Assembly (NCBI RefSeq): GCF_018881815.1
Contig: NZ_JACVPP010000001.1
Coordinates: 1,109,097 to 1,173,096 of the forward strand
Source: Polynucleobacter sp. MWH-HuK1
GTDB lineage: Bacteria > Pseudomonadota > Gammaproteobacteria > Burkholderiales > Burkholderiaceae
Length of the DNA: 64,000 bases
Direction: 5' to 3'
Positions 1-64,000 of the stretch are shown one piece after another (position 1 is the first letter of the stretch; each line of letters opens with the position of its first letter). The notes under the pieces were generated by a model. That model was not told where the DNA came from. It saw only the letters and a program-made list of their open reading frames with translations, and ran no database searches. The position numbers were made by a program, and so were the translations under genes.

Positions 1-3000
1 GCTGGTGCTGATGTTTGGATCAGCAATCCTCAAGATCCTGATCAGCCTCATCGCTTATTGCTCCTGGTTCAAAACCATTCCGGTTATCTTAACTTATGCG
101 AGTTACTTAGTAGAGCATCCTTAGAAAATCAATCACGCGGTCGTGCTGAAGTGGATTCTGCTTGGTTTAGTGAGTCTGCTGCTAAAGCAGAAGATAAAAA
201 AGCCAAGCGGACCTTATCTTATGGATTGATTGCGCTCTCTGGCGCACGCATGGGTGAAGTAGGGTCAGCATTGCTAGCTGGTCAGGAAGACCAAGCGAAG
301 ATTGTTGCTAGACGTTATGAAAAGCTGTTCCCAAATTCTTTTTACATTGAGGTTCAACGCGGCGGCAATCCACAAGATGAGAAGCAACTGCAACTCGCTT
401 GCCATTTAGCGAGTGAGCTCGATTTGCCGGTAGTGGCAACTCACCCAGTGCAGTTCATGCAGAAAAGTGACTTTACGGCGCATGAAGCCCGTGTTTGTAT
501 TGCTGAAGGTGAGTTGCTTGGCAATCCGCGTCGCGCCAAAAAGTTTAATGAAGAGCAATACTTCTTAACCCAAGAAGAGATGGAAAAACGTTTCGCAGAT
601 TTGCCGGCAGCCATCGCAAACTCTGTTGAAATTGCTAAGCGTTGCAATCTTTCATTGGTCTTAGGGCAGCCACGTTTGCCAGATTTTCCAATACCGCCCG
701 GAATTACTTTAGAAGAATATTTATTGCAGCAATCCGAGATCGGTCTAAAGCGCCACATGGAACGTAACTTCCCGGATGTGGAAGAACGCGAAAAAGAAAT
801 GCCGCGCTACCAAGAGCGTCTCGTGTTTGAAGTTAAAACGATTGCCCAGATGGGTTTCCCGGGCTACTTCTTAATCGTGGCGGACTTCATTAACTGGGCT
901 AAGAACAATGGCGTACCAGTAGGTCCTGGCCGTGGATCTGGCGCAGGCTCTTTAGTGGCGTATTCACTCGGCATTACTGACTTGGATCCACTACGTTACA
1001 ACTTGCTCTTTGAGCGCTTTCTCAATCCAGAGCGGGTATCCATGCCCGACTTCGATATCGACTTCTGCCAGCATGGTCGTGACCGTGTGATTCAGTACGT
1101 AAAGGATAAATACGGCAAAGACGCTGTGAGCCAGATTGCTACCTTTGGAACCATGGCTGCCAGAGCGGCAATTCGTGACGTAGGACGCGTGCTGGAGCAG
1201 GGCTATAACTTCGTTGACGGTATCGCCAAGCTAGTGCCGAATAAGCCGGGCCAGTACATGACGATTGAAATGGCCAAGAAGGAAGAGAAGCAATTAGCCG
1301 AGCGCGAAAAGAATGAAGACGAAGTGCGTCAATTGCTATCTTTGGCCCAGCAATTGGAGGGTATGACCCGTAACGTCGGTATGCATGCGGGTGGTGTGTT
1401 GATCGCCCCAGGACGCCTCACGGACTTTTGCCCTCTCTACACCCAAGAAAGTAAAGATCAAGACAGTAGCTCCGTTATTAGTCAATTTGATAAAGATGAC
1501 GTCGAAGCAATTGGCTTAGTGAAGTTCGACTTTTTGGGCTTAACAACGCTTACCATCTTGGCTGCAGCAGAGCGCTGGATTAAAGCATTGCATGCTGATC
1601 GCAGAGATTGGAATATCGGTGAGATACCACTTGATGACGAAAAAGCATTTGATGTACTCAAGCGTGCTAATACGGTAGCGGTATTCCAGCTAGAAAGCCG
1701 CGGCATGCAAGGCATGCTTCGTGAGGCAAAGCCCGACCGCTTTGAAGACATTATTGCGTTGGTGGCTTTGTATCGCCCAGGCCCTATGGATTTGATTCCA
1801 GACTTTATTGAGCGTAAACACGGTCGCCAAAAAGTGGAGTATCCCGATCCACGTATTGAGCCAGTTCTACGTGAGACCTACGGCATCATGGTCTATCAAG
1901 AGCAGGTGATGCAGATGGCGCAGATGATTGGTGGCTACTCATTAGGTGGTGCTGATATGTTGCGTCGTGCGATGGGTAAGAAAAAGCCAGAAGAGATGGC
2001 CCAGCATCGCAAGATCTTTAGTGATGGTGCAAAAGCAGGCGGCATCTCCGAGGGTAAGGCTAATGAAATCTATGACTTGATGGAGCGCTTTGCGGGCTAT
2101 GGATTTAATAAATCCCACGCTGCCGCTTACGCACTCTTGGCATATCAAACAGCCTGGCTCAAAGCGTATTACCCCGCAGAATTTATGGCTGCCAACTTAT
2201 CGCTCGCAATGGATGATACCGATAAGGTGAAGATTCTATATGACGATTGTTTGGTTAACAACATTCGGGTGTTCTCGCCAGACATCAATACGGGTGTGTA
2301 TGAGTTCACACCATTGCGTGCGCCTGATGCAGCCCCAGACTCCCCAATCAGTCATGTCCGTTATGGCCTGGGTGCAGTGCGTGGTACTGGTGAGGCAGCA
2401 ATTGAATCCATTGTTAAAGCGCGTGAAACTGGCGGACCATTTAAGGATCTGTTTGATTTTTGTGCTCGCGTAGATCGCAGACAGGTGAATCGCCGTGCGA
2501 TTGAAGCCTTAATGCGTGCTGGTGCATTTGATAGCTTGTATCGTGACTCTGTACCTGCGGGTGGTAATTTGTACGACATTCGCTCAACCTTGCTTGCTTC
2601 TTTGGCCAGAGCAATTGAAGCCGCTGAACAGGCAGAGGCTTCTATCCATCAAGTGAGTTTGTTCGAAGTCGCTGGTGAAGAAAATCGCCATCTACCTGAG
2701 TTGGTTCGTGAGCCTGTTTGGTCTGAAAAGAAACGTCTGCAAGAAGAGAAGAATGCTTTAGGACTCTGTTTAACGGGTCATATGTTTGATGCCTACCGTG
2801 AGGAGACTTCTCACTTTATTCGTCAACCTTTATCAAAAGTTACCGAAGGCAAAGACCAGTTGATCGCTGGCATTATCACTTCAGCGCGTATGTTGACTGG
2901 CCAGCGCGGTCGCATGATGATTGCGACAATTGATGATGGCACTGCAGCCCTCGAAGTCACTTTATATAGCGAGGTGTATGAGCCTAATCGCTCATGGCTC

Positions 3001-3423
3001 AAGGAAGATGAACTCTTGGTTGCTAAAGTCAACGTGACTCCGGATAAGTTTTCAGGCGGAATGCGGATTGTTTCTGAGGCGGTGATGGATATCACTGGTG
3101 CGCGTATGCGTTTTGCTCGTAATATTCACGTATGTATTGATAACGCTATTGATATCAAGATGCTGCGGAGTCAAATCAATCCTTACTTGATGGCCAATCG
3201 TGTCAGAGATCCAAAGCTGGGCGCATCCGCTCCAGCTGCTCCAGGCTCAAATGATGGCATGAAGGGTTTGATGTTAACTGCTGCAGTCACAACTAGCGGC
3301 GGCGCCTGCTTAATGCAATTCCCAGAAGAGCTACGCATCTACCCAGATGATGCTTGCTTACATAGCTTGAACCAAATCTTGGCATCCAAGCAAAAAGATC
3401 CCGTACAAGTTCAGTACCACTAA
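1..3423 (+). CDS. dnaE: DNA polymerase III alpha subunit, 5' end outside window
   Basis: Replicative polymerase catalytic subunit. The reading frame is open from base 1 and encodes 1140 residues. The Asp triad motif PDFDIDF has its Asp residues at visible positions 350, 352 and 354. E. coli DnaE, from memory, has them at 401 and 403, so about 50 N-terminal residues of the PHP domain lie outside the window. A late OB-fold stretch (about GKDQLIAGIIT onward) and the C-terminal tail are present, and total length fits the roughly 1160-residue DnaE family rather than DnaE2/ImuC. An internal TTG at 58 is not a start. A minus-strand glycosyltransferase converges on its 3' end. Confidence 0.97.
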   Translation, partial: AGADVWISNPQDPDQPHRLLLLVQNHSGYLNLCELLSRASLENQSRGRAEVDSAWFSESAAKAEDKKAKRTLSYGLIALSGARMGEVGSALLAGQEDQAKIVARRYEKLFPNSFYIEVQRGGNPQDEKQLQLACHLASELDLPVVATHPVQFMQKSDFTAHEARVCIAEGELLGNPRRAKKFNEEQYFLTQEEMEKRFADLPAAIANSVEIAKRCNLSLVLGQPRLPDFPIPPGITLEEYLLQQSEIGLKRHMERNFPDVEEREKEMPRYQERLVFEVKTIAQMGFPGYFLIVADFINWAKNNGVPVGPGRGSGAGSLVAYSLGITDLDPLRYNLLFERFLNPERVSMPDFDIDFCQHGRDRVIQYVKDKYGKDAVSQIATFGTMAARAAIRDVGRVLEQGYNFVDGIAKLVPNKPGQYMTIEMAKKEEKQLAEREKNEDEVRQLLSLAQQLEGMTRNVGMHAGGVLIAPGRLTDFCPLYTQESKDQDSSSVISQFDKDDVEAIGLVKFDFLGLTTLTILAAAERWIKALHADRRDWNIGEIPLDDEKAFDVLKRANTVAVFQLESRGMQGMLREAKPDRFEDIIALVALYRPGPMDLIPDFIERKHGRQKVEYPDPRIEPVLRETYGIMVYQEQVMQMAQMIGGYSLGGADMLRRAMGKKKPEEMAQHRKIFSDGAKAGGISEGKANEIYDLMERFAGYGFNKSHAAAYALLAYQTAWLKAYYPAEFMAANLSLAMDDTDKVKILYDDCLVNNIRVFSPDINTGVYEFTPLRAPDAAPDSPISHVRYGLGAVRGTGEAAIESIVKARETGGPFKDLFDFCARVDRRQVNRRAIEALMRAGAFDSLYRDSVPAGGNLYDIRSTLLASLARAIEAAEQAEASIHQVSLFEVAGEENRHLPELVREPVWSEKKRLQEEKNALGLCLTGHMFDAYREETSHFIRQPLSKVTEGKDQLIAGIITSARMLTGQRGRMMIATIDDGTAALEVTLYSEVYEPNRSWLKEDELLVAKVNVTPDKFSGGMRIVSEAVMDITGARMRFARNIHVCIDNAIDIKMLRSQINPYLMANRVRDPKLGASAPAAPGSNDGMKGLMLTAAVTTSGGACLMQFPEELRIYPDDACLHSLNQILASKQKDPVQVQYH

Positions 3424-3456
3424 ATAATTGTCTTACCACAGCAATTTTTTATTGCC

Positions 3457-4614
3457 CTAGCTCGGAAATACCTTTTGAATCGCTTCAATCACTTGTTTAG
3501 GTTCTAGAAGATCCAAACACTCGCTATAGCTATCGGCTTTATCAAGACATCCGGCTTTACGACATGGTACGCATTCACCAGGGCCTTGCAAGATGATGAC
3601 ATTGCCTACGGTTTGTGTACGGGCGCGCAATTGATAAGGTTGTTTACCAATAAAGCCATTGGGCCAAGGGCCAAAGTTGGTTGGCGGGGTAGCGCCAAAG
3701 AGGGTGATAGTTGGGGTATTGCAGGCTGCTGCTAAATGTGTGATGGACGTATCAACACCAATATATAAAGCAGCGCTCCGAATGAGCGTGCCCGCCTGCG
3801 GAATGGATAACTTGCCCGCAGCGTTGATTACTTTGCCCTTAATTTCTTCGGACAATAAAGACATGATGTCGTGATTGAGTTGTACATCTTGCTTTGCCGG
3901 TGAAGCGCTTAATACAACCTGAAAACCTTGATTAACCAGCCAGGTAATGAGTTCTTGCCAGTATGCGAGTGGCCAACGTTTATAAGCAGTAAGAGGTCCT
4001 GGGTGAATGACGACATAAGGCTGTTTGAGTTCACCGGCGATGACAGGTGTCAAAGGTTCGCCCACAGGAGGTGTCACCGAGATCGGCCTAGAGAATAAAT
4101 CCGCTGGATTTTTAAAGAAGGTTTCTAGAAGGCGGAGCTTTTCTGTAATGACGTGTTGATTAAAGTAATCAACATCCACGGTGTGCATGCAGATGAACTT
4201 CTTCCAGGCATTTTGCTTCTCGCTCTTGCTATGCTTGTTTTGATCTTCAGAATCTTTGCCTTGAGGATGGCCACTTAGGACACCCACTCTTCTGAAAGCG
4301 GCTACTAAGCCATATAGGTAGGCACGGTCGCTAGGTTGGGTGACTACCGCTAAGTCATAACGCTGAAATAGGCGATTAAATAATGAGAGGTATTCACCAA
4401 AACCTGGTCGATCTGAGGTTTCAATAAATTCAGAAATGTCTGGATTGCCGTACAACATGTCTAGCTTGCCGCGATAGCCTAGAAAATGAAATTCTGCATC
4501 AGGCCAAAGCTCCCTGGCTTTGGTAATAAGGGGTGTTGTTACCAGCACGTCGCCGATTTGCCGAGTGGCAATGAATAAGACTTTTTTAGGCTTGGGTTTT
4601 GAGTAAGTGGTCAT
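3457..4614 (-). CDS. Glycosyltransferase family 9 (heptosyltransferase-like)
   Basis: Likely adds ADP-heptose to the LPS inner core on the cytoplasmic face of the inner membrane. The 385-residue protein opens with KKVLFIATRQIGDVLVTTPL, the GT9 N-terminal Rossmann start. It carries HPGPLTAYKRWP mid-protein and a C-terminal THLAAACNTPTITLFGATPP segment that resembles the nucleotide-sugar site of WaaC/WaaF/WaaQ proteins. It lies 14 bp after two family-2 glycosyltransferases and next to msbA, which supports an LPS role. Which heptose position it modifies cannot be read from sequence. A WaaQ-like or lipid A-core GT9 enzyme are the main alternatives. Confidence 0.85.
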   Translation of the reverse strand: MTTYSKPKPKKVLFIATRQIGDVLVTTPLITKARELWPDAEFHFLGYRGKLDMLYGNPDISEFIETSDRPGFGEYLSLFNRLFQRYDLAVVTQPSDRAYLYGLVAAFRRVGVLSGHPQGKDSEDQNKHSKSEKQNAWKKFICMHTVDVDYFNQHVITEKLRLLETFFKNPADLFSRPISVTPPVGEPLTPVIAGELKQPYVVIHPGPLTAYKRWPLAYWQELITWLVNQGFQVVLSASPAKQDVQLNHDIMSLLSEEIKGKVINAAGKLSIPQAGTLIRSAALYIGVDTSITHLAAACNTPTITLFGATPPTNFGPWPNGFIGKQPYQLRARTQTVGNVIILQGPGECVPCRKAGCLDKADSYSECLDLLEPKQVIEAIQKVFPS

Positions 4615-4628
4615 ATTGTTGCGAATAC

Positions 4629-5408
4629 TTACAGCGCCTTAGCCAAAATCTTCTCGCGCACATGTCGCGCATTCTCTGCAGCATTACTTTGATCATTAAT
4701 TTTATGAAACAGATGTAGGACTTCAGTAGACCAAGAGCCCGATTTGCGGGTGATTCCGTGATGCTGCAATCGAAATACAAAGTCAGCATCTTCGTGACCC
4801 CAGCCTGTTATGGTTTCATCAAAGCCATTAATAGCTTTTGCATCTGCTTTCCAGCAAGCCATATTGCAACCTTTGATGCGACGCCAAACAAACTTTTTGT
4901 AATCACGCCAGGAGCCGTCGCCAAGCTTGATCTTGAGGGGCAAGTATTTATTAATGCCCCCGCTAAGACGCATACCTAGCAAGCCTGAGGAGAATTTCTG
5001 AAAACTCCATTGAGGCCAGGAGAGTAATTCTTGGGTGAGGCCCTTATCCAGAAGGACTCGACTACCGGTCACCATACATCCTTTTTGCGCCAATTCACGA
5101 TGTCTTGCTACAAAGTCTGGCTGCACAATGCAATCGCCATCTAAAAAAACGAGGTAATCACCATAGGCAGCATTAATGGCTTGATTCAGAATTTTTGTTT
5201 TCCGAAAGCCATGATCTTCTTGCCAGAGATGCTTGATAGCGATGGGATATGAGTCCATGAAAGAATCAATCACCTTTTTTGTACTCTCGGTAGAGCCATC
5301 ATCGGCAATGATGATCTCAAAGTTCTTGTCTGTTTGAGTGGCTAGTGATTCTAGGCAAAGCTTGAGTGCTTGTGGCCAGTTGTAAGTGGCCAGCAAAATC
5401 GAAATCAT
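4629..5408 (-). CDS. Glycosyltransferase family 2 with galactosyltransferase-type C-terminus
   Basis: A 259-residue GT-A glycosyltransferase, probably acting on LPS core or a surface glycan. The N-terminus has [20 protein letters not shown] followed by IIADDGSTE. The metal-binding motif appears as FLDGDC near residue 90. The C-terminal part (KGCNMACWKAD, then GWGHEDADF) matches the family-7 C-terminal galactosyltransferase module that is fused to some GT2 enzymes. Its start overlaps the stop of the upstream gene by 4 bp, so the two are translationally coupled. Donor and acceptor are unknown. Confidence 0.85.
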   Translation of the reverse strand: MISILLATYNWPQALKLCLESLATQTDKNFEIIIADDGSTESTKKVIDSFMDSYPIAIKHLWQEDHGFRKTKILNQAINAAYGDYLVFLDGDCIVQPDFVARHRELAQKGCMVTGSRVLLDKGLTQELLSWPQWSFQKFSSGLLGMRLSGGINKYLPLKIKLGDGSWRDYKKFVWRRIKGCNMACWKADAKAINGFDETITGWGHEDADFVFRLQHHGITRKSGSWSTEVLHLFHKINDQSNAAENARHVREKILAKAL

Positions 5409-6166
5409 TTATTGGCTTCCTGGTTGAGGTGCCAAAGCTTGATGTAGCGATAGTAAGTGCCTTGACCATTAGATACTGCTAGAGCAAATCCTTGCGCCCC
5501 ATCTAAGAATCCGGCGCGAATAATGTATGTGCGGATAAAGGCCCATACACCATGAAGAACGGCCTTGAGAGGGCTACTTGTCTTTCCTTTGGCAAATGCT
5601 TGCTCTGCGGATGCGGTGGAATAGCGATCGAGCTTTTGCAGAACTTGAGAGTAGTTCATAAAGCTGTAATGGAGCAATGGGTTTTCTAGTTTAGCTACCT
5701 GACCATTGGGTATGAGGCGCTCATGGACTATATCATCTGAGAAGCGGGCGGTGCCACGTTTAAAAAGACGATCTACATAGTCAGGGCTCCAGCCAGAGTG
5801 GCGGATAAAACGACCGCAGTACCAGGATAATCTAGGGATGGCAAAACAGTTCACATGGGCGCTATGGTGAATTGCCGTAAGGATCTCAGATTTGAGAGCT
5901 GTAGTTAGGCGCTCATCTGCATCTATGGATAAGACCCATTCACCGGTTGCAAGGTCTAAAGCACGGTTCTTTTGAGGGCCAAAACCAGGCCAGTCGGATG
6001 GCTGGGATATGGTCGCACCATGGTTTTTGGCGATTTCTAGGGTGCGATCCGAGCTATTGGTATCAACAACCACGATCTGCTGGGAAATACCCTCCAGGGA
6101 GGCCAGACAATCGTCCAAATTGGCCTCTTCATTGCGGGTGATGAGTATGACTGATAAGGTGGGCAT
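5405..6166 (-). CDS. Glycosyltransferase family 2, WaaE/KdtX-like LPS core enzyme
   Basis: This 253-residue protein starts [21 protein letters not shown], has [12 protein letters not shown] and the metal-binding LSIDADERL. That combination is typical of the WaaE/KdtX group, which adds glucose to inner-core heptose. It is the first gene of the minus-strand LPS block. Its ATG is only 10 bp from the msbA ATG on the other strand, so its promoter must sit inside msbA coding DNA or in those few bases. The assignment to an LPS role rests on family and neighbours. The exact sugar is not determined. Confidence 0.85.
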
Positions 6167-6176
6167 AATTCATTAT

Positions 6177-7940
6177 ATGAATGCTCAAGACCGTATTGCG
6201 TTAAATCGCTTAATTGCTTACCTTAAGCCCCATTATGGCCTGATTATTGGGTCCCTTTTGGCTATGGCTGTCGTAGCTGGTGCTGAAACCTCAATTCCAG
6301 CCTTAATGAAGCCCTTATTGGACCGTGGCTTTACTGGTCAGCTTAATAGCAAGCTTTGGCAGGTGCCAGTTTTCTTGGTGGGCTTGGCTTTGGTTCGGAG
6401 CTTGGCGCAGTTTCTGTCGAACTATTTGTTAACTAGAGTCATTAATTCCGTACTTTTAAAGTTGCGCGAACAAATGTTTCAAACTCTCCTACATGCTAGC
6501 ACTACTTTTTTTCAAAAAAACTCTGCATCGAACTTAATCAATGGTGTAGTTTTTGAGGTAAATAATGTTCTTTCCGTGATGGGTGGAATGCTCATCAGCT
6601 TGGTGAGAGATTCATTGACAGTTGTTGGTTTGATTGGCTACTTGATTTATCTCAATTGGCAATTGACTTTAGTTGTCTTGATTATTTTCCCGGTGATTGC
6701 ATTCATCATGAGCAAAATCAATCGTCGACTCAGATCACTTAATCGTGAACAACAAACGCTTACCAGCGATCTTGCTTATATTGTTGAAGAAGCTGCTGCT
6801 GGTTACAAAATTGTTAAGGTGCATGGCGCTGAAGAGTATGAGATGAATTGTTTTAAGCAAAAGGCTGAGCGAGCTCGTCAGTTTGCTCTGAAATCTGCAG
6901 TTGCGGGTGGTTTAAATCAGCCTATTACTCAATTGATAGCGTCTATGGCTCTATCGGTGGTTCTCGTAATTGCTTTAATGCAGTCAGCCACTGAAGGCAC
7001 TACTGTTGGAGGTTTTGCGGCTTTTATTACCGCCATGATGCTGGTGATTTCCCCATTAAAGCACTTGGCCGACATTAATCAACCACTCCAACGCGGCCTC
7101 ACTGCAGCAGAAATGATTTTTGGATTAATGGATCAACCTTTTGAAGAGGGTGAAGAGCGCAAGCAAAGCATGAAGCCGCTTGATATAGCTAAGGGCGGCA
7201 TTCGATTTGAGAATGTTGGATTTGCATATGAGCAGGAGGGTGATCGTAAGGATGCCCTCAGTAATATTAATCTCACCATTAAGCCAGGCGAAGTTGTTGC
7301 TTTTGTCGGGCCATCTGGTGGTGGTAAATCTACTCTCGTCAATTTGTTGCCTCGATTCTATAAACCTACCAGTGGTCATGTTTTCTTAGATGAAATTCCC
7401 TTAGAGGATATTGTGTTGGCCGATGTGCGTCGCCAAATTGCTTTTGTGAGTCAGGATGTCATTCTCTTCAATGACACCATTGCAGCGAATGTGGCATACG
7501 GAGCTACTGGTCAAGAAGGAATTGATCGCGGCCGCGTCATGGAGGCATTGGAGGCTGCCAATTTAAGTGCTCTTATTAAAGAGTTGCCAGAAGGAATTGA
7601 TTCGCTAATAGGTGATAACGGCAATCGCTTATCTGGCGGGCAGCGCCAGCGTTTAGCAATTGCGCGTGCGATCTATAAAGATGCACCGATTTTGATCTTG
7701 GATGAGGCAACTTCCGCTTTGGATTCTGAATCTGAGCGCCAGGTCCAGGATGCGCTCGAGCGCTTAATGGCTGGCAGAACTACCTTGGTCATCGCTCATC
7801 GCTTATCTACCATTGAGCATGCCGATCGTATTGTGGTTTTGGAGCACGGCAAAGTGATTGAAAATGGTTCACACGAAGAACTAATTAAGCAAGATGGGCT
7901 CTATGCCAACTTGCATCGTATCCAATTTTCAAACGCCTAA
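6177..7940 (+). CDS. msbA: Lipid A export ABC transporter, fused permease/ATPase
   Basis: Flips lipid A-core across the inner membrane. The protein is 587 residues if it starts at the ATG at 6177 ([12 protein letters not shown]), the usual MsbA length. In-frame starts further upstream would run far into the divergent glycosyltransferase gene. The N-terminal half has six hydrophobic membrane segments. The ATPase half has Walker A GPSGGGKS, the signature LSGGQRQRL, Walker [10 protein letters not shown] and the H-loop IAHRLST. Divergence from LPS glycosyltransferases supports MsbA over a generic exporter. The only Shine-Dalgarno-like run (AAGGTGGG) sits about 13 bases before the ATG, a little long. 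Confidence 0.93.
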
Positions 7941-7953
7941 CTAATAAGCGAAT

Positions 7954-9417
7954 TTAACTAAGAACAATATCGTATTGTTCTTGGCGGAAGCTACCTTCTG
8001 CTTGGAGGGTAATGGGTTTACCAATAAAGTCACCGAGTTGTGCCAGAAATTGATTCTCTTCTTCCAAGAAGAGGTCAATGACATCAGGCGCAGCCACAAT
8101 CCTAAATTCTCTTGGATTAAATTGGCGGTGCTCCCGAACAATCTCACGCAAAATCTCATAGCAAATCGTTTGTGCAGTTTTAACCTCACCCTTGCCAAGG
8201 CATGTAGCGCAAGGCTCACAGGTAATATGGGCCAAGGATTCACGAGTGCGTTTGCGAGTCATCTCTACTAAACCTAAAGCAGAGAAGTCGCTTACTGAGG
8301 TGCGCGCATGATCGCGCTCAAGATTGCGCTTAAGTTCATGCAGCACTGATTCTTGATGATCTTTACCAATCATATCGATGAAATCAATAATGATGATTCC
8401 ACCTAGATTACGTAAGCGTAGCTGCCTTGCAATGGCTTGGGCAGCCTCTAAATTCGTTTTAAAGACTGTGTCATCAAGATTGCGTGCGCCGACATAACTG
8501 CCAGTATTCACATCAATCGTAGTCATAGATTCTGTTTGATCAATCATCAGATAGCCGCCCGATTTGAGATCAACTCTGCGACCCAGTGCCTTATTAATCT
8601 CGGCATCGACGTCAAATAAATCAAAGAGGGCGCGCTCGCCACGATGTAATGTCAACTTGCCCAATAGATTGGGCATGTAAGAATTAGTAAATAATTTAAG
8701 TTTCTCGAAATTCTCAGCTGAATCCACGCGAATCTGCGTAGTTTCTTCTCCGGCCACATCCCTTAATACTCGTTCGGCCAGGCTTAAGTCTTGATAGAGA
8801 AGGGTGGGCGCAGGATTGTGTTTCATGGCCGCATGGATGTTTTCCCAGGTGGTGCGCAAATAAAGCATGTCATGCTGCAGTTCAGTATCTGATGCATCCT
8901 GAGCGCTGGTTCGGACAATAATCCCACCTTTTTCATCGGCAGCCATCAAACTAGCCAAGCGTGCCTTAATGGCCTCGCGTTCCTCGGGTTGATCAATTCG
9001 TTGAGAAACGCCAATGTATTTCTCGGTGGCAGTATCGCTGCCTGCGGGCGGAAGGTAAACTAAATTACGTCCTGCAATACTTAATTGAGTTGTAAGGCGC
9101 GCACCTTTTGTGCCTAGAGGATCTTTTAGTACTTGCACTAAAAGTGTTTGACCTTCAAACAATAACTTTTCAATTTGCGCTTGAGGATTATTTTGGGTGA
9201 TATCAGCAACGTGCATAAAAGCAGTGCGCTCTAAGCCAATCTCAATAAATGCTGATTGCATGCCAGGTAGCACGCGAACCACTTTGGCTAAATAAATATT
9301 ACCCACAATGCCCCGTTGGCGAGTGCGTTCAATTTGTAGCTCCTGAACAGCCCCTTGCTGAATTAAAGCAACGCGCGTTTCTTGCGGGGTGATATTGATC
9401 AGTATTTCTTCGTTCAT
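7954..9417 (-). CDS. rng: Ribonuclease G
   Basis: Endoribonuclease that matures 16S rRNA 5' ends and takes part in mRNA decay. The protein has 487 residues, the size of RNase G and without the long RNase E tail. An S1 domain spans about residues 35-120 (GNIYLAKVVRVLPGMQSAFI). The catalytic magnesium residues are in TTIDVNTG and IIIIDFIDM, and a cysteine cluster (CEPCATC) lies near residue 405, where RNase E/G proteins have their zinc link. It is the last gene of the yebC-to-rng run and overlaps maf by 4 bp. Confidence 0.95.
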   Translation of the reverse strand: MNEEILINITPQETRVALIQQGAVQELQIERTRQRGIVGNIYLAKVVRVLPGMQSAFIEIGLERTAFMHVADITQNNPQAQIEKLLFEGQTLLVQVLKDPLGTKGARLTTQLSIAGRNLVYLPPAGSDTATEKYIGVSQRIDQPEEREAIKARLASLMAADEKGGIIVRTSAQDASDTELQHDMLYLRTTWENIHAAMKHNPAPTLLYQDLSLAERVLRDVAGEETTQIRVDSAENFEKLKLFTNSYMPNLLGKLTLHRGERALFDLFDVDAEINKALGRRVDLKSGGYLMIDQTESMTTIDVNTGSYVGARNLDDTVFKTNLEAAQAIARQLRLRNLGGIIIIDFIDMIGKDHQESVLHELKRNLERDHARTSVSDFSALGLVEMTRKRTRESLAHITCEPCATCLGKGEVKTAQTICYEILREIVREHRQFNPREFRIVAAPDVIDLFLEEENQFLAQLGDFIGKPITLQAEGSFRQEQYDIVLS

Positions 9418-10049
9418 ACGCGATTCAGGCAGGCAATTTCTAGTAATTGTTGAGTTTCATAGATGGGTAAGCCCATGATACCGCTATAACTTCCTTGGAT
9501 AGAGGGAATAAAAGCACCCCCTAGACCCTGAATGCCATAGGCCCCGGCCTTGCCAAAGGGTTCGCCACTGGCGATGTAAGCATTTATCTGTTCTGGGGAT
9601 AGATTGGCAAATTGCACGTGTGATACCTGTACCAAAACCTTAGGTGCCTCTGTTGGAGTTGGGGTAATGGCAACTGCAGTTAATACCTCATGTGCTTTGC
9701 CGCTGAGCATGTTCAGAATTCTTGCAGCATCTGCCGCATCGCATGGCTTGCCTAAAATTTCACCATCAGGACTATTGGGTAGGCTAACGGTGGTATCTGC
9801 ACAGAGAATCGGAGCCCAAGGTAAATTACTTTTTTGCCAACGAGAGAGTGCTGCTGCACTTTTTGCTAGGGTAACTCTTTCAACATAAGCGCGAGCTTTT
9901 TCTTGGGGAAGAGGTGTTTCAATGCCTTCACTATCCTCATCGGCGCTTGGTAAAAGCATTTCGAAGCGAACGCCAATTTGTTCTAAAAGTTCTTGGCGAC
10001 GCAGACTCTGCGAGGCGAGATAAATAAATGGGCTCACAAGATTACTCAC
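9414..10049 (-). CDS. maf: Maf family nucleotide pyrophosphatase
   Basis: House-cleaning enzyme that hydrolyses non-canonical or pyrimidine nucleoside triphosphates. The 211-residue protein has the Maf signature [11 protein letters not shown] at the N-terminus, a variant of the usual A-S-x-S-P-R-R with Leu for Pro. It also has CADTTVSL and GKPCDAADA around the catalytic region, and the terminal GIQGLGGAF. The rng neighbour matches the YhdE branch (dTTP/UTP specific), but the branch is inferred from context. It overlaps rlmH upstream by 8 bp and rng downstream by 4 bp. Confidence 0.92.
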
Positions 10050-10485
10050 GATGGTAGGGGTGACCTTGCAGTATGGTCCAAGCTCGATAAAGCTGCTCTA
10101 CCAGCAGTACTCTAGCCATAGCATGAGGAAGGGTCAGGCTGGAAAGGCGCCACATCGCCTGAGCGGTGGTTTTCAGGCTCGGATCCAAACCATCTGCACC
10201 ACCTATAAGGAAGGTGATATCAAAACCCTCTTGGCGCCAACTGGCCAATTGAGTGGCTAAGTTTTGAGTGGTTTGGTCTTTGCCGCGCTCATCTAAAGCA
10301 ATCACTCTTGAGCCCTTCGGAATGGCGGCAGCAATTTTGACGGCCTCTTTAGCAGGCGTCAGGTCAGGTTTGATTTCTTTAATTTCAATGCTGCAGTCTG
10401 CAGGCATTCTTTTAATGTAGTCATGAGTTGCGGTTGCAACCCAATCAGGCATCTTATGACCAACTGAAACAATGGTGAGGCGCAT
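10042..10485 (-). CDS. rlmH: 23S rRNA pseudouridine-1915 N3-methyltransferase
   Basis: SPOUT methyltransferase that modifies helix 69 of 23S rRNA. I start it at the ATG at 10485 ([15 protein letters not shown]), giving 147 residues. An in-frame ATG six codons earlier adds MSLKAS, which does not match the family start. The SAM-binding knot is visible as FLIGGADGL and the C-terminal [12 protein letters not shown]-x-GHPYH. It follows rsfS by 20 bp, the common rsfS-rlmH pairing. Confidence 0.95.
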
Positions 10486-10505
10486 CGATGCTTTTAACGA
10501 CAAAC

Positions 10506-10895
10506 TTATTCGTCGTCTTCTGATTCGCTAGCTTTAGCAAGACCTTTGCTGCCAGCCAATTTCACGCGTACAGGCTTAGCACCCCACATGCCTTCTAGCT
10601 GATAGTAAGAACGCAGCATCGGTTGCAAAATATGCACAACAATATCGCCGCAATCTACTAATACCCATTCACCAGTTTCCAAACCTTCAATAGAGATGAC
10701 TTCGCCACCTTTAGCGTTCACCTCTTCTTTAACGGACATTGCTAAAGAGCGGGTTTGGCGATTGCTTGAGCCGGTGGCAATAATGACCCGGTCAAATAGT
10801 TCACTTAATTTGGTTGTGTCGTAGACGCGAATATCTTGGGCCTTCACATCCTCTAGAGCATCAATTATGACGCGTTGTAATTTACGTAAGTCCAT
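10506..10895 (-). CDS. rsfS: Ribosome silencing factor
   Basis: Binds uL14 on the 50S subunit and blocks subunit joining in stationary phase. The 129-residue protein has the RsfS/Iojap core: [24 protein letters not shown] and [20 protein letters not shown], the last being the most conserved stretch. The acidic tail ends SESEDDE. It sits 45 bp downstream of nadD, the standard arrangement. Confidence 0.96.
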
Positions 10896-10940
10896 ATTCT
10901 TTCGGCAATAATTTTTGTATTTAGGGTGATCTTAGCTTGA

Positions 10941-11630
10941 TTACTGATACAAGCCCAGATTTGTAATGATTTCTAGGGTATGGGTTGGAATTTGCTCAGA
11001 CGCTATGGCGCTTCTAGAGCTGGATTTAAGGCGATCTCTTAACTCGGTAGAGGATAAGTCGATATTGAGGCTTTCATCGATGTATATGAGGCCTGCAGCG
11101 CAATTTTCAAGAGCGGCAGCATCTTTTGTTTGATGTTCTTGTAGCAATTGACTCACCTTAGGGCTGAGTTGCTCCTTTAAGTCATGGTGAGGTCTGGTGG
11201 CTACGGCAAAATTCACAAATTGGCTGAGTTTTTCCCAGGAGTTCCAGCTAGGTAGCGCAACCAAAGAATCCGCTCCCATCAACCAAGTCAGGCTAGCATC
11301 CGCGCCAAATCGCTCACGCAGTGCTTTCACGGTATCAATGGCATAGCTTGGACCGGCACGATCTATTTCTATGCGATCAATGCCTACTTGAGTGGATATC
11401 TTTAAATACAAAAACGCTCTAGCTAAATCAATGCCAGCAGCCTCAGTTAATCTAAAACGCATTTCTGCTGAGGTGATGCATTTGCCTTTTTGCCACGGCT
11501 CACCACTGGGTATCAGTAGGAGTGCATCCAAGCGCAATAGCTTAGCAAAATGCGTAGCTAGTTTGAGGTGGCCAACATGAGGAGGATCAAATGTACCTCC
11601 CAGAATGCCAATTTTTTTAATAGCGCTCAA
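10941..11630 (-). CDS. nadD: Nicotinate-mononucleotide adenylyltransferase
   Basis: Transfers AMP from ATP to nicotinate mononucleotide in NAD synthesis. The 229-residue protein begins KKIGILGGTFDPPHVGHL, containing the nucleotidyltransferase GGTFDP and H-x-G-H motifs, and later has WLMGADSL. The C-terminal half contains SSTELRDRL, corresponding to the ISSTxIR motif. It starts 10 bp after the hemF stop in the same minus-strand run. Confidence 0.95.
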   Translation of the reverse strand: MSAIKKIGILGGTFDPPHVGHLKLATHFAKLLRLDALLLIPSGEPWQKGKCITSAEMRFRLTEAAGIDLARAFLYLKISTQVGIDRIEIDRAGPSYAIDTVKALRERFGADASLTWLMGADSLVALPSWNSWEKLSQFVNFAVATRPHHDLKEQLSPKVSQLLQEHQTKDAAALENCAAGLIYIDESLNIDLSSTELRDRLKSSSRSAIASEQIPTHTLEIITNLGLYQ

Positions 11631-11640
11631 TGCTGGATGC

Positions 11641-12573
11641 TCACGCTAGCCAATCGCGTGGCTTTAGGTAGTAGTCATACAACTTAGCTTCTGGTGTGCC
11701 AGGCTGAGGCTGCCAGTTGTACCACCACTGAACCACCGGCGGCATTGACATCAAAATAGATTCGGTGCGGCCACCAGAGTGCAGACCAAAAATAGTGCCT
11801 CGGTCAAAGATGAGGTTGTATTCCACATAGCGGCCACGACGATATTCTTGGAATGCCTTTTCTTCGGCGGTAAAGCTATCTTGATAGCGACGCTGCACAA
11901 TCGGCAGATAAGCATTAATAAATGCATCTCCTACCGCACGCGTCATCGCAAAGCTCTTTTCAAAACCAAGCTCATTAAAGTCATCAAAGAAAACTCCACC
12001 AATACCGCGCGGCTCTTCACGATGCTTTAGATAGAAGTACTCATCGCACCACTTCTTAAAGCGAGGATAGAGCTCTTCACCAAAAGGATCTAGTGCGTCT
12101 TTAGCGGTTTGATGAAAGTGTTTGCAGTCTTCATCAACCCCGTAATAGGGTGTGAGATCAAAGCCACCACCAAACCACCAAACCGGTTCTTTTCCTGTGG
12201 CTTGCGCAATAAAGCAGCGCACATTCATATGCGTGGTTGGTACTTTGGGGTTATTTGGGTGAAACACCAAAGAGACGCCCATTGCTTCAAAGCTGCGTCC
12301 AGCCACTTCTGGGCGGTGATGCGATGCTGAGGGCGGCATTTGATCGCCGCGAACGTGTGAGAAGCCTACACCACCTTTTTCTAGAATATTGCCGCCATCC
12401 AAAATACAAGTGCGACCATACCCTTTGAGTTTGCTGTCTTCGGGCTTATGCCATTCATCGGCAATAAAGACCTTGCCATCCAAAGCACTCATCGCGGTGG
12501 TAATGCGCTCTTGCAATCCTAAAAAGTAATCTTTTAAGGCTGCAATATTGATTTGGGTATGTTGATCTGACAA
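11641..12573 (-). CDS. hemF: Coproporphyrinogen III oxidase, oxygen-dependent
   Basis: Converts coproporphyrinogen III to protoporphyrinogen IX using oxygen, in the cytoplasm. The protein has 310 residues, close to E. coli HemF. Recognisable stretches are [26 protein letters not shown] and [16 protein letters not shown] near the C-terminus. It lies 23 bp after purD. With hemC and hemD at 49955-51759 it gives three haem-pathway genes in this window. Confidence 0.97.
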
Positions 12574-12596
12574 AGGTGCTCTAACTCGATATTGGT

Positions 12597-13874
12597 TTAC
12601 TTAATGGCTCGATAGCCAATATCTTTGCGATATTGCATGCCATCGAACTTAATGTGATTGATTGCTTCGTATGCTTTCTGTTGGGCACCACGGACAGTAT
12701 CAGCAAGTCCAACAACGCACATGACGCGTCCACCAGAAGTTACTACCTTGCCATCTTGCAGTTTTGTGCCAGCATGGAAAGTAATTTGATCTTCGGTATC
12801 AGCGGGGATGCCGGTAATCACATCGCCAGCACGAGGGGTGTCGGGGTAGTTATGAGCGGCAAGCACTACGCCCAGGGCAGTGCGGCGATCCCATTCCAGC
12901 TCGACCTCATTGAGTGTGCCGTCAACAGCATGATCTAAAGCATTCACGAGATCGCTACGCAGGCGCGCCATGATTGGTTGAGTTTCTGGATCACCCATAC
13001 GGCAATTAAATTCAAGTGTCTTAATCTTGCCATCCGGTGCAATCATCAAACCTGCATACAAGAAGCCGGTGTAGGGAATGCCATCTGCTTTCATGCCATT
13101 TACGGTTGGCATGATCACTTCGCGCAATGCACGTGCATGGATTTCTGGAGTAACTACCGGAGCGGGGGAGTAAGCACCCATGCCGCCAGTATTAGGGCCC
13201 TGATCAGCATCGAGTAAGCGTTTGTGATCCTGGCTTGTTGCCAAAGCTAAAACGTTTTTACCGTCAACCAAAACAATGAAGCTAGCTTCTTCACCAGTGA
13301 GAAATTCTTCAATTACTACACGAGCACCAGCATTGCCTAATTTGTTATCAGCCAACATCATGTCCACCGCGGCATGCGCTTCTTCAAGGCTCATAGCAAC
13401 AACTACACCTTTGCCTGCAGCAAGGCCATCAGCCTTAATCACAATCGGTGCGCCTTTGGAGTCGATATAGGCGTGCGCCTCTAAGGCATTAGAAAATGTT
13501 TGGTAATCCGCAGTAGGAATGCCGTGACGTTTCATAAAGGCTTTGGAGAAATCTTTAGAAGACTCCAATTGCGCAGCTAATTGGGTTGGACCAAAAATGC
13601 GCAAGCCATTATTACGAAATACATCTACGATGCCGGCGGCAAGTGGGGCCTCAGGACCCACAACTGTTAGGTGAATTTTTTCGCGCTTAGCAAAATCAGC
13701 AAGTTCTTGTAACCCAGTCATCGGCAGATTCTCAATGCCTGCAGAAGTCTGTTTAGCGGTGGCCGTGCCGCCATTGCCCGGAGCAACATAGACAGTTTGT
13801 ACTTGAGGGGATTGAGCTAGTTTCCAAGCCAGCGCGTGTTCGCGTCCGCCAGATCCGATAAGTAGAATTTTCAT
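12597..13874 (-). CDS. purD: Phosphoribosylamine-glycine ligase
   Basis: Second step of purine synthesis: phosphoribosylamine plus glycine plus ATP gives GAR. The 425-residue ATP-grasp protein has the N-terminal [18 protein letters not shown], the ATP-grasp stretch [19 protein letters not shown], and [12 protein letters not shown] as the metal-binding part. Length and domain order are normal. It lies between yebC and hemF on the minus strand. Confidence 0.97.
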
Positions 13875-13927
13875 AACAAGCTAACTATTATTTAAATGAG
13901 GTAATTAAAAGAAGTGAATTTCAAAAA

Positions 13928-14647
13928 TCAAAGCGCTGCGTTCGTAAAGACCTCTTGAACATCATCTAAGTTCTCAAGTGCGTCCAGCAATTTCTGCATG
14001 CTTTCTGCTAGCTCCCCTTCAAGGGCAATCTCAGTCTCAGGGCGCATAGCAACTGTTGCTAGTTCAGGCTTTAGGCCTGCTTTACTGATGGCATCTTGTA
14101 CCTTTGAGAAATCTGGAACAGGGCATAAGACTTCTAAAGATCCATCGTCATGAGTGATGACATCTTCTGCGCCGGCATCTAATGCAACTTCCATAAGTTG
14201 ATCTTCGCTCGTTCCTGGAGCAAATAACATTTGACCGCAGTGTTTAAATAAGAAAGCAACCGAACCTTCGGTGCCCATATTGCCACCGTTTTTATTAAAG
14301 GCATGGCGCACCTCTGCAACGGTACGAGTGCGGTTATCAGTTAAGCAATCAACGATGATGGCAGCGCCATTCATGCCATAACCCTCATAACGAATCTCTT
14401 CGTAGTTCACGCCCTCAAGCGATCCAGTGCCGCGCTGAATTGCTCTTTGCACGTTGTCATTAGGCATATTGGAGTCTTTAGCCTTATCAATCGCCAAACG
14501 CAAACGTGGGTTAGTAGCAACGTCGCCACCGCCTAATTTGGCAGCTACGGTAATTTCTTTAATGAGTTTGGTCCAAATCTTGCCGCGTTTTTCGTCCTGA
14601 CGACCTTTGCGGTGCTGAATATTGGCCCATTTCGAATGGCCGGCCAT
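13928..14647 (-). CDS. yebC: YebC/PmpR family protein
   Basis: Member of the YebC family (TACO1 in mitochondria). The family was first described as DNA-binding regulators and later tied to translation of difficult motifs. The 239-residue protein starts [22 protein letters not shown], the nearly invariant family N-terminus. It continues with [20 protein letters not shown] and carries an acidic C-terminal part. Here it heads the minus-strand housekeeping run and faces the tRNA-Leu gene. The specific role of this copy cannot be told from sequence. Confidence 0.93.
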
Positions 14648-14799
14648 ACGGGTAAGTCCTTTTAATAATTTGGCTAGAAGACCTCATTTTAAGGGGTTCT
14701 AGACCTAAGGTAGGAGGTATCTAGCCATTTTTTGTTACACTCTCATGTCTTAGCAGTAACAAAGTAGAAAAGTAAGCAGAATTTCCACTGCAAACACCT

Positions 14800-14884
14800 G
14801 CCTCGGTGATGGAATTGGTAGACGTGCCGGACTCAAAATCCGGTGCCGCAAGGCGTGGCGGTTCGAGTCCGCCCCGAGGCACCA
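14800..14884 (+). tRNA. tRNA-Leu(CAA)
   Basis: An 85-base tRNA with encoded CCA. The acceptor stem GCCTCGG pairs with CCGAGGC and is followed by discriminator A and CCA. The anticodon loop reads CTCAAAA, giving anticodon CAA for UUG codons. A long variable arm (TGCCGCAAGGCGT) marks it as a class II leucine tRNA, and the T arm GGTTCGAGTCC is normal. A hairpin starts at the base after CCA. Confidence 0.97.
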
Positions 14885-14908
14885 CTCAAAAACAGGTCTG
14901 TTTTTGAG
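14885..14908 (+). terminator. Hairpin after tRNA-Leu
   Basis: A perfect 11-bp inverted repeat, CTCAAAAACAG and CTGTTTTTGAG, with two bases between the arms, begins directly after the tRNA CCA. The T-run is inside the stem rather than after it, so it may act mainly as a 3' processing or termination signal. It could also serve the convergent cysB transcript. Confidence 0.6.
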
Positions 14909-14947
14909 GATTCCCCAAATTAGAATCAATCGCTAAATTACATTTAG

Positions 14948-15889
14948 TTAAATCTCATACGTCTCAGTCTCGTTCGACATTGCCTGCTCAACAATCTTCT
15001 TGGTGAGCGTGGGTGAGAAGAGTTCTATAAAGGTGTATACAAATGAGCGCAAGTAAGCGCCTTGCTTAACCCCCAAATGGGTCACGTTGTTACCAAATAA
15101 GTGTCCCGCAGGAATCACCTTCAGATTGCGATCTCGATCAGGGTCATACGCATGGCCTGCAACAATCCCGATACCCATGCCGGTCTCAACATAGGTTTTA
15201 ATAACGTCCGCATCAATCGCTTCCAAAATAATGTCTGGTGTGATGTTTCTTTGTGCAAAGGCTGCATCAATCTTGCTACGACCCGCGAATGCTTTGTCAT
15301 AGGTAATGATGGGGTACTTGGCAATCTCTTCAAGTGTTAGTGTGGCTTGATTTAGAAGTGGATGGCTGAGCGGTACCATCAATACATGATGCCATTGATA
15401 GCCTGGTAGTGCCAGCACCCCCGGAGTATTAGCAATACCTTCAGTTGCAATTGCGATATCTGCGCGATCATGTGTGAGTAATTCTGCAATTTGACCTGGA
15501 CTGCCTTGCTGAATACTGACCTTAACCTTTGGAAAGCGTTTAGTAAATTCAGTAAGCACTTTAGGTAGGGCATAACGTGCTTGAGTGTGGGTAGTGGCAA
15601 TTACAAAGCTGCCTTGATCTTGGCTAGCAAAATCTTTGCCTACTCGTTTGAGTGTTTCCACTTCATCGAGGATGCGTTCAATCGAACTCAAAATTCTCTT
15701 GCCGGGTTCTGTAAGGGAGCGAATACGTTTGCCGTGACGGCGGAAGATCTCAACACCCAACTCATCTTCTAGCTCGATAATGGCCTTGGATACCCCTGGT
15801 TGGGAGGTAAAAAGTGCTTTGGCAGCGGTCGTTAAGTTGAAGTTTTGTCTAACGGCTTCCCGTACAAAACGGAATTGATGTAGATTCAT
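14948..15889 (-). CDS. cysB: LysR-type regulator CysB
   Basis: Activator of sulfate uptake and cysteine synthesis genes that responds to O-acetylserine or N-acetylserine. The 313-residue protein starts MNLHQFRFVREAVRQNFNLT, with the HTH LTTAAKALFTSQPGVSKAI, as in CysB/Cbl proteins. The effector domain includes TTHTQARYALP near residue 98 and GIGIVAGHAYDP. No sulfur genes are next to it. It converges on tRNA-Leu and follows lptG on the same strand with a 62-bp gap. Confidence 0.93.
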   Translation of the reverse strand: MNLHQFRFVREAVRQNFNLTTAAKALFTSQPGVSKAIIELEDELGVEIFRRHGKRIRSLTEPGKRILSSIERILDEVETLKRVGKDFASQDQGSFVIATTHTQARYALPKVLTEFTKRFPKVKVSIQQGSPGQIAELLTHDRADIAIATEGIANTPGVLALPGYQWHHVLMVPLSHPLLNQATLTLEEIAKYPIITYDKAFAGRSKIDAAFAQRNITPDIILEAIDADVIKTYVETGMGIGIVAGHAYDPDRDRNLKVIPAGHLFGNNVTHLGVKQGAYLRSFVYTFIELFSPTLTKKIVEQAMSNETETYEI

Positions 15890-15951
15890 TAGGATTCCAG
15901 TCTATATATCAACAAAGATATAGGAATCTCATTCTAAATGAATTTCAGGTA

Positions 15952-17106
15952 TTAAGCCTTAGAAACCCAGCGCAGACCAGCGAGCGCCAATAGGAAGTAA
16001 AGCAAGGGCGGTGTAAGCGCGGTGATCAGTGCTGGCCAAGATCCCAAAAGCCCTACGTTTGAGAACAGAGAGTTAAAAAGCTGAAAGCTCATACCCAGCA
16101 TGATGCCGCCAAATACCTTAATACCAACGCTACCAGCTCGTACCTTGAGGTAGGCAAAGGGAAGTGCCAATGTGAGCATCACAAAAATAGTGAATGGGTA
16201 AATTACTTTTTTCCAGAAGGCAATCGAATGTCGGTGCGCATCTTGTTTGTTATCACGCAGATGGGATATGAAGCGACCCAAACTCACGATGGACATTTTT
16301 TCTGGGCTGATTAAAAGCACGCTCAAAATTTGTGGCGTGACTTCGGACTCCAGGGTAACGATTGGATGTGTAAAAGTCTGCGCAGAAAAAACAGGATTGA
16401 GCGGGTCTGATTGCTTGGTTTCTTTGAAACGTGTTTCAGTCACATCGTTTAATACCCATACACCTGTCTCATCAAACTGCCCTGACACGGCACTGCGAAT
16501 GGAGAGCAGGTGATAGGTGTCATCAAACTCATACATACGAATATTGCGAATCTCATTATCCTTATCGACCTTACCAACGTTGACGTAGCGAACCCCAGGG
16601 CGAACCGGGCCACTACCATCTTCGTCACGTAAGCGATCTTTTACCCAGACACCAGTTCTAAATTGAGATGAGTACGCTGAACCCATGGCTTTCATGCGAA
16701 TCTGATCGGACTTTGCTTCTGTATAAGGCCCAACCCATTCACTCATGATGAGTGTCAGCGCAATCAATGGAAGAGAGATTTTGGTGAGCGTAATGAGTCC
16801 GCGTCTCACATCTAAGCCAGCGATACGCAAGATGGTGAATTCGGACTGACTCGCTAGCATCGCAAATACATAAATACTGCCAATCAATCCTGCAATCGGA
16901 ATGATTTCAGAAATACGGCTTGGCGCCTTGAGGAGAACATGAAGTAGCGCTAAAGGGGGTGTGTAAGCCCCTTGTACCGAACCTAGCTCGCTCAAAATAT
17001 CGAAGAACAAAAACAGTGCTACCAATGCAAAGAGAATGAAGCCAAAAGCAGCATAGATCTGCTTAGCTAAATAGCGCTCATAGATGAAGGGGAAGAGCAG
17101 CTTCAT
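15952..17106 (-). CDS. lptG: LPS export permease LptG
   Basis: Inner-membrane subunit of the LptB2FG transporter, which extracts LPS and passes it to LptC. The 384-residue protein has the LptF/LptG layout: two or three N-terminal membrane helices, a periplasmic jellyroll domain (about residues 130-270) and three C-terminal helices. It starts after lptF with a 4-bp overlap and is the second gene of that operon. Confidence 0.92.
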   Translation of the reverse strand: MKLLFPFIYERYLAKQIYAAFGFILFALVALFLFFDILSELGSVQGAYTPPLALLHVLLKAPSRISEIIPIAGLIGSIYVFAMLASQSEFTILRIAGLDVRRGLITLTKISLPLIALTLIMSEWVGPYTEAKSDQIRMKAMGSAYSSQFRTGVWVKDRLRDEDGSGPVRPGVRYVNVGKVDKDNEIRNIRMYEFDDTYHLLSIRSAVSGQFDETGVWVLNDVTETRFKETKQSDPLNPVFSAQTFTHPIVTLESEVTPQILSVLLISPEKMSIVSLGRFISHLRDNKQDAHRHSIAFWKKVIYPFTIFVMLTLALPFAYLKVRAGSVGIKVFGGIMLGMSFQLFNSLFSNVGLLGSWPALITALTPPLLYFLLALAGLRWVSKA

Positions 17107-18218
17107 TTTTTAACAATTGAGGCGGGCAGCTGACGGAGCCACCACTTGAGTGAAGGGTTGATACGATTGCGAATTAAGACTGTTGCAATCAATAAAGCAA
17201 GTAAATGTATAGGCCAGATGGCAACAAAAACACTGACCTTACCTTGCGAAACAAAATTTTGTGTCAGGTTTAGCAGGTTGCTGTATATCAGGTAAATCAA
17301 TACCGCATAGAACATTGCTGTGTAGTTACCAAGACGCGGGTTTACATAAGCAAGTGGTATAGCGATTAGCACCAAACCCAAGGCCATTAATGGCAAACCA
17401 ATACGCCAGAGTAGTTCAGCGCGATTAGGATTAACTGAGGCTGGGTTAGGGTCGTTGAGAAGCTCGGTAATGGTCTTCTCTCGATCGCGAGGTGCAGGTG
17501 CTAATGCATCTTTGCTGCGAATTTTGGTGCTGTACTCGTTAAATTCAAGAATTCTAAAATCGGGCTGTGTGGGTTGCCCCTCATAGCGCCGCCCGTTGTG
17601 GAGCACGATAGACTTTTCCCCACCCTCCGAATTTTGGATGTAGCCAGTAGACGACACTGCAATGCTCAAGCGACCATTTTTTGAGTCCGCCACGAAGATA
17701 TTTTTTACTTCACTCTTGTCTACATCGAGCTCTTCAATAAAAAAGACGCGCTCTGCTTTTGCGGATTCCTTAAATTGCCCGGCACTCACCATGGATACAT
17801 CATCTCGTTGTTGAAAGCGCTGACTAATTAGGGTGGATTCCCGATTTGCCCATGGCCAAACAAAAAGTGCAAGCAGGGCAATCACAATGATGAGTGGTGT
17901 AGCAAATTGCAAAATCGGGCGAATGAGATTGGTGATGCTCAAGCCGCTTGCAAACCAAACGATCATTTCGGAATCTTTATACCAGCGGACTAAAACAATG
18001 AGGGTCGCCACAAATAATGAAACAGTTAAGAGAACGGCGAGATAACCCAAAGTGGCCAAGGCAATTAATACAACTGCATCCTCAGGATTGACTGCGCCAT
18101 TAGCGGCGTAGCCCAAGATTCGGATAACCAGAGTGGTCACCATGATGGTGACTAAGACCAAAAACACCCCACCAGTCGTAAAACTGAGTTCGCGGCGGAG
18201 GGCCTGTTTAAAAATCAT
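17103..18218 (-). CDS. lptF: LPS export permease LptF
   Basis: Partner of LptG in the LPS-extracting ABC transporter. The 371-residue protein begins MIFKQALRRELSFTTGGVFLVL, matching the LptF amphipathic start and first helix. It has a periplasmic domain containing VFFIEELDVDKSEVKNIFV and three terminal helices. It diverges from pepA across a 157-bp intergenic region, the classical lptFG/pepA arrangement. Confidence 0.93.
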   Translation of the reverse strand: MIFKQALRRELSFTTGGVFLVLVTIMVTTLVIRILGYAANGAVNPEDAVVLIALATLGYLAVLLTVSLFVATLIVLVRWYKDSEMIVWFASGLSITNLIRPILQFATPLIIVIALLALFVWPWANRESTLISQRFQQRDDVSMVSAGQFKESAKAERVFFIEELDVDKSEVKNIFVADSKNGRLSIAVSSTGYIQNSEGGEKSIVLHNGRRYEGQPTQPDFRILEFNEYSTKIRSKDALAPAPRDREKTITELLNDPNPASVNPNRAELLWRIGLPLMALGLVLIAIPLAYVNPRLGNYTAMFYAVLIYLIYSNLLNLTQNFVSQGKVSVFVAIWPIHLLALLIATVLIRNRINPSLKWWLRQLPASIVKK

Positions 18219-18375
18219 GAAAAATAAGGGTCTGGATTCGTGGGGTTATTTGGGGCTATAAATGTCTTAAATTGCTATTAATAAGGGGTCTATCCTCATG
18301 TCGGAGGATAATGGATAAACGTCTCGGATTAGCAATTTCACCTCTTTTGAATCGACCAAAATACCGTAATAGATT

Positions 18376-19986
18376 ATGACAATCCAATTTAATACCAAAA
18401 TTTTCCCTCAAGCCGACCTGCAGAGCTCAAAACTTCAGAAATCCAGTCTCAAATCCCTATTGGGTCACAACACTGACTGTTTGGTTTTGGCCTACTCAAA
18501 AGCAGATTTTGATAGTTTCTCTGGGGCTAAAGGCGCGAAGGCCAAAGCGGGCTTTTTGCCCGAGTTGGATCTCTTGCTTGGAGGTTCGGTCAATCACGCT
18601 AATGTTGTTGGGGATTTGGATCCTAAACAGGCTTCCGTTTGCATGTTGCGAGCAGAAAAATCGTGGACTGCCAGTGGTATTAAAGCAAAACGCGTATTGC
18701 TTGTTGCTTTGGGTGATGTTCATCTTGCTGGTGAACGTAGTTTGACTACTTATTCCAAGGTGGTCCGTGCAGCTTTGAAGGTGCTGAGCGGCGGCTCTAT
18801 TGAGAATGCGCTTTGGTTTACTCCGAGCTTTGCGCTTGCACATAAAGCAGATTTCATCGCAGAAGAAGTGCGCCTGACTGTGCAATATGCTGGTGATCAA
18901 GCTTATCGCTTTGGTGTTCGTCAGCCTGCTATGAAATTTAAAGCCAAAGATAAAGTAGATACATTTAAACAATTGGTGTTCGCTGGTAATGATGATTGTG
19001 CAAAAGAATTAAAAGCTGCAGTAGAGCAGGGTGTGGCTATGGTTGAGGGTATGAACTTAGCAAAAGATTTGGGCAACCTTCCACCCAATGTTTGTACGCC
19101 AACATATTTGGGCAAGACTGCGCAAGGCTTGAGCAAGAAGACTGGCTTGAAAGTCGAAGTGCTCGGACGAAAGCAGATTGAAGCCTTAGGTATGGGTTCT
19201 TTCCTGTCGGTTGCCAAAGGCTCCGATACTCCACCGCAATTTATTGTGATGCGTCACCAAGGCGGTAAAGCGGGCGATGCTCCGATTGTCTTGGTTGGTA
19301 AGGGAATTACTTTTGATACTGGCGGTATCTCACTCAAGCCAGGCGAAGCAATGGATGAGATGAAGTACGACATGTGTGGTGCCGCATCAGTGATCGGTAC
19401 CATGTACTCAGTTTCCTTAATGAAATTAAAGAAGAATGTCATTGGCGTCATTCCGACTTGTGAAAATATGCCATCAGGTCAAGCTACACGACCAGGCGAT
19501 ATTGTGAAAAGCATGTCTGGACAGACGATCGAGATTCTTAATACCGATGCAGAAGGCCGTCTCATTTTGTGTGATGCATTAACTTATGTTGAGCGCTTTA
19601 AACCAGCGGCGGTGATTGATATCGCAACCTTAACTGGCGCGTGTGTCATTGCCTTGGGACACGTGCATAGTGGTTTATTTTCTTCAGACGAAGGTTTGGT
19701 GACTGAACTCACAAAAGCAGGCCATGCTTCCTTGGATACTGTATGGCGTTTGCCTTTAGATGCTGCTTATCATGAGCAACTCAAATCGAATTTTGCGGAT
19801 GTCGCCAATATTGGTGGGCGTCCAGCAGGAAGCGTGACGGCAGCATGTTTCTTGTCACGCTTTACCGAGAAATACAAATGGGCTCACTTGGATATTGCAG
19901 GTACCGCTTGGAAAAGTGGTGCCGCCAAAGGTTCAACTGGTCGCCCAGTTCCTTTGCTAGTGAATTTCTTACTTGAGCGCAAGTAA
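18376..19986 (+). CDS. pepA: Cytosol aminopeptidase (leucyl aminopeptidase)
   Basis: Hexameric M17 metalloaminopeptidase that removes N-terminal residues. In some bacteria it also binds DNA. The 536-residue protein has the two-metal site stretches GKGITFDTGGISLKP and NTDAEGRLILCDALTY. Length is slightly above the usual 500 residues, with the extra in the N-terminal half. The ATG at 18376 has no clear Shine-Dalgarno run. holC follows after 30 bp, the usual partner. Confidence 0.96.
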   Translation: MTIQFNTKIFPQADLQSSKLQKSSLKSLLGHNTDCLVLAYSKADFDSFSGAKGAKAKAGFLPELDLLLGGSVNHANVVGDLDPKQASVCMLRAEKSWTASGIKAKRVLLVALGDVHLAGERSLTTYSKVVRAALKVLSGGSIENALWFTPSFALAHKADFIAEEVRLTVQYAGDQAYRFGVRQPAMKFKAKDKVDTFKQLVFAGNDDCAKELKAAVEQGVAMVEGMNLAKDLGNLPPNVCTPTYLGKTAQGLSKKTGLKVEVLGRKQIEALGMGSFLSVAKGSDTPPQFIVMRHQGGKAGDAPIVLVGKGITFDTGGISLKPGEAMDEMKYDMCGAASVIGTMYSVSLMKLKKNVIGVIPTCENMPSGQATRPGDIVKSMSGQTIEILNTDAEGRLILCDALTYVERFKPAAVIDIATLTGACVIALGHVHSGLFSSDEGLVTELTKAGHASLDTVWRLPLDAAYHEQLKSNFADVANIGGRPAGSVTAACFLSRFTEKYKWAHLDIAGTAWKSGAAKGSTGRPVPLLVNFLLERK

Positions 19987-20016
19987 GTAGTTTGCGGATC
20001 TTTGGATAGATACTGA

Positions 20017-20481
20017 ATGGCACGAATCGATTTTCATAGTAATGTAAACGACAAGCTGGAATACGTCTGTCGTTTAACACGCAAGATCTGGAGTGCTACA
20101 CCTGAAGGCGAGCCTGTTCGTAATATTGTGATGGTGGGTGAGAGGGCCGACTTGCAAAAGTTAAATGATCTTTTGTGGTCGTTTAGTGGCGCTGATTTTC
20201 TACCGCACTGCTTCATCGAAGATGAGGCCGCAGCAGAAACACCCATTGTTTTGACAGACGACTTTGCTTCTTCCGCTTTAAGCAACGTACCCCATGCAGA
20301 TGTGATGATTCATCTGGGTATGCGTATGCCTGCGGATGTGCCCGCTCTTGTAGCTCGTTTCCCCAGAATCGTTGAGGTAGTTACTGTCAATGAGGCCGAG
20401 CGTTTAGCTGGGCGCGAACGCTATAAAGCCTACCGGGATCTAGGTCACGAGTTGCATAACTTTGACCAATCCAAAAGTTAA
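20017..20481 (+). CDS. holC: DNA polymerase III chi subunit
   Basis: Clamp-loader accessory subunit that contacts SSB. The 154-residue protein has the HolC core: [20 protein letters not shown] at the start, then [20 protein letters not shown] and a central APIVL-like strand (TPIVLTDDF). The position directly after pepA and 5 bp before lgt fits Burkholderiales. Confidence 0.92.
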
Positions 20482-20486
20482 TATTC

Positions 20487-21275
20487 ATGTTGATTCATCC
20501 TCAGTTTGACCCCGCAGCAATTCGTATTGGAAGCTTTGCTATTCACTGGTATGGCTTGATGTATTTGATGGCCTTCGTGCAGTTTTTGCTCTTAGGTCGT
20601 TTGCGTATTAAGGCACCTCGTTATCAAGCTTTGGGTTGGACCTATAAAGATCTTGAGGATCTACTTTTTGCAGGCGTTCTCGGTGTTGTGCTTGGTGGGC
20701 GCCTAGGTTATACCTTGTTTTATATGCCAGGCTTTTACTTGGCCAATCCTTTGAGTGTTTTCAAAATCTGGGAAGGTGGTATGTCTTTCCACGGGGGCTT
20801 GTTGGGAGTGTTGGTCGCCCTTTATTGGTTTGCTAAAAAACGGCAGACCACTTTCTTTGTTGTTAGTGATTTAGTAGCTCCCCTTGTCCCATTTGGCTTG
20901 GCTTTTGGTCGACTTGGTAACTTTATTAACGGAGAGCTCTGGGGTAGACCTACTGATTTGCCTTGGGCGATGGTGTTCCCATTGGTAGACTCTGTGCCGC
21001 GTCATCCCTCACAAATTTATCAACTGCTCGGTGAGGGTGCATTACTCGGTATTGCGCTCTGGATTTATGCAGGCAAACCCAGGCGTGTGGGTCAGGTATC
21101 TGGATTCTTCTTGTTGGGTTATGGTGTTTGCCGTTTCCTGGCTGAATACGCGCGTGAACCTGATGCCTTCCTTGGCCTTCTTGGCCTTGGTTTGTCTATG
21201 GGGCAATGGCTATGTGTACCTATGATGATATTTGGCGTCTATCTGATGACCGCATTCAAATCTAAAAGTGCTTAA
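20487..21275 (+). CDS. lgt: Prolipoprotein diacylglyceryl transferase
   Basis: Inner-membrane enzyme that moves diacylglycerol from phosphatidylglycerol to the lipobox cysteine of prolipoproteins. The 262-residue multi-pass protein shows [12 protein letters not shown] near residue 95, and the Lgt signature [15 protein letters not shown] in the middle. The usual C-terminal arginine-rich LAEYAREPD is also present. It is closely spaced with holC. Confidence 0.96.
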
Positions 21276-21290
21276 AACCCATCACTCTCT

Positions 21291-22199
21291 ATGTTGAACG
21301 AAGAACTGACGCTGCGAAAGTTAGAAATTCTTTGTTCGTTTGTGCGGACGGGAAGCCTCTCACGTACTGCAGAAGAGTTGCACTTAAGCTCAGTCAGCAT
21401 TCACAAGGCGCTGCATTCTCTTGAGACAGGGATTGGATGCCCTTTATTTGTTAAAGAGGGACGTCAATTAAAAGCTTTGCCCGCAGCGATCTATTTGGCC
21501 GAGGCAAGTAATGATTTGTTATCAGATGTAGACCGTATCCTTAAAAAGACGAAAGCTAAAGCAGGGGTTGAGAGTGGGCAAGTTCGTCTAGGTTCAATGT
21601 ACTCCCTGACTGCAAACATCATTCCTCGCATGATTATGGGCACCAAAATCCGCAGACCCGATTTAGATATTGATTTGTTTCTTGGGTCCAATGAAGAGTT
21701 GATGAAACGATTGACCGAGGGCAGTATTGATGCGATTGTCATTGCTGTTCCAACAAAAGGCTTGCCCGAGGGCGTCCAGGTGGTTTCCCTCTTTGAGGAT
21801 CAGTTATTTCTAGCCTCCTCTAAAAGTAGTAAGCCTGACGCAACCGATATTGACCTATCCGAATATCAGCATGAGAAATTTCTTACCCTTCAGGACGGCT
21901 TTGCTACGACTTCAGGGTTTTACGAGGCTTTCCAGCTCGCAGGCTTTAATCCTAATGTGGTGATGAAGGTGGGCGACATCTTCTCCCTCATGAATATGGT
22001 CTCCGGGGATCTTGGACATTCCTTATTGCCGGGTAGGGTGAGGGCACTCATGGGCGATGCCATTGAATTTACACCCCTACTGCCCAAATACCAGGTTATC
22101 CAACATATAGGCCTAATGTATCTTCAGGCTAATGAATCCAACCCCAATATTTTGGCTTTAGCGGCTGAAGCCCGCATGTTGCATCGCAAAAACCCCTGA
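21291..22199 (+). CDS. LysR-type regulator of the malonate cluster
   Basis: A 302-residue LysR regulator with an N-terminal winged HTH (GSLSRTAEELHLSSVSIHKALHSLE) and a two-lobed effector domain. It starts 15 bp after lgt but points into the malonyl-CoA decarboxylase gene, so regulation of malonate use is the best guess. It resembles the MdcR/MatR group in placement. A near-palindrome TTAACTTTAAGTTAA lies between it and the next gene and may be its operator. The effector (malonate or malonyl-CoA) is inferred, not seen. Confidence 0.85.
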   Translation: MLNEELTLRKLEILCSFVRTGSLSRTAEELHLSSVSIHKALHSLETGIGCPLFVKEGRQLKALPAAIYLAEASNDLLSDVDRILKKTKAKAGVESGQVRLGSMYSLTANIIPRMIMGTKIRRPDLDIDLFLGSNEELMKRLTEGSIDAIVIAVPTKGLPEGVQVVSLFEDQLFLASSKSSKPDATDIDLSEYQHEKFLTLQDGFATTSGFYEAFQLAGFNPNVVMKVGDIFSLMNMVSGDLGHSLLPGRVRALMGDAIEFTPLLPKYQVIQHIGLMYLQANESNPNILALAAEARMLHRKNP

Positions 22200-22225
22200 T
22201 TTACCCTTAGATTTTACGAAAATAC

Positions 22226-22261
22226 TTAACTTTAAGTTAATATTTATTCTTTTAACTTAAT
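22226..22261 (+). promoter_or_regulatory. Candidate LysR operator before mcd
   Basis: TTAACTTTAAGTTAA (22226-22240) has 7-base arms around one T. A second half-site, TTAACTTAA, occurs at 22252-22260, two helical turns or so further on. LysR regulators usually bind such T-N11-A palindromes plus a second weaker site. Placement between the LysR gene and mcd fits, but binding is not shown. Confidence 0.45.
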
Positions 22262-22333
22262 TGATTTTGCATGTTCTGAGTAATAAATTGGAACGATCTT
22301 CATTTTGTCGTTTTTCTTTTTTGAAAAGATTAC

Positions 22334-23638
22334 ATGCTCGAAAAGCTAGCAAAAGCCCGTAACCTGTCAAAGGCAAACAACGCCATTAAGCGCTTGATTT
22401 CCGAGCGAGGCGAATCCAATGCAGTTAGCATGGCTGACGATGTTGTAAACAACTATCGCAAGCTGACAAAAGATCAACACATTGCATTCTTTACTTATTT
22501 ATTTGAGAAATTAAACCCTCAGGTAGATGCTGTATTGAAAGCCGCGCAAAACTTTGCAGCCGAATCTACAGCGCGCAACTACATACAGTTACAAAAAGTT
22601 TCCGAATCTCCCAGACAAGAATTATTCCGCCGCTTAAATCGTGCTGGCCATGGCACAGCTGCTGTAGTGCAAATGCGGCGAGATCTTTTGCAAATCTTAG
22701 ATAAGAAGCCGGAATTAGCGGCAGTCGATTTTGATATGCGCCATCTTTTGTCATCTTGGTTTAATCCAGGATTTTTAAAGATGCATCGCGTTGACTGGAA
22801 ATCACCTGCAGAGGTTTTGGAGAAGTTGATTCATCACGAAGCGGTCCATGCTATTGATGGCTGGGATGATTTACGTCGTCGCCTTCAGCCTGATCGCCGC
22901 TGCTTTGCCTTCTTCCACCCGCAGCTGCCTAGCGAACCTTTGATCTTTGTGGAAGTGGCGTTGTTGCCTGAGATTCCAACGGTGATTACGCCTTTAGTTG
23001 ACAAGAAGGCTGAGACAGTAGACCAGCCATCGCAATACAAAGTGGCAGTGTTCTATTCAATTAGCAATTGTGAACCAGGTCTGCGCGGCGTATCGATGGG
23101 TAATTTCTTAATTAAGCGTGTTGCCGAGCAGTTGCATGCTGAATTCCCAGGACTCAAAACCTTTGTCACCTTGTCTCCAATTCCTGGATTTATGGATTGG
23201 GTATCGGCCGGGGCTAACTTAGGTGAGGATGTTCCTGCAGAGAGATTGAAGCCCAACTTACGGGCTGCTCGAGATCAGGCCTTGGCAAATCTCAAGTTAG
23301 ATGCGCAGTCATGGGCAGAAAAACTTAGCGCTGGATGGCATCCCGATTTGGCATCACCAAAAGAGCAAGAGTCTTTACTTTGCTTGGCCTCCATCTATTT
23401 AGGTCTAGGTTCTACTGGTCGCAATGGCAATCCAGTTGCTAAATTCCATTTAGGTAACGGCGCCAAGTTGCATTTGGTCAATTGGGCAGGAGACTTGTCA
23501 CGCAAAGGTTTGCGTCAGTCAGCAGGCTTGATGGTTAACTATCTTTATGACTTGGGTAACGTGGAAGAAAACCACGAGAAATTTGCTAACGGTGAGATTG
23601 TGTATTCAAGGTCGGTAGGACGCTTGATGGCGCCGTGA
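22334..23638 (+). CDS. mcd: Malonyl-CoA decarboxylase
   Basis: Decarboxylates malonyl-CoA to acetyl-CoA. The 434-residue protein is a compact bacterial form with an N-terminal helical domain and a C-terminal GNAT-like fold. Conserved stretches are TLSPIPGFMDW with Ser281 and KFHLGNGAKLH with His372, which correspond to the catalytic Ser and His of the human enzyme. It pairs with the malonyl-CoA synthetase at 24824: malonate is activated and then decarboxylated. The start ATG has a weak GAAAAG ribosome site. Confidence 0.93.
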   Translation: MLEKLAKARNLSKANNAIKRLISERGESNAVSMADDVVNNYRKLTKDQHIAFFTYLFEKLNPQVDAVLKAAQNFAAESTARNYIQLQKVSESPRQELFRRLNRAGHGTAAVVQMRRDLLQILDKKPELAAVDFDMRHLLSSWFNPGFLKMHRVDWKSPAEVLEKLIHHEAVHAIDGWDDLRRRLQPDRRCFAFFHPQLPSEPLIFVEVALLPEIPTVITPLVDKKAETVDQPSQYKVAVFYSISNCEPGLRGVSMGNFLIKRVAEQLHAEFPGLKTFVTLSPIPGFMDWVSAGANLGEDVPAERLKPNLRAARDQALANLKLDAQSWAEKLSAGWHPDLASPKEQESLLCLASIYLGLGSTGRNGNPVAKFHLGNGAKLHLVNWAGDLSRKGLRQSAGLMVNYLYDLGNVEENHEKFANGEIVYSRSVGRLMAP

Positions 23639-23799
23639 TAAAGAATTGAGGGGGAGATGCTCGGAGGCAGAATCCAAAGAGATTCGCCCAAGAGCTAAAA
23701 AGAGAACTGGGCATAAAGATCCAGAAAGTAGTATGGTGTCGGATGAGGCGGTATTGATAATTTACATAGCCAAAATATTGGCAAGTGGAGGAGACTAGG

Positions 23800-24783
23800 A
23801 TGTTTAAACAATTAAAACTTTCGACAATCATTAAGAAAGCGGCTTTTTTAGCGTGCGCTATGCCTTTAGTGGCTATGGCGCAGGAATGGCCAAATAAACC
23901 GATTACTTTCGTTGTGCCTTTCCCTGCAGGCGGTGGCACAGATGCTTTTGCTAGGCCTTTAGCAACACAGCTCACCAAGCAGTTAGGTAAGCAAATTGTT
24001 ATTGATAACCGTGGTGGTGCCGGTGGCACTCTAGGCGCTTCTATTGCTGCTAAGGCTGCACCAGATGGATACACCTTCTTTGTTGGTGCCGCGCACCATG
24101 CAATTGCGCCATCCATGTATCCGAATCTGGATTACGACGTTGAGAAGAGTTTTGTGCCGGTTGCAATGATTGCAAGTCCACCTCAAGTAATTGTCGTAAA
24201 TCCAAAGAATGTTCAGGTGAAGGACTTGAAAGAATTCATTGCTCTCTTGAAGAAAAACCCAGGCAAGTTCAACTACGCTAGTGCTGGTAATGGCTCCACG
24301 CATCATTTGGCTGGCGAGCAATTCAAGATGTTGACTAAAACCTTTATTACCCACATTCCATATCGTGGTGCTGGCCCAGCTATGCAAGACTTGATTGCAG
24401 GTCAAGTAGATATCGAGTTTGATGGCTTAGGTTCGTCAGCGGCTCAAATTAAAAATGGTTCGATTGTGGCTCTAGCGGTTGCATCACAAAAGCGTGCTCC
24501 CGGATTTCCGAATGTACCGACAGCGGCTGAAGCAGGCTTAGTGGGATACGAAGTATCTACGTGGTATGGCTTGTTTGCACCAAAAGGCACGCCACAACCT
24601 ATCGTCGATAAGATGATTGCTGAAACACAGAAAGCTTTAAATACACCAGAGATCAAAACCATCTGGACTAATAACGGCTCTGAAACACCTACTCTTTCTG
24701 GCGAAGCATTTGGAAAATTTGTGAGCGCTGATGTTAAGCGTTGGGCTGCTGTAGCGAAGGCTTCTGGCGCTAAATTAGATTAA
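23800..24783 (+). CDS. Bug-family periplasmic solute-binding protein
   Basis: Extracytoplasmic receptor of the Bug/TctC type, 327 residues. A signal peptide runs to about residue 28 (KKAAFLACAMPLVAMAQ). Family marks follow: WPNKPITFVVPFPAGGGTDAFAR, then NRGGAGGTLG and NYASAGNGSTHHLAGE. I chose the ATG at 23800 because GGAGGAGA lies just before it. A GTG at 23785 would overlap that ribosome site. No TctA/TctB membrane partners are nearby. Position between mcd and matB suggests malonate or a related dicarboxylate as ligand, which is inference. Confidence 0.9.
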   Translation: MFKQLKLSTIIKKAAFLACAMPLVAMAQEWPNKPITFVVPFPAGGGTDAFARPLATQLTKQLGKQIVIDNRGGAGGTLGASIAAKAAPDGYTFFVGAAHHAIAPSMYPNLDYDVEKSFVPVAMIASPPQVIVVNPKNVQVKDLKEFIALLKKNPGKFNYASAGNGSTHHLAGEQFKMLTKTFITHIPYRGAGPAMQDLIAGQVDIEFDGLGSSAAQIKNGSIVALAVASQKRAPGFPNVPTAAEAGLVGYEVSTWYGLFAPKGTPQPIVDKMIAETQKALNTPEIKTIWTNNGSETPTLSGEAFGKFVSADVKRWAAVAKASGAKLD

Positions 24784-24823
24784 GAATTTTTATTAAAAAT
24801 TACCCCTGGGGTTTGAGGTTCGA

Positions 24824-26347
24824 ATGAATTTATATTCACTATTGGAAAAAGGTTTTCCAAAAGATAAAAATGCATGTGCTCTTGAGACGCATGATGGTTT
24901 GTATTACTCCTGGGGTGACCTAGAATCTGCAACGGCAAAGCTGGCAAATTTACTTACCAGCTTGAAGTTGCCAAAAGGCTCTAGGGTGGCAGTGCAGGTT
25001 GAAAAATCACCTGAGGCTCTTTTTCTTTATTTAGCAACGATTCGTGCGGGGTATGTATATTTGCCGCTCAATACCGCTTATCAGTCTGCTGAAATTCAAT
25101 ATTTTTTAGAGAATGCTGAGCCGGCAGTAGTTGTCTGCAGCAGTAAGAATCTATCTTGGGTATCTAAGGTTGCAGCAAAAGCTGGCACTAAGCATGTCTT
25201 TACCTTAGATGAAAACCGCACTGGCACTTTATTAGAGCGTGCAGCTGGGTTGAGCGATAAATTCAAAACGGTTCCGGCAAAGGATGACGATCTTGCGGCT
25301 ATTCTGTATACCTCTGGCACTACCGGTCGTAGTAAGGGCGCAATGCTGACGCATAAGAATCTGGGTAGCAACGCGCAAGTACTGCAAAAGTTTTGGGGGT
25401 GGGAAAAAGGCGATGTTTTATTACATGCTTTACCAATCTTCCACGTTCATGGTTTGTTTGTAGCGGCTCATGGGGCGTTGATTAATGGTAGCAAGATGAT
25501 TTGGTTGCCGCGTTTAGATACCGCGCAACTCATTAAACATATGCCAAAGTCGACAGTGATGATGGGTGTTCCAACCTTCTATGTGCGCTTATTGGCTGAT
25601 AAAGGTTTCAATAAGAAAGTGGCGCGCAATATGCGTCTATTTGTTTCTGGTTCCGCTCCATTGCTTACAGAAACATTTAATACATTCAAGGAAGTCATTG
25701 GCCAGCCAATTTTGGAGCGCTATGGTATGAGTGAGACCGTGATGTTGGTCTCCAACCCTTATAAAGGCAAGCGCGTAGGCGGCTCGGTAGGTCTGCCTTT
25801 GCCTGGTGTAAAGGTGCGTGTAGTGAATGAAGACAACAAACCGTGTAGGGTCGATGAAATTGGTGGCATTCAGGTTAAAGGTCCAAACATATTTAAAGGC
25901 TACTGGCGTATGCCAGAGAAGACCGCCGAAGAATTTACCAAAGATGGTTGGTTCAAGACGGGTGACGTTGGTCGCTGGGGTGGGGATGCCAACGGCGGCA
26001 AAGCGCCGAAGGAATACTTATGCATTGTTGGCCGTAGCAAGGATTTAATTATTTCTGGTGGCTATAACGTTTATCCCAAAGAAATTGAAAGCTTTATCGA
26101 TGACATGCCTGGTGTTGATGAAAGTGCTGTGATTGGTATTCCGCATCCAGATTTTGGTGAGGCAGTGATGGCAGTAGTTGTGCCTAAGGCCGGAGCTAAA
26201 TTAAATGCTGAAGAGATGGTCGCTACTTTGAAAACACAAATTGCGAACTTCAAAATTCCAAAGCGTGTTGAAATCGTTTCTGATTTGCCTCGTAATGCTA
26301 TGGGTAAGGTACAAAAGAATATTTTGCGTCAGCAATACACAAGCTAA
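24824..26347 (+). CDS. matB: Malonyl-CoA synthetase (acyl-CoA synthetase)
   Basis: Adenylate-forming enzyme that makes malonyl-CoA from malonate, CoA and ATP. The 507-residue protein has the P-loop-like LYTSGTTGRSKGAMLTH, the motif ERYGMSET, and the C-terminal catalytic Lys region PRNAMGKVQKN. Length equals the MatB group. Malonate specificity rests mostly on the malonyl-CoA decarboxylase two genes upstream. Other short dicarboxylates remain possible. Confidence 0.88.
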   Translation: MNLYSLLEKGFPKDKNACALETHDGLYYSWGDLESATAKLANLLTSLKLPKGSRVAVQVEKSPEALFLYLATIRAGYVYLPLNTAYQSAEIQYFLENAEPAVVVCSSKNLSWVSKVAAKAGTKHVFTLDENRTGTLLERAAGLSDKFKTVPAKDDDLAAILYTSGTTGRSKGAMLTHKNLGSNAQVLQKFWGWEKGDVLLHALPIFHVHGLFVAAHGALINGSKMIWLPRLDTAQLIKHMPKSTVMMGVPTFYVRLLADKGFNKKVARNMRLFVSGSAPLLTETFNTFKEVIGQPILERYGMSETVMLVSNPYKGKRVGGSVGLPLPGVKVRVVNEDNKPCRVDEIGGIQVKGPNIFKGYWRMPEKTAEEFTKDGWFKTGDVGRWGGDANGGKAPKEYLCIVGRSKDLIISGGYNVYPKEIESFIDDMPGVDESAVIGIPHPDFGEAVMAVVVPKAGAKLNAEEMVATLKTQIANFKIPKRVEIVSDLPRNAMGKVQKNILRQQYTS

Positions 26348-27166
26348 TTAATAGCCAAATGCCTTGCGGCTTTCATTAAACATGAAGGCCGCAAGCATCA
26401 GCAGCATCACGCCAAAAATGCGTTTGAGTTGGGCAACATCTAGTTTGCGCGCCATTTTGGCGCCAAGCGGCGCTGTGAATATACTCACCACCGCAATACA
26501 GACTACCGCCGGTAAGTAAACAAATCCTAGGGAGCCGGATGGTAGGTTAGGGTGACCCCAACTACCGTACATATAGCCTATAGTCGCTGCCGCTGCAATC
26601 GGAAAGCCCAGGCCAGAGGAACTCGCCATAGCAACATGCGGTTTGACATTGCACCAGAGCATAAAAGGCACGGTGATGAAGGCGCCGCCGGCACCCACCA
26701 AACTTGATAAGGCCCCTGCAAATGAGCCAAAGCCAAACAAGCCTACAGGGCTTGGCAGATCTCTCCCAGGCTTCGGTTTTTTATTGAGCAGCATCTGAAT
26801 TGATGTATAGACAATAAAAATGGCGAAGAAAAGTGAGAGCCAAGAAGTATTTAAGGCTTCAAAAATCTCGCTGCCACCAACCAAACTGCCAACGATCAAA
26901 CCAGGACTCAGCGACGCGACTAACTTCCAATCGATGGAGCCATGTTTGTGATGCGCCCAAATCGCAGAGGTGGTGGTAAACAAGATGGTGGCCATGCCGG
27001 TAGCGATGGCCATGTGCACAATGACTTCTTGATTAAATCCTTGGTGGTTAAAAACCAAGATCATGAATGGCACCAGAATCATGCCGCCACCAATGCCTAG
27101 TAGGCCTGCTAAAAATCCAGAGATGCTCCCGCACAGCATCAACATGGCAATATCACTTAGTAACAT
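26348..27166 (-). CDS. TauE/SafE family permease
   Basis: A 272-residue inner-membrane protein with about eight hydrophobic segments. It has the two family repeats, seen as GFLAGLLGIGGGMILVPF near the N-terminus and GALSSLVGAGGAFITVPFML in the middle. The family exports sulfite, sulfoacetate or related anions. Substrate here is unknown. It converges on matB with no gap, so it is probably unrelated to the malonate genes. Its start lies directly downstream of the 6S RNA gene, the slot held by a 5-formyltetrahydrofolate cyclo-ligase gene in E. coli. Confidence 0.88.
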   Translation of the reverse strand: MLLSDIAMLMLCGSISGFLAGLLGIGGGMILVPFMILVFNHQGFNQEVIVHMAIATGMATILFTTTSAIWAHHKHGSIDWKLVASLSPGLIVGSLVGGSEIFEALNTSWLSLFFAIFIVYTSIQMLLNKKPKPGRDLPSPVGLFGFGSFAGALSSLVGAGGAFITVPFMLWCNVKPHVAMASSSGLGFPIAAAATIGYMYGSWGHPNLPSGSLGFVYLPAVVCIAVVSIFTAPLGAKMARKLDVAQLKRIFGVMLLMLAAFMFNESRKAFGY

Positions 27167-27167
27167 G

Positions 27168-27326
27168 AATTCCCCGCCTTAGCCGCTAGGCCGTCATCCT
27201 GAACCCTAAGGTTCAAGGTGGAACGGCTACTCTGCTTCGGGTGCATTAAGAGGCTCAGGGAGTGACCAAGTCTAAGTTGGCACTGTGAACTTTCGAAACG
27301 CTCACGCCCACAAGGTAAAGATCGTT
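27168..27326 (-). ncRNA. ssrS: 6S RNA
   Basis: The minus strand between zapA and the TauE-type gene carries 6S RNA marks. These are TCCCTGAGCC in the 5' half, an ACCTTGAACC...GGTTCAGG hairpin in the 3' half, and GCCTAGCGGCTAAGG near the end. They match the CCCCTGAGCC, ACCTTGAACC-AAGGGTTCAAGG and GCCTGCGGCGGC stretches of E. coli 6S RNA, as I recall it. Ends are approximate, set by a closing stem between CCTTG near the 5' end and TAAGG near the 3' end. A GATGC-GCAA-GCATC hairpin (27330-27343) separates it from zapA. 6S RNA binds sigma-70 polymerase and regulates it in stationary phase. Confidence 0.88.
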
Positions 27327-27346
27327 CCGGATGCTTGCGCATCGGT

Positions 27347-27700
27347 TCAAGGAACTATTGGCCTTGGCGAACCAGGCAGGGAAAGGGTTTGCATCAAAGC
27401 ATCAACTTGATCTTCTAGAGCGCGAATTTCACCTTGCAGGCGAGTGACTTCATCGGAGCTTGCATTGGGGGAGGTGCTTTGTTGCGTTTGATTCTTTTGT
27501 AATGTAATGAGATCGCCAGCAATTTTGAGTGCCGCCATCATGCTAGCGCGTTCAATGCTGCGGTTGCCACCACCAATAGCAAGCTGAATTTGTTCGTCAA
27601 CCAGGACGCATGCCGCTCTTAATAGGGGTTCGTGCTCAGCGCTCGTTGCTAAGGTGATTTTTTGGCCGGCAAGACTTACTTCAATGCGTTGTTGGCTCAT
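27347..27700 (-). CDS. zapA: Cell division protein ZapA
   Basis: Binds and bundles FtsZ at the division ring. I use the ATG at 27700 (MSQQRIEVSLAGQKITL), giving 117 residues. An in-frame upstream ATG adds a 13-residue tail lacking family similarity. The ZapA core (EHEPLLRAACVLVDEQ, then ASMMAALKIAGDLITL) is followed by a C-terminal coiled coil. It overlaps the end of the upstream coiled-coil gene by 20 bp and is followed by 6S RNA, as in many proteobacteria. Confidence 0.92.
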   Translation of the reverse strand: MSQQRIEVSLAGQKITLATSAEHEPLLRAACVLVDEQIQLAIGGGNRSIERASMMAALKIAGDLITLQKNQTQQSTSPNASSDEVTRLQGEIRALEDQVDALMQTLSLPGSPRPIVP

Positions 27701-27968
27701 TATCATCCTCTGGATTATTTGGTGTTGCAACTTCGCCAAGCAGATTTAGTTGGCGACTATCACTTTGATCTGGTAAGCGACTCAAAATGCGTTGAACGCG
27801 TTTTTGAGCATCATCAATCTTGCCTTCCAGTTGTGCTCGATTTTGATTCAAGTTTTTTACTGCATCTTCAATCAATGAAATTTTTTCAGATATCCGAGTA
27901 ATAATGATGCTGAGCGAATTTAGGTCGCTAGCATCGTTGCTTGGGGGAATTGGGCTTAATTCACTCAT
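27681..27968 (-). CDS. Small coiled-coil protein upstream of zapA
   Basis: A 95-residue protein that I do not recognise by name. Residues about 18-65 (SLSIIITRISEKISLIEDAVKNL and onward) form a heptad-like coiled coil with charged flanks. The C-terminal tail is acidic and proline-containing. Small coiled-coil genes often precede zapA in beta- and gammaproteobacteria, and a division-associated role similar to ZapB is possible. The 20-bp overlap with zapA suggests coupled translation. Confidence 0.7.
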   Translation of the reverse strand: MSELSPIPPSNDASDLNSLSIIITRISEKISLIEDAVKNLNQNRAQLEGKIDDAQKRVQRILSRLPDQSDSRQLNLLGEVATPNNPEDDNEPTTH

Positions 27969-28008
27969 ATTGGTATTGTAGCCTCAGCTTCAACCGATGG
28001 GTGAGGGC

Positions 28009-28051
28009 GCTACTTTAAGTCCCGCAATGCAAAAATGGGGCTTAAAGTAGG
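28009..28051 (-). terminator. Long inverted repeat after the TonB-dependent receptor gene
   Basis: CTACTTTAAG (28010-28019) pairs perfectly with CTTAAAGTAG (28041-28050). The stem extends inward by TCCC against GGGG, closing a 13-base loop. It lies 20 bp beyond the receptor stop on the minus strand. There is no T-run after the stem, so termination would be weak or the stem may protect the mRNA 3' end. Confidence 0.5.
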
Positions 28052-28070
28052 CGAATCATTGCTGGGATGT

Positions 28071-30203
28071 TTAATTGAAGTTGTATTTCAGGGTTACAAA
28101 AACCGACCTTGGTTCGCTAGGGTAGTACGAGTAGCGACTAGAGACGTTGCTTGGCGCAGTTCCGTACGTGGCATATTGTGCATTGCCAACGTTTTTGACG
28201 GTAAGGCGAGCCTCAATACCCTGGTATTTATATGATGTGAAGATATCTCCAATGACATAAGAGGGCATCACTGGTGTCGCGCTGTAGTAACTGGGGCCTG
28301 TGTCGTAATGCTGGCTGCTGACGTAATTAACCACCCCACCAATGGTCCAATTTGTTGCAACGAGGTAGTTCGCTCTAGCATTGAGAAGTGTGTCTGGAAC
28401 AACTGGAATAGCATTTCCGGAAAATGGCCCATCAGCATAGTACGACTTTTGGTACTTTCCTCCGAAGCCAATATTAAGAGAGGGTGAAATGTTAGATGCA
28501 ACATCCAATAACATTCCACCACGATTAACTTGATAAATTGAGTTGTAGTTATAACCTGTCGCGGGGTTATAGCTAATTTCATTTTGTGTCATCGACTTAA
28601 ATATTGACGATGTTACTTTGGAGTTCAAGATATCCCAGTTGCCACCAACCTCATATGTCTGTGTTGTTTGCGGTTGCAAAATCCCGCTAAAGACAGTTGA
28701 TGTGGTTTGGGTTGTTGGGTTGTATAGCAGACCCCAGTATTCATCAATATTAGGAAATCTAAAAGACTGATTCCACTTTACATACACGCGTTGTCCCGGC
28801 AGGTAGTTGGCATTCAGCGCTAAATCTCCCGCATTGGCAGCATATTGCTGATTACCATAGACGGTCCCATTTGATGCGCTAATGTTGGAGCTAGTTGTTG
28901 ATGCTTGCTGGACTTGTCGACGGAATCCTCCGCTTGCCTCCAAAATATTTCCTAGAGGGACTCTTTGCATTACGTAAACCGAATTATTAATTTGCGTGGC
29001 ATTTTGCGAGTCGCTTGTTAGATTACCGTAATAAGTTCCAAAGGGATTGCTGGTGGCATCAAATTGATTTGCAAGAATGATGCTTTGAGATTGTGGCGTG
29101 TAGCTATTACTTCCAGCTTGATTCGCTTTCGAGAAATCATAACCAAAAATCGAAGTGCCAATAACGCCAAAGTCTGCTTTCAGTCGTGGCGATAAAGCAA
29201 GTTGCCAGCCCTGTAATTTATTATTCATCGGACTCCCGGCTGAGCCAAATTCAGGGCTAGCAAAGTAATCCGCTTGGGGCACATAGAAAAAAGAGGACTT
29301 ATTGTTATAAGAGGTATCAATTTCTACTACGTAATTCTCACTTAATGTTTTTGTTAGCCCCTGGCGAAAGCCAGAATTATTAGTTGTTATGTTGTTGCCT
29401 GCATTCTGTGGTCTAACAGATAGTGGGTTTCCTGAGCCAACCAATCCAACTACAGGGCTAGCAAGTTGTGAATTGGTGTAGCCGTAATAGGCATCAACAA
29501 AAAAGCGATCTCTGTTGCCTAAATCTTGCAAAATTTTTGCATCGATTGAGTAAGCGTTTGCCGCTGTATTGGGGCGCCAGCCATTGGTATTGGATGTGTT
29601 AGCGCTAACTTGTAAAGTCGTTTTATCGACTGTATTTCTGAAGATGGCATTGTTAATAGAGGTTCCCCAAGTGCCATATGTCGCAGAGGCTTGGTTAATG
29701 CTTTTCTTACCGCCATTCGTAATGATGTTGATCACGCCGCCAACGGCGCCATTGCCATATTGAACGCTTGCGCCACCCTGAAGAATTTCAATTCGCTCAA
29801 TGGAGTCGATTGGAATAGATTCCCAGTCGATGCTGCCCGAATCAATGGGATTGACGCGGATGCCATCAACCAAGATTGCGGTTGTGCTGTTGCCAGTTGG
29901 CCCAAATCCACCCATGTCTACGGATGCATCCAGATTTAAGGCGCTTGAATTTAAGCCGCTTACTCTTAAGCCGCCAATTTGAGATAAGACCTGAGGAATC
30001 GTGTTGGAAGTCGAGTTCTCAATTTCATCACGCGTGATCACTTTGACATTCGCCGGGACTTGATTCAAGTTTTCCTCAAATCGCGTACCAGTCACTATTA
30101 GTGTGGATGGATTATTTTGTGCAAATGCTGCCTGGGTGAAGCTGAGGGAGAGGAGAGTGCCACAAACTACGGCGATTTTTTTCTGCTTTAACTTCGATTT
30201 CAT
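28071..30203 (-). CDS. TonB-dependent outer-membrane receptor, probably for a corrinoid
   Basis: A 710-residue receptor with a signal peptide (CGTLLSLSFTQAAFAQ, cut about residue 29) and a TonB-box-like STLIVTGTR. The plug domain spans about residues 45-165 and contains RIEILQGGASVQYGNGAVGG and VINI. The rest alternates hydrophobic strands and ends in FVTLKYNFN, a barrel-closing C-terminal Phe pattern. A cobalamin riboswitch precedes it, so a BtuB-like role in corrinoid uptake is the best call. No BtuF, BtuCD or B12-synthesis gene is in the window. Loops are rich in Asn and Ser. Confidence 0.88.
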   Translation of the reverse strand: MKSKLKQKKIAVVCGTLLSLSFTQAAFAQNNPSTLIVTGTRFEENLNQVPANVKVITRDEIENSTSNTIPQVLSQIGGLRVSGLNSSALNLDASVDMGGFGPTGNSTTAILVDGIRVNPIDSGSIDWESIPIDSIERIEILQGGASVQYGNGAVGGVINIITNGGKKSINQASATYGTWGTSINNAIFRNTVDKTTLQVSANTSNTNGWRPNTAANAYSIDAKILQDLGNRDRFFVDAYYGYTNSQLASPVVGLVGSGNPLSVRPQNAGNNITTNNSGFRQGLTKTLSENYVVEIDTSYNNKSSFFYVPQADYFASPEFGSAGSPMNNKLQGWQLALSPRLKADFGVIGTSIFGYDFSKANQAGSNSYTPQSQSIILANQFDATSNPFGTYYGNLTSDSQNATQINNSVYVMQRVPLGNILEASGGFRRQVQQASTTSSNISASNGTVYGNQQYAANAGDLALNANYLPGQRVYVKWNQSFRFPNIDEYWGLLYNPTTQTTSTVFSGILQPQTTQTYEVGGNWDILNSKVTSSIFKSMTQNEISYNPATGYNYNSIYQVNRGGMLLDVASNISPSLNIGFGGKYQKSYYADGPFSGNAIPVVPDTLLNARANYLVATNWTIGGVVNYVSSQHYDTGPSYYSATPVMPSYVIGDIFTSYKYQGIEARLTVKNVGNAQYATYGTAPSNVSSRYSYYPSEPRSVFVTLKYNFN

Positions 30204-30229
30204 AAAAGACTTTCTGTTATCGATTGCCT

Positions 30230-30249
30230 AGCTAACTTCCCCGTTAGCT
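30230..30249 (-). promoter_or_regulatory. Hairpin between riboswitch and receptor start
   Basis: On the minus strand AGCTAAC-GGGGAA-GTTAGCT forms a perfect 7-bp stem with a six-base loop, ending about 27 bases before the receptor ATG at 30203. It could be part of the riboswitch expression platform. Its loop GGGGAA is purine rich, though the likelier Shine-Dalgarno run (AGAAAG) lies closer to the ATG. Confidence 0.4.
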
Positions 30250-30349
30250 GGGTCGAACAGAATTTCACGTGCAGGAGTTCAGGCGTCAATGAGGCGCGGG
30301 TTGCGCTTAATTGGCGCGCGAAGATCCCCGTCCGCAAAATTCCACCTGT

Positions 30350-30536
30350 CTTGGCCGGTATCCGGGCTAGTAAATATCAGAATCTGGCCTTCCCATGCGA
30401 TTGACGCGCACAGTGGCTTTGTCAGATTCCTGACGCCTTTTAAATGAATAAAAGACGCATTTACCTACCGTTGCGGGGGCAGCACACGTTTAGTGTTTCC
30501 CGTTTAACTTTATTGCATTGCAACAAAGCACCACGA
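30350..30536 (-). promoter_or_regulatory. Cobalamin riboswitch
   Basis: Read on the minus strand, the element has GGTGC near its 5' end, then AACGGGAA. The B12 box GCTGCCCCCGCAACGGTA follows (30466-30483), and it closes with AGCCCGGATACCGGCC (30353-30368). This order matches the adenosylcobalamin riboswitch. About 150 bases separate its end from the receptor gene. Binding of cobalamin would be expected to switch the receptor off. Confidence 0.93.
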
Positions 30537-30632
30537 CCCCGCCATTCTAGCTGAATTGGTGCGGTCTAAGACCAAAACACCCGCTCTAAAAGGCAAAAAA
30601 GCCTACAATATGAGGTCTAGGAGCAAGTATTG

Positions 30633-31250
30633 ATGACCGTATTAGATAAGCACCCCGAAAAAAACCTGATTCGCCTACAGTTGAGTCAAAACTCGGTCTT
30701 AAAAAGCTTGGATCCAGCTGCAATGGCCGAGTTAGAGCGTCATCTCGAAATTTCCGACCTTAAAAAATCTGAAATACTGCTGCACCAAGGTGACCACCAG
30801 ATGGAGCAGTACTTTGTTCTTGACGGCATCCTGAAGCGTATTGTTTCTAGTGCGGACGCAAAAGAAATGATTCTGCGTTTTGCTATCGAAAAAGATATTG
30901 AAACCAGCTATGCTGCATGGCGCCTGAAGACGGCTGCCCCCTACAGCATTGCCTCTGTAACCAAGGCCCGCGTGGCTCGGATGCCTCTAAAGAAGTGGGC
31001 AGAGTTCCTGGACCAGCATAAGATTCTTAAAGAGAGTTTTGAGTTTGAAGTCATGCGCCTGATGAGTGAAATCATGGCCCACACTATTACCTTGCATATG
31101 CTCGATGCCCCAGGCCGGGTGGAGCGTTTCCTGCGCAAATACGAGGATTTGTTTGAGCTTCTCCCTAAAAAGGAGCTTGCGGCTTACCTTAATCTCTCCC
31201 CGGAGACCTTGAGTCGCCTGAAAACAAAGCATAAAGAGCTTTTTGTTTAA
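30633..31250 (+). CDS. Crp/Fnr-family regulator of the oxalate genes
   Basis: A 205-residue regulator with an N-terminal cyclic-nucleotide-type beta barrel (SEILLHQGDHQMEQYFVLDG) and a helical dimer interface near 140-165. It ends in a short HTH, LPKKELAAYLNLSPETLSRL. The recognition helix carries E191-x-x-S194-R195, the pattern FNR uses to read TTGAT or TTGAC half-sites. There is no cysteine anywhere, so it has no iron-sulfur cluster of the FNR kind, and the signal is unknown. I start it at the ATG at 30633 after TAGGAGCAAG. A TTG one codon earlier is in frame. An FNR-type palindrome lies downstream, before oxc. Confidence 0.88.
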   Translation: MTVLDKHPEKNLIRLQLSQNSVLKSLDPAAMAELERHLEISDLKKSEILLHQGDHQMEQYFVLDGILKRIVSSADAKEMILRFAIEKDIETSYAAWRLKTAAPYSIASVTKARVARMPLKKWAEFLDQHKILKESFEFEVMRLMSEIMAHTITLHMLDAPGRVERFLRKYEDLFELLPKKELAAYLNLSPETLSRLKTKHKELFV

Positions 31251-31288
31251 ACGGATACCCACCTGTGGTTACAGGATTTAGGGGGAAA

Positions 31289-31330
31289 TTGACCGAAGTC
31301 AATGATGAACCCACTCCCCAAGCCTAATAT
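31289..31330 (+). promoter_or_regulatory. FNR-type operator and -10 box upstream of oxc
   Basis: TTGACCGAAGTCAA at 31289-31302 is a perfect palindrome (TTGAC-N4-GTCAA), extended to 16 bp by flanking A and T. A TAATAT hexamer at 31325-31330 can serve as -10. If the transcript starts at 31337, the palindrome centre lies at -41.5, the classical class II activator position. The preceding gene encodes a Crp/Fnr protein with the matching recognition motif. Start site and binding are predicted only. Confidence 0.65.
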
Positions 31331-31336
31331 TCATCT

Positions 31337-31452
31337 CAGCCTAAGCGGGGTCAAAAATCCCGCAGTGCGATTAATAACTAAATTGGAGACATTAGCGAAA
31401 GCTAGATTGCAATAGCTCTTATCGAGCGATTTGCGATTCTTGAAAAATTTCT
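31337..31452 (+). promoter_or_regulatory. Predicted structured 5' leader of oxc
   Basis: The leader of about 116 bases can form three hairpins. They are GCGGG/CCCGC (31345-31363), TAGC-GAAA-GCTA (31393-31404) and a two-part stem GCAA/TTGC enclosing GCTC/GAGC (31409-31434). The sequence just before the oxc ATG (GAAAAATTTCT) has almost no Shine-Dalgarno match. No known riboswitch family was recognised. Confidence 0.35.
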
Positions 31453-33162
31453 ATGACAACAGATAATCAAAACACACAGTTAACAGATGGTTTCCATCTC
31501 GTTATTGACGCCTTAAAGGCAAACGACCTTGATACGATTTTCGGCCTAGTTGGTATTCCAATTACCGACTTGTGTCGTTTAGCGCAGGCTGAAGGTTTGC
31601 GTTTTATCGGCTTCCGTCATGAGCAGCATGCAGGTAATGCTGCAGCGATTGCTGGTTATATGACACAAAAGCCAGGTATTTGTATGACAGTATCTGCTCC
31701 TGGTTTCTTGAACGGTTTAACAGCACTTGCTAATGCAACTGTGAACTGCTTCCCAATGATTTTGATCTCTGGTTCAAGCGAGCGTGAAATCGTTGACTTG
31801 CAACAAGGTGACTACGAAGAAATGGATCAGCTCAATGCGGCTAAGCCATATTGCAAAGCTGCTTATCGTATTAACCATATCGAAGATATCGGTATCGGTT
31901 TTGCACGTGCAATCCGTGCTGCGGTTTCTGGTCGTCCAGGTGGTGTGTATTTGGATTTGCCAGCTCAGCTGCTCGCGCAAACTATGCCTGCCGACGAAGC
32001 TAAGAAATCCATCTTCAAGGTAATTGATCCAGTTCCACGTCAGATCCCAGCGGCCGATGCGGTTGCTCGTGCATTAGACGTATTGAAGGGTGCCAAGCGT
32101 CCATTGATTCTGTTGGGCAAAGGTGCTGCTTATGCTCAAGCTGATAAAGAGATCCGTGATTTGGTTGAGAAATCTGGCATTCCTTATTTGCCTATGTCAA
32201 TGGCCAAAGGTTTGTTGCCTGACAACCATCCGCAGTCTGCTTCCGCAGCACGCTCATTTGTATTGGCTGAAGCTGATGCGGTGTTGTTGGTTGGTGCGCG
32301 TTTGAATTGGTTGCTTGCACACGGTAAAGGTAAGACTTGGGGTAAAGAGCCTAAGAAATTTATCCAAATCGATATTCAAGCAAACGAAGTGGATAGCAAC
32401 GTACAAATTGCTGCTCCATTAATTGGTGATATTGGCTCATGCGTTGGCGAGCTCTTGAAGGGTATCTCTTCTGTTCCTAAGCCAAGCGCTGAGTGGATTG
32501 CAGCTATCACTGAGAAGAAAGATAAGAACACAGCCAAGATGGCGGAGACATTGGCTAAAGAAGCTAACCCAATGAATTTCCACGGTGCATTGCGTGTGAT
32601 TCGTGATGTGATCAAGAAGAACCCAGATGTGAACTTGGTAAACGAAGGTGCAAATACGCTCGACTATTGCCGTGCAATCGTTGATATGTACAAGCCACGT
32701 AAGCGTTTTGACTCTGGTACTTGGGGCATTATGGGTATCGGTATGGGCTATGCGATTGGTGCTGCTGTAACTAGTGGTTTGCCAACAGTGGCCGTAGAGG
32801 GTGATAGCGCGTTCGGTTTCAGCGGCATGGAATTAGAAACCATTTGCCGTTACAACTTGCCAATCACAACGGTTGTTTTCAATAACAACGGCGTTTACCG
32901 TGGTACTGACGTTAATCCAACAGGCGGTGCTGATGTTGCGCCTACCGTGTTTGTTAAAGATGCCCGTTACGACAAGATGATTGAAGCATTTGGTGGTGTT
33001 GGTTATTACGTAACTACACCAGCAGAGTTAGAAGCAGCGTTAACAGAAGCTATTGCTGCCGGTAAACCAGCTCTCATCAATGCTGTTATTGATGAAACTG
33101 CAGGTACTGAGAGTGGACGTTTAACAAACTTAAACCCATCCACTGCAGCTGCTAAGAAGTAA
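31453..33162 (+). CDS. oxc: Oxalyl-CoA decarboxylase
   Basis: Thiamine diphosphate enzyme that converts oxalyl-CoA to formyl-CoA and CO2 in the cytoplasm. The 569-residue protein reads closely like Oxalobacter Oxc. Shared stretches are GVVGIPIT-like [18 protein letters not shown] with the catalytic Glu57, [21 protein letters not shown] and GARLNWL. The ThDP/Mg motif [12 protein letters not shown]...NNNG is near residue 450. A formyl-CoA transferase gene follows after 49 bp, the textbook pair for oxalate breakdown. The ribosome site is poor. Confidence 0.97.
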
Positions 33163-33211
33163 CCCAAGATAAATTTAGAAGCAAACAAGAAAGACTTAAG
33201 GAGAAACAAAC

Positions 33212-34462
33212 ATGACTAAACCATTAGACGGCATTCGCATTATTGACTTCACACACGTACAGGCAGGTCCTGCATGTACTCAGTTGCTTGGCTTTTATGG
33301 CGCTGACGTTATTAAGGTAGAACGTCCAGGTGCTGGCGACGTAACTCGTAGCCAGTTGCGCGACGTACCAGGTGCAGATGCTTTGTACTTCACTATGCTC
33401 AACGGTAATAAGCGTTCTTTGACTTTAGATACCAAGACGCCAGAAGGTAAGGAAGTTTTAGAGAAGATGATTAAAGTTTCTGACGTAATGGTTGAGAACT
33501 TTGGTCCAGGCGCTTTGGATCGTATGGGTTTCTCATGGAAGCGTATTCAAGAATTGAACCCAAAAATGATTTTGGCTTCTGTAAAAGGCTTTAGCGATGG
33601 CCACTCATATGAAGACTTAAAAGTGTATGAGAACGTTGCTCAGTGTGCTGGCGGTGCTGCTTCTACAACTGGTTTCTGGGATGGTCCTCCAACTGTTTCT
33701 GCTGCGGCTTTAGGTGACTCTAATACTGGTATGCACTTGGCAATCGGTATTTTGACCGCCTTGATGCAACGTCAAAAGACTGGCAAAGGCCAAAAAGTTT
33801 CTTGCTCAATGCAAGACGCTGTACTGAACTTGTGCCGCGTGAAATTGCGCGATCAACAACGTTTGGACAAAGTTGGTTACTTGGAAGAGTACCCGCAGTA
33901 CCCACACGGTTCATTCACTGACGTAGTTCCACGTGGCGGTAACGCCGGTGGTGGCGGTCAGCCAGGATGGGTGTTGAAGTGTAAGGGTTGGGAAACAGAT
34001 CCAAATGCGTACATCTACTTCACTATTCAAGGCCATGCATGGGAACCAATTACTAAAGCTTTGGGCAAACCAGAGTGGGCAACTGATCCAGCGTATATGA
34101 CTGCTGAAGCTCGTCAAGACAAGATTTTTGATATCTTCGCAACCATTGAAGACTGGCTCAAAGATAAGACTAAGTACGAGGCTGTGGACATCCTCCGCAA
34201 GTTCGATATTCCATGTGCTCCAGTTCTCTCAATGAAAGAATTGGCTGAATCACCAGACTTGCGTAAGAGTGGCTCTATCGTTGAAGTTGACCACAAAGTA
34301 CGCGGCAAGTATTTGACTATCGGTAGCCCAATCAAGTTCTCTGATTTGGAAATCGAAGTCAAGCCATCTCCAGTATTGGGTGAGCACACTGACGAAGTAT
34401 TGGCTGACCTTGGCTATGGCAAGGATGAAATTGCTAAGTTGCACGCAGCAAAAGCTGTTTAA
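33212..34462 (+). CDS. frc: Formyl-CoA:oxalate CoA-transferase (first copy)
   Basis: Family III CoA-transferase that moves CoA from formyl-CoA to oxalate, feeding Oxc. The 416-residue protein has the catalytic Asp169 in [12 protein letters not shown] and the mobile glycine loop [12 protein letters not shown]. Position 48 is Gln (RSQLRD), as in E. coli YfdW, where Oxalobacter Frc has Trp. A strong GGAGAAAC site precedes the ATG. It is cotranscribed with oxc and ends at a clear terminator. Confidence 0.95.
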
Positions 34463-34489
34463 TAACAATAAACATTGGTATTAATTTGA

Positions 34490-34517
34490 AGGCGCTCCCT
34501 GTGGGCGCCTTTTTTAT
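34490..34517 (+). terminator. Rho-independent terminator after oxc-frc
   Basis: AGGCGCTCCCTGTGGGCGCC folds into a GC-rich stem with a small loop and is followed by seven T bases. It lies 28 bp after the frc stop and would separate oxc-frc from the PAS gene. Confidence 0.85.
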
Positions 34518-34533
34518 TCTGTAGACTGGATTT

Positions 34534-34962
34534 ATGAATACAAGTGTCGATTTACATAAATTGGTGGAGTGCGTAGGCGATGCGATCATTGTTGCTGATG
34601 CCCATGAAAAGATTGTGCTTTGGAATCCTGCCGCCACTCGTATCTTCGGATACTTGGAGAAAGAAGCTTTAGGCAATACTTTGGATCTCATTGTTCCGGA
34701 GCGCCAACGTCAAAAACACAATGAGGGTTATAGCCACTCTATGGAGACCGGCACCACTCGGTATGGAACATCTCTTTTGAAGGTGCCCGCCAAACACAAG
34801 GATGGCAGTACGCTCTCGATTGCCTTCACTGTGGGAATGCTCTTTGATGCCTCTGGTAAGGCCAATGGGGTAGTGGCAATCATTCGGGATGAAACCGAGC
34901 GCTTTGCTCAAGAAAGGGCTCTCAAAAAGCGTCTTTTTGACCTTGAAAACCCTCAGACTTAG
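34534..34962 (+). CDS. Single-domain PAS protein
   Basis: A 142-residue cytoplasmic PAS sensor with no output domain. The PAS core starts LHKLVECVGDAIIVADAHEKIVLWNPAATRIFGY and ends in the PAC-like VVAIIRDETERFAQERALKKR. A similar layout is found in small PAS proteins that precede or follow metabolic operons. It lies alone after a terminator and before the second frc. Ligand and partner are unknown. The Crp/Fnr protein at 30633 is one possible partner, but that is speculation. Confidence 0.8.
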   Translation: MNTSVDLHKLVECVGDAIIVADAHEKIVLWNPAATRIFGYLEKEALGNTLDLIVPERQRQKHNEGYSHSMETGTTRYGTSLLKVPAKHKDGSTLSIAFTVGMLFDASGKANGVVAIIRDETERFAQERALKKRLFDLENPQT

Positions 34963-35009
34963 CTTCACATAGCCTTATGGAGTGGCCAATAAAGGCTTAA
35001 AAGGCGTCT

Positions 35010-35028
35010 GTGCCCAAATATTGGGCAC
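35010..35028 (+). promoter_or_regulatory. Perfect palindrome upstream of second frc
   Basis: GTGCCCAA-ATA-TTGGGCAC has perfect 8-base arms, 48 bp after the PAS gene and 75 bp before the second frc. No T-run follows it, so an operator is as likely as a terminator. A TAAAAT hexamer (35056-35061) downstream could be the -10 of a separate promoter. The sequence differs from the FNR-type box at oxc. Confidence 0.45.
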
Positions 35029-35102
35029 GCCACAATTTTCCCTATTTCACGCTGGTAAAATTGCCCCAATTCAAAATTTTCATTCTTATTAGGACTTAAA
35101 TC

Positions 35103-36350
35103 ATGGCAAAAGCACTAGAAGGGGTCAAAATCCTCGACTTTACGCACGTTCAATCAGGCCCAACCTGTACTCAGTTACTGGCTTGGTTTGGTGCGGACGT
35201 AATCAAAGTAGAAAAATCTGGCGAAGGGGATGCAACACGTGGTCAGTTGCGCGATATCCCCGATGCAGACAGTTTGTACTTCACGATGTTGAACCACAAC
35301 AAGCGTTCCATCACCGTGAACACCAAAACTCAAAAGGGCAAAGAAATTCTTGAGCGCCTCATTAAAGAGTGTGACGTTTTAGTGGAAAATTTTGCACCAG
35401 GTGCTTTGGATCGCATGGGATTTTCTTGGGAGCGTATTCAAGAACTCAATCCAATGATGATCATGGCCTCTGTAAAAGGCTTTGGCCCTGGTCCATACGA
35501 AGATTGCAAAGTGTATGAGAACGTAGCGCAATGTGCTGGCGGCTCAGCATCAACTACTGGTTTTGATGATGGCCCTCCGATGGTAACTGGTGCACAAATC
35601 GGTGATAGTGGAACAGGCTTGCATTTAGCGCTCGGTATTGTTACTGCACTCTATCAACGTACCCACTCTGGCCGTGGTCAGAAGGTATTGGCAGCAATGC
35701 AGGATGCGGTATTGAACTTGTGCCGGGTGAAGTTGCGTGATCAACAACGTTTAGAGCGCGTAGGTCTCATGCAAGAGTACCCACAGTTCCCGAACGGTGA
35801 GTTCGGCGACTCTGTACCCCGTGCAGGCAATGCCTCTGGAGGTGGTCAGCCAGGCTGGATTGTTAAATGTAAGGGTTGGGAAACTGATCCAAACGCCTAC
35901 ATGTATGTAATCGTTCAAGCTCCAGTTTGGGAAGCAATTTGCAAAGTAATCGGTCGCGAAGATTGGATTACGGATGTACGTTTTGCATCACCAATGGCAC
36001 GCTTGCCACATCTCATGGAAATTTTCGGCGAGATCGAAAAGTGGACCATGACCATGACTAAGTTTGAAGTCATGGATATCCTCAATCAGTACGACATTCC
36101 ATGCGGCCCAATTCTTTCTATGAAAGAAATCGCTGAAGAGCCAGCATTGCGTGCGACTGGTACTGTGGTTGAAGTGGATCATCCAATTCGTGGCAAGTAC
36201 CTTACTGTTGGTAATCCGATCAAGATGTCTGATAGCCCAACTGAAGTGACACGTTCACCATTGCTTGGTGAGCACACCGATGAGATTCTTCATGAGTTGG
36301 GTTACACCACTGACGATTTGATTTCACTCCGTCACGATAAGGTGATCTAA
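35103..36350 (+). CDS. frc: Formyl-CoA:oxalate CoA-transferase (second copy)
   Basis: A 415-residue family III CoA-transferase that looks like a paralogue of the copy at 33212, with the same YfdW-like start ([21 protein letters not shown]). The catalytic Asp is Asp168 in [11 protein letters not shown]. It differs at the glycine loop, where the first Gly is Ser ([11 protein letters not shown]), and lacks one residue near position 131. The differences may shift the CoA donor or acceptor. The formyltransferase gene starts two bases after its stop, so the two are probably coupled. Confidence 0.92.
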
Positions 36351-36351
36351 G

Positions 36352-37284
36352 ATGCGGGTTGCCTTGATTGGGAGTGCGGATTTTGGTAAAGCGGCATTAG
36401 AAGCTTTTTTGAATCGCGGCGATGAAGTGGTTGCCGTTTTCTGTCCACCGGATAATCCCAAATCAAGCAAACCGGAAGTATTAAAAGAAGCTGCACTCGC
36501 AAGGGGTTTAAACCCCTTGCAGTTCGCCTCTCTAAAGGGTCCTGAGGCTGCTCAGGCTATGATTGATAGTAATGCCGACATCTGCGTCATGGCATACGTC
36601 ATTCAATTTGTACCGCAAGAGCTCTGCAAGATCCCGAAGCACGGTACTATTCAATATCATCCATCGCTCCTTCCTAAATATCGCGGCCCCAGCGCTATTA
36701 ATTGGGCAATCGCATTAGGTGAAGAGAAAACAGGTTTAACAATTTTCCGTCCATCTGATGGCTTGGATGAGGGCGAGGTGATTTTGCAAAAAGAAGTTGT
36801 CATTGGGCCGAATGACACCTTAGGCAAGATCTACTTTGATCATCTTTTCCCAATTGGGGTTAAAGCTCTGCTAGAAGCTGCTGACCTTGTGGTCGCCGGC
36901 AAGCATCAAGAAATCATTCAAGATGAATCACAAGCTAACTATGAGGGTTGGTTTGATGCTAACGCTGCGCAGATTCATTGGGCTACACACATCAGTCAAA
37001 TCTATAACCTGATTCGTGCTTGCAATCCAGCGCCCGGTGCATGGACTAAGTTCGGCGAGCAAAAGGTTCAGATCTACGACTGTCATAAGCATGTAGCTGC
37101 TACATTCGGTGCCGTCAAAGGTAAGCCGGGCGAGGTAACGCAGATCACGCTAGATTCTTTCTTTGTCACCTGCCATGGTGGGCAGATCGAAGTTCTGAAA
37201 GCCAAAGGTGCCGCAGGTAAACTAAGCGGTGCTGAGCTAGCGAAAGAGTTGAGTTTAGAGGTAGGACAGTTCTTTGCCCTGTAA
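36352..37284 (+). CDS. Free-standing formyltransferase like the hydrolase domain of 10-formyl-THF dehydrogenase
   Basis: A 310-residue protein with a formyltransferase N-domain (MRVALIGSADFGKAALEAFL) and a C-terminal Fmt-type OB-like domain from about residue 205. It matches residues 1-310 of animal 10-formyltetrahydrofolate dehydrogenase (FDH) better than methionyl-tRNA formyltransferase. The HPSLLPKYRGPSAINW stretch and SDGLDEGE place His103 and Asp139 at the same 36-residue spacing as FDH His106 and Asp142. The Asn that Fmt enzymes keep two residues before the His is Gln101 here. Its location two bases after frc suggests it handles formyl groups from formyl-CoA. Reaction and direction are not established. 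Confidence 0.82.
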   Translation: MRVALIGSADFGKAALEAFLNRGDEVVAVFCPPDNPKSSKPEVLKEAALARGLNPLQFASLKGPEAAQAMIDSNADICVMAYVIQFVPQELCKIPKHGTIQYHPSLLPKYRGPSAINWAIALGEEKTGLTIFRPSDGLDEGEVILQKEVVIGPNDTLGKIYFDHLFPIGVKALLEAADLVVAGKHQEIIQDESQANYEGWFDANAAQIHWATHISQIYNLIRACNPAPGAWTKFGEQKVQIYDCHKHVAATFGAVKGKPGEVTQITLDSFFVTCHGGQIEVLKAKGAAGKLSGAELAKELSLEVGQFFAL

Positions 37285-37296
37285 AAACCCCAGGGG

Positions 37297-39012
<1,716 letters not shown>

Positions 39013-39020
<8 letters not shown>

Positions 39021-39201
39021 TCGAATACACGTAAGCGCGTTGCTTCAATTTCGCAGCTTTGGCGCGACGTTGATCTTCAACGCTCAGTGGCTCTTTATCC
39101 CACAATAGGGCGCGACCAGCTTGCTGTTCAGCTTCGAGGTTTGGGCGCTCGGATTTGAGTTCATTTAAGAACTGGGTGAATTCAGATTGATATCTTGCCA
39201 T
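39013..39201 (-). CDS. DUF3460 family protein
   Basis: A 62-residue protein of a family restricted to betaproteobacteria, function unknown. It reads MARYQSEFTQFLNELKSERP, then the conserved GRALLWDKEPLS and a lysine-rich C-terminus. I use the ATG at 39201, preceded by AGGAAATG. An upstream in-frame ATG gives ten residues without similarity. Overlap with scpA suggests one transcript. Confidence 0.88.
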
Positions 39202-39304
39202 GACATTTCCTAAAATACTCAATAAATTCAATAACTTATGAAATTAATTCGAAAAGTTATCTAGGGACTACAACCGTCATTATAGGTGCTTTTTAGGGGG
39301 CTTT

Positions 39305-40975
39305 TTACAAGTTTGCAGCCAGCAAAGCCTCAATTTGAGGGGCTTCAACCCTTGTCATTAGGTGCTTATATGGCTTGATAGGGTTCTTGCTGGAAAGGGG
39401 GGTATTAATGTCCGCCCAGGATAGAGGTGGTAAGGAGAGAAATTCTTCTACGCCAGCAGCTACCTGAGGAATAACTGGCTTGAGATACAGGCTGAGCATA
39501 CGGAATGCTTCAAGGGTAATGCTGCAAACCCTTTGTAACTCAGCTTCACGTTCTAGATTTTTGGCGATTTCCCATGGCTTGTTCTCATCGACAAAACCGT
39601 TCACTTTGTCCGCCATTTCCATGATGGCTCGCAGTGCTTTGGCGTACTCACGCCCCTCATAGAGTTCAGCAATTTTTTCGCTAGATGAAGCAATTTCTTT
39701 TAGTAGTGGATTGCTCATTGCTTCGTCAGAAACAATGCCACCAAAACGCTTCACCAAGAAGCCAGCGCTACGGCTTGCAATGTTGATGTACTTACCTAAT
39801 AAGTCACTATTAACGCGCGCAACAAAATCTTGAAGATTTAAATCCAAATCTTCCATGCTGTCATTGAGTTTGGTTGCGAAGTAATAGCGGAACCACTCTG
39901 GATTAAAGCCGCACTCAATCACGCTATTTGCAGAGATCAATGTGCCGCGTGACTTACTCATCTTCTCGCCATCAACTGTTAAGAAGCCGTGTGCAAATAC
40001 ATTGGTTGGTGTGCGGTAACCTGCAAATTGCAAAGTAGCCGGCCAAAATAAAGTGTGGAAATACAAAATATCTTTACCAATGAAATGGTATTGCTCAGTT
40101 GTCGTGTCTGGCTTAACCCATTCATCAAAATTGAGGCCTTTAGCTTGGCAGTAATTAAGGAAACTGGCGTAGTAGCCAATTGGGGCATCAAGCCAAACAT
40201 AGAAGTACTTACCAGGCGCATCGGGGATCTCAAACCCGAAATACGGGGCATCGCGGGAGATATCCCAGTCGCCCAACTTGCTTTCGCCGGGTTGACCAAC
40301 CCATTCTTTCATCTTATTGCGAGCCTCTGGCTGCAAAGGAATTTTTACTTGAGTCCAGTCGCGCAAAAAATCTTCGCAACGTGGATCAGACAACTTAAAG
40401 AAGTAGTGATCTGAAATCTTTTTAATTGGTGTTGCGCCGCTAACGACTGAGAATGGATTCTTCAGGTCGGTAGGCGAGTAGGTTGCACCACACTTTTCGC
40501 AGTTGTCGCCATATTGATCTTTGGCGCCACACTTAGGGCACTCACCTTTAATAAAGCGATCCGGCAAAAACATTTCTTTAACGGGATCATAAGCTTGCTC
40601 AATCGCACGTTTTTCAATCAATCCTGCATCACGCAGCTTTATGTAAATACTCTGTGCGAGTTTTTCATTCTCGGGACTATCTGTGGTGTAGTAGTTATCA
40701 AATGAAATCAGAAAGTTGTCAAAGTCACGCTTATGTTCTTTCCAAACATTAGCGATAAGTTCTTTTGGGGTAAGACCTTCTTTTTCAGCCCGCAACATGA
40801 TGGGGGTGCCGTGAGTGTCATCGGCGCCAACATAATGCACTTCATGGCCACACATTCTTTGGAAGCGAACCCAAATATCGGTTTGCACGTACTCCACAAG
40901 ATGGCCGATATGGATCTGACCATTGGCATACGGTAGGGCGGAGGTAATAAGGAGGCGGCGTTGGGAACTGCTCAT
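39305..40975 (-). CDS. metG: Methionyl-tRNA synthetase, without C-terminal dimer domain
   Basis: Charges initiator and elongator tRNA-Met. The 556-residue protein has the HIGH motif in [13 protein letters not shown], a zinc knuckle [18 protein letters not shown] and the KMSKS loop in [10 protein letters not shown] near residue 335. It ends soon after the anticodon-binding helices ([14 protein letters not shown]). The C-terminal tRNA-binding dimerisation domain of the 677-residue E. coli enzyme is missing, and no such ORF follows. The short form is known in several bacteria and should be monomeric. Confidence 0.95.
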
Positions 40976-41086
40976 GTAATGCGGGCTTAAATAAGAGGGT
41001 TAAAAGGTTAACTGGGATGCAGACCTCAATTATGAGGGCTGGTGCAGTGATTTTAGTCTGCGGTTAAAGTAAAGCACCGTGAAGTC

Positions 41087-41115
41087 TTCATAAACCCCGA
41101 TAAACTTCCTATAAG
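41087..41115 (+). promoter_or_regulatory. Predicted sigma-70 promoter of fdhD
   Basis: TTCATA (41087-41092) and TATAAG (41110-41115) are 17 bp apart and 22 bp before the fdhD ATG, with GAGAGAG as ribosome site. The -35 match is only partial. Confidence 0.4.
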
Positions 41116-41136
41116 CCCGACCCCGAGAGAGTATTT

Positions 41137-41979
41137 ATGGCAGCAAAACCCAATATTCAGATGTCCTGTGCCTCCGTGCCTGTAGTGCACGAGGTTGAGG
41201 TTATAGATGAAATGGGACGTCTTAAAAAGACCCATATTCCTGGTGAGCGCCCTCTAACTATCTATTTGGACAAGCGTGAAGTTGTGACGCTAATGACTCT
41301 AGGTAGCGCTCCAGAAGCTCTAGTTCTTGGCTATTTACGTAATCAGCGCCTGGTTGAGTCTCCTGATGACATTGAAAGTATTCAGGTGGATTGGGAGACC
41401 GATTCAGCCGCTGTAAAAACCCGCCGAAGCACGGTGGATATTGATGCCTTAACTAGTAAGCGGGTTGTAACTACCGGCTGTGGTCAAGGGACGATGTTTG
41501 GTGGCCTGATCGAGGAGATGGACGAGATTCAGCTTCCCCAGGGTCCGACTTTGTCCCAAGAGGCAATTGTTGCCTTGATTGATTCCATTCGCATCCATGA
41601 CACCATCTATAAAAAGTCTGGCTCGGTCCATGCTTGCGCAGTTTTTGAGCGCGACGGTAATGAGGGCGTGCGCCTATTGCATTTCATTGAGGATGTTGGT
41701 CGCCATAACGCGGTTGATTCGATTTCTGGCTTGATGTGGCTAGCCAATAAACCGGGCAAAGATCTCATCTTCTTTACTACTGGCCGCCTAACCTCGGAGA
41801 TGGTCATTAAAGGCGCCCAGATGGGCATTCCTTTCCTTCTAACCCGCTCAGGAGTCACCTTAATGGGGCTGGAGCTGGCTCGCAAAACCAACCTCACCAT
41901 CCTGTCCCGCTGCTCTGGCAAACACTTCGAGATCTATAACGCCCCGGAGAGGATCGTTTTTAGCCAAAAACCCCAATAA
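41137..41979 (+). CDS. fdhD: Formate dehydrogenase accessory sulfurtransferase FdhD
   Basis: Transfers sulfur from IscS to the molybdenum cofactor of formate dehydrogenases. The 280-residue protein has EVVTLMTLGSAPEALVLGYL, then TTGCGQGTMFG with Cys115, and FTTGRLTSEMVIKGAQMGIPFLLTRS. E. coli FdhD carries two cysteines in C-x-x-C at this loop, as I recall. This one has a single Cys, as do many relatives. No formate dehydrogenase subunit is in the window, but formate is the product of the Frc/Oxc pathway upstream. Confidence 0.94.
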   Translation: MAAKPNIQMSCASVPVVHEVEVIDEMGRLKKTHIPGERPLTIYLDKREVVTLMTLGSAPEALVLGYLRNQRLVESPDDIESIQVDWETDSAAVKTRRSTVDIDALTSKRVVTTGCGQGTMFGGLIEEMDEIQLPQGPTLSQEAIVALIDSIRIHDTIYKKSGSVHACAVFERDGNEGVRLLHFIEDVGRHNAVDSISGLMWLANKPGKDLIFFTTGRLTSEMVIKGAQMGIPFLLTRSGVTLMGLELARKTNLTILSRCSGKHFEIYNAPERIVFSQKPQ

Positions 41980-42019
41980 TTTCATGGGCAGGTAAGGGCG
42001 AAGGTTTTACAATTCGCCC

Positions 42020-42586
42020 ATGACTATTAAATCTGACCACTGGATCCGCCGCATGGGCGAGCAAGGCATGATCAGCCCATTTGAGCCTGGGCAAGTTCGC
42101 CAAGACGCCTCAGGCAACAAAATCGTAAGTTATGGCACATCAAGCTATGGCTATGACATTCGTTGTGCAGACGAATTCAAAATCTTTACCAATATCAATA
42201 GCACCATCGTTGACCCAAAGAATTTTGATGAGCAATCCTTTGTTGATTTCAAAGGTGACGTCTGCATCATTCCTCCGAATTCATTTGCGCTAGCAAGAAC
42301 GGTTGAGTATTTCAAGATTCCACGTAGCGTTTTAACCGTTTGCGTTGGTAAGAGCACATATGCGCGTTGCGGCATCATTGTGAACGTCACACCATTCGAG
42401 CCTGAGTGGGAAGGTTACGTTACTTTAGAGTTTTCAAATACCACTCCATTGCCTGCCAAGATTTATGCGGGTGAGGGTTGTGCCCAAGTCCTCTTCTTTG
42501 AGAGTGATGAAGTGTGTGGCACCTCCTATAAAGATCGCGGCGGTAAGTATCAAGGTCAGCGGGGCGTTACCCTGCCTAAGACCTAA
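42020..42586 (+). CDS. dcd: dCTP deaminase
   Basis: Deaminates dCTP to dUTP for thymidylate synthesis. The 188-residue protein has [43 protein letters not shown] and the C-terminal [12 protein letters not shown]. The ATG is preceded by an inverted repeat GGGCGAA/TTCGCCC (41996-42019) whose arm touches the start codon. TACAAT sits at 42007-42012, with no Shine-Dalgarno run in reach, so the mRNA may be leaderless. Confidence 0.95.
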
Positions 42587-42598
42587 GCCATTACGGCA

Positions 42599-43516
42599 GT
42601 GCGTAAATTCTTTCCGTTTAATCGCCGTCCTGCGCGAATTAACCTAGATGAATATCGCGCAACACTCTCACGTACTGAAATTGCGCGTCCAGAGAATAAT
42701 TTTTATCACTGGCTATTAGGTACTAGCTGGCGTAGTTTCTTGCTGCTGGTGGTCTTTGTTTACTTGGGTACCAATCTCCTATTTGCATTTGCTTATTTAG
42801 CCTGTGGCGATGGTGCAATTACTAATGCAAGATCAGGATACTTATTAGATGCCTTTTTCTTTAGCGTGCAAACTATGGCAACGATTGGTTATGGTCGTAT
42901 GACGCCGATAGGTAGCTGGCCAAATGCAATTGTGACTTTTGAGGCTTTTTTTGGGATTGTGTATTCCGCATTAACCACCGGCTTGGCTTTTGCGCGCTTC
43001 ACTAGGCCTACTGCTGGTGTCCGTTTCTCTAAAGTAGCTGTCGTTGGAAGTCATGATGGTGTACAAACATTTAAGTTTCGCGTGGCAAATGATCGCAGTT
43101 CACATATTGTTGAAGCACAGTTGCGCCTCTGGCTCATTGCGGAGAGTATGACAAGTGAAGGTGAACGCTATCGCCGCTCAGTCGAATTGCAGTTACACCG
43201 CTCTGAGAGCCCAGTGTTCTCATTAACCTGGACTGCAATGCATAGTTTGGATGAGACAAGCGCCTTAAAGGACTACTTGGGTAAAGAAGCGATTGAGCGT
43301 CAATGGCATTTGCTCATTACCTTTACGGGTTATCACGAGAGCTTAGCTAATCAGGTCTACGCTCGTCATGTTTACTTACCTAAAGATGTGCAGCAAAATG
43401 CGACATTCATCGATATAGTCGCAGCATTACCAGACGGCGATCGAGTAATTGATCTAACCAATTTTGATAAGTGGGTTCCGAATACATCGGACAAGTTAGC
43501 AGGGGAGTATTTATGA
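42599..43516 (+). CDS. KirBac inward-rectifier potassium channel
   Basis: A 305-residue bacterial inward rectifier. Membrane helix 1 is about residues 45-68, the pore helix and filter are FFFSVQTMATIGYG (TIGYG at 95-99), and helix 2 is about 108-133. The cytoplasmic Kir beta-sandwich follows: FRVANDRSSHIVEAQLRLWL, then HSLDETS and FTGYHESLANQVYARHVY. It starts with GTG 13 bp after dcd. Its stop overlaps the decarboxylase start by ATGA, so the two are made together. Potassium selectivity is inferred from the filter. Confidence 0.93.
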   Translation: MRKFFPFNRRPARINLDEYRATLSRTEIARPENNFYHWLLGTSWRSFLLLVVFVYLGTNLLFAFAYLACGDGAITNARSGYLLDAFFFSVQTMATIGYGRMTPIGSWPNAIVTFEAFFGIVYSALTTGLAFARFTRPTAGVRFSKVAVVGSHDGVQTFKFRVANDRSSHIVEAQLRLWLIAESMTSEGERYRRSVELQLHRSESPVFSLTWTAMHSLDETSALKDYLGKEAIERQWHLLITFTGYHESLANQVYARHVYLPKDVQQNATFIDIVAALPDGDRVIDLTNFDKWVPNTSDKLAGEYL

Positions 43517-45780
43517 AATTTCGTTTCCCAATCATCATTATCGATGAGGACTTTCGCTCCGAAAATATTTCGGGCTCAGGAATTCGTGACCTCGCTGAGG
43601 CGATTGAGAATGAGGGTATGGAGGTTATTGGCTTAACCAGCTATGGTGATCTAACTTCGTTTGCTCAACAGGCTTCTCGTGCATCTACTTTCATTGTTTC
43701 GATTGATGATGAAGAGTTTGATTCCGATTCTGAAGACCATGATCTTCCTGCTCTGAATAACCTACGTGCTTTTATTACCGAAGTGCGTAAGCGTAATGAA
43801 GATATTCCAATCTTTTTGTATGGCGAGACTCGTACTTCACGTCATATGCCTAACGATATCTTGCGTGAGTTGCATGGCTTCATTCACATGAATGAAGACA
43901 CGCCGGAGTTTGTTGCGCGTCACATTATTCGCGAAGCAAAGGTGTATTTAGATTCTCTAGCGCCACCATTCTTCCGCGCGTTAACGAACTATGCCTCTGA
44001 AGGTTCGTATTCTTGGCATTGTCCTGGACACTCTGGCGGCGTTGCTTTCTTAAAGAGCCCAGTAGGGCGCATGTTTCACCAGTTCTTTGGTGAAAATATG
44101 CTCCGTGCTGATGTTTGTAATGCCGTGGAGGAGTTGGGTCAACTGTTGGACCACACTGGCCCGGTGTTGCAGAGTGAGCGCAATGCTGCCCGTATCTTTA
44201 ATGCTGACCATTTGTTCTTCGTCACCAATGGCACGTCAACATCAAACAAAATTGTTTGGCACTCCACCGTTGCTCCTGGCGATGTTGTATTGGTTGACCG
44301 CAATTGCCATAAATCAGTCATTCATTCCATCACCATGATGGGCGCGATTCCTATCTTCTTAATGCCTACCCGTAATCACCTGGGCATCATTGGTCCGATT
44401 CCAAAAGAAGAGTTTGAATGGAAAAATATCAAGAAGAAGATTGATGCTAATCCGTTCATCAAGGATAAAAACGTTGTGCCTCGTGTCATGACGCTCACAC
44501 AAAGCACTTACGATGGTATTGTCTACAACGTTGAGATGATTAAAGAAATGCTCGATGGCAAAGTCGACTCATTGCATTTTGATGAAGCTTGGCTGCCGCA
44601 TGCAGCCTTCCATCCTTTCTACAAGGATATGCACGCCATTGGCTCAGACCGTAAGCGCACCAAGAAGAGTTTGATGTTTGCCACCCAGTCAACTCATAAG
44701 TTATTGGCCGGTTTATCGCAGGCATCCCAGGTATTGGTGCAGGATGCAGAAGATGCGAAGCTTGATCGGGATTGCTTCAATGAAGCTTATTTGATGCACA
44801 CCTCGACTAGTCCTCAGTACGCGATTATTGCGTCTTGCGATGTATCTGCTGCCATGATGGAGTCACCTGGCGGTACAACCCTGGTGGAAGAGTCGATTGC
44901 CGAAGCAATGGACTTCCGTCGCGCCATGCGTGAAGTCGATGATAAGTTTGGGGCTGACTGGTGGTTTAAGGTTTGGGGTCCAGACCATTTAGCAGATGAA
45001 GGTATTGGCGAGCGTTCAGATTGGATTTTGGAGCCATCCGCCGCTTGGCATGACTTTGGTAAGTTGGCTAAAGACTTCAACATGCTTGATCCTATTAAGG
45101 CAACAGTAGTAACGCCTGGGCTTGATATTGAGGGTAACTTTGGCTCTATGGGTATCCCAGCCAGCATTGTTACCAAGTACCTTGCTGAACACGGTGTGAT
45201 CGTGGAGAAGTGTGGTCTGTATTCATTCTTCATCATGTTCACGATCGGTATTACTAAAGGTCGTTGGAATACCCTTGTCACTGAGTTGCAGCAATTCAAA
45301 GACCACTTTGATAAAAATGCGCCTTTGTGGAAGGTATTGCCTGAGTTCGTGGCTAAGCACCCACGCTATGAGCGCGTTGGCTTAAAAGATATTTGTCAGC
45401 AGATTCATGAGTTCTATAAGGGTCGTGATGTAGCCCGTATGACTACAGAGATGTATACCTCAGACATGGTACCTGCGATGATGCCTTCAGAGGCATGGGC
45501 AAAGATGGCGCACAAGCAGGTTGATCGTGTGCCTCTAGACCAGCTCGAAGGACGTGTAACAGCAATGCTGGTAACGCCATATCCTCCAGGCATTCCATTG
45601 CTAATCCCTGGCGAGCGTTTTAATAAGCGCATCGTGGACTATCTCTACTTTGCTAGAGACTTCAACGAGCAGTTCCCGGGATTTGAAACGGATATCCACG
45701 GTCTAGTCAAAACGAGTGCTGATGGAAAAAGTGAGTACTACGTTGATTGCGTGAGACAAGAGCGCGACATAACCCTTTGA
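43513..45780 (+). CDS. Arginine/lysine/ornithine decarboxylase (inducible class, AdiA-like length)
   Basis: PLP-dependent amino acid decarboxylase of the large, wing-domain group. The 755 residues start at the ATG at 43513. The N-terminal response-regulator-like wing covers about 1-130. The core includes SWHCPGHSGGVAF, DRNCHKSVIHS and the PLP lysine in QSTHKLLAGLSQAS at Lys396. C-terminal YPPGIPLLIPGE is typical. Length is nearer AdiA (756) than LdcI (715), but substrate choice between arginine, lysine and ornithine is not decided. No antiporter gene is adjacent. A terminator follows. Confidence 0.9.
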   Translation: MKFRFPIIIIDEDFRSENISGSGIRDLAEAIENEGMEVIGLTSYGDLTSFAQQASRASTFIVSIDDEEFDSDSEDHDLPALNNLRAFITEVRKRNEDIPIFLYGETRTSRHMPNDILRELHGFIHMNEDTPEFVARHIIREAKVYLDSLAPPFFRALTNYASEGSYSWHCPGHSGGVAFLKSPVGRMFHQFFGENMLRADVCNAVEELGQLLDHTGPVLQSERNAARIFNADHLFFVTNGTSTSNKIVWHSTVAPGDVVLVDRNCHKSVIHSITMMGAIPIFLMPTRNHLGIIGPIPKEEFEWKNIKKKIDANPFIKDKNVVPRVMTLTQSTYDGIVYNVEMIKEMLDGKVDSLHFDEAWLPHAAFHPFYKDMHAIGSDRKRTKKSLMFATQSTHKLLAGLSQASQVLVQDAEDAKLDRDCFNEAYLMHTSTSPQYAIIASCDVSAAMMESPGGTTLVEESIAEAMDFRRAMREVDDKFGADWWFKVWGPDHLADEGIGERSDWILEPSAAWHDFGKLAKDFNMLDPIKATVVTPGLDIEGNFGSMGIPASIVTKYLAEHGVIVEKCGLYSFFIMFTIGITKGRWNTLVTELQQFKDHFDKNAPLWKVLPEFVAKHPRYERVGLKDICQQIHEFYKGRDVARMTTEMYTSDMVPAMMPSEAWAKMAHKQVDRVPLDQLEGRVTAMLVTPYPPGIPLLIPGERFNKRIVDYLYFARDFNEQFPGFETDIHGLVKTSADGKSEYYVDCVRQERDITL

Positions 45781-45801
45781 TTCAAAGATGCTTTACATCT
45801 T

Positions 45802-45826
45802 AAACCCCGCAAAAGAGGGGTTTTTT
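45802..45826 (+). terminator. Rho-independent terminator after the decarboxylase
   Basis: AAACCCC pairs with GGGGTTT around an 8-base loop (GCAAAAGA) and runs into six T bases. It ends the dcd-Kir-decarboxylase stretch 22 bp after the stop. Confidence 0.88.
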
Positions 45827-45828
45827 GC

Positions 45829-45875
45829 TTGTATAGGACGGGGATACTGTCTACACTTGTCCTATATATTGTACA
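45829..45875 (+). promoter_or_regulatory. Promoter and YefM-type operator of the toxin-antitoxin module
   Basis: TTGTAT (45829-45834) and TACACT (45852-45857) are 17 bp apart. A TGTACA hexamer at 45870-45875 sits within TTGTACAA just before the ribosome site GGAGTC, and TGTCTA (45848) may be a degraded second copy. TGTACA is the core bound by YefM in E. coli, from memory, so autorepression is likely. Confidence 0.6.
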
Positions 45876-45888
45876 AGTATGGAGTCTT

Positions 45889-46146
45889 ATGAGGGGTATC
45901 AATTTTTCTGATGCTAGAAGTCAATTTAAGCAAGTCATTGATCAGGTGGTAGATGATTGTGATGTTGCCATCATCTCGCGCAGAGATGCAGAAGATGCTG
46001 TAGTCATGTCCTTGAATACCTATAACAGTATGATGGAAACACTCCATTTATTAAAATCTCCTGCTAACGTTAAACACCTGGAGAAATCTTTGGCGCAATA
46101 TCGCAAGGGGCAAACTAAAGCAAAGGCCTTGGTGGATGCTCAGTAG
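45889..46146 (+). CDS. yefM: Antitoxin of the Phd/YefM family
   Basis: An 85-residue antitoxin. It starts MRGINFSDARSQFKQVIDQV at the ATG at 45889 after GGAGTC. The Phd/YefM N-domain includes VAIISRRDAEDAVVMSLNTYNSMMETLHLL, and the C-terminal toxin-neutralising tail is charged. A frame extending upstream to 45829 would run through the promoter and operator and is rejected. The frame is intact, while its partner toxin gene is broken. Confidence 0.9.
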   Translation: MRGINFSDARSQFKQVIDQVVDDCDVAIISRRDAEDAVVMSLNTYNSMMETLHLLKSPANVKHLEKSLAQYRKGQTKAKALVDAQ

Positions 46147-46397
46147 GTTGGTGTGGACAAATGCAGCATGGTCCGACTATGTGTATTGGCAGGGACAATA
46201 AAAAAACCTTAAAGCGCATTAATTCCTTAATCAAGGATGCATTAAGAAATCCTCAAGAAGGAATCGGAAAGCCCGAAGAACTTCGAGAAAGTCTGTCAGG
46301 ATTTTGGTCCAGAAGAATCGATGATGTTAATCGATTAGTGTATGCAAATGAAAAAGACCAGCTTGTGGTTATTGCTTGCCGCTACCACTATGAATAG
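46136..46397 (+). pseudogene. yoeB: YoeB toxin with a frameshift
   Basis: YoeB is a ribosome-dependent mRNA endonuclease. The gene begins with ATG at 46136, overlapping yefM by 11 bp, and reads MLSRLVWTNAAWSDYVYWQGQ then TAA at 46199. Moving one base forward near 46193-46197 restores the frame: DNKKTLKRINSLIKD, GKPEELRESLSGFWSRRID, and the terminal CRYHYE. The rest of the toxin, including the C-terminal Arg, His and Tyr, is intact. An ATG at 46161 is in the second frame but would lack the first strand of the fold. The break is a mutation, a sequencing error or, less likely, a +1 recoding site. Confidence 0.82.
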
Positions 46398-46409
46398 TTG
46401 TGTTGCTGC

Positions 46410-47939
46410 TTATTTGATAGGCTTATCCAGCTGAAAAGTTACCGGAGCATCTTCATCTACTTTAGGGGTTGAGTTATCAAGTGTGTTTTCTTCGCTCGTG
46501 AAGTTGAAATCCTGACTCTCTATGACTGCAGCGGGCTTATCCAAGAAAGTTGTCACCAAGGCTGGGAAGGTTATAACTACAACAACCATTAGCAATTGCA
46601 ACCCTACCCAAGGTAGTGCACCCCAGTAAATATCGCTGCTCTTGACTTCTTTAGGTGCTACGCCCCTGAGGTAGAAAAGCGCAAAGCCAAATGGCGGATG
46701 CATAAAAGAGGTTTGCATATTGACGCACAGCATGACCCCAAACCAAACCAGTGCAGCGCTAGCCGCAGCTTGTGGATTGCCATTCATGGACGCTAAAAGT
46801 ACCGGAGCTAATAATTTGACTGCTACTGGTGCCAGCATTGGTACGACGATGAATGCGATTTCAAAGAAGTCTAGGAAAAAGGCTAAGAAGAAAACAAATA
46901 AATTCACTACAACTAGAAAGCCAACCCAGCCACCGGGTAAATTAGAAAAAAGCTCTTCAACCCAGAAGCCGCCATCCACCCCTTGAAACACGACAGAGAA
47001 ACAAGTCGATCCAATTAATATAAAGACCACCATGGCAGTAATGCGCATCGTGTTTTGATATGCCTCCTGAACCAATCCCTTTAAATTCGGAATGTTGGCC
47101 CTTCGAATCCACGCTAGTATCAGCGCACCCATTGCACCCATCGCTCCCGACTCAGTTGGGGTGGCTATACCAGTCATGATGGTCCCTAGTACTAAAAAAA
47201 TTAGCACTGCAGATGGGATGATTCCCATAAGACATTTTTTCCAAAGCGCCATACCCTTTAGTGTGAGATCACTCTCGGGAACAGGCGGTAGGTAGTCCGG
47301 ACGAATGCGGCTCAAGAAGAATGTGTAAAGCGCAAAGAGAGCGATCTGTAGAAGTGAGGGCCCCCACGCACCTAAATACATGCTGCCAACATCAGCGCTG
47401 CCGCTTTGTGTTTTAAGTTGATCAGCCAATACGATCAATACTAAAGATGGAGGCACTAGCTGGGTAATGGTTCCAGAAGCTGCCAAAACGCCCGTAGCGT
47501 AGCGCATGTTGTAGCCGTAACGCATCATCACTGGTAATGAGATCATTGCCATAGCGATTACCTGGGCGGCTACAGTGCCAGTAATTGCACCCAAAATAAA
47601 GCCAACAATGATGACTGAGTAGCCCACACCTCCACGCACGCGTCCAAATAGCTGTCCCATTGAGTCAAGCATTTCTTCTGCAAGACCACAGCGCTCCAGA
47701 ATGGCGCCCATAAAAGTGAAGAAAGGAATAGCTAGCAATAGATCATTGGCGAGTACGCTACCAAAGATGCGTTGTGGAATAGCCTGCAAAAATGCCATCC
47801 CAAAAAAACCCTCGCTAATTGCAATGAGGGAGAAAAATAATCCTGCTGCCATCAGTGAGAAAGCGACTGGAAAGCCGATCAACATAAAGACGATCAGCCC
47901 ACCAAACATTAAGGGCGGCATCCACTCCAATGGAATCAT
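46410..47939 (-). CDS. dctM: TRAP transporter large permease
   Basis: Large inner-membrane subunit of a tripartite ATP-independent periplasmic transporter. The 509-residue protein has about 12 hydrophobic segments with the family stretches LLAIPFFTFMGAILERCGLAEEML, ASGTITQLVPPSLVLIVLADQ and TPTESGAMGAMGALI. The C-terminal tail is hydrophilic and longer than usual. It overlaps the small subunit by 4 bp. No DctP-type binding protein is in the window, so substrate is unknown. Confidence 0.92.
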   Translation of the reverse strand: MIPLEWMPPLMFGGLIVFMLIGFPVAFSLMAAGLFFSLIAISEGFFGMAFLQAIPQRIFGSVLANDLLLAIPFFTFMGAILERCGLAEEMLDSMGQLFGRVRGGVGYSVIIVGFILGAITGTVAAQVIAMAMISLPVMMRYGYNMRYATGVLAASGTITQLVPPSLVLIVLADQLKTQSGSADVGSMYLGAWGPSLLQIALFALYTFFLSRIRPDYLPPVPESDLTLKGMALWKKCLMGIIPSAVLIFLVLGTIMTGIATPTESGAMGAMGALILAWIRRANIPNLKGLVQEAYQNTMRITAMVVFILIGSTCFSVVFQGVDGGFWVEELFSNLPGGWVGFLVVVNLFVFFLAFFLDFFEIAFIVVPMLAPVAVKLLAPVLLASMNGNPQAAASAALVWFGVMLCVNMQTSFMHPPFGFALFYLRGVAPKEVKSSDIYWGALPWVGLQLLMVVVVITFPALVTTFLDKPAAVIESQDFNFTSEENTLDNSTPKVDEDAPVTFQLDKPIK

Positions 47940-48487
47940 TGCATCGGCTTTTCGTAACGAAGGTCTTCGGCGGGTAGGGAAATTTCACCTTTGAGTGCGC
48001 CGATACGTTTGATGATTTCTGAGAAGCCTTGTAGGCTCAGCATGAAAAATCCAAATGGCACCACAAACTTAATAGGGTAGCGCGCCAATCCACCAGAGTT
48101 CAGGGAGTGCTCCATCACCAACCAGGATGGATAAAAAAGAGTGGTCCATGAGAGCCATGTAAACAAAATGCAGGCCGGCATCAAAAAGAAAGTTAAACCA
48201 AATAGGTCGACCCATAAACGGCCGCGATCAGAGAGTTGGGAATAAATTAAATCAACCCGGACATGCTCGTTGCGTCTCAGCGTATAAGAGGCACCAAGCA
48301 TGACTGCGGCAGCAAAGAGGTACCACTGCAGCTCAAGGGGCCAGTTGTTACTGATATCCAATCCATAGCGTAGAAGTGCATTGGCCGCTGATACTACGCA
48401 TGACAGCAAAATCATAATGCTGGCTGCCTTGCCCAGAAGCTGGTTTACACGATCAATGCCTGCAGAGAGTTTGGACCAAAACCCCAT
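47936..48487 (-). CDS. dctQ: TRAP transporter small permease
   Basis: Four-helix small membrane subunit of the TRAP transporter, 183 residues. Characteristic parts are an N-terminal helix (ASIMILLSCVVSAANALLRYG), LRRNEHVRVDLIYSQL near the second helix, and a final helix near residues 145-165. It starts 5 bp after the argH stop on the same strand, so it may be cotranscribed with argH. Confidence 0.9.
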   Translation of the reverse strand: MGFWSKLSAGIDRVNQLLGKAASIMILLSCVVSAANALLRYGLDISNNWPLELQWYLFAAAVMLGASYTLRRNEHVRVDLIYSQLSDRGRLWVDLFGLTFFLMPACILFTWLSWTTLFYPSWLVMEHSLNSGGLARYPIKFVVPFGFFMLSLQGFSEIIKRIGALKGEISLPAEDLRYEKPMQ

Positions 48488-48492
48488 GCAAT

Positions 48493-49911
48493 TTAGAGGT
48501 CAGCACGACCCCGTTTGATGGCTGCAAGAACTTGAGCTGGGGCGGTGCCACCAGCATGTTGGCGTGATTGAACTGAGCCATCGACTGTAAGCAATGCAAA
48601 AACATCATCACTTATTAACTCAGGGCGGTTATCAAGGCCACAAGCAAAACGAAGTTCTGAGAGGCTTAGGTCAGTCAGCATGCAATTTCTGCCAACGCAA
48701 GCCTTAACAGCATGCGCTACAGCTTCATGTGCATCACGGAAGGCCAAGCCTTTTTTAACCAAGTAGTCAGCCAAGTCTGTTGCTGTTGCAAATCCTTCTT
48801 CAGCAGCCTTCTTCATTACTTCAGCTTTGACTTCAATGTGCGGAACCATGTCAGCAAAAATACGCAAGGTATCTTGTACGGTATCGACAGCATCAAATAA
48901 AGGCTCTTTATCTTCTTGATTGTCTTTGTTGTAGGCGAGCGGTTGACCTTTCATCAAGGTCAGCAAAGAAATCAAATCACCATAAACACGACCAGTCTTG
49001 CCCCGAGCTAATTCAGGGACGTCAGGATTCTTCTTCTGCGGCATGATTGAGCTACCAGTACAAAAGCGGTCAGGTAGATCAATAAAGCCAAAGCGTGGGC
49101 TCAACCAAAGTATGAGCTCTTCAGAGAGGCGTGATACGTGCATCATCAAGATGGATGCAAAGGCGCAGAACTCAATTGCAAAGTCACGATCAGATACTGC
49201 ATCCAAGGAGTTATTGCAGATGCCATCAAACCCAAGCGCCTTGGCAACTTGCTCACGATCGATTGGGTAAGTGGTTCCTGCTAATGCTGCTGCACCCAAA
49301 GGCAAGCGATTAAAGCGAGCGCGCAAGTCGGCTAAGCGACTTGCATCACGACTAAACATTTCATAGTAGGCCATCAAGTGGTGGCCAAATGTAATTGGTT
49401 GCGCTACTTGTAAGTGGGTGTGACCAGGCATGATGGTTGAAGCATGCTTCTCGGCCAAATCCAACAATGCCACACGTAAAGATTTCAGGGTGATAGCAAT
49501 GTCATCTACGCTGCCACGCAACCAAAGACGTAGATCGGTTGCCACTTGGTCATTGCGTGAACGGCCAGTGTGCAAACGCTTGCCAGCATCACCAACTAAG
49601 GCAGTCAGACGAGCCTCAATATTGAGGTGAACATCCTCAAGAGCAAGTTGCCATTTAAATTGGCCTGACTCAATCTCGCTCTTAATCTGTGCCATTCCCT
49701 TTTGAATATCGGCTAAATCTTGGGCGCTAATGATTTTTTGGGTGGCCAACATCTCAGCATGGGCCAAGGATCCAGCGATATCTACCATCGCAAAGCGTTG
49801 ATCAAAGCCGATAGAGGCTGTATAACGCTGTACTAGTTCGTCAACGGGTTCGGCAAAACGGGCCGACCAAGCTTGGGCTTTGTTGTCTAAGGAATTATTT
49901 GATGAGCTCAT
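48493..49911 (-). CDS. argH: Argininosuccinate lyase
   Basis: Last step of arginine synthesis, splitting argininosuccinate into arginine and fumarate. I use the ATG at 49911 ([19 protein letters not shown]), giving 472 residues. A frame extending upstream by 41 codons crosses into the hemC promoter region. The superfamily signature [16 protein letters not shown] and the active-site [15 protein letters not shown] are present. It diverges from hemC, a common Burkholderiales arrangement. Confidence 0.97.
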
Positions 49912-49954
49912 AAACACAGTATATTGGTGTAGGTCTTTGATTATTTTAAATGTT

Positions 49955-50920
49955 ATGTCCCAAACCCTGAATTCCACCCCTGCGGCAGCCCCAAGGCGCC
50001 TCGTAATTGCCTCCCGTGAAAGTCGCCTAGCCATGTGGCAGGCTGAGCACGTCCGAGATTGTCTTAAAAAGCTATATCCGGACTGCGATGTCCAGATTTT
50101 GGGGATGACTACCCGTGGTGACCAGATTTTGGATAGAGCCCTCTCTAAAGTGGGTGGTAAGGGTCTTTTTGTAAAAGAGCTAGAAACCGCTCTGGAGGAT
50201 GGCCGTGCAGATTTGGCGGTGCACTCCTTGAAGGATGTCCCTATGGTGATGCCAGAGGGCTTTGACCTTTCCTGTGTGATGGCAAGAGAAGATGCAAGGG
50301 ACGCTTTTGTATCGAATGATTACGCTGGCCTGGAGGATCTTCCTGCTGGAGCGATTGTTGGTACATCTAGCTTGCGACGCGAATCTGTTTTGCGTGCCAA
50401 ATTTCCATACCTCGAGATACAACCATTACGCGGTAATTTAGATACGCGTATGGGTAAATTAGATAAAGGCGAGTATCAAGCCATTATTTTGGCCGCTGCT
50501 GGTTTAAAACGGTTAGGTTTGGAGTCACGCATCCGTGCATTTTTGCCATACGATCCTTACACGCCTGCTGCAGGTCAGGGCGCTTTGGGTATTGAGACAT
50601 TAAGCAGGCATCCCAATATCAAGCAATGGCTTGCTCCATTAAATGATTTACCAACCCTGTTCGCTGTGTCTGCTGAGCGCATGGTATCCCGTCAGCTGGG
50701 TGGTTCATGTGAGGTGCCGCTAGCTGCACATGCTGTGTGGGATCAAAATCAAATGAAGATTCGCTCATTTGTTGCAAGCACCGATGGCAAAGCTATTTGC
50801 CTTGCTAATGGCAGTGCACAAGTAGAGTCGGTTGAGGATGCGGAAGCTTTGGGTCTAGCGGTGGCAAAAGATCTGCTGTCCCAGGGCGCTGCAGATTTAA
50901 TTCCAAAGATTTCTAAATAA
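49955..50920 (+). CDS. hemC: Porphobilinogen deaminase (hydroxymethylbilane synthase)
   Basis: Joins four porphobilinogens to hydroxymethylbilane. I start at the ATG at 49955, giving 321 residues with a short Ala/Pro-rich lead before [16 protein letters not shown]. The core has [25 protein letters not shown] and the dipyrromethane cofactor cysteine in [12 protein letters not shown]. hemD follows after 14 bp. Confidence 0.97.
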
Positions 50921-50934
50921 GCGCATTAGTAGCG

Positions 50935-51759
50935 ATGAGCACTAAAACGATCGTCGTTACCAGACCTAGCGGCCAAACGCGCCAGCTGATTGAGGTCCTT
51001 ACTCGTGCAATCGAAGCGAGTGGCGTAGGAAAACGTAGTCTGCCAGAGATACTATCGTTACCTTTGCTCACTATTGTTCCGAAGTCTGATGAATATTTGG
51101 CGGACCACATTGCGACTGTACTGAGTGATGCCGACTTAGCTATTTTTGTGAGCCCGAATGCCATTGAAAGCGTGATGCGTTTATTGGAACGTGACTGGCA
51201 AGACTTTTCTAAAAAGATCATTCCGATTGGTGTGATGGGTGGCAGTAGTCATTTAGCTCTAAAAAACCATGGCATTGGTTTAGAAGAAACTCCTACCCCC
51301 ATCATCATTCCTAAAAATAATGAAAATTGGGACTCTGAGGGTTTATGGCGGGAGCTTGGAACCCTTCAATGGAATTGGCAGAATAAAAAAGTCGTGATCT
51401 TTAAGGGTGAAGGTGGCCGTGATTGGTTGGCTGACACATTAACAAAGGCGGGCTCTACTGTAGAAGCGATTTCTACCTACAGTCGTGTGCCTTTAGATCT
51501 GGATAACCCTGCTTGGGATCTCGTGCGAGAAATGGATTTGAGTAAATCTCTTTGGCTACTCACTTCTTCTGAGGCAGTGCGTTATCTTGGTGAGGTCATG
51601 AAAGATCAATTTATTCAAAACCTAAATAGTGCAAGTGCGCTATGCCCGCATCACAATATTGCTGATGCGGCTGAGTTAATTGGGTTTGGTGAAGTCTTTA
51701 CCAGTGAGCCAGGTGATGAAGCTTTGATTAAATCTACTTTAGCTTGGTTAACAATCTAA
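50935..51759 (+). CDS. hemD: Uroporphyrinogen-III synthase
   Basis: Closes and inverts ring D of hydroxymethylbilane. The 274-residue protein has the two-lobed HemD layout: TRPSGQTRQLIEVL at the start, AIFVSPNAIESVM in lobe one, and VVIFKGEGGRDWLADTL in lobe two. HemD sequences diverge strongly, so position directly after hemC carries weight. It lacks the HemX fusion seen in some relatives. Confidence 0.92.
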   Translation: MSTKTIVVTRPSGQTRQLIEVLTRAIEASGVGKRSLPEILSLPLLTIVPKSDEYLADHIATVLSDADLAIFVSPNAIESVMRLLERDWQDFSKKIIPIGVMGGSSHLALKNHGIGLEETPTPIIIPKNNENWDSEGLWRELGTLQWNWQNKKVVIFKGEGGRDWLADTLTKAGSTVEAISTYSRVPLDLDNPAWDLVREMDLSKSLWLLTSSEAVRYLGEVMKDQFIQNLNSASALCPHHNIADAAELIGFGEVFTSEPGDEALIKSTLAWLTI

Positions 51760-51775
51760 AAGCAAAAGCGAAGAA

Positions 51776-52348
51776 CTAAAACTTCACAGCATCCAATAGG
51801 GCAGGCAAGAAAATTTCATTTACCAAAATGGGATGACCCTTTAGACGATAGAGAGTGCGTCGTGCCCACAACGGGGAATTCAAATCAGAAAAATGTTTAG
51901 AGCATTTTTTCCATAATTCACTGCTTTTATCTAAACGAGCAATATCTCGCGGGGGCTTTGCCTTCGAGTGCATACGTGTTTTGGCAAACAAGACAGCCCC
52001 TAGAGGCTTTGTACCTAGGCGCAGGACCGCATGATTACTGCCGCTGGAGCTGAAGGTGGGGATGACGCTGTGTGCCATTACTAAAGGGGTTCCATTGGCG
52101 CAAAGAAGTACTTCACGAACTCTACAGCGCCTAATCTTGAAATGAAAATAGCGACTTTCGTCGCTATTAAGTGTTTGACGGCAGTCACGCAAAACCTGCA
52201 CCTCTAGTTTTTGCCCAATTGCTTTCTCAATTTTTTGGGTGAGAGACCTGGTATCGCTTAGCCAAGGTTGCCACTCGCGTGGCGCCCGATGGATTTCACC
52301 GGAACCGACTCGATTCCATGCAGAACGGAGACGATTACGGTGGATCAT
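51776..52348 (-). CDS. ubiC: Chorismate lyase
   Basis: Makes 4-hydroxybenzoate and pyruvate from chorismate, the first committed step of ubiquinone synthesis. The 190-residue protein has the family pattern WQPWLSDTRSLTQKIEKAIGQ, a central REVLLCANGTPLVMAHSVIP and PLGAVLF. The C-terminus reads ARRTLYRLKGHPILVNEIFLP, which contains the catalytic Glu region. The start lies two bases after the helicase stop. Confidence 0.9.
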   Translation of the reverse strand: MIHRNRLRSAWNRVGSGEIHRAPREWQPWLSDTRSLTQKIEKAIGQKLEVQVLRDCRQTLNSDESRYFHFKIRRCRVREVLLCANGTPLVMAHSVIPTFSSSGSNHAVLRLGTKPLGAVLFAKTRMHSKAKPPRDIARLDKSSELWKKCSKHFSDLNSPLWARRTLYRLKGHPILVNEIFLPALLDAVKF

Positions 52349-52350
52349 TT

Positions 52351-53823
52351 TTAGCTACCGCTAAAGTTACGACGTTGACCGCCAGCCTTTGGTTTCGCAA
52401 AACGCGGACCACCTGCAGGGCGTGAATCACCAGAGCGTGCTGGACGTGAGTCAGCAGAACGCGCAGGACGTGAATCGCCTGAACGACCACCGCCAAAGCG
52501 AGACTCTGAACGAGCGCCTGAGCCATAACGACCACCGCCACCGCCTGAGCGACCGCCACCAAAGCCACCGCCTGAGCGACCGCCACCAGGACGACCGCCG
52601 CCACCAAAGCTTGGCTTGGCTTGTGGCTCAAGACCCGCGATGACTGAAGCAACGATGTCTTGCTGTGTAAAGCGCTCGATATTGCGGATCTTGGCGCGAT
52701 CACGATGTTCAACCAGAGTGATGGCAACACCATTACGACCTGCACGACCGGTACGACCGATGCGATGCGTATAGTCTTCTGGTTTCATTGGCAAGCCAAA
52801 GTTAATCACGTGACTAATACGTGGCACATCAATACCGCGAGCCGCTACGTCAGTCGCAACCAAAATCTTGGTGTGACCTTTACGCAAAGACTCAAGGCGA
52901 CGCATACGTACAGCTTGAGGCATTGCACCGTGAAGGGCGGTAGCTTCATAGCCATTAGCACGCAAGGTATCAGCAATTTTTTCGCTCTCAACTTGAGTGC
53001 TTGCAAATACAACCGCTTGATCCAAATCGGCATCAGCCAAAATGTGCTCAAGCAACTTATGCTTGTGTGACATGCTGTCAGCCCAATGCAACTTCTGTTC
53101 AATGTTGGCGTGCTTTTCACCTGCGTGAGCAAGTTCAATACGCTTGGCATCTGTAGTCAACTCGTTTGCTAAAGACATAATCTTCGGCGCAAAAGTTGCA
53201 GAGAACATCAAAGTTTGGTTACGGCCTGCGCAACGCTTATCAATAGCCTCGAGATCATCAGCAAATCCCATGTCGAGCATGCGATCGGCTTCGTCGATAA
53301 CGAGTTGTTTTACGTCGTCTAAGCGAATTGCCTTGCTGTCGCACAAATCGAGCAAACGACCTGGGGTTGCTACAACTAACAATGCACCTTTTAATGCTTG
53401 GATTTGCTTGCCGTAAGGCATGCCACCCATCACAGTTGCGATGCGAATACCTTTCATGCCGCGAACTAAGTTCACTGCATCGGCGGCAACCTGTTGAGCC
53501 AATTCACGAGTAGGGCAGAGCACTAACACTTTTGGTTGTGCGCGACCTGGTACAGGTGAGTTGTTCGGGTTACCTTCGATTAGCTGATGAATCATCGGCA
53601 ATAAGAAAGCTGCAGTTTTACCGCTACCGGTTTGGCTGCTGACCAATAAGTCACCACCAGCTAAAGCCGCAGGAATAACCTGAGCTTGTACAGGCGTGGC
53701 TTTGGTAAAACCCAGTTCAGCAACGTTTTTGAGGAGTGATGCCGCAAGGGCAAAATTCTGAAATTCATTTCCAGAGCTCTTTGAGTCATGTGACCCGTGT
53801 TTTGTTTCTTTAGAAAAAGTCAT
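52351..53823 (-). CDS. rhlE: DEAD-box RNA helicase, RhlE-like
   Basis: ATP-dependent RNA helicase, 490 residues from the ATG at 53823. Motifs in order are Q-motif near residue 40 (ATPVQAQVIP), SQTGSGKT, PTRELAQQV, DEAD (VIDEADRML), SAT and HRIGRTGRAG. The last 90 residues are a Gly/Arg/Ser-rich tail with three near-copies of an eight-residue DSRPARS unit, likely for RNA binding. A GTG four codons earlier overlaps the ribosome site AAAGGGGG and is rejected. A long leader precedes it. Confidence 0.92.
   Translation of the reverse strand: MTFSKETKHGSHDSKSSGNEFQNFALAASLLKNVAELGFTKATPVQAQVIPAALAGGDLLVSSQTGSGKTAAFLLPMIHQLIEGNPNNSPVPGRAQPKVLVLCPTRELAQQVAADAVNLVRGMKGIRIATVMGGMPYGKQIQALKGALLVVATPGRLLDLCDSKAIRLDDVKQLVIDEADRMLDMGFADDLEAIDKRCAGRNQTLMFSATFAPKIMSLANELTTDAKRIELAHAGEKHANIEQKLHWADSMSHKHKLLEHILADADLDQAVVFASTQVESEKIADTLRANGYEATALHGAMPQAVRMRRLESLRKGHTKILVATDVAARGIDVPRISHVINFGLPMKPEDYTHRIGRTGRAGRNGVAITLVEHRDRAKIRNIERFTQQDIVASVIAGLEPQAKPSFGGGGRPGGGRSGGGFGGGRSGGGGGRYGSGARSESRFGGGRSGDSRPARSADSRPARSGDSRPAGGPRFAKPKAGGQRRNFSGS
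52415..52486 (-). repeat. Short tandem coding repeat in the helicase tail
   Basis: About three 24-base near-copies encode the unit DSRPARS(A/G), with single-base differences between copies. It sits within the Gly/Arg-rich tail of the DEAD-box gene. Copy number may vary between strains. Confidence 0.6.
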
Positions 53824-54010
53824 GCTATTACACACCCCCTTTAAGGGATGTCTCCGTATGTTGCACCCATGGTTTTTTATAGGATGCGATGGTCAAAGGC
53901 ATCGACCATCAGACAAGCGGCAGCGCGTTTTTGTAACTTCTGTGTCTATGACTTCTAAACGGTACGCTGAAATAGAGCTGGGGGGCGATGAATCAAATTG
54001 CTTAAAAAAG
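53824..54010 (-). promoter_or_regulatory. Long 5' leader of the DEAD-box gene
   Basis: About 185 bases lie between the predicted transcription start and the ATG at 53823, with no credible gene. GATGGTC and GACCATC (53888-53910) form a perfect 7-bp stem around nine bases. The ribosome site AAAGGGGG is 11 bases before the ATG. The rest of the interval to the next gene (to 54125) shows only the promoter. Confidence 0.5.
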
Positions 54011-54016
54011 CCTCTC

Positions 54017-54045
54017 ATTATGACAGTTTGAGGGTTTGATTACAA
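54017..54045 (-). promoter_or_regulatory. Predicted sigma-70 promoter of the DEAD-box gene
   Basis: On the minus strand, TTGTAA and CATAAT are separated by exactly 17 bp, with TG one base before the -10 (extended -10). It is the best promoter match in this interval and sits about 195 bp before the start codon. Confidence 0.6.
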
Positions 54046-54125
54046 GGGTTTTCCCGAATTAATTATATGATTGAGTGATGGAGTGGCTTTCCCTTGATCT
54101 CTTATCACCCAGTAATGCTGGAATT

Positions 54126-54755
54126 ATGGATTTCTCAAGTTATTTGCTTGGGACGTTATTCATTATTTTGTTGCCTGGTCCAAATTCGCTTTATGTCTTA
54201 ACGATTGCCATTCAAAAGGGTTGGCGTGCTGGAGCATGGGGTGCAATCGGCATCTTTTTTGGTGACTCGTTATTGATGATGGCCGTTGTTTTAGGGGCCG
54301 CATCTATCTTGATTGCTTCACCTATCACTTTTAGTCTTGTACGCACTCTCGGTGCTGCCTACTTGGCATGGATGGGTTACGGCTTATTTCGAAATGGTCA
54401 GCAACGTTGGTCATCAGGCATGGAAGCAAAACGGCTTGAAGTTCAAATGCGCTTGATGCGTTTACATCCAGCATTGGCTGCACTGACGCTATCACTCACA
54501 AACCCCAAAGCAATCTTTTTCTTTATTGCCTTCTTCTCGCAATTTATTCGACCGGATTTTGTGCGCCCATTGCATACCTTCTTTTATCTGGCAATTGTTC
54601 TGCAGGTAATGAGCATGGCTTATTTGGCATGCCTCATCGGCGTGGGCCAAGCCTCTTTAAGATTCTTTCAATTGCGCCCCCGTTTTGCCGCAGCACTCTG
54701 GATGCTAGCCGGCATCTTATTTATTGGGTTTGCAATCAGGCTGCTACTTGTCTGA
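54126..54755 (+). CDS. LysE-family amino acid exporter, LeuE-like
   Basis: A 209-residue inner-membrane exporter of the LysE/RhtB family. The N-terminal signature is GTLFIILLPGPNSLYVLTIA, followed by GAWGAIGIFFGDSLLMM and LSLTNPKAIFFFIAFFSQF, and six hydrophobic segments in all. It reads much like E. coli leucine exporter LeuE. I chose the ATG at 54126 because the family start is near. A start at 54075 would add 17 residues. Substrate is probably leucine or another neutral amino acid. Confidence 0.85.
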   Translation: MDFSSYLLGTLFIILLPGPNSLYVLTIAIQKGWRAGAWGAIGIFFGDSLLMMAVVLGAASILIASPITFSLVRTLGAAYLAWMGYGLFRNGQQRWSSGMEAKRLEVQMRLMRLHPALAALTLSLTNPKAIFFFIAFFSQFIRPDFVRPLHTFFYLAIVLQVMSMAYLACLIGVGQASLRFFQLRPRFAAALWMLAGILFIGFAIRLLLV

Positions 54756-54759
54756 GGTA

Positions 54760-56157
54760 TTACCTCAAATAGCGCAATAACCACTCGGTCATTTTTCCGT
54801 AAGGAGGTCGCGCTGATTTTGTGCCTTTGAAAAGATTTAAGCCAAAGAAGCCGCGCACCTCAAGAATCGACTTCTGGTGGCTAAAGGTGTCAAAGCCTGC
54901 TTTGCCGTGATAGCTGCCCATGCCGCTAGCACCAACTCCGCCAAAAGGCAGATCCTCAATAGTGATGTGAAGCAGTGTGTCATTGACAGTAACGCCGCCA
55001 GAGCGAGTCTCACTCAAAACACGCTTCATATTCTTTTTATCTTTACCAAACCAATACAGGGCAAGGGGATTTGGTTTGTTATTTACATAAGCAATCGCTG
55101 CAGAGGTGTCGGCAATAGTCACGATCGGTAGAATAGGTCCAAAGATTTCTTCGTGCAGAATGCGCGCTTCTGGCGAAACGTTGATCAATGCAATTGGTTC
55201 AAATGGACGCGTGCCGGCGCCTGGGTTATCTAAAAGGGGGATTGCTTTTGCTCCACGATCTAGCGCATCACTCACTAAGTGTTGCCAGTACTGCAGTTGT
55301 CTTTCGTCAATCGGTCCAGTTAATTCTGCAGGATTGCTAAATTGAGTTTGTGCTGCAGCTTGCAACTCCTGAATAAATGCTTCTTGAAGACTTGGTTCAA
55401 GCAACACATAGTCTGGGGCAATGCAGGTTTGCCCACCATTTAGCAACTTTCCATAGGTGATAGAGGCGGCCGCATCTTTGAGTTTGGCACTTTTATCAAT
55501 AATGACGGGGGTCGTCCCACCTAGTTCTAGAGTGACTGGCGTGAGGTTCTCGGCAGCAGCGCGCATAACCTTTTTGCCGATCGTACCGGAGCCGGTAAAG
55601 AAGAGGTGATCGAAAGGCAGCGCTGCAAATTGCTCAGCTACATCCGGTCCGCCAGTGGTGACACAAAATTCTGTTGGGTGGAAATATTCTTGAATTAAGC
55701 TCGCAACAAATCCGGAGGTGCGTGAGCTGCGTTCGGATGGTTTTAGCCAAACGCGATTACCAGCAGCAAAAGCAGCGATCGCTGGAATGAGGGCTAATTG
55801 AACGGGATAGTTCCACGGGCTCAAAATGCCAACCACGCCCAGCGGTTGACTTTCAACATAGGCATATGAATCGCCCATATGAAAAGGCACCTCTCTTTGC
55901 TCTGGCTTCATCCATTCTTTAAGGTGCTTGCGAGTATATTTACATGCCTGATAAATCATCTGGCATTCAGCAAGCCTTGTCTCTACGGAATGGCGTACTC
56001 CAAAGTCTGCCTCAAGCGCTTTGCAAATTTTCTCTTCATTAGCTGCAATCATTTTTTCAATGCGAACAATGCGATCTAACCTGACTTCAATCGTAGGATT
56101 TGGTTCGGCAGCAAAGGCTGCTTTAATTTCGTCGAGTTGGATAGTGAAGCGATTCAT
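54760..56157 (-). CDS. Aldehyde dehydrogenase, coniferyl-aldehyde/class 3 type
   Basis: NAD(P)-dependent oxidation of aldehydes. The 465-residue protein has the folding motif SPWNYPVQLALIPAIAAFAAGN, FFTGSGTIGKKVM, the Glu motif TLELGGTTPVII and the catalytic Cys in NGGQTCIAPDYVL. The C-terminal SILEVRGFFGLNLFKG and lack of an N-terminal extension fit the coniferyl-aldehyde or long-chain aldehyde (class 3) group. It converges on the LeuE-like gene with four bases between. Substrate is not known. Confidence 0.9.
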   Translation of the reverse strand: MNRFTIQLDEIKAAFAAEPNPTIEVRLDRIVRIEKMIAANEEKICKALEADFGVRHSVETRLAECQMIYQACKYTRKHLKEWMKPEQREVPFHMGDSYAYVESQPLGVVGILSPWNYPVQLALIPAIAAFAAGNRVWLKPSERSSRTSGFVASLIQEYFHPTEFCVTTGGPDVAEQFAALPFDHLFFTGSGTIGKKVMRAAAENLTPVTLELGGTTPVIIDKSAKLKDAAASITYGKLLNGGQTCIAPDYVLLEPSLQEAFIQELQAAAQTQFSNPAELTGPIDERQLQYWQHLVSDALDRGAKAIPLLDNPGAGTRPFEPIALINVSPEARILHEEIFGPILPIVTIADTSAAIAYVNNKPNPLALYWFGKDKKNMKRVLSETRSGGVTVNDTLLHITIEDLPFGGVGASGMGSYHGKAGFDTFSHQKSILEVRGFFGLNLFKGTKSARPPYGKMTEWLLRYLR

Positions 56158-56206
56158 AGGGGATTATTGGTTAGCAGACATTTGAATAAGGTATTAGGAT
56201 AAAGCC

Positions 56207-56779
56207 ATGGAAACAAATATCAATAAAAACGAACCCCTTTTAGAGCGCGCAACCCTTGGCGGAGGCTGTTTTTGGTGTCTTGAGGCGGTTTATCAGCAAA
56301 TTGCCGGTGTGAAATCCGTTGTTTCTGGTTATGCCGGTGGAGTGATACCTAATCCGACTTATGAGGCTGTCTGCACTGGCGTATCTGGCCATGCAGAGAT
56401 CGTGGATATTTTCTTTGACCCGCAAGTGGTTTCATTTCGGGATTTACTGGAAATCTTCTTTGTGATTCATGATCCAACCACTTTGAACTATCAAGGAAAT
56501 GATCATGGCACCCAATATCGTTCTGTCATCTTTACGCATAGTGACGAGCAAACCAAGATTGCACATGAAGTAGTGGGGGAGTTAGAGGAATCGAAAATCT
56601 ACTCCAATCCTGTAGTCACGCAGATTGAAACTGCGCCAACTATTTATCCGGCAGAGGCCTATCACCAAAATTATTTTCAGCAGCACCCCTATCAAGGGTA
56701 TTGCATGGCGGTGGTTGCGCCCAAGTTGGCTAAATTTAGAGCGAAATTTAAATCGCTTATTGCGCCCCGGTATTCCTAA
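56207..56779 (+). CDS. msrA: Peptide methionine sulfoxide reductase A
   Basis: Repairs methionine-S-sulfoxide. The 190-residue protein has LGGGCFWCLEAVYQQIAGV with the catalytic GCFWC and GYAGGVIPNPTYEAVCTGVSGHAE. A late NYFQQHPYQGYC carries a resolving-type Cys. It diverges from the aldehyde dehydrogenase. Confidence 0.96.
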   Translation: METNINKNEPLLERATLGGGCFWCLEAVYQQIAGVKSVVSGYAGGVIPNPTYEAVCTGVSGHAEIVDIFFDPQVVSFRDLLEIFFVIHDPTTLNYQGNDHGTQYRSVIFTHSDEQTKIAHEVVGELEESKIYSNPVVTQIETAPTIYPAEAYHQNYFQQHPYQGYCMAVVAPKLAKFRAKFKSLIAPRYS

Positions 56780-56791
56780 ATCTATAAAAGC

Positions 56792-57427
56792 TTAGGGCGC
56801 TAGGCGATTCACATGCCACTGATGTCCATCAAGCTTGTAATGCATGCGGTCATGCAGTCTCGAAGGGCGACCTTGCCAGAATTCAATTTCAGTAGGGCGT
56901 AGACGGTAACCACCCCAATGCTCTGGACGAGGGGGTTTGTCACCAAATTCCGCCTTAAAGCGTTTCTCAGCTTCTTCTAAGAATTCTCGGTTGGGTATGG
57001 CAGTGCTTTGTGGGGATGCCCAGGCACCAATTCTGGAAGCGGGTGGACGGGAGTGGAAGTATTCATCACTTTCAGCAGCAGTTACTTTCTCAACAACACC
57101 CTGAATCCGCACCTGGCGCTCTAACTCATGCCAATGAAAGAGTAGGGCTGCCTGCGGGCGAATGGCTAAATCACGGCCTTTTTGGCTTTCGTAGTTGGTA
57201 AAAAAGGTAAAGCCGTTTTGATCGGCGCCTTTTAGTAAGACAATACGGGCTGATGGATTTCCCGCTAGATCTGCTGTTGCTAAGGTCATGGAATTGGGTT
57301 CCGGGCACTCTGCCTTCACTGCTTGTTCAAACCAGAGTTGAAAAAGCTGTAGGGGGTCCTGAGGAACTTCGGTCTCTGATAGCTGGCCAAAGGTGTAATT
57401 TTTGCGGAGTTGAGCAATGGAGTCCAT
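56792..57427 (-). CDS. pdxH: Pyridoxamine 5'-phosphate oxidase
   Basis: FMN enzyme that makes pyridoxal phosphate. The 211-residue protein has [35 protein letters not shown] and [15 protein letters not shown]. It ends with [13 protein letters not shown] and a final HVNRLAP. Length is normal. The product is the cofactor of the decarboxylase at 43513. It diverges from tcdA with a 22-bp gap. Confidence 0.97.
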
Positions 57428-57449
57428 TTATTCAGTATAAAGAGAAGCT

Positions 57450-58199
57450 ATGGCAGAAGACAAGGCAGAAGGCAGCTTAGAAAATCGACGTTTTGGCGGA
57501 GTCTCCAGACTCTACGGACCAGAGCTACGTGAACGTTTTCTGAATGCAACTGTAGTGGTGGCAGGTCTAGGAGGAGTTGGCTCTTGGGCTGCCGAGGCTT
57601 TGGCGCGCACTGGCATAGGACATTTAGTCTTGATTGATTTTGATCACATTGCCGAGAGCAATACAAATAGGCAATTGCATGCTTTGGAAGGGCAGTACGG
57701 TAAAGCTAAGGTTGAGGCGATGACCCAACGCATTCTGCAGATTAATCCAGAAATCAAACTCACTTCTTGTGATGCGTTTTTAGAACCAGAAAATCTTGAT
57801 CGACTCGTTCCAGAAAATGCGTTGGTGTTAGATGCCACTGATTCAGTACAAACTAAAATTGCTTTATCTGTTTGGGCTGTTAAAAATCAGCGTGCAATAG
57901 TAATGTGTGGTGCTGCTGGCGGAAAATCTGATCCCACATCCGTGCGTTGTGAAGATCTCTCGCGCACCGAACAAGATGCTTTGCTAGCTAAGGTTCGCCA
58001 AGGGCTAAGACAAGATCATGGATTCTCCAGAAATCTTAAGAAAAAAATTGGCATCCGTGCCATCTACTCTCACGAACCGCGTGCTGGTGCTTCTAGCGGT
58101 GGCTTAGCCTGCTCAGGCTATGGTTCTACGGTGATGGTTACTGCTGCCTGTGGCTTGGCTGCGGCTGCGGAAATACTCAATCTGATTGCTGCTCAGTAG
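57450..58199 (+). CDS. tcdA: tRNA threonylcarbamoyladenosine dehydratase
   Basis: E1-like ATP-dependent enzyme that converts t6A37 in tRNA to its cyclic form. The 249-residue protein has RRFGGVSRLYGPELRERF, then VVAGLGGVGSWAAEALARTGIG and DFDHIAESNTNRQL. Later it has CGAAGGKSDPTSV and the C-terminal GLACSGYGSTVMVTA. This layout is TcdA/CsdL rather than ThiF or MoeB, which have a Zn-CxxC pair. Confidence 0.93.
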   Translation: MAEDKAEGSLENRRFGGVSRLYGPELRERFLNATVVVAGLGGVGSWAAEALARTGIGHLVLIDFDHIAESNTNRQLHALEGQYGKAKVEAMTQRILQINPEIKLTSCDAFLEPENLDRLVPENALVLDATDSVQTKIALSVWAVKNQRAIVMCGAAGGKSDPTSVRCEDLSRTEQDALLAKVRQGLRQDHGFSRNLKKKIGIRAIYSHEPRAGASSGGLACSGYGSTVMVTAACGLAAAAEILNLIAAQ

Positions 58200-58443
58200 T
58201 TTTTTGTAAAAAGCGCCTGAAATCCTTAAGGGGATTCCCTGTAGGAATTTACTGATTCTTTTGCAGTCACCAATAATTTATTGCAAACCCTGCATTGATT
58301 TAAAAGACATTTTTATTTATCTCTACTCAGATTTAGTCAATTCGTCACTTTAGTAATTTTTCACCTCTAGTGCTCATCAGCAGTCCTCCCTAGACTTTGC
58401 TCCGTTGGTAAATCGCCAATGACAAATCGAAAGGAGGTCTCTC

Positions 58444-59826
58444 TTGCAGACTGAACACACCGGCCTAAAGCGCCACCTCAAAGTACGTCATATTCGTTTG
58501 ATGGCCTTAGGCTCAACGATCGGCGTCGGCTTATTTCTTGGATCGGCTAGCGCCATACAAATTGCTGGCCCGTCTATTCTTTTGGGCTACCTGCTTGCAG
58601 GCTTGGTTGCCTTCATTGTTTTGCGTACCCTTGGTGAAATGGCAGTGCATGAGCCTGTAGCGGGTTCCTTTGCGGCTTATGCCAATAGCTATGTCGGTCC
58701 ATTGGCGGGTTATATGGTGGGCTGGGGTTATTGGACCTATTGGATTGTGGTCGGCATTGCCGAAGTCACTGCTGTAGGTATTTATATGGGGATATGGTTT
58801 CCAGAGACGCCGCAGTGGATTTGGGCGCTTTCCTCAATCGTGATGATGGGCTTAATCAATCTTATTGCCGTAAAAGTGTTTGGAGAGTTTGAGTTTTGGT
58901 TTGCCTTGATCAAGGTGGTAGCGATTGTCGCCATGATTGCGCTTGGCGGCTCTGTCATTTTGTTCGGATTTACAAATGATTGGCAACCGATTGGCTTAAG
59001 CAATCTATGGCAACACGGCGGCTTCTTCCCAAATGGGACTAATGGAATGTTGCTGTCCTTACAAATGGTTTTATTTGCATACGTTGGTATCGAGATGATT
59101 GGCTTGTCTGCAGGCGAAGCTGAGGATCCACAAAAAACGATTCCGATGGCTATTGATTCCCTGGCATGGCGCATTCTGATTTTTTATATGGGCGCCATCC
59201 TTGTGATTTTGGCAATCTTCCCTTGGAATCAAGTTGGTCAGCAAGGAAGTCCATTCGTTGTGATGTTTGAAAGATTAGGCTTACGTGAGGCTGCAGGACT
59301 AATTAACTTTGTTGTTATTACCGCTGCACTTTCGTCATGTAATGCGGGCATCTTTAGCGGTGGGCGTTTGTTGTATTCCCTATCGTCTAATGGTTATGCG
59401 CCTAAATCTTTTTCAAAGCTCTCAAAGTATGGCGTTCCGCATCGTGCTGTGATGTCTACGGTTGGAGTTTGCATGACGGGCGTGGTACTGAATTATTTCA
59501 TGCCTGATAAAGCTTTTCAATACATGATGGCGGCAGTCACGTTCATTGGCTTGATGGTTTGGGTTGCCATTCTGATTACGCAGATTCAATTCCGTCGCTC
59601 TCTATCTAAATCCCAAGTGGCTCAATTGGCTTATCGCGCTCCTTGGTGGCCGTATACCTCGTGGTTCGCTTTGGCATTCATTGCTTTGGTAGTGGTGTTA
59701 ATGGGCTTTCACGAGGATGCGCGGATTGCCTTAATAGTGGGGCCGTGCTTAATGGGCGTGTATCTCATGATGTTTTATGTCGTGGGCTTACATCGCAAAA
59801 CTGCAAGTAAGCGTGACTTTAAATAA
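58444..59826 (+). CDS. Amino acid permease (AAT/APC family)
   Basis: A 460-residue 12-helix transporter. The N-terminus reads LKRHLKVRHIRLMALGSTIGVGLFLGSASAI, the amino acid transporter signature of the LysP/ProY/AroP group. It is followed by GEMAVHEPVAGSFAAYANSYVGPLAGYMVGW. The start is TTG at 58444 with a perfect GGAGGT ribosome site five bases upstream, so TTG is likely real. It precedes alanine dehydrogenase by 12 bp, suggesting D- or L-alanine or a related amino acid as substrate. Confidence 0.9.
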   Translation: MQTEHTGLKRHLKVRHIRLMALGSTIGVGLFLGSASAIQIAGPSILLGYLLAGLVAFIVLRTLGEMAVHEPVAGSFAAYANSYVGPLAGYMVGWGYWTYWIVVGIAEVTAVGIYMGIWFPETPQWIWALSSIVMMGLINLIAVKVFGEFEFWFALIKVVAIVAMIALGGSVILFGFTNDWQPIGLSNLWQHGGFFPNGTNGMLLSLQMVLFAYVGIEMIGLSAGEAEDPQKTIPMAIDSLAWRILIFYMGAILVILAIFPWNQVGQQGSPFVVMFERLGLREAAGLINFVVITAALSSCNAGIFSGGRLLYSLSSNGYAPKSFSKLSKYGVPHRAVMSTVGVCMTGVVLNYFMPDKAFQYMMAAVTFIGLMVWVAILITQIQFRRSLSKSQVAQLAYRAPWWPYTSWFALAFIALVVVLMGFHEDARIALIVGPCLMGVYLMMFYVVGLHRKTASKRDFK

Positions 59827-59838
59827 AAGGAGATAGTA

Positions 59839-60957
59839 ATGATTATTGGTGTACCTCAGGAAGTAAAAAATAATGAGTTTCGGGTTGGTCTAACACCCGG
59901 TAATGTTAGCGGGCTATGTAAGCAGGGACATTCCGTTCTTATTCAGCGAGGTGCTGGGGCGCAAATTGGCTTAAGTGATGAGGCTTATCGACTTGCTGGT
60001 GCTAGCTTAATCAATAGTGCCGCTGAAGTGTTTCACAAGGCAGAGATGATTGTGAAAGTCAAAGAGCCTCAGGCGCAGGAGTGCGCCATGTTGCGGGAGG
60101 ATCAAATTTTATTTACATATTTGCATTTGGCTCCAGATCCAAAGCAAACAAAAGCCTTGCTGCAATCCGGCGCAACTTGTATTGCCTATGAGACTGTCAC
60201 CGCAATGAATGGCGCCTTACCTTTATTAGCGCCTATGAGCGAGGTGGCGGGGCGTATGTCGATTCAAGCGGCCGCATCCCATCTTGAAAAAACCAATGGC
60301 GGTCTAGGGGTGCTGATGGCTGGTGTTCCTGGCGTCTCACCAGCAAAGATTGTGATTCTGGGTGCAGGCGTAGTGGGGCGTAATGCTTTGCAAATGGCAG
60401 TTGGTATGGGTGCAGATGTGTGCATCTTTGATCGCGATATTGATCGCTTGCGTCAGATCGATATGTTCTATGGCAATCGAGTGAGAACTTTTTACTCTGA
60501 TAGTTTGCTGATTGAGCAGGAGGTCTGTGAGGCAGATGTTGTAATCGGAGCAGTCTTGCTTCCTGGTGCTGCAGCACCAAAGTTGGTGACGCATGACATG
60601 ATAAAAAGGATGAAGCCAGGTTCGGTGGTGGTGGATGTAGCCATTGATCAAGGTGGTTGTTTTGAAACCTCTAAACCTACAACCCATGCGGATCCAACAT
60701 TTGTAGTCGATGGCGTGCTTCATTACTGTGTTGCCAATATGCCGGGCGCAGTTGCTAGAACATCTACCTTTGCACTCACCAATGCAACTTATCCATTTGT
60801 AGAGGCTTTAGCCAATCGTGGTGTGATGAAGGCGCTTTCCATTGACCATCATTTGCGTAATGGCCTTAGCGTTCATAAGGGAGTCTTAACTTCAGAGCCA
60901 GTTGCCCAAGCTCAAGGGCTGGACTGTGTATCAGCTGAGGGGTTATTGGCGGCATAG
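59839..60957 (+). CDS. ald: Alanine dehydrogenase
   Basis: NAD-dependent oxidative deamination of L-alanine to pyruvate and ammonia. The 372-residue protein starts MIIGVPQEVKNNEFRVGLTP, has MIVKVKEPQAQE and the NAD fold KIVILGAGVVGRNALQMAVGMGA. It ends with DHHLRNGLSVHKGVLTSEPVA. An AAGGAG site precedes its ATG. With the permease upstream it forms an uptake-and-use pair. Confidence 0.96.
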   Translation: MIIGVPQEVKNNEFRVGLTPGNVSGLCKQGHSVLIQRGAGAQIGLSDEAYRLAGASLINSAAEVFHKAEMIVKVKEPQAQECAMLREDQILFTYLHLAPDPKQTKALLQSGATCIAYETVTAMNGALPLLAPMSEVAGRMSIQAAASHLEKTNGGLGVLMAGVPGVSPAKIVILGAGVVGRNALQMAVGMGADVCIFDRDIDRLRQIDMFYGNRVRTFYSDSLLIEQEVCEADVVIGAVLLPGAAAPKLVTHDMIKRMKPGSVVVDVAIDQGGCFETSKPTTHADPTFVVDGVLHYCVANMPGAVARTSTFALTNATYPFVEALANRGVMKALSIDHHLRNGLSVHKGVLTSEPVAQAQGLDCVSAEGLLAA

Positions 60958-60974
60958 GCGTATCTAAAAACAGG

Positions 60975-61040
60975 TGGTCCAAAGCGTGGGGGATTTAAAC
61001 TATCCCTAATACGCGGAATATTGCGAAACTGATTGGACCA
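60975..61040 (+). promoter_or_regulatory. Foldable leader before the manganese exporter gene
   Basis: TGGTCCAA (60975-60982) pairs perfectly with TTGGACCA (61033-61040). Inside is a hairpin: GCGT (60984) with ACGC (61011), then GGGAT with ATCCC around a seven-base loop. The outer arm ends six bases before the ATG, where any ribosome site (GGACC) is inside the stem. It does not match the yybP-ykoY manganese riboswitch as I know it. Confidence 0.45.
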
Positions 61041-61046
61041 ACTTAC

Positions 61047-61622
61047 ATGGATTTTTCAGCATTAACTCTCTCCGCTGGGGTGGTTGCTTTAGCGGAGATG
61101 GGTGATAAAACCCAACTGCTTTCTTTGATGCTAGCAGCTCGCTACCCAAGGCAAGCTATGGCAATCATTGCTGGTATTTTTGTTGCCACCATTGCTAACC
61201 ACGCATGCGCCGCACTGCTGGGCCATTGGTTGACGACTCTGCTGTCGCCCGATGTCATGCGCTGGATTTTAGGATTGAGTTTCTTGGGTATTGGTTTGTG
61301 GTTGCTGGTGCCGGATCATATTGATGATGCCGCTGGATCTAAGGTCGCTGATAAAGCCCTACAAGTATTTTTCCTGACGACTAGCCTGTTCTTTTTGGCC
61401 GAGATGGGTGATAAGACGCAAATAGCCACTATTGCCCTAGGTGCTCGTTATGAGGATGTAGTCTCAGTCACCATTGGCACCACATTGGGGATGATGTTGG
61501 CCAATGCTCCTGCAGTCTGGATTGGTCAAAAGTTTACCAAGCGGATGCCAATCAAGTGGGTGCATGCCATAGCGGCCATTACCTTTATTGCCATTGGCAT
61601 TGCTACCTTGATTTGGGCTTGA
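61047..61622 (+). CDS. mneA: TMEM165/GDT1-type manganese exporter
   Basis: Inner-membrane cation exporter of the UPF0016 family, probably exporting Mn2+. The 191-residue protein has two copies of the family E-x-G-D-K-T motif, AEMGDKTQLLSL near residue 16 and AEMGDKTQIATI near residue 115. Three helices surround each. It follows alanine dehydrogenase after a structured 89-bp gap. Confidence 0.88.
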   Translation: MDFSALTLSAGVVALAEMGDKTQLLSLMLAARYPRQAMAIIAGIFVATIANHACAALLGHWLTTLLSPDVMRWILGLSFLGIGLWLLVPDHIDDAAGSKVADKALQVFFLTTSLFFLAEMGDKTQIATIALGARYEDVVSVTIGTTLGMMLANAPAVWIGQKFTKRMPIKWVHAIAAITFIAIGIATLIWA

Positions 61623-61667
61623 TTCAGAGGGATCACCAGTTTGCCAGCCTAGACTTAAAATAGGCGC

Positions 61668-64000
61668 ATGAAAACTGATCTCCCGCAGAGCTTTCGTCGG
61701 CTCGAATACCGCCCTCCTGTCTACACCTTCGATCAGGTTGAGCTTGATATCGCTCTCGACCCAGTTAGAACCATTGTTAAAAGTCGCATTGAAGTTCTGC
61801 CAGGCAAAAGCTTTGAACCAGGAGCCCCCTTGACATTGGTCGGACATGAGCTCGAATTCGTTAGTTTGCGGATTAATGGCGAAGCCCATCGCCATTTTGA
61901 ATTAACTCCTGAAACACTCACGATTCATTCTTTACCAAATGAAGGTAAAGATAAATTTATCGTTGAAATTATTTGCGTTTGTGTGCCAGAGAAAAACACA
62001 ACTCTGATGGGCTTGTATGTTTCTAATGGCAATTTCTTTACTCAGTGTGAGGCAGAGGGTTTTAGAAAGATTACCTATTTCCTGGATCGTCCAGACGTCA
62101 TGGCGCGCTTCAAAGTAACGCTACGCGCTCGTGAATCAGAGTGCCCAATCTTGTTATCTAACGGTAACTTGATTCATACAGAAAAACTTCCTAATGGTTG
62201 GCACAGCGCGACCTGGGAAGATCCGTTTCCTAAGCCATCGTACTTGTTTGCCTTGGTGGCAGGTAAGTTGGAGTGCATTGAAGAGACCATTACGACCAGC
62301 AGTGGGGCTAAGAAGCTATTGCAGATCTGGGTTGAGCCGCATGATCTGAATAAGACCCGTCATGCCATGGACTCTTTAATCGCTTCCATCCATTGGGATG
62401 AAAAACGCTTTGGCCTAGAACTGGATTTAGAGCGCTTCATGATTGTGGCTGTTAGTGATTTCAATATGGGCGCAATGGAGAACAAGGGATTAAATATTTT
62501 CAATACCAAGTTTGTTCTCGCTCAACCAGAAACAGCGACTGATGCTGACTTTGCCAATATTGAAAGCGTTGTTGCGCATGAGTACTTTCATAACTGGACC
62601 GGTAATCGCGTCACTTGTCAGGATTGGTTTCAGTTATCACTGAAAGAAGGCTTAACGGTATTTAGAGATCAAGAGTTTTCTGCTGACCAAATGGGTAGCG
62701 AGTCTGGTAGGGCAGTCAAGCGAATTGAAGACGTTCGCTTGCTGCGTCAGCTCCAGTTCCCGGAAGATGCGGGTCCGATGGCGCATCCGATTCGTCCTGA
62801 TGAGTACCAAGAGATTAATAATTTCTATACCGTTACCGTATATGAGAAAGGCTCTGAGGTGGTCCGAATGTACCAAACCTTGCTTGGTAAGGATGGTTTC
62901 CGTAAGGGTATGGATCTCTATTTCAAGCGTCATGATGGGCAAGCGGTGACCTGCGATGATTTTTTGATGGCGATGGCTGATGCAAATGGTAAAGACCTGA
63001 CTCAGTTTAAGAATTGGTATAGCCAAGCAGGCACCCCGAGAGTTCAAGTTCAAGAGCATTACGACTCCGCCAAAAAACAGTACCAACTCACGCTGACGCA
63101 AAGTTGTGCGCCTAGCCCAGGACAGCCAGAGAAAAAGCCTTTTCATATTCCGCTGAAGATGCGCTTAATAACCAAAGCAAACAATCAAAAAGAGCAACTG
63201 CTAGAGCTCACGCAAGAGAGTCAGGTATGGACCTTTAACAATATTGTAGAGTGTCCAGTGCTGTCGATTAATCGTAATTTCTCGGCACCAATTAACTTGG
63301 ATTTTGAGCAGTCTGAAGCGGATCTCTTAACGCAATTCTCCAGCGATGACGATGCGTTTAATCGCTGGGAGGCTGGTCAAAAATTGGCAATGCAAATGAT
63401 TTTGAATAATCGTTTGCCAGATGCTCAATTAATCGAGGCCTATCGCAATATTCTCCTTGATCCTATCTTGGATCCCGCCTTTAAAGATTTGGCTCTGACG
63501 CTACCTGCCGAGTCTTATTTGTATGAGCAATGTACGAGCGTTGATCCGCAGACGATATTTACTGCACGCCGCGCCTTCCGCAGGGAAATTGCAAAGCAAC
63601 TTCAGCTAGAGTGGGCTGCCTTGTATCAGCAAATGCAAACACCCGGACCATTTAAGTCAGACGGAGTGGATTCTGGAAAGCGCGCACTCAAGAACTTGTC
63701 TTTAAGCATGTTGCTTGAAGCGGCGCCGGGAGTGTGGGCGCCAATGGCAGCCAATCAATATCAGATTGCTGACAATATGACTGATCGCTATGCTGCATTA
63801 TCTGCGCTGGTAGTACATGGCGCTAAACCAGCCAAAGATTGTTTAATTGATTTCTACAATCGATTTGCCAATGATGCTTTAGTGATTGATAAGTGGTTTG
63901 GCTTGCAATCAAGCCGTCCACCAGTTGATGGTCTTGACTCCACTCTGGTGGAGGTGAAGAAGCTGCGCGAGCATCCTGCATTTAAGTTAAATAACCCTAA
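61668..64000 (+). CDS. pepN: Aminopeptidase N, 3' end outside window
   Basis: M1 zinc aminopeptidase. It starts at the ATG at 61668 (MKTDLPQSFRRLEYRPP) and is open to the window end, 777 codons of a protein usually about 870-880 residues. The exopeptidase motif GAMEN is at 268-272 and the zinc site HEYFH at 304-308, with Glu327 in LSLKEGL. These positions fit the E. coli PepN branch. TAAAAT lies at 61656-61661 with no Shine-Dalgarno run before the ATG, so a leaderless mRNA is possible. Confidence 0.95.
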   Translation, partial: MKTDLPQSFRRLEYRPPVYTFDQVELDIALDPVRTIVKSRIEVLPGKSFEPGAPLTLVGHELEFVSLRINGEAHRHFELTPETLTIHSLPNEGKDKFIVEIICVCVPEKNTTLMGLYVSNGNFFTQCEAEGFRKITYFLDRPDVMARFKVTLRARESECPILLSNGNLIHTEKLPNGWHSATWEDPFPKPSYLFALVAGKLECIEETITTSSGAKKLLQIWVEPHDLNKTRHAMDSLIASIHWDEKRFGLELDLERFMIVAVSDFNMGAMENKGLNIFNTKFVLAQPETATDADFANIESVVAHEYFHNWTGNRVTCQDWFQLSLKEGLTVFRDQEFSADQMGSESGRAVKRIEDVRLLRQLQFPEDAGPMAHPIRPDEYQEINNFYTVTVYEKGSEVVRMYQTLLGKDGFRKGMDLYFKRHDGQAVTCDDFLMAMADANGKDLTQFKNWYSQAGTPRVQVQEHYDSAKKQYQLTLTQSCAPSPGQPEKKPFHIPLKMRLITKANNQKEQLLELTQESQVWTFNNIVECPVLSINRNFSAPINLDFEQSEADLLTQFSSDDDAFNRWEAGQKLAMQMILNNRLPDAQLIEAYRNILLDPILDPAFKDLALTLPAESYLYEQCTSVDPQTIFTARRAFRREIAKQLQLEWAALYQQMQTPGPFKSDGVDSGKRALKNLSLSMLLEAAPGVWAPMAANQYQIADNMTDRYAALSALVVHGAKPAKDCLIDFYNRFANDALVIDKWFGLQSSRPPVDGLDSTLVEVKKLREHPAFKLNNP

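Follow-up and report, generated by a model that had tools for sequence, protein, structure and literature searches.

The usual account of oxalate breakdown has free formate, released by formyl-CoA:oxalate CoA-transferase (Frc), as its endpoint. The closest described relative of the protein considered here, which we call FTX, is the hydrolase domain of 10-formyltetrahydrofolate dehydrogenase (FDH; ALDH1L1 in animals). FDH is described as passing formyl from 10-formyltetrahydrofolate (10-formyl-THF) to a protein-bound phosphopantetheine (PMC8748788), and its catalytic triad is given as His106, Ser108 and Asp142 (PMC6802093). HypX has been proposed to pass formyl from 10-formyl-THF to CoA, and the authors of that proposal state that direct experimental results are lacking (PMC6802093). 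A 2026 paper on oxalate genomics takes formyl-CoA to formate by Frc and mentions neither tetrahydrofolate nor THF (PMC12927642). Among open-licence full texts, titles and the beginnings of abstracts, we found no description of a formyl-CoA:THF formyltransferase in oxalate operons.

We analysed a stretch of 64,000 nucleotides (the window) from the freshwater bacterium Polynucleobacter sp. MWH-HuK1, whose genome (G000) comprises 2.17 Mb in 2 contigs. The window holds an array in the order oxc-frc-PAS-frc-FTX, with FTX as the last gene; panC comes after FTX on the opposite strand. The features are as follows.

30630..31250, forward strand: CRP-like regulator (PF00027), start codon uncertain.
31453..33162, forward strand: oxc, oxalyl-CoA decarboxylase, the formyl-CoA source (TIGR03254, 989.4 bits, cut-off 739.4).
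33212..34462, forward strand: frc1, formyl-CoA:oxalate CoA-transferase (TIGR03253, 724.6 bits).
34534..34962, forward strand: single PAS-domain protein between frc1 and frc2 (TIGR00229, 77.3 bits, cut-off 22.9; PF00989).
35103..36350, forward strand: frc2, CoA-transferase of the formyl-CoA:oxalate type (TIGR03253, 731.6 bits, cut-off 504.2), with a glycine-rich GGGQ loop.
36352..37284, forward strand: FTX, a free-standing, FDH-hydrolase-like formyltransferase of 310 aa (Formyl_trans_N and Formyl_trans_C; His103/Ser105/Asp139, Gln101).

Oxc and both Frc proteins score above their NCBIfam equivalog cut-offs. The preliminary description placed two bases between frc2 and FTX; there is only one, as the stop codon of frc2 ends at 36350 and the ATG of FTX lies at 36352. 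Homologs of the CRP-like regulator flank most FTX operons, mostly in divergent orientation. The stand-alone PAS gene between frc1 and frc2 is retained in some loci of the genus and absent from others. About 5 kb upstream of oxc, at 23785-26347, lies a pair formed by a TctC-like gene (recognised by eye) and an acyl-CoA ligase of the malonyl-CoA synthase type (845.9 bits, cut-off 558), a possible source of a CoA ester. A glycine-rich loop is said to mark formyl-CoA:oxalate transferases (PMC3720670). Of 192 rows, 189 span this loop, and all 189 have it in the form GGGQ; the idea that the neighbouring CoA-transferase has a different specificity was discarded.

FTX matched Formyl_trans_N (PF00551; 100.4 bits, cut-off 26.1) and Formyl_trans_C (PF02911; 56.9 bits, cut-off 21.1), and with both domains above the Pfam gathering scores it belongs to the formyl transferase superfamily. 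The Pfam scan gave no further match at 0.001; carrier and aldehyde dehydrogenase domains are absent, as is an enoyl-CoA-hydratase-like C-terminal domain of the HypX type. The 310 residues consist of the two formyl transferase domains alone, which confirms the earlier claim that the carrier domain is missing. FTX fell below every NCBIfam cut-off and reached 155.4 of 201.5 bits with the Fmt model TIGR00460. Against PDB sequences, it matched the FDH hydrolase domain (2bw0) with an E-value of 6e-48, Fmt with 3e-35, ArnA with 3e-30 and HypX with 1e-9. A 20-row FTX profile gave 2e-80 for FDH, 4e-58 for Fmt and 2e-19 for HypX. In a maximum-likelihood tree of 30 rows, FTX and animal FDH formed one clade (94/98) apart from Fmt and ArnA. 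Support for an FTX clade without FDH was 74/41 in the same tree, and HypX formed a very long branch that could not be placed. The match to the FDH hydrolase domain in the preliminary description is borne out by these searches and by the tree. The AlphaFold2 model of FTX, built from 55 rows, had a mean pLDDT of 94.5. Foldseek ranked FDH (4qpd) first by E-value with a TM-score of 0.86, and Fmt (4iqf) had a TM-score of 0.92. Since Fmt chains outscore FDH in TM, the fold was dropped as a discriminator between the two.

The window genome encodes four weaker relatives of FTX, which pass the cut-offs as Fmt (251.4 bits), an ArnA-like formyltransferase (PRK06988; 464.4 bits, cut-off 316), PurN and PurU. 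Among the best 80 of 560 relatives in species genomes, the closest matches to FTX are from Polynucleobacter, at 97% identity. We conclude that FTX represents a real, widespread and apparently uncharacterised family. Animal ALDH1L1 may have acquired its hydrolase domain from the free-standing bacterial FTX lineage, with a tethered phosphopantetheine replacing CoA.

The FDH triad corresponds to His103, Ser105 and Asp139 of FTX, which do not vary among 57 aligned FTX proteins. The preliminary description had taken the spacing of His103 and Asp139 as a mark of FDH. The 36 residues do fit FDH (106/142), but the argument does not discriminate FDH from Fmt because the spacing in Fmt is equal. The residue two positions before the catalytic His was scanned in 97 rows, with two (L059 and L060) set apart for their Fmt motif with Asn. 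This residue was Gln in 92 of the 95 FTX proteins and Cys in 3, and the replacement of the Fmt Asn, earlier read from Gln101, therefore extends to all 95. The position is held by Asn in Fmt, the ArnA-like enzyme, PurN and PurU of G000, by Ile in the FDH rows and, by eye, by Val in Cupriavidus HypX. FTX has neither the FDH-type Ile nor the Fmt-type Asn. Judged from such alignments, the loss of Asn may mark thiol rather than amine partners. A formyltransferase-like protein of Ensifer adhaerens (L185, 3001-3846) has Gly instead of Asn at this position.

Within the genus, 151 genomes were sorted by hand at E <= 1e-40 for FTX and E <= 1e-150 for Oxc. FTX was found in 121 and Oxc in 123; 116 genomes had both, 5 FTX only, 7 Oxc only and 23 neither (Fisher p 2e-16, relatedness ignored). 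The 30 genomes without FTX include the 7 Oxc-positive ones, and several of the misses are incomplete genomes. All 18 stretches retrieved from other genomes of the genus contained frc. FTX is oriented divergently from oxc-frc at three loci (L061-L063); at two of them, L061 and L062, TctC and TctA-like genes come after FTX. An acyl-CoA synthetase of the ADP-forming type follows frc in L061 (9575-11743) and is a candidate for the activation of oxalate or formate. Four genus genomes with complete contigs (G023, G105, G107 and G116) have a broken or partial FTX; oxc is partial in G105 and G107, was not found in G023 and is full length in G116.

The 399 genomes of the order gave 81 matches at 1e-45. 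Of these, 79 are clear orthologs (E <= 1e-93), 7 from the genus, and the two weak matches (L059 and L060) have the Fmt motif. All 72 non-genus orthologs were retrieved and probed with 13 proteins. An frc, oxc or 2-hydroxyacyl-CoA lyase-like gene was present in 71 of the 72 stretches, L053 having none. In 68, no probed gene lay closer upstream of FTX on its strand than frc, and the gap exceeded 300 bp in L020 and L024 only. Three loci (L044, L049 and L074) have the arrangement OxlT-FTX-oxc with no adjoining frc; each of these genomes has frc elsewhere, and FTX as the sole formyl-CoA user was rejected for them. Counted by genome, 66 had FTX and Oxc (E <= 1e-190), 13 FTX only, 9 Oxc only and 311 neither (Fisher p 8e-52, relatedness ignored), so that FTX is missing from 9 of 75 Oxc genomes.

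In 11 of the 13 FTX-positive, Oxc-negative genomes, a 2-hydroxyacyl-CoA lyase-like ThDP enzyme replaces oxc and is followed by frc and FTX (L022, L031, L039, L043, L047, L048, L052, L076, L084, L094 and L097). Given this replacement, formyl-CoA appears as the common denominator of the operons. The ThDP enzyme of L047 has 2-hydroxyacyl-CoA lyase as its best PDB match (E 5e-81). With NCBIfam it reached 372 bits for the lyase model (cut-off 600) and more, 487 of 587, for an acetolactate-synthase model. The substrate of the lyase-like operons is possibly another 2-hydroxy acid.

The 398 genomes of the phylum contained 10 FTX matches, five from the genus, two from the order and three from elsewhere. 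Two of the last three (L056 and L058) have oxc-frc-FTX, and in the third (L057) FTX lies next to fhs, while frc is found at another place in the genome. A Paracoccaceae plasmid carries oxc-frc-FTX-fhs, and the annotations nearby are Ppc, succinyl-CoA ligase and serine hydroxymethyltransferase. Named species were scanned with the 20-row profile, and the best 80 of 560 relatives were taken; this set is selected by similarity and overlaps the loci of the order and phylum. It includes 16 Polynucleobacter, many betaproteobacterial MAGs, seven Methylobacterium and four Acidobacteria MAGs. Among these best 80 of 560, the stretch held frc in 74, oxc in 52 (50 at a stricter cut) and any of frc, oxc or the lyase-like gene in 76. 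The other four (L131, L142, L144 and L150) had none of the three in the stretch; L142 and L150 are short contigs with TctC/TctA. Methylobacterium has FTX with frc and an oxalate/formate antiporter; oxc lay outside the fetched stretch in 6 of 7 cases, yet it is present in all 7 genomes. FTX was found in 26 of 59 Methylobacterium genomes. Over 174 loci (duplicates included), frc came first upstream of FTX among the probed genes of the same strand in 155, with a median gap of 12 bp. No Frc-FTX fusion occurred among the loci compared, and a stop always lay between the two genes. Methylobacterium, Rhodobacterales and Acidobacteria MAGs share the linkage, and because it is found in many genera it is not a matter of chance. 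The preliminary description had named a lack of conserved linkage to oxc and frc in other genomes as an outcome that would count against it, and the counts for the order orthologs and for the named loci (best of 560) exclude this.

The folate side was followed through fhs. No fhs match was found in G000, nor in 106 of the 121 FTX genomes of the genus (present in 15). Within the genus, fhs was found in 4 of 7 genomes with Oxc and no FTX versus 14 of 116 with both (p 0.009, relatedness ignored). Outside the genus the trend was the opposite, with fhs in 44 of 50 FTX genomes versus 1 of 9 Oxc-positive, FTX-negative genomes. The 50 consist of 47 of the 72 non-genus order orthologs, chosen with all 13 Oxc-less genomes included, plus G635, G805 and G588; the fhs match of G197 consists of fragments. 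In 21 of the 50, fhs and FTX shared a contig and lay no more than 13 kb apart. A role of FTX as a general substitute for fhs fitted the genus pattern but was rejected given the 44 of 50 outside it. Eight FTX-fhs regions, picked for the closeness of both genes, were opened. Seven contain FTX, frc and fhs, accompanied by oxc or the lyase-like gene in six of the seven, by TctC/TctA in five and by SucCD-like genes in two; the eighth (L195) has FTX and fhs alone among the probes. A formate dehydrogenase alpha subunit scored above its cut-off in L189, L191 and L193, and one also adjoins the OxlT-FTX-oxc array of L044. Genes for a CitE-like lyase and a malic-enzyme-like protein occur in L193; neither reaches its NCBIfam cut-off, and both are supported by Pfam. 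The FTX-fhs region is an oxalate, formate and one-carbon cluster.

Across these genomes, a protein of the formyltransferase fold family with conserved active-site residues is linked to frc, oxc and oxalate transporters and, in many genomes, to fhs and formate dehydrogenase. From this we infer its substrates, its binding of CoA and its direction. FTX probably exchanges formyl between formyl-CoA and tetrahydrofolate (THF), in either direction, priming included. Such an exchange is the simplest reading because an FDH-type site without a carrier occurs with gene partners that make or use formyl-CoA, and it best fits the homology, the active-site residues and the gene linkage across orders. FTX would bind folate as FDH does, and free coenzyme A would stand in for the fused 4'-phosphopantetheine carrier, offering the same arm. 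His103, Ser105 and Asp139 would shift the formyl group according to formyl-CoA + THF <-> 10-formyl-THF + CoA. Formyl-CoA from Oxc, or in some operons from 2-hydroxyacyl-CoA lyase-like enzymes, would in this way be joined to the one-carbon folate pool. In assimilation, oxalate carbon would enter folate without free formate, which would matter in genomes without fhs such as G000. The direction from formyl-CoA to 10-formyl-THF is slightly favoured. Where fhs is present, however, Frc and Fhs are already able to make 10-formyl-THF. The gain from FTX is then not obvious because formyl-CoA drawn from the Frc cycle costs a CoA ester that needs replacement. We give even chances to the wider picture, in which FTX would be an ATP-free one-carbon bridge between CoA and folate in Burkholderiales (in the GTDB sense), Methylobacterium, Rhodobacterales and some Acidobacteria MAGs, and may be the source of the ALDH1L1 domain. 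Such a bridge would either admit formyl-CoA from oxalate or from 2-hydroxyacyl-CoA cleavage to the folate pool with no free formate, or work in reverse to prime the breakdown of oxalate.

The title of the preliminary description ran from oxalate to folate. This direction is not established, given that the co-location of FTX and fhs fits priming about equally well and that P. sinensis is non-assimilating. Four Polynucleobacter species have been described as non-assimilating for oxalate (PMC5018217; also PMC3308952), and FTX status was matched for P. sinensis alone among them. Strain MWH-HuW1 of this species carries the whole oxc-frc-PAS-frc-FTX array (L106). Since it has the operon and is nonetheless non-assimilating, a role in bulk assimilation is weakened; one-carbon supply, energy use or priming remain.

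The same exchange may run in reverse, with FTX converting 10-formyl-THF and CoA to formyl-CoA and so priming or replenishing the Frc/Oxc cycle; we regard this direction as the less likely one. The cycle recycles formyl-CoA with no net synthesis, and where fhs lies beside FTX the two enzymes together would act as an ATP-driven formate-to-formyl-CoA synthetase. In the formyl-CoA/10-formyl-THF pair the higher energy is on the side of the thioester, and priming would therefore run uphill. FDH, and HypX as proposed, work from 10-formyl-THF towards the thiol (PMC6802093, PMC8748788), and for E. coli it has been argued that the Frc/Oxc cycle needs priming, with an acetyl-CoA:oxalate CoA-transferase as the suggested source (PMC3720670). 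The co-occurrence of FTX with fhs, often within 13 kb, is what enzymes in series would show, and frc is a steadier neighbour of FTX than oxc, as the Methylobacterium stretches illustrate. A priming role would explain the company of FTX with both frc and fhs, and it suits the non-assimilating P. sinensis (PMC5018217). On the other hand, G000 and most FTX genomes of the genus show no fhs, and several clusters hold a SucCD-like ligase, a CitE-like lyase or, by the annotation at L015, serine hydroxymethyltransferase, and look assimilatory.

It is improbable that FTX is a hydrolase of 10-formyl-THF or formyl-CoA that releases formate and spares THF or CoA. The isolated N-terminal domain of FDH, the domain to which FTX is closest, is reported to hydrolyse 10-formyl-THF in vitro (PMC8748788). 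However, G000 already has a PurU-type deformylase above the cut-off, Frc already liberates formate from formyl-CoA, splitting 10-formyl-THF beside fhs would be futile, and hydrolysis of formyl-CoA needs no folate-type site. An ordinary amine formyltransferase (for Met-tRNA, a sugar nucleotide or another substrate) placed here by chance is very improbable: the fold and both Pfam domains are common to Fmt and ArnA and the FTX homolog of L015 is annotated fmt_2, but FTX scores under the Fmt cut-off, G000 has its own Fmt and ArnA-like enzymes, the Asn is replaced throughout FTX, and the frc/oxc linkage is kept across classes.

Returning to the formyl-CoA/THF exchange, FTX is probably the CoA-folate link for the one-carbon piece of oxalate, found in the same operon place in many bacteria. 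If so, a dedicated formyl-CoA/folate enzyme would change the stoichiometry of oxalate use and explain the priming or draining of the Frc/Oxc cycle. It would also account for an unassigned gene of many oxalate operons, named a second fmt in some annotation, and would provide an enzyme for synthetic one-carbon pathways passing through formyl-CoA. The family further suggests a testable origin for the hydrolase domain of ALDH1L1.

Compared with known systems, FTX is closest in sequence to the FDH/ALDH1L1 hydrolase domain and shares its two domains and His/Ser/Asp triad, the formyl partner of FDH being a phosphopantetheine thiol. Unlike FDH, FTX has no fused carrier or aldehyde dehydrogenase, has Gln or Cys in place of Ile, and lies in an operon with frc and oxc. 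The N-terminal domain of HypX/HoxX is alike in its Formyl_trans domain, in the proposed transfer between 10-formyl-THF and CoA and in the missing Asn; FTX differs in lacking the enoyl-CoA-hydratase-like domain, in its distance (E 1e-9) and in its gene context. Fmt shares the fold, the two domains and the His and Asp, whereas FTX stays below the Fmt cut-off, lacks the Asn and coexists with a separate Fmt in G000. Fhs would share the product 10-formyl-THF with FTX and is often in the same cluster, but it is an unrelated protein that uses formate and ATP. Finally, YfdE, an acetyl-CoA:oxalate CoA-transferase, is likewise an accessory gene of oxalate operons and a suggested primer of the Frc/Oxc cycle; in contrast to FTX, it is an unrelated CoA-transferase that involves no folate.
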